A stretch of 12,898 nt of DNA from Rhodospirillaceae bacterium (GTDB lineage: Bacteria > Pseudomonadota > Alphaproteobacteria > MPNO01 > UBA2964): NCBI GenBank assembly GCA_018660305.1, contig JABJKO010000088.1:1-12898 (forward strand), in the 5' to 3' direction. A model generated the notes under the pieces. The model worked only from the letters and a program-made list of their open reading frames with translations. It was not told the DNA's origin and made no database searches. Position numbers and translations under genes: made by a program. Of the stretch, positions 1-12,898 are shown piece by piece (the first letter of the stretch is position 1; every line of letters starts with the position of its first letter).

Positions 1-2
1 AT

Positions 3-461
3 ACCATCGGCGCGGCACTCGGTGCCGCGCGCGGAGCGGTGGACATGGTGGCGGAGGGGTTGGCCGGACGCCAGACGGTAACCCAGGTCAATCTGGCCGA
101 GCAGCAAAGCGTGCAGCTTCGCATCGCCCAGTCCGCCGCGCTGGCGGAAACCGCCTGGAACGCGCTGCAGCCGGTGCGCCACTCCATCAATGAGGATGCG
201 CGCAACAACATCGTCCCCGATATCATGACCAAGGCGCAGAACCGGCTGATCCTCGGTCAGTCGGCCAAACTCTGCACCGAGGCCATGGATCATCTGTTCC
301 CGCTTCTCGGTGGCCGCGGCCTGGCCAAGGGCAATGCGGTGCAGCGGGCGTGGCGCGATGTTCATGCGGTGGGTCAGCATGTGGGGCTGGTGTGGGATAT
401 CCAGGCCGGGCAGTTTGGCCGCATCAAGCTGGGGCTCGAATGTCCCGATCCCAAGCTGTGA
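3..461 (+). CDS. Acyl-CoA dehydrogenase-type flavoprotein, C-terminal part (partial)
   Basis: The reading frame is open from the left edge, so the start and the N-terminal and middle domains lie outside the window. The visible 152 residues look like the helical C-terminal domain of the acyl-CoA dehydrogenase superfamily, type 2, found in class D flavin-dependent monooxygenases such as HsaA, DszC and HpaH. Supporting signs are the opening helix (GAALGAARGAVD), the alanine-rich helix LRIAQSAALAETAW, the LLGGRGL turn, and the ending QRAWRDVHAVGQHVGL followed by FGRIKLGL, which is typical of the last helix of these proteins. Family members either dehydrogenate acyl-CoA or hydroxylate aromatics using reduced flavin from a partner reductase; I favour the monooxygenase branch but cannot decide from this end. 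The next gene starts 37 bases downstream on the same strand, without a terminator between them. Confidence 0.8.
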   Translation, partial: TIGAALGAARGAVDMVAEGLAGRQTVTQVNLAEQQSVQLRIAQSAALAETAWNALQPVRHSINEDARNNIVPDIMTKAQNRLILGQSAKLCTEAMDHLFPLLGGRGLAKGNAVQRAWRDVHAVGQHVGLVWDIQAGQFGRIKLGLECPDPKL

Positions 462-498
462 GTTGCAGGCTCCCGAAACCTTTGATACACGCTGTCCC

Positions 499-843
499 AT
501 GGCAACTAGAAAAAACCCACTCAAGCTGAACGCGCTGCAGCTCAAGACCCTGACCATCCTGCAGCAGCTCGCCCGCTTCCCGGCAACCTCCACCACTAAC
601 GACGACTCCGGCGAGGTGATGATCACCAACCTGCCCAATGCCCACGGCAACCATTTCCATTGCGGCGACGCCGTGGTGGCCAGCAAGGATGCCACCGGAT
701 TACGGAACGAAAGCGTATGGAAGGCCCTGGAACGCAAGGGGCTGGCACGGCCCTACTACCCGCTGGGCATCGCCCTGACGCCGGATGGTGTCAGCTACGA
801 CACCGGGCTATCGGACAGCATCCTGCACCGCAGCGATCACTAA
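499..843 (+). CDS. Conserved hypothetical protein, 114 aa
   Basis: Small soluble protein with no signal peptide or membrane segment. I chose the ATG at 499 because the longer frame starting at 310 would lie inside the preceding flavoprotein gene and has unrelated composition there. No good Shine-Dalgarno precedes 499. The N-terminus is basic (MATRKNPLKLN) and followed by a leucine- and glutamine-rich helix (residues 14-27). The middle holds ITNLPNAHGNHFHCGDAVV, where three histidines and a cysteine lie within six residues, which could bind a metal. The C-terminus has a helical stretch (NESVWKALERKGL) and ends in HRSDH. The layout looks like a small winged-helix-like or metal-binding fold, but I do not know its function. 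The gene converges on the antiporter gene with only 19 bases between the two stop codons. Confidence 0.75.
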   Translation: MATRKNPLKLNALQLKTLTILQQLARFPATSTTNDDSGEVMITNLPNAHGNHFHCGDAVVASKDATGLRNESVWKALERKGLARPYYPLGIALTPDGVSYDTGLSDSILHRSDH

Positions 844-862
844 TCATCGCCAATCGACTCTT

Positions 863-2119
863 TCAGGATTTTTGATCAAGCAGCGGCAGGCCTTTCGCCA
901 CCGCGTGCCGGAACCAGGCGCCGGCGGCAAGAGACGTCACGATCGCCGCCAATACCAGGGTCACAAAAAAGCGCTCGTCGATAAGACCAAAATCGTAGGC
1001 CACGCTGGCCAGCACGATACCGGGGCCGCCGCGGGTATTCATGGCCACGGCAAAATGCCAGCTCGTCAGCTTGCCGCATCGCGACAACCGCATGGTGACG
1101 TAGACGCAGATGCCTTCGATCACGGTGGAGAAAATCAAAAATCCGAAGAAAAGCGGCCCATCGAAGGCGCCAGGAAGATCGATGCGAAACCCGACGATGG
1201 CAAAATAGATGGGGATGAAAAAGCCGAGGCCAAAAGAGGAAATCTGCGCCTTGGCGTCCTCGAACTCGCTGGGCGGCAGGGAACCCAACACGATGCCGGC
1301 AATGAAGGCACCGAATACCACGTTCACCTCAAGCGCCGCGGCCAGTGACACCATCAAAAGACACCACACCAGCGTGTAACCGAGGCGCGACGCCTTCAAC
1401 ACCAGATTAATGCGCAGCCGGTTGGCGTATCTCAGCAGCGGCGGTCCCAGCAACAGGGCCAGTGCCGTGAAGAGGAGTGTCCGTCCGGCGGCGATACCGG
1501 CATCCATGAGAGAGGGCGATTGCGTCGCGGCGAGGCTCGTCGCCACCGCGAGAGCGGCCCATAGGAGGACATCCTGCACCGTCGAGGCGGCGAGGACGAT
1601 CTTGGCGAAGCGGGTTTCGAGAATGCCAAGATCCATGAATATTCTCGAGATGACCGGGATCGACGTGACGGCGACGGCGATGGCGAAAATCAGCGCCAGA
1701 GTAAGCCCGTTGCCCCGCGGTCCGATATAATCGCCAAGATCGATCCAGTAGGTGGCGGCCCAGCCGGCCGAAAACGGTATCACTGTCGCCCCCAGCAGCA
1801 GCAGACCGGCGAACCGGCGGTCCTGCGCATCAAAATTCTGCTGAACCTTGAAGCCGGCGGTAAACATCAGGAGCATGAGCCCCAGCCAATAGACAGCCGA
1901 CAGAAGCTTGCCGTTCAGAAGCTGATCCGGGACCAGCCACGCCGTGGCTCCGGGCGCCAGCAGGCCGAGCACGGAAGGACCGACCAGAAGCCCGCCGCAA
2001 ATCTCCCCGACAACCCGCGGCAGGCGCAGGCGCTCAAACGCATAGCCCACGCTGTGGGCCATAATCAGCAGCGTCACCGTGGAAATCAGGAACTGGGTAA
2101 GCTCGGTATTTGTCAGCAT
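863..2119 (-). CDS. Cation:proton antiporter (Na+/H+ exchanger family, CPA2-like)
   Basis: Integral membrane protein of 418 residues that probably exchanges Na+ or K+ for H+ across the inner membrane. Hydrophobic segments run nearly end to end, about 11 to 13 helices. Recognisable motifs are GEICGGLLVGPSVLGLL (38-54), MFTAGFKV (85-92), AVTSIPVISRI (150-160) followed by VQDVLLWA (181-188) with the likely ion-binding Asp183, FFIPIYFAIVGFRID near 301-314, and NTRGGPGIVLA (381-391). There is no C-terminal RCK/TrkA-N domain, so it is shorter than KefB/KefC and probably not gated by nucleotide or glutathione adducts. It begins 36 bases after the stop of the Rieske oxygenase gene on the same strand, so the two are likely co-transcribed. 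The start at 2119 lacks a clear Shine-Dalgarno. Ion specificity is not deducible. Confidence 0.88.
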   Translation of the reverse strand: MLTNTELTQFLISTVTLLIMAHSVGYAFERLRLPRVVGEICGGLLVGPSVLGLLAPGATAWLVPDQLLNGKLLSAVYWLGLMLLMFTAGFKVQQNFDAQDRRFAGLLLLGATVIPFSAGWAATYWIDLGDYIGPRGNGLTLALIFAIAVAVTSIPVISRIFMDLGILETRFAKIVLAASTVQDVLLWAALAVATSLAATQSPSLMDAGIAAGRTLLFTALALLLGPPLLRYANRLRINLVLKASRLGYTLVWCLLMVSLAAALEVNVVFGAFIAGIVLGSLPPSEFEDAKAQISSFGLGFFIPIYFAIVGFRIDLPGAFDGPLFFGFLIFSTVIEGICVYVTMRLSRCGKLTSWHFAVAMNTRGGPGIVLASVAYDFGLIDERFFVTLVLAAIVTSLAAGAWFRHAVAKGLPLLDQKS

Positions 2120-2155
2120 TATTGATATGGGGGATGATCGGGCCGTGTCAGACCA

Positions 2156-3184
2156 CTAGCTGTTCACCCTGATCCGCTGGGTCACCAGGTGCCGGAACAG
2201 GCCGGCCGAGGCATCGAGGTCGAGCCCGATGCGTTTTGTACCATCAGCTTCCTCTGCGAAACGCTCTTCCTCGATTTGAATATTCTCCAGAATGACTTTG
2301 TCTTCGGCAAAGGCGATGCGGAACTGTTCGCTGATCCCCTCTCCGATGGAAGGATTGTCCGGCTGGAAATTGCGCACATGCAGCCAGTAATCGATACAGG
2401 TGGTTTCGGTTACGGGTGTCATGAAATGGCAGGAGAAAACCTGGATACGGCCGTCCCCCGCCCCATCCTGTGCACCGGTACCCGCGGCGGCGCTGCCCAA
2501 ATCGATGATCGCCGTCGACGGCACATGCATGTCATAGATCTGCCAGCGGTCGACAGTACTGTCAAAATCGCCGAACGCCTTAAAGAAACCGACAGGTTCG
2601 CTGTCCGGTGTCCAGCGTGATGTACGAACGCCCCAGTCACGCTCCTCGTAATTCACCGGCGTATCGGCGATGTCGGGACTGCCCAGCGTTGTCGGATGGA
2701 CGTAATTGACATGGGTGGGATCGCAGAGATTGTCGCATAGCAGCAGGTAGTTTGCGTCGACATAGAGCGCATCGCCATGGGCCACGCCCCAGGCCGGATC
2801 GTGATATTGCGGCAAATCATAGATGTCGGTCTTGTCCGCCTTGTCCGGGTCACCCATCCAGATCCACACCAGCCCGAGCTGTTCGGCGACAGGATAAGAC
2901 CGTACTACCGTATCCGGTACGTTTCCTTGCGTTGGTGCGGCGACACAGGCGCCGCCGCCGTCGAATGTGAGACCGTGATAGCCGCACTGCAATCCACCGC
3001 CTGTCACCTGACCCTGGGAAAGCGGCAGCAAACGATGCGGACAGCGATCTTCCAGCGCCGCCGGGTCGCCGTTCGCCGTGCGGAACAGAACAATTTTTTC
3101 GCCGAGGATTACGCGGGCGACAGGTTGTGTTTCCAGATCGCGCACCCAGGCGGCGGGATACCAGCAGTTACGAACAAAGGGCAT
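2156..3184 (-). CDS. Rieske non-heme iron oxygenase, VanA-like alpha subunit
   Basis: Aromatic ring-hydroxylating or O-demethylating oxygenase component of 342 residues. The Rieske [2Fe-2S] domain is at the N-terminus: Cys48-x-His50 and Cys67-x2-His70, in CPHRLLPLSQG and QCGYHGL. The mononuclear iron site is in DNLCDPTHVNYVHP, with Asp155, His158 and His163. An AEDKVILE segment near 293-300 resembles the ED-x-x-I-L-E stretch of vanillate O-demethylase oxygenases, but it continues NIQ rather than the usual QQ. Electrons would come from a reductase encoded elsewhere. I chose the ATG at 3184 rather than 3202: GGAGG sits six bases upstream (3191-3195) and the protein then begins MPFVRNCWYPAAW, as is typical of VanA-like proteins. 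It is divergent from the ABC importer genes and followed by the antiporter gene. The substrate is unknown; vanillate-like methoxyaromatics are only one possibility. Confidence 0.9.
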   Translation of the reverse strand: MPFVRNCWYPAAWVRDLETQPVARVILGEKIVLFRTANGDPAALEDRCPHRLLPLSQGQVTGGGLQCGYHGLTFDGGGACVAAPTQGNVPDTVVRSYPVAEQLGLVWIWMGDPDKADKTDIYDLPQYHDPAWGVAHGDALYVDANYLLLCDNLCDPTHVNYVHPTTLGSPDIADTPVNYEERDWGVRTSRWTPDSEPVGFFKAFGDFDSTVDRWQIYDMHVPSTAIIDLGSAAAGTGAQDGAGDGRIQVFSCHFMTPVTETTCIDYWLHVRNFQPDNPSIGEGISEQFRIAFAEDKVILENIQIEEERFAEEADGTKRIGLDLDASAGLFRHLVTQRIRVNS

Positions 3185-3286
3185 GGATTTCCTCCACACC
3201 AACTTTAGCGCTTAAACCCGGATTTGCAAAAATTCAATTTTACCAGTGTCATCCCCGCGAAGATGAGCAAGAATGATGCCCGCAAC

Positions 3287-3304
3287 CGCATAACCGGTTA
3301 CGCG
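3287..3304. promoter_or_regulatory. Imperfect 18-bp palindrome, candidate operator
   Basis: The sequence CGCATAACCGGTTACGCG has a perfect 10-bp core (TAACCGGTTA, 3291-3300) and one mismatched pair before matching CGC/GCG ends. It lies in the 160-base divergent intergenic region, 41 bases before the start of the binding-protein gene and about 100 bases from the start of the Rieske oxygenase gene. That is a fitting place for a regulator controlling one or both. No regulator gene is adjacent, and I could not identify clear -35/-10 boxes, so this is an inference from symmetry and position. Confidence 0.4.
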
Positions 3305-3344
3305 CTGCCCAACTCGATCAACAGGGCATGAAGGGGAGAGACTA

Positions 3345-4547
3345 ATGCAATTTCGAAAAGCCATTTCATCCGCCGCACTCTTCGCGACGGCAACAATATT
3401 CAGTGCCTCATCCTGGGCCGCCGACACCATCAAGATCGGCGACATCAACAGCTATACCCGCCTTCCTGGCCATACGGTGCCCTACAAGAAGGGCGCGCAG
3501 CTTGCCATCGACCAGATCAACGCCAAGGGCGGAGTCCTGGGCAAGAAGCTCCAGCTGGTCTCGCGGGATGATAACGGCAAGCCCGGCGATGCGGTGAAGA
3601 AAGCCGAAGAGCTGTTCACCCGCGAAGGCGTCGCGCTCATCTCGGGCTCGCTGTTCTCCCACATCGGTCTCGCCCTGACCTCCTATGCGGGGAAGAAAAA
3701 GAAACTTTATATTGCCGCCGAACCTCTGGCCGATGCGCTGGTCTGGGCCAAAGGCAACAAATACACCTTCCGTCTGCGCCCCAGCACCTACATGCAGGCC
3801 GCCATGCTGGCGGAGGAAGCGGCCAAGCTTCCGGGCAAGCGCTGGGCGACCATCGCGCCTAACTATGCCTATGGCAAAGACGCGGTCGCGGCCTTCAAGA
3901 AAGTGCTGAAGGCGAAGCGGCCTGACGTGGAGTTTGTCGGTTCCCAATGGCCCGGCCTGTTCAAGATCGATGCCGGCTCGGAAGTGCAGGCACTGCTTAA
4001 GGCAAAGCCGGACGGCGTATATAATGTGACGTTTGGTGGCGATCTCGCGAAGTTTGTGCGCGAAGGCAAGCTGCGTGGGCTGTTCAAGGGCCGGACTATC
4101 GTCGGGCTTCTTACCGGTGAACCGGAATATCTCGATCCCCTCAAGGGTGAAGCCCCGGTGGACTGGATCGTCACCGGCTATCCCTGGTACGACATCAAGG
4201 ACAGCAAGCACGATGCTTTCCTCAAATCGTATCAGAAAAAATACAACGACTATCCGCGAATCGGGTCCATCGTCGGCTACAACACCATGCTGACCGTCGC
4301 GGCCGCGCTCAAGAAGGCAGGCTCCACGGATACTGAAAAGCTGGTGGCCGCCATGAAGGGCCTCACTTTCGACAGCCCGTCCGGCAAGATCCATTTCCGG
4401 AAAATCGACCATCAATCCACCATGGGGGCCTGGGTCGGCCGCACCGCGCTCAAGAATGGCAAGGGCGTCATGGTGAACTGGAAATATCTCGACGGTGCCG
4501 GCTATCTGCCGCCGGATTCCGAAGTCCGCAAGATGCGAAAGAACTAA
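3345..4547 (+). CDS. ABC transporter substrate-binding protein, HAAT (Leu/Ile/Val-type) family
   Basis: Periplasmic binding protein of 400 residues (Peripla_BP_6 type I fold). It has a Sec signal peptide, MQFRKAISSAALFATATIFSASSWA, written here only as residues 1-25, with likely cleavage after Ala25 before ADTIKIG. There is no lipobox cysteine, so it is probably free in the periplasm. Family hallmarks are the early strand TIKIGDINSYT, the helix KKGAQLAIDQIN with AKGGVLGKKLQLV, the DDNGKPGDAVKKAEEL segment, and APNYAYGKDAV in the second lobe. The ATG at 3345 has a strong ribosome binding site (AAGGGGAGAG, 3331-3340). It is the first gene of an importer operon with the fused permease and ATPase. 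HAAT proteins bind branched-chain amino acids, amides, urea or aromatic acids; the nearby Rieske oxygenase hints at an organic acid, but the ligand is unknown. Confidence 0.93.
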   Translation: MQFRKAISSAALFATATIFSASSWAADTIKIGDINSYTRLPGHTVPYKKGAQLAIDQINAKGGVLGKKLQLVSRDDNGKPGDAVKKAEELFTREGVALISGSLFSHIGLALTSYAGKKKKLYIAAEPLADALVWAKGNKYTFRLRPSTYMQAAMLAEEAAKLPGKRWATIAPNYAYGKDAVAAFKKVLKAKRPDVEFVGSQWPGLFKIDAGSEVQALLKAKPDGVYNVTFGGDLAKFVREGKLRGLFKGRTIVGLLTGEPEYLDPLKGEAPVDWIVTGYPWYDIKDSKHDAFLKSYQKKYNDYPRIGSIVGYNTMLTVAAALKKAGSTDTEKLVAAMKGLTFDSPSGKIHFRKIDHQSTMGAWVGRTALKNGKGVMVNWKYLDGAGYLPPDSEVRKMRKN

Positions 4548-4561
4548 ACACCGGGCAAAGT

Positions 4562-4607
4562 CCCCTCACCCTCCCGCGATGCTCCAGCATCATGGAAAGG
4601 TGAGGGG
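4562..4607 (+). terminator. Nested inverted repeat between binding protein and permease genes (attenuator or repeat element)
   Basis: CCCCTCACC (4562-4570) pairs perfectly with GGTGAGGGG (4599-4607), and the enclosed sequence holds a second perfect hairpin, GATGC-TCCA-GCATC (4578-4591). It begins 15 bases after the binding-protein stop codon and is followed by CTCTAAAATTTAA, which has no continuous T-run. It could partially stop transcription or protect the 3' end of the binding-protein message, giving more binding protein than permease, as is common in periplasmic importer operons. It could also be a copy of a dispersed REP-like element. No second copy is present in the window. Confidence 0.5.
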
Positions 4608-4639
4608 CTCTAAAATTTAACGCCAAGCGGGGTCGCGCC

Positions 4640-6490
4640 TTGGGCTTTTATGTCATCCAGTTTCTGACCGGTCTGGCCAGCGCATCATCGCTGTTCCTCA
4701 TCGCCGCCGGTCTGTCCATCATCTTCGGCGTAACCCGCATCCTCAATTTTGCCCACGGGTCGCTCTATATGCTGGGCGCCTACATCGGCTATACGCTCAT
4801 AACGCACCTTTCCCCCGGCCCCATCGGGTTCTGGCTCGCCGTGCTCGCGGCGGCCACTGTCGTGGGGCTGGTGGGGGTCGCCATCGAACTTGGCCTGCTG
4901 CGCCGCATCTATCAGGCGCCCGAGCTGTTCCAGTTGATCGCGACCTTCGGGGTCATTCTGATCGTCTCGGACATTACCCGCTTTATCTGGGGCGAGGAGG
5001 ATCTGGTGGGCCCGAGGGCGCCGGGTCTTTCTGAAGCCGTCGAAATATTCGGCCACCCCCTGCCCCAGTACGATCTCGCGCTGATTGTCCTGGGCCCGCT
5101 GGTGCTCGGCGTCACCTGGCTGCTGTTTCACCGCACCCGCTGGGGCACGCTGGTGCGGGCCGCCACCCAGGATCGGGAGATGGTCGGCGCGCTCGGCGCC
5201 AATCAGGCGCTTCTCTTCACATCGGTGTTTTTCTTCGGCGCGTTTCTCGCCGGACTTGGCGGTGCGGCACAGATTCCCAAGGGCGGCGCCGATCTCCTGA
5301 TGGACCTCAATGTCATCGCCGAGGCCTTTGTCATCGTGGTCATCGGCGGTATGGGCAGTATCCTCGGCGCCTTTCTGGCCGCCGTCATTATCGGCGAGTT
5401 GAACGCGTTCGGGATCCTGATCTTCCCGCAGATGACACTGGTACTGATGTTCGCCGTCATGGCCATTGTCCTGCTGATCCGGCCGTGGGGTCTGCTGGGA
5501 CGGCCGGAAGCGGTTTCCCGGGCTCCTGGCGAAGCCCCCGAGCCGCCGCTCCGACAGGCGACCAAGGCAGCGAAATCCCTGTTTATGGTGAGCCTGCTGT
5601 TCCTGTTCGTGGTGCCGATCCTTGGCAGCGACTTCGCCATGGTGATGTTGATCGACATCTTTATTTTCGTTCTCTTTGCCGTCAGCCTGCACTTCATCAT
5701 GGGGCCGGGCGGGTTGGTGTCCTTTGGCCATGCCGCCTATTACGGGCTCGGCGCCTACGCCTCGGCCCTGCTGGTGCATTATCTTGAGACCCCCATGGCC
5801 GCCGCCATGGTCGCGGCCCCCATCGTCGCGGGACTGGGCGCCATGGTGTTCGGCTGGTTCAGCGTCAGGTTGACCGGCGTCTATTTCGCCATGCTCACCC
5901 TCGCCTTTGCGCAGATCGGATGGTCCGTGGTCTTCCAGTGGAACGAATTCACCTATGGCGATGACGGCATCCTCAATATCTGGCCGTCCGACTGGCTGTC
6001 CAATCCGCTGATCTATTACTATTTCACGCTGTTCCTCGTGGGGGTCAGTATCGTCGTATTGAGGCGCACCCTGTTCACGCCCTTTGGCTACATGATGCGG
6101 GCGGGGCGCGACTCTCCCCTGCGGGCCGATGCCATCGGGATCGACGTGCAGCGCCAGCAATGGTTTGCGTTTATTTTCGCCGGCATGTTCGCCGGTCTTG
6201 CCGGCTCGCTCTATGTCTTTTCCAAAGGCAGCGTGTTTCCCGATCAAATGGCCATCCCGCAATCCATCGACGGGTTGATGATGGTCCTGCTGGGCGGCGT
6301 GAAGACCCTGACCGGCCCCATCGTCGGCGCCGCCGCCCTGACCGGCCTCACCGACTGGTTGTCCTCCAACGAGATCTGGTTCTGGCGCTCCGTCCTCGGC
6401 TGCGTGATCCTCGGGCTCGTCATCCTGTTTCCGCAGGGTATTGTCGGCTTCGTCCGCGATAAATTTGAACCGGCGGAGACCAGAGAATGA
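4640..6490 (+). CDS. Fused LivH-LivM permease of HAAT ABC importer
   Basis: Inner-membrane channel protein of 616 residues in which both permease subunits of the importer are joined. Residues 1 to about 289 are LivH-like (NFAHGSLYMLGAY near 36-48, VIAEAFVIVVIGGMGSILGA near 225-244). Residues about 290-313 form a hydrophilic, proline-rich linker. Residues about 314-616 are LivM-like (GPGGLVSFGHAAYYGLGAY near 355-373, AIGIDVQRQQWFAF, and GGVKTLTGPIVGA). The only possible start is TTG at 4640: an in-frame stop at 4601-4603 precedes it and no ATG or GTG lies between. The Shine-Dalgarno is poor. TTG plus the upstream hairpin suggests deliberately lower expression than the binding protein. Its stop overlaps the ATPase start (ATGA, 6487-6490), so these two are translationally coupled. 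Confidence 0.92.
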   Translation: MGFYVIQFLTGLASASSLFLIAAGLSIIFGVTRILNFAHGSLYMLGAYIGYTLITHLSPGPIGFWLAVLAAATVVGLVGVAIELGLLRRIYQAPELFQLIATFGVILIVSDITRFIWGEEDLVGPRAPGLSEAVEIFGHPLPQYDLALIVLGPLVLGVTWLLFHRTRWGTLVRAATQDREMVGALGANQALLFTSVFFFGAFLAGLGGAAQIPKGGADLLMDLNVIAEAFVIVVIGGMGSILGAFLAAVIIGELNAFGILIFPQMTLVLMFAVMAIVLLIRPWGLLGRPEAVSRAPGEAPEPPLRQATKAAKSLFMVSLLFLFVVPILGSDFAMVMLIDIFIFVLFAVSLHFIMGPGGLVSFGHAAYYGLGAYASALLVHYLETPMAAAMVAAPIVAGLGAMVFGWFSVRLTGVYFAMLTLAFAQIGWSVVFQWNEFTYGDDGILNIWPSDWLSNPLIYYYFTLFLVGVSIVVLRRTLFTPFGYMMRAGRDSPLRADAIGIDVQRQQWFAFIFAGMFAGLAGSLYVFSKGSVFPDQMAIPQSIDGLMMVLLGGVKTLTGPIVGAAALTGLTDWLSSNEIWFWRSVLGCVILGLVILFPQGIVGFVRDKFEPAETRE

Positions 6491-7257
6491 CCGATGCTCC
6501 GAAGGAAGCGCTAGTAGTACAGGAACTCAGCAAGGCCTTTGGCGGCGTGCAGGCCGTCGACAATGTCAGCTTCAGCGTAGGGGCCGGTAAACTCCTCGCC
6601 ATGATCGGTCCCAATGGCGCCGGTAAGACCACCTGTTTCAATATGCTCAACGGCCAGCTAAAACCCGACAGCGGTTCGGTAATTCTCGAAGGCAGATCTC
6701 TGATCGGCATGACCCCGCGCGAGGTCTGGCGCCTCGGCGTGGGACGCACGTTCCAGATCACGGAAACCTTCGGCTCCATGACGGTGCTCGAAAATATCCA
6801 GATGACCCTGCTCTCCTATCACCGGCGCGCCCTGTCCGCCGGTGCCCTGGTGAGGGATCTCTATGTGGAAGACGCCATGGCCCTGCTCGACCGGGTCGGC
6901 ATGGCGGATCAGGCGGAACGGGCCTGTTCCATTCTAGCCTATGGCGATCTCAAGCGGGTCGAGCTTGCAGTCGCCCTGGGCAATGATCCGAAATTACTGC
7001 TGATGGATGAGCCCACCGCCGGCATGGCGCCGCGCGAACGCATCGAACTGATGCAACTCACGGCGGACATCGTTCGCGAACGCAATATCAGCGTGCTGTT
7101 CACGGAACACGACATGGACGTGGTGTTTGCCCATGCCGACAGCGTGATCGTGCTCAATCGCGGCCAGCGCATCGCCGAAGGCACGCCCGACGAGGTGCGC
7201 AACGATCCGCAGGTGCAGGAAATCTACCTCGGCAGCGGCGCGACCTACGCGGCGTAA
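6487..7257 (+). CDS. HAAT ABC transporter ATP-binding protein (LivG-type)
   Basis: Cytoplasmic ATPase of 256 residues that powers the importer. Walker A is GPNGAGKT (41-48), the Q-loop glutamine is Gln90, and the signature is LAYGD (150-154) in place of the common LSYGD or LSGG. Walker B is LLLMDEP, with Asp174 and the catalytic Glu175, and the switch histidine is His208 (TEHDMDVVF). The family-typical LNRGQRIAEGTP and the C-terminal NDPQVQEIYLG mark it as the LivG/LivF group. It overlaps the permease gene by four bases and has GGAG at 6475-6478. The usual second ATPase, LivF, does not follow: the next gene is convergent and ends eight bases away. This ATPase may act as a homodimer, or LivF may be encoded elsewhere. 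Confidence 0.93.
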   Translation: MTDAPKEALVVQELSKAFGGVQAVDNVSFSVGAGKLLAMIGPNGAGKTTCFNMLNGQLKPDSGSVILEGRSLIGMTPREVWRLGVGRTFQITETFGSMTVLENIQMTLLSYHRRALSAGALVRDLYVEDAMALLDRVGMADQAERACSILAYGDLKRVELAVALGNDPKLLLMDEPTAGMAPRERIELMQLTADIVRERNISVLFTEHDMDVVFAHADSVIVLNRGQRIAEGTPDEVRNDPQVQEIYLGSGATYAA

Positions 7258-7265
7258 ACCACGCT

Positions 7266-7628
7266 TCACTTGGTAGTGTAAAAGAGATCGAAAATTGCCC
7301 GCGTAATCTCGCCTTCCAGGGGGAAGGACAGCATCCCCATGACCGAATAGCCCAGCAGCAACGGCATGAGATAAAAGCGGACCATAAAGAAAAACCACGC
7401 CACGTAGAGCGGCACGATGGGATCGAGGAGGAAGCCCGGCGTGATGGGTCTGAAAACCCGTAATATGGGGTTGGTCGATCTGACGAAGAACCGCATGAAG
7501 AAAAAGTTGGAATCCTCGGGCAGAAAGAAATTCATGGCGGTCCGGCCCACCAGGGTCCACATGACCATGCCCAGCACATAGTCGATGGCAACAACCCAGA
7601 TGGGGAATATGGAAAGCGGATCATCCAT
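7266..7628 (-). CDS. Small integral membrane protein, YggT-like (tentative)
   Basis: Protein of 120 residues with two to three hydrophobic segments: residues about 9-28, a segment around the LDPIVPLYVAWFFFMVRFYL stretch (about 68-87), and possibly the adjoining MPLLLGYSVMGML. The phrase RSTNPILRVFRPITPG followed by a membrane helix resembles the repeat of the YggT family, where a PILRPxRRxxP loop precedes a helix. It has only one such repeat, so the assignment is a suggestion. The start at 7628 has no evident Shine-Dalgarno. It lies downstream of the symporter genes on the same strand but beyond a terminator hairpin, so it probably has its own promoter. It converges on the ABC ATPase gene with an eight-base gap. 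Function unknown. Confidence 0.65.
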   Translation of the reverse strand: MDDPLSIFPIWVVAIDYVLGMVMWTLVGRTAMNFFLPEDSNFFFMRFFVRSTNPILRVFRPITPGFLLDPIVPLYVAWFFFMVRFYLMPLLLGYSVMGMLSFPLEGEITRAIFDLFYTTK

Positions 7629-7646
7629 GATGCTGGATATTTAGCA

Positions 7647-7686
7647 TTTTATAAGAAGAAGGGGGACGGAATGTCTTCCGCCCCCC
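7647..7686 (-). terminator. Rho-independent terminator of the symporter operon
   Basis: Read on the minus strand, the stem pairs GGGGG-CGGAA with TTCCG-(T)-CCCCC around a four-base loop, with one bulged base (plus-strand 7661-7685). It is followed by CTTCTTCTTATAAAA, a pyrimidine- and T-rich tract. It begins about 20 bases after the symporter stop at 7705. On the plus strand no T-tract follows, so it acts in the minus direction. Confidence 0.7.
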
Positions 7687-7704
7687 ATATCCGCATAAAC
7701 CGGA

Positions 7705-9510
7705 TCAGTGAGATTGATCGAGTATGGTTTTTCCCGATGGTATACGAACCTCGTCGACCATCGCCTGTGTTTCCGCATCCGGTTCCGCCGTCATCAAGCT
7801 GACGATAACCATGGACACCAGACTGAACGCCATACCCAGGATACCAAACCGTAAATGATCCAGCTCAAGGATCGGCGTACCGCCGGTCCGGAGATAGTAC
7901 AAATACAGAGTACCCGACAGGAAGCCGATGATCATGCCGGCGAGAGCCCCTTGTCGGTTTGCTCTCTTCCACCAGACACCGAGGACCAGGGGAAAGAACA
8001 AGCCGGAGGCAGCGAAACAGAACGCCCACGCGACCGCCCCCAATATGCCGGTGAGTTGCAACGTCGCCACCATGGCGGCCAGCACCCCGATCACAATGAG
8101 CAACACACGGGCGACGATAAGCCGTAGCCGTGTATCCGCCTTGGGATCGATGATCTTGTAGTAAAGATCGTGGCTGAGCGCGTTGGCGATGGCCAGAAGA
8201 AGACCATCCGCCGTCGACATGGCTGCCGCCAAACCGCCGGCTGCGACGAGTCCGGAAATCACGTAGGGAATCCCGGCGATCTCCGGTGTGGCAAGAACGA
8301 CAATATCCGGCCTCATGAAGAACTCATTCAGCTGAAGAATGCCATCGCCATTGCCATCGACGATCCTGAGCATGCCCACGTTGGACCAGTTCTTGATCCA
8401 TTCCAGACTGCCCACATCGGCGATTGATTTACCGATGATACTGGTCACCAGATTGGGATCGAGAAGCTGGAGCTTGGTGAGGGTCGCCAGTGCCGGTGCC
8501 GTGAAATACAGCAGGAAGATAAACAGCAGCGAATAGGCCACGGACTTACGGGCCTGTCTCACCGACGGCGTGGTGAAATACCGCATCAGAATATGCGGCA
8601 ACGACGCCGTCCCCGCCATCATGCTGAGCGCCAGCGTCACGAACTTCCAGCTGTCCAAACCGCCGGTCGGGCCGTTATGGGGCGTCGTCAGGACTTTAAG
8701 CCCGGGAATGCCTTCCAGGGCTGCCTTACCGAGCCCGATCATGGGCTCAAGTTCCTGAATACGCTGGACCGCGTCTCCGTAGGAGAAATGCGGGATGAGT
8801 CCGAAGCCCTGCTTGTTGGACATCCAGATAACCGGCGTCAGATAGGCGATGATCAGCACGATATATTGCGCCACCTGGGTCCAGGTCACCGCCCGCATGC
8901 CGCCAAGCATGGAACAGATCAAAATACCCAGCAGCCCGAACCAGACGCCATAGGAAAACGGAATCTGGAGCGCGCGCGCCGCGATGGTCCCCGAAGCGTT
9001 GATCTGCGCCGTCACATATGTGAAGGACGCCACCACCAGGATAACCACCGCACAGAACCGGGCAAAATTGCCGCCATAGCGTGTTCCGATGAAATCCGGC
9101 ACCGTGTAACAGCCGAATTTCCGCAGGTACGGCGCCATCAGGGAATTGACCAGCACGTAGCCGCCGGTCCACCCGACGACAAACGCCAGATAGCCATAGC
9201 CGCCAAAATAAATGCCGCCGGCCAGGGCGACAAACGATGCGCCGGACATCCAGTCCGCCGCCGTCGCCATCCCGTTATAGACCGCCGGGACTTCCCGTCC
9301 GGCCACGTAATAGGCATCGACCTGCATGGTTCGCGACAGCCACCCGATGAGGGCGTAGATCACGATGGTAAAAGCGACAAAAAGAATACCGATGGTCGCG
9401 GCGCTGACACCAAAATATTCCAGCAACGCCATGAGCAGGATGAAACAGATAAAGCCGCCGGTATAGATACCGTAGACTTTGGTGAGATTATCGATAAAGC
9501 GTCCGTTCAT
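7705..9510 (-). CDS. Sodium:solute symporter large subunit (SLC5 type, VC_2705-like)
   Basis: Inner-membrane symporter of 601 residues, related to acetate permease ActP, which uses the sodium gradient to import a small solute, probably a monocarboxylate. About 13 hydrophobic segments are visible. Family marks are the helix-1 region YGIYTGGF, AGREVPAVYNGMATAADWMSGASF (from residue 70, described here in part), GCYTVPDFIGTRYGG, TQVAQYIVLI, and the conserved GLAAAMSTADGLLLAIANALSHDLYY near 425-451. A hydrophilic loop carries a canonical EF-hand-like sequence, DGNGDGILQLNE (385-396). The start has an excellent AGGAGG (9518-9523). It overlaps the stop of the preceding small-subunit gene by ATGA, showing coupled translation. 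The pairing with a DUF4212 protein places it in the two-component symporter group rather than single-gene ActP. Substrate not known. Confidence 0.92.
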   Translation of the reverse strand: MNGRFIDNLTKVYGIYTGGFICFILLMALLEYFGVSAATIGILFVAFTIVIYALIGWLSRTMQVDAYYVAGREVPAVYNGMATAADWMSGASFVALAGGIYFGGYGYLAFVVGWTGGYVLVNSLMAPYLRKFGCYTVPDFIGTRYGGNFARFCAVVILVVASFTYVTAQINASGTIAARALQIPFSYGVWFGLLGILICSMLGGMRAVTWTQVAQYIVLIIAYLTPVIWMSNKQGFGLIPHFSYGDAVQRIQELEPMIGLGKAALEGIPGLKVLTTPHNGPTGGLDSWKFVTLALSMMAGTASLPHILMRYFTTPSVRQARKSVAYSLLFIFLLYFTAPALATLTKLQLLDPNLVTSIIGKSIADVGSLEWIKNWSNVGMLRIVDGNGDGILQLNEFFMRPDIVVLATPEIAGIPYVISGLVAAGGLAAAMSTADGLLLAIANALSHDLYYKIIDPKADTRLRLIVARVLLIVIGVLAAMVATLQLTGILGAVAWAFCFAASGLFFPLVLGVWWKRANRQGALAGMIIGFLSGTLYLYYLRTGGTPILELDHLRFGILGMAFSLVSMVIVSLMTAEPDAETQAMVDEVRIPSGKTILDQSH

Positions 9511-9785
9511 TGTCCCGCCTCCTGTTCTTCGCCAACGCCGAATTCGTCATCGATCGAATCCTGGCGCCAGTTCTGAAAGAAGATCAGCAAGACAAAGATG
9601 AGCAAGGATCCCTGCACACAGAAATAATATCCCAACGGGAAACCCATGAATGAGAATTCGTTGAGGTCCTTTGCGAACCAGGGAACGATAAAGGCAAATA
9701 CGGCCCAAATACACAAAACGAGTATTGTCAGATTTCGGGTTTTTGCCCAATGCTGCGCACGCGACTCTGTACTGATTTCCGCCAT
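9507..9785 (-). CDS. Sodium:solute symporter small subunit (DUF4212)
   Basis: Protein of 92 residues with two membrane helices: about 19-37 (LTILVLCIWAVFAFIVPWF) and about 49-70, containing FPLGYYFCVQGSLLIFVLL. It has a charged cytoplasmic start (ESRAQHWAKTRN) and an acidic tail. The pattern of W-helix, PWFAKDLNEFSFMGFPLGYYFCVQGSLL and short acidic C-terminus is that of DUF4212 proteins, which are encoded just upstream of, and thought to work with, the large symporter. The ATG at 9785 is preferred over 9809 because AGGAAGGGG (9792-9800) precedes it at suitable spacing and the upstream residues MRVRKGKT are atypical for the family. The four-base overlap with the large-subunit gene indicates a coupled pair. 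Confidence 0.9.
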   Translation of the reverse strand: MAEISTESRAQHWAKTRNLTILVLCIWAVFAFIVPWFAKDLNEFSFMGFPLGYYFCVQGSLLIFVLLIFFQNWRQDSIDDEFGVGEEQEAGQ

Positions 9786-9805
9786 TGTTTTCCCCTTCCT
9801 AACCC

Positions 9806-9876
9806 GCATCCCTTGTATTTTTGTGGATGCTGTTGCGTATTAAGGCATCACACGACATCTTGTGCAATCCTTTGCA
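9806..9876. promoter_or_regulatory. Divergent intergenic region with small inverted repeats
   Basis: This stretch separates the symporter pair (minus) from the 218-residue gene (plus). It holds TGCAA-TCCT-TTGCA (9863-9876), a five-base-arm dyad that could be an operator. It also holds GCATCC/GGATGC (9806-9811 with 9825-9830), which would form a hairpin in the leader of the symporter message about 20 bases before its start codon. No convincing sigma-70 boxes were found on either strand. Weak evidence. Confidence 0.25.
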
Positions 9877-9937
9877 GGGATGAAGAATATTTCCCTAAAT
9901 TTGCGCTGAACGAAACATCCGAACAAAAAAAGGCTGC

Positions 9938-10594
9938 ATGGTGCAGGAAAAGCTCGCGGATTTACGAAACCTCTGGCGGGAGATTTCCAGCCGGATCACC
10001 CTGCGGCGCGATTCCGCCCCCATCGATTCCGTCGCCCGTCTCAACGATTTCGTGTCGACCCGGTCGGCCTTCATCGCCCAGAAAACCCTCTACGGTTATC
10101 TCAAGACCCGGATGGGAACCCGCTACCCGACCCTGTTCGAAGACGACATCTTTGTGCAGTCGATCAATATCGCGAAACTGCATGTGTTCGCGGCCTGTCT
10201 GTCCGACCTGACCATTCATGCCGTCGCGAACGCCACGCAGGGACAGGCCGTCACCGATGATGGACGCTGTGCCCTCGCCGGAGATTGCTACCGCGCCGCG
10301 CTAACCGAAAACGCCACCGACGCACCCACCGAATTTTCCGCCCAGGGCTCCCTTGATGATTTTCTGGCCCGGCTCCGGGAGACGGATTGGTCGGAGGGTG
10401 CCTTGCACAGGGAAAACTTTACGTGCAGCCCCGATGCCCTGGTCCATTGGGCGCCCATCGCCCCCGAGTTGAAAAAATTCGACAGGGAGATTGTCGAAAA
10501 TTCCATCAAGTTCGCCTGGCAGGATATTCGCAGGCAATTTGATCGGCGGATGGATCGGGATGCGATCTCGGCCGACCTCCCCCCCTTGTCATAA
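9938..10594 (+). CDS. Conserved hypothetical protein, 218 aa
   Basis: Soluble, mostly helical protein without signal peptide or membrane segment. The ATG at 9938 follows an A-rich tract ending in AGG, a modest ribosome binding site. Distinctive stretches are VSTRSAFIAQKTLYGYLKTRMGTRYPTLFEDDIFVQSINIAK near residues 38-79 (named here as a region), where a basic helix is followed by aromatic and acidic residues, and the C-terminal ELKKFDREIVENSIKFAWQDIRRQFDRR region. The first looks strongly constrained and is probably the family core. I recognise the general look of a protein conserved in alphaproteobacteria but cannot attach a function. It is transcribed away from the symporter genes and ends at a strong hairpin. 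Confidence 0.75.
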   Translation: MVQEKLADLRNLWREISSRITLRRDSAPIDSVARLNDFVSTRSAFIAQKTLYGYLKTRMGTRYPTLFEDDIFVQSINIAKLHVFAACLSDLTIHAVANATQGQAVTDDGRCALAGDCYRAALTENATDAPTEFSAQGSLDDFLARLRETDWSEGALHRENFTCSPDALVHWAPIAPELKKFDREIVENSIKFAWQDIRRQFDRRMDRDAISADLPPLS

Positions 10595-10595
10595 G

Positions 10596-10627
10596 AAAAC
10601 GGCGGCTCCAATACGCAGAGCCGCCGT
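10596..10627. terminator. Bidirectional hairpin terminator
   Basis: ACGGCGGCTC (10599-10608) and GAGCCGCCGT (10618-10627) form a perfect ten-base stem with a nine-base loop. On the minus strand it is followed by TTTCTTAT, a good terminator tail for the PEP-CTERM transcript. On the plus strand it is followed by CTGTCT, a weaker tail that may still end the 218-residue gene, whose stop lies four bases upstream. Confidence 0.75.
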
Positions 10628-10664
10628 CTGTCTCAAGACTGTCCGGAAGGAAGATGGACAATCG

Positions 10665-10704
10665 CGGAACAACACCAAGATCGATAAAGGTGTTGTCCGG
10701 TTTT
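10665..10704. terminator. Second hairpin between convergent genes
   Basis: ACAACACC (10669-10676) pairs with GGTGTTGT (10689-10696), extended by CGG/CCG across one bulged A, around a twelve-base loop. It is followed on the plus strand by GGTTTTAC, a short T-run. On the minus strand it starts 11 bases after the PEP-CTERM stop codon, with a pyrimidine-rich tract after it. It may end plus-strand read-through or stabilise the 3' end of the PEP-CTERM message. Confidence 0.5.
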
Positions 10705-10709
10705 ACACG

Positions 10710-11618
10710 TTACGCAACTTTACGACGCCGGGCGAAACCGATACCCGCGAGACCGAGGCCAAACAGGGCCAGCGTGCCCGGCTCGGCTACTACCCCTGTG
10801 GGGGGCGGATCAGGAGTAATGACCGTCCCCACACCGCCACCAATGATGACGTCGCGAGTCAGACCGCCCTGGGGCGCCTGTCCGAGCGGGATCAGGCTTC
10901 CAAGATTGCCGCGGAAATCCACATGCCAGGGATCCGCGCCCGCCAGATCGGCATCTGTCAGACCCGGAAAGGCGCCGGCACCCGCGCCAGTCAACAAAAC
11001 GTTTGTGCTAATTCCGCCGCCACCATGGGTGGTAAAGGTGATGCCGGGGATGAGCGTCGACAGCCAGTCAAAGGCGCCGGTGCCGATTTCACCCATGGCG
11101 AACAGGGCGCCACCGGTTAGACCGCCGTTAAAGCTTTGAATCAATGCAGCGTTGGCGTTAACGATCGCCAGTTCGGCAGAAGACATGTCGCCACCGCTTG
11201 CGAGTCCGACGGTTGGCAACAACAAAATGCCGGTATTTGCCGTTGACAATGTCATACCTGTCAAAGCGGACATGGTGGAGTCATAGGCGATGGTCCAGCC
11301 CATGCCGGGCAGGCTCGAATGCTGAAAGGCACACTGATAGGAAGACCCATTGGCGCTGGTCGCGCCGCCACAGGAACCGGGGGACGACAGGCCCATAACC
11401 CGGACTACCTTGGCAGCGGAACCGCTGACCGTCGTGCCCAAATTCTCCAGGGCACGCTGCATATATTCCCAGCCGGTGACATTGGCGACACCGCTGTATG
11501 ATCCGTGATCATTGGCATCGGTGCCATCGATGATGACTGGTCCGGCCGATGCCGGGCTGATTGCGAGAGCGGCCGCGGTTGCCAAAGCGGCCGCAGCGAG
11601 GGGGGCTTTGAGTTTCAT
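10710..11618 (-). CDS. PEP-CTERM sorting domain protein, secreted
   Basis: Exported protein of 302 residues. The N-terminus is a Sec signal peptide (MKLKAPLAAAALATAAALA, cleavage probably after SPASA at residue 25). The C-terminus is a PEP-CTERM sorting signal: EPGTLALFGLGLAGIGF from Glu279, then ARRRKVA, that is, the motif, a hydrophobic helix and a basic tail, recognised and cut by an exosortase at the inner membrane during export. Between them lies a glycine-rich alpha/beta-looking domain with IIDGTDANDHGSYSG (29-43), WEYMQRALENLG, KVVRVMGLSSPG, ILLLPTVGLASGGDM, NGGLTGGALFAMGEIG and WHVDFRGNLGSL. I do not recognise this domain. The ATG at 11618 has GGAG at ideal spacing; the ATG at 11630 does not. 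No exosortase is encoded in the window. Expression is probably RpoN-dependent (see the site at 11701-11716). Confidence 0.88.
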   Translation of the reverse strand: MKLKAPLAAAALATAAALAISPASAGPVIIDGTDANDHGSYSGVANVTGWEYMQRALENLGTTVSGSAAKVVRVMGLSSPGSCGGATSANGSSYQCAFQHSSLPGMGWTIAYDSTMSALTGMTLSTANTGILLLPTVGLASGGDMSSAELAIVNANAALIQSFNGGLTGGALFAMGEIGTGAFDWLSTLIPGITFTTHGGGGISTNVLLTGAGAGAFPGLTDADLAGADPWHVDFRGNLGSLIPLGQAPQGGLTRDVIIGGGVGTVITPDPPPTGVVAEPGTLALFGLGLAGIGFARRRKVA

Positions 11619-11700
11619 AATTAACTCCATTATTAACAGCTGCAGAAAGGGGCTATCTGCTAGCCGCGTGTTGTACCCACCTCAATAACGATTCCTCACA

Positions 11701-11716
11701 TGCAAGAATCGTGCCA
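11701..11716 (-). promoter_or_regulatory. Sigma-54 (RpoN) -24/-12 promoter of the PEP-CTERM gene
   Basis: On the minus strand the sequence is TGGCACGATTCTTGCA. It matches the RpoN consensus TGGCACG-N4-TTGCA at every defined position and has the required GG-N10-GC spacing. The predicted transcript start is near 11690, giving a leader of about 72 bases before the ATG at 11618. A 7-bp inverted repeat (ACGATTC/GAATCGT, 11688-11712) overlaps the -12 box and start point and may be an extra control site. Confidence 0.8.
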
Positions 11717-11720
11717 AACG

Positions 11721-11734
11721 TTAACAATTGTTAA
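11721..11734. promoter_or_regulatory. Perfect 14-bp palindrome TTAACAATTGTTAA
   Basis: A perfect dyad, centred about 38 bases upstream of the predicted sigma-54 start and ending five bases from the -24 box. It is too close for a typical enhancer but suits a repressor or a second activator contact. Its A/T richness lowers the weight of the symmetry. Confidence 0.4.
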
Positions 11735-11735
11735 T

Positions 11736-11748
11736 TTTCAATAATTTA
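11736..11748 (+). promoter_or_regulatory. IHF-like site
   Basis: TTTCAATAATTTA matches the integration host factor consensus WATCAA-N4-TTR with one mismatch, inside an A/T-rich tract. It lies about 46 to 58 bases upstream of the predicted sigma-54 start, between the promoter and the distal palindrome. IHF commonly bends DNA at this position to bring an enhancer-bound activator to RpoN polymerase. Because A/T-rich DNA gives chance matches, this is moderate evidence only. Confidence 0.4.
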
Positions 11749-11808
11749 ACGAACGCGTCGACGGTCCAAATTCGAAAACTGTAAAGAATTCCGACACTTA
11801 ATTCTTAT

Positions 11809-11820
11809 TAACTTAAGTTA
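11809..11820. promoter_or_regulatory. Perfect 12-bp palindrome TAACTTAAGTTA, candidate upstream activator site
   Basis: A perfect dyad centred about 125 bases upstream of the predicted sigma-54 start, the usual distance for an enhancer-binding activator of RpoN promoters. It also lies just past the 3' end of the isomerase gene. The binding protein is not encoded in the window. Confidence 0.4.
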
Positions 11821-11830
11821 CCCGAGATGG

Positions 11831-12628
11831 TTAACAATCTCTTTCGGAACTGATCCCGTAAGGTTCGGCCCAGGACAGGCCGTCCCAGCTATCGCCTTTC
11901 GGCGTGTATTCGCATCCCACCCAGCCGTCATAACCGATGGTGTCGAGATACTCGAACAGATAGGGGAAATTGAGTTCGCCATGCTGCGGTTCATGACGCC
12001 CCGGCACGCTGGAAATCTGGACATGGCTGATGATGTCGAGATCACGCGCGAGATTTTCCACATGATCGCCCTGCATGATCTGCATATGGAAAAAGTCATA
12101 TTGCAGCTTCACGTTCAGCGCGCCCACCGCCTCGATGATCCGCCGTGTATGGAGAGTGTCGGTGTGGAGATAGCCCGGCATGGTCCGGCTGTTGAGCGGC
12201 TCCAGCAGTAATGTGATCCCGGCATCGGCGGCGCGCGGCGCGGCCGCCAGCAAATTGGCGATAAAGGTATTTTCACACGCGTCGACCGTCAGCCCGTCGG
12301 GCACCCTTCCCGCCGTCACGTGAATGAAACAGCCGTCCAGCGCCGCACAGTAAGTCAGGGCCCGATCCATGATCTCGCGAAACTCAGCCTCCCGGCCGGG
12401 GATCACGCTGGCGCCGGGTTCCAAATCGTCGGATGTCCGTCCCAGGGTATTGAGCAGGAGAAACTGAAGCTGGTTTTCTTCCAGCCATCCCCGCACCCGA
12501 TCCACCGGAAATTCATAGGGCCGCAGGAATTCGATGGCCTTGAAACCGGCCCGTGCCGCAGCCCGGAATCGGTCGCCCGGCTCCAGTTCGGGAAACATGG
12601 TGGTGAGGTTGGCGGCGAATTTGGGCAT
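11831..12628 (-). CDS. Hydroxypyruvate isomerase (Hyi) family TIM-barrel protein
   Basis: Cytosolic TIM-barrel isomerase of 265 residues, close to the roughly 258 of Escherichia coli Hyi. It starts with the family-typical MPKFAANLTTMF. The predicted metal and catalytic residues are in place: Glu143 (LLLEPLN), Asp178 and His181 (YDFFHMQ), His202 and Gln204 (SHVQISSVPGRHEP) and Glu240 (WVGCEYTPKG). The known reaction is hydroxypyruvate to tartronate semialdehyde; the close relative OtnI acts on 2-oxo-tetronate, and paralogues serve other sugar-acid or catabolic pathways, so the substrate is not certain. The C-terminal tail (SSERDC) is slightly longer than usual. It follows a Rieske oxygenase gene by only 14 bases and lacks a clear Shine-Dalgarno, so it is probably translated by coupling within that operon. 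Confidence 0.88.
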   Translation of the reverse strand: MPKFAANLTTMFPELEPGDRFRAAARAGFKAIEFLRPYEFPVDRVRGWLEENQLQFLLLNTLGRTSDDLEPGASVIPGREAEFREIMDRALTYCAALDGCFIHVTAGRVPDGLTVDACENTFIANLLAAAPRAADAGITLLLEPLNSRTMPGYLHTDTLHTRRIIEAVGALNVKLQYDFFHMQIMQGDHVENLARDLDIISHVQISSVPGRHEPQHGELNFPYLFEYLDTIGYDGWVGCEYTPKGDSWDGLSWAEPYGISSERDC

Positions 12629-12642
12629 ATGATGAAGGGCGC

Positions 12643-12898
12643 TCAGGCTTCTTCGTTCTCTTCGGCGATCAGCCGGGCGAGCTGCGCCCGCATGGCGATC
12701 TGTCCGGCGTCTTCATTGATATCCACATTGGGAACAGTCGGATCCAGACGGCTCTGTTGGCCCTCGATGATCCGCACGTCTTCATCGAGCACCTCCATGG
12801 TCCGGTCGTAGATCAACTGCTCCTGATCCGGCGACATGGCGTTCGACGGGTAGGTGCTGACCCAGAAATAGAGCGTCGTGGTCTCGGTCTCCGGCGTC
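12643..12898 (-). CDS. Rieske-type aromatic oxygenase alpha subunit, C-terminal end (partial)
   Basis: The frame is open to the right edge, so only the last 84 residues are seen; an internal ATG at 12837 is not the start. The sequence opens TPETETTTLYFWVSTYPSNA, a beta-strand rich in Thr and aromatics as in the catalytic domain of Rieske oxygenases. It continues with a helix DEDVRIIEGQQSRLDP, matching the conserved ED-x-x-I-x-E-x-QQ segment that carries the acidic iron ligand region. It ends with NVDINEDAGQIAMRAQLARLIAEE, typical of the terminal helix. The Rieske domain and iron histidines lie outside the window. It belongs to one operon with the downstream isomerase-family gene. Confidence 0.8.
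   Translation of the reverse strand, partial: TPETETTTLYFWVSTYPSNAMSPDQEQLIYDRTMEVLDEDVRIIEGQQSRLDPTVPNVDINEDAGQIAMRAQLARLIAEENEEA

Follow-up and report, generated by a model that had tools for sequence, protein, structure and literature searches.

The intergenic DNA in front of a PEP-CTERM gene in the window (the whole stretch of 12,898 nt analyzed here) is very probably a sigma-54 promoter controlled by the PrsK/PrsR pair and bent by IHF, whose product would be sorted by an exosortase; we put the probability of this reading at roughly 0.9. A PrsR-type promoter is favored because a box, an IHF-like site and a sigma-54 site follow one another in the expected order and because the spacing between box and sigma-54 site is the published one. 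The activator likely docks at 11780–11796, judging from the sequence, on a box that an earlier note on this DNA overlooked and that lies closer to the gene than the palindrome singled out there. The promoter would belong to the known PrsR-type class, and the more interesting result is the helix-phased layout that its members seem to share.

The Intergenic Stretch and Its PEP-CTERM Gene

Read on the minus strand, 212 nt of intergenic DNA separate the end of the isomerase gene from ATG 11618, with a GC content of 39% vs. 59% for the whole window. The elements are given below in their order towards the gene, followed by the gene and its 3′ flank.

11831–12628: isomerase gene, hydroxypyruvate/2-oxo-tetronate isomerase-like, below the curated cut-offs
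11820–11809, strandless: perfect 12-nt palindrome TAACTTAAGTTA
11796–11780, minus strand: candidate PrsR box (Haft motif 1) TGTCGGAATTCTTTACA, 17 nt with a TTTACA end
11748–11736, minus strand: IHF-like site TAAATTATTGAAA, beginning 32 nt before the first base of TGGC
11734–11721, strandless: second palindrome TTAACAATTGTTAA, flanked by the IHF-like site and the −24 element
11716–11701, minus strand: sigma-54 −24/−12 element TGGCACGATTCTTGCA, with the GG/GC motif
11628–11616, minus strand: Shine-Dalgarno GGAG, spacer and likely ATG start of the PEP-CTERM gene
11618–10710, minus strand: PEP-CTERM protein gene, 302 aa, with signal peptide, body and C-terminal sorting signal AEPGTLALFGLGLAGIGFARRRK
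10627–10590, minus strand: GC-rich hairpin followed by TTTTCTT, 3′ of the PEP-CTERM gene

The signal peptide of the 302-aa protein was read from the sequence, and the tail exceeds the cut-offs of both PF07589 (27.3 bits, cut-off 20.7) and TIGR02595 (21.2 bits, cut-off 16), which makes this a genuine PEP-CTERM gene, as had been proposed from the letters. The start codon is likely the ATG at 11616–11618, which has GGAG ahead of it, rather than the ATG at 11630. Downstream of the gene, the hairpin and T run at 10590–10627, likewise read from the letters, probably constitute an intrinsic terminator. A pattern scan, which allows loops of 3–8 nt, reported no terminator, probably because the loop here is about 9 nt long.

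The protein family is scattered, with members on contigs of Rhodoferax, Acidobacteria, Nitrospirales, Pseudomonadales and Betaproteobacteria; the few named relatives among the best 120 matches are from Burkholderiales. A model of the protein suggests a weak resemblance to the peptidase E and class I amidotransferase folds. Elsewhere in the window, a single ORF of 616 aa (4640–6490) fuses two branched-chain/urea-type ABC permeases, matching first UrtB and next UrtC, both below the curated cut-offs.

The Sigma-54 Site and the Probable PrsR Box

The sigma-54 site that the earlier note placed at 11701–11716 on the minus strand is borne out. It is the sole mismatch-free match to TGGCACGNNNNTTGCW in the window, where three other matches carry two mismatches, and a perfect site arose in none of 20,000 dinucleotide shuffles of the 215-nt intergenic stretch. 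The predicted +1 falls at about 11690, the position given in that note, and the 81–82 nt from the site to ATG 11618 fit the published placement of the sigma-54 motif (motif 2) about 71 nt ahead of the start codon (SD 38.5; Haft et al., 2006; PMC1569441).

In the text of the same study, proteobacterial PEP-CTERM genes are preceded by a 17-nt motif with a TTTACA end (motif 1), predicted to be the PrsR site, and the spacer between motif 1 and the sigma-54 motif has a mean of 62.8 nt (SD 10.6, range 32–92; PMC1569441). The box at 11780–11796 agrees with motif 1, as matched to its published wording rather than its logo, and with this spacing: its TTTACA lies at 11785–11780, with a 63-nt spacer to the sigma-54 site, and its center at about −98. 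The pattern TGTCRN6TTTACA, derived here from PEP-CTERM genes of other genomes, occurs only once in the window, at the box, while bare TTTACA occurs three times; the identical 17-mer is found in two promoters of genome G510. The assignment of the gene to a PrsR regulon is therefore well supported, since the box fits motif 1 at the published spacing and the combination of elements tracks PrsR genes (see below), whereas the element that had been named as the activator site was probably the wrong one.

Association With PrsR Across Genomes

The elements and their spacing are observed in the window, and their association with PrsR genes is observed across genomes. It was followed with a composite consisting of the box, 48–78 nt and then the sigma-54 site. 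The class sample comprised 385 genomes of the class of genome G284, presumably Alphaproteobacteria, of which 31 encode PrsR (TIGR02915 above cut-off, E 1e-150 or better); these were set against 31 of the remaining 354 genomes, chosen non-randomly by running number, several small genomes among them. The composite is present in 20 of the 31 PrsR-positive genomes vs. none of the 31 chosen PrsR-negative ones, with 66 matches in all and none for the reversed control. Exosortase follows a similar division (25/31 vs. 5/31), and rpoN is found in 31/31 vs. 25/31. Among the 66 class promoters, 61 have a complete downstream ORF of at least 60 aa, and PF07589 was matched at E 0.05 or better in 35 of these 61, the most PEP-CTERM-like ORF having been chosen for each.

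A phylum sample of 398 genomes gave the composite in 40 genomes (80 matches, vs. a single one, in G268, for the reversed control) and PrsR in 45. The composite occurs in 35 of the 45 PrsR-positive and 5 of the 353 PrsR-negative genomes, ten genomes having PrsR only (Fisher p ~9e-36, uncorrected for kinship). The strict composite is thus absent from 10/45 PrsR-positive genomes of the phylum sample and from 11/31 of the class sample. The two samples overlap in three promoters, which were counted once, giving 143 related promoters. In five of these (L130, L134, L140, L142, and L143) the hexamer TTAACC, which we take to resemble the CtrA half-site TTAACCAT, stands 23–26 nt after the PrsR box, and visual inspection showed near-matches at a similar place in L056 and L057; it is possibly the mark of a lineage-specific third regulator.

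The symporter encoded at 7705–9510 of the window is 94–95% identical to its closest matches and 83–87% identical to proteins of Rhodovibrionaceae, Kiloniellaceae, Pelagibius and Rhizobiaceae, among others, within the best 120 matches listed, which makes an alphaproteobacterium the likely source. Genome G589, whose symporter (83%) comes closest among the 31 PrsR-positive class genomes, encodes PrsR and an exosortase with about 0.9 kb between them, together with rpoN and three composites. We infer that PrsR, RpoN and an exosortase are present in the organism of the window. The inferred status of PrsR, and the large number of related kinds of sigma-54 activators, leave room for a different NtrC-like or FlbD-like activator driving the sigma-54 promoter, the TTTACA box then being a coincidence or a relic. 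Such an arrangement survives best among the alternatives and is still very unlikely, given that box and spacing fit a PrsR pattern that is nearly confined to PrsR-positive genomes.

The IHF-Like Site and Proposed Helical Phasing

The IHF-like site lies between the box and the promoter, one mismatch from the E. coli-type consensus WATCAANNNNTTR. Alone it is a weak signal: the relaxed form arose somewhere in 155 of 5,000 shuffles of the stretch, and at up to two mismatches the whole window has 46 IHF matches where 54.9 are expected. The earlier claim of an IHF-like site at 11736–11748 is supported by its place, which is common to 43 of the 143 related promoters. Of the 66 class promoters, 26 carry the relaxed consensus YAANNNNYTGAWW at 30–33 nt ahead of TGGC, against an average of 0.12 and a maximum of 2 over 500 shuffle rounds; of the 77 further phylum promoters, 17 do so (average 0.15 and maximum 2 over 300 shuffle rounds). 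The other 100 of the 143 have no match to it at 30–33 nt. Elsewhere in the spacer, same-orientation matches number none in the class set and four in the phylum set. The consensus in the opposite orientation was seen 18–20 nt before TGGC with seven matches in the 77 phylum promoters and three in the 66 class promoters, these being raw counts.

Spacers in the 143 promoters measure 49–55, 59–66, 68, 72–76, and 78 nt, which places the box in three main groups relative to the promoter, near 52, 63, and 74 nt, at intervals of roughly one turn of the helix. Outside the range 58–68, 38 of 41 spacers fall at 50–54 or 72–76 nt, one turn off the main class (37 of 39 when the PrsR-negative genomes are left aside); the binomial value of 5e-9 for 38/41 is only a guide, because the ranges were delimited with the data in view and some genomes contribute several promoters. 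A wider search of the 31 PrsR-positive class genomes, with limits of 17–109 nt, gave long spacers of 83, 86, 86, 89, 103, and 105 nt, of which that of 89 re-reads a box already included, and short ones of 42, 43, and 43 nt. As the box moves, the IHF site usually holds its distance to the promoter: box-to-IHF distances are mostly 20–21 nt with short spacers, 29–33 nt with middle ones and 40–43 nt with long ones. There are four exceptions, one at 31 nt among the short spacers and three, at 8, 32, and 33 nt, among the long; in three of the four, the site holds its distance to the box rather than to the promoter.

The layout recurs in relatives of the PEP-CTERM protein. The Rhodoferax orthologue (L001, 55% identical) combines the box TGTCGGATTTTTTTACA with a 63-nt spacer and has CAACTCGTTGATT positioned 32 nt before its sigma-54 −24/−12 site CGGCATTATTTTTGC. 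The relative L006 has a spacer of 74 nt, while L007, with the variant box TGTCGCTTTCTTTTACG and TAAGTCCTTGATA located 31 nt before its sigma-54 site, has one of 71 nt and is off phase.

It thus seems reasonably probable that proteobacterial PrsR promoters share a looping design, in which the IHF site usually stands 30–33 nt before the −24 element and the box shifts by whole turns, which would keep activator and polymerase on one face of the bent DNA. The design would cover the three main spacer groups (near 52, 63, and 74 nt) as well as the few spacers of 42–43, 83–89, and 103–105 nt, and the window promoter would be a standard 63-nt member. Our confidence is reduced by three IHF sites that track the box and not the promoter and by L007, which is off phase. 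The PEP-motif gene GSU1943 is up about 3-fold in two Geobacter ihf mutants (PMC7962754); a simple activating role of IHF is poorly fitted by a gene that rises rather than falls. No description of an IHF site or of helical phasing in PEP-CTERM promoters was found in the accessible parts of the open-access literature searched, and the text of Haft et al. (PMC1569441) does not contain “IHF,” “integration host,” “loop” or “phase,” with “helical” in a reference title only.

The Palindromes

The perfect 12-nt palindrome at 11809–11820 exists as the earlier note stated, in a single copy in the window at up to two mismatches. Its position is a possible one for an enhancer, and an activator could bind there in front of a real sigma-54 promoter. 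The second palindrome, absent from that note, adds some weight, since two or more 12-nt palindromes arose in only 11 of 5,000 shuffles of the stretch, which makes the pair mildly unusual; at least one, however, arose in 362 of 5,000. Furthermore, none of the 66 related class promoters has a copy of TAACTTAAGTTA, at up to two mismatches, in the 150 nt ahead of its box, and in the Rhodoferax orthologue (L001) neither such a copy nor any perfect 12-nt palindrome was found from 200 nt upstream of the box to the start. A different sequence, the box, fits the PrsR motif as worded in PMC1569441. Docking of the activator on the palindrome is very unlikely, slightly more so than a change of activator; the palindrome, contrary to what had been proposed, probably does not serve as the PrsR box and may have arisen by chance. 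Both AT-rich palindromes are perfect and share the form TAAC...GTTA within one 212-nt stretch.

That the whole arrangement is a chance likeness, with a sigma-70-type promoter reading the gene, is barely credible: AT-rich motifs do arise easily in a stretch of 39% GC within a 59% GC window, but the composite arose in 0/20,000 shuffles of that stretch, a scan of 10500–11900 found no sigma-70-like promoter (0.7 expected), and the layout is conserved in the distant orthologue from Rhodoferax.

Proposed Mechanism and Relation to Known Systems

For control by PrsK/PrsR, phosphorylated PrsR, an NtrC-like activator, would bind the box at 11780–11796. IHF would bend the DNA at 11736–11748, and the bend would bring PrsR into contact with RNA polymerase-sigma-54 on 11701–11716, so that the promoter would open at about 11690. 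The PEP-CTERM product would then be exported via its signal peptide and sorted by an exosortase through its PEP-CTERM tail.

The Caulobacter flagellar promoters with FlbD are IHF-assisted sigma-54 promoters. The window promoter has the same order of activator site, IHF bend and −24/−12 site as promoters of this general kind, as they are outlined in PMC7962754, and differs from them in that its activator box is of the PrsR kind. The PrsK/PrsR promoters of PEP-CTERM genes (PMC1569441) are alike in the 17-nt TTTACA box, the spacer of about 63 nt, the sigma-54 site and the stretch of more than 200 nt before the gene; no difference in sequence was found in a comparison with the published wording rather than the logo, while the IHF-like site and the helical-turn spacing seen here go unmentioned in that text. 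In Aquincola tertiaricarbonis RN12, pepA requires RpoN1 and starts at a −24/−12 promoter mapped by primer extension (PMC9850573). This is likewise the promoter of a PEP-CTERM gene, with TGGCAC / CTGCTT, RpoN1 dependence in that strain and a predicted upstream enhancer, but it has been tested at the bench, whereas the window promoter is known from its sequence, and the two are likened here from the published description.

The window promoter probably switches on the gene of a secreted surface protein; an exosortase-linked surface protein of Aquincola tertiaricarbonis is involved in floc formation (PMC9850573). For this stretch, the result probably sorts out which of the elements named earlier matter and relocates the activator site. 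If the phasing is true, half-turn insertions between box and promoter would abolish expression and full-turn ones would be tolerated. The wider pattern of box, turn-locked spacer, IHF site and sigma-54 site would give a sharper rule with which to search for exosortase-linked surface proteins.
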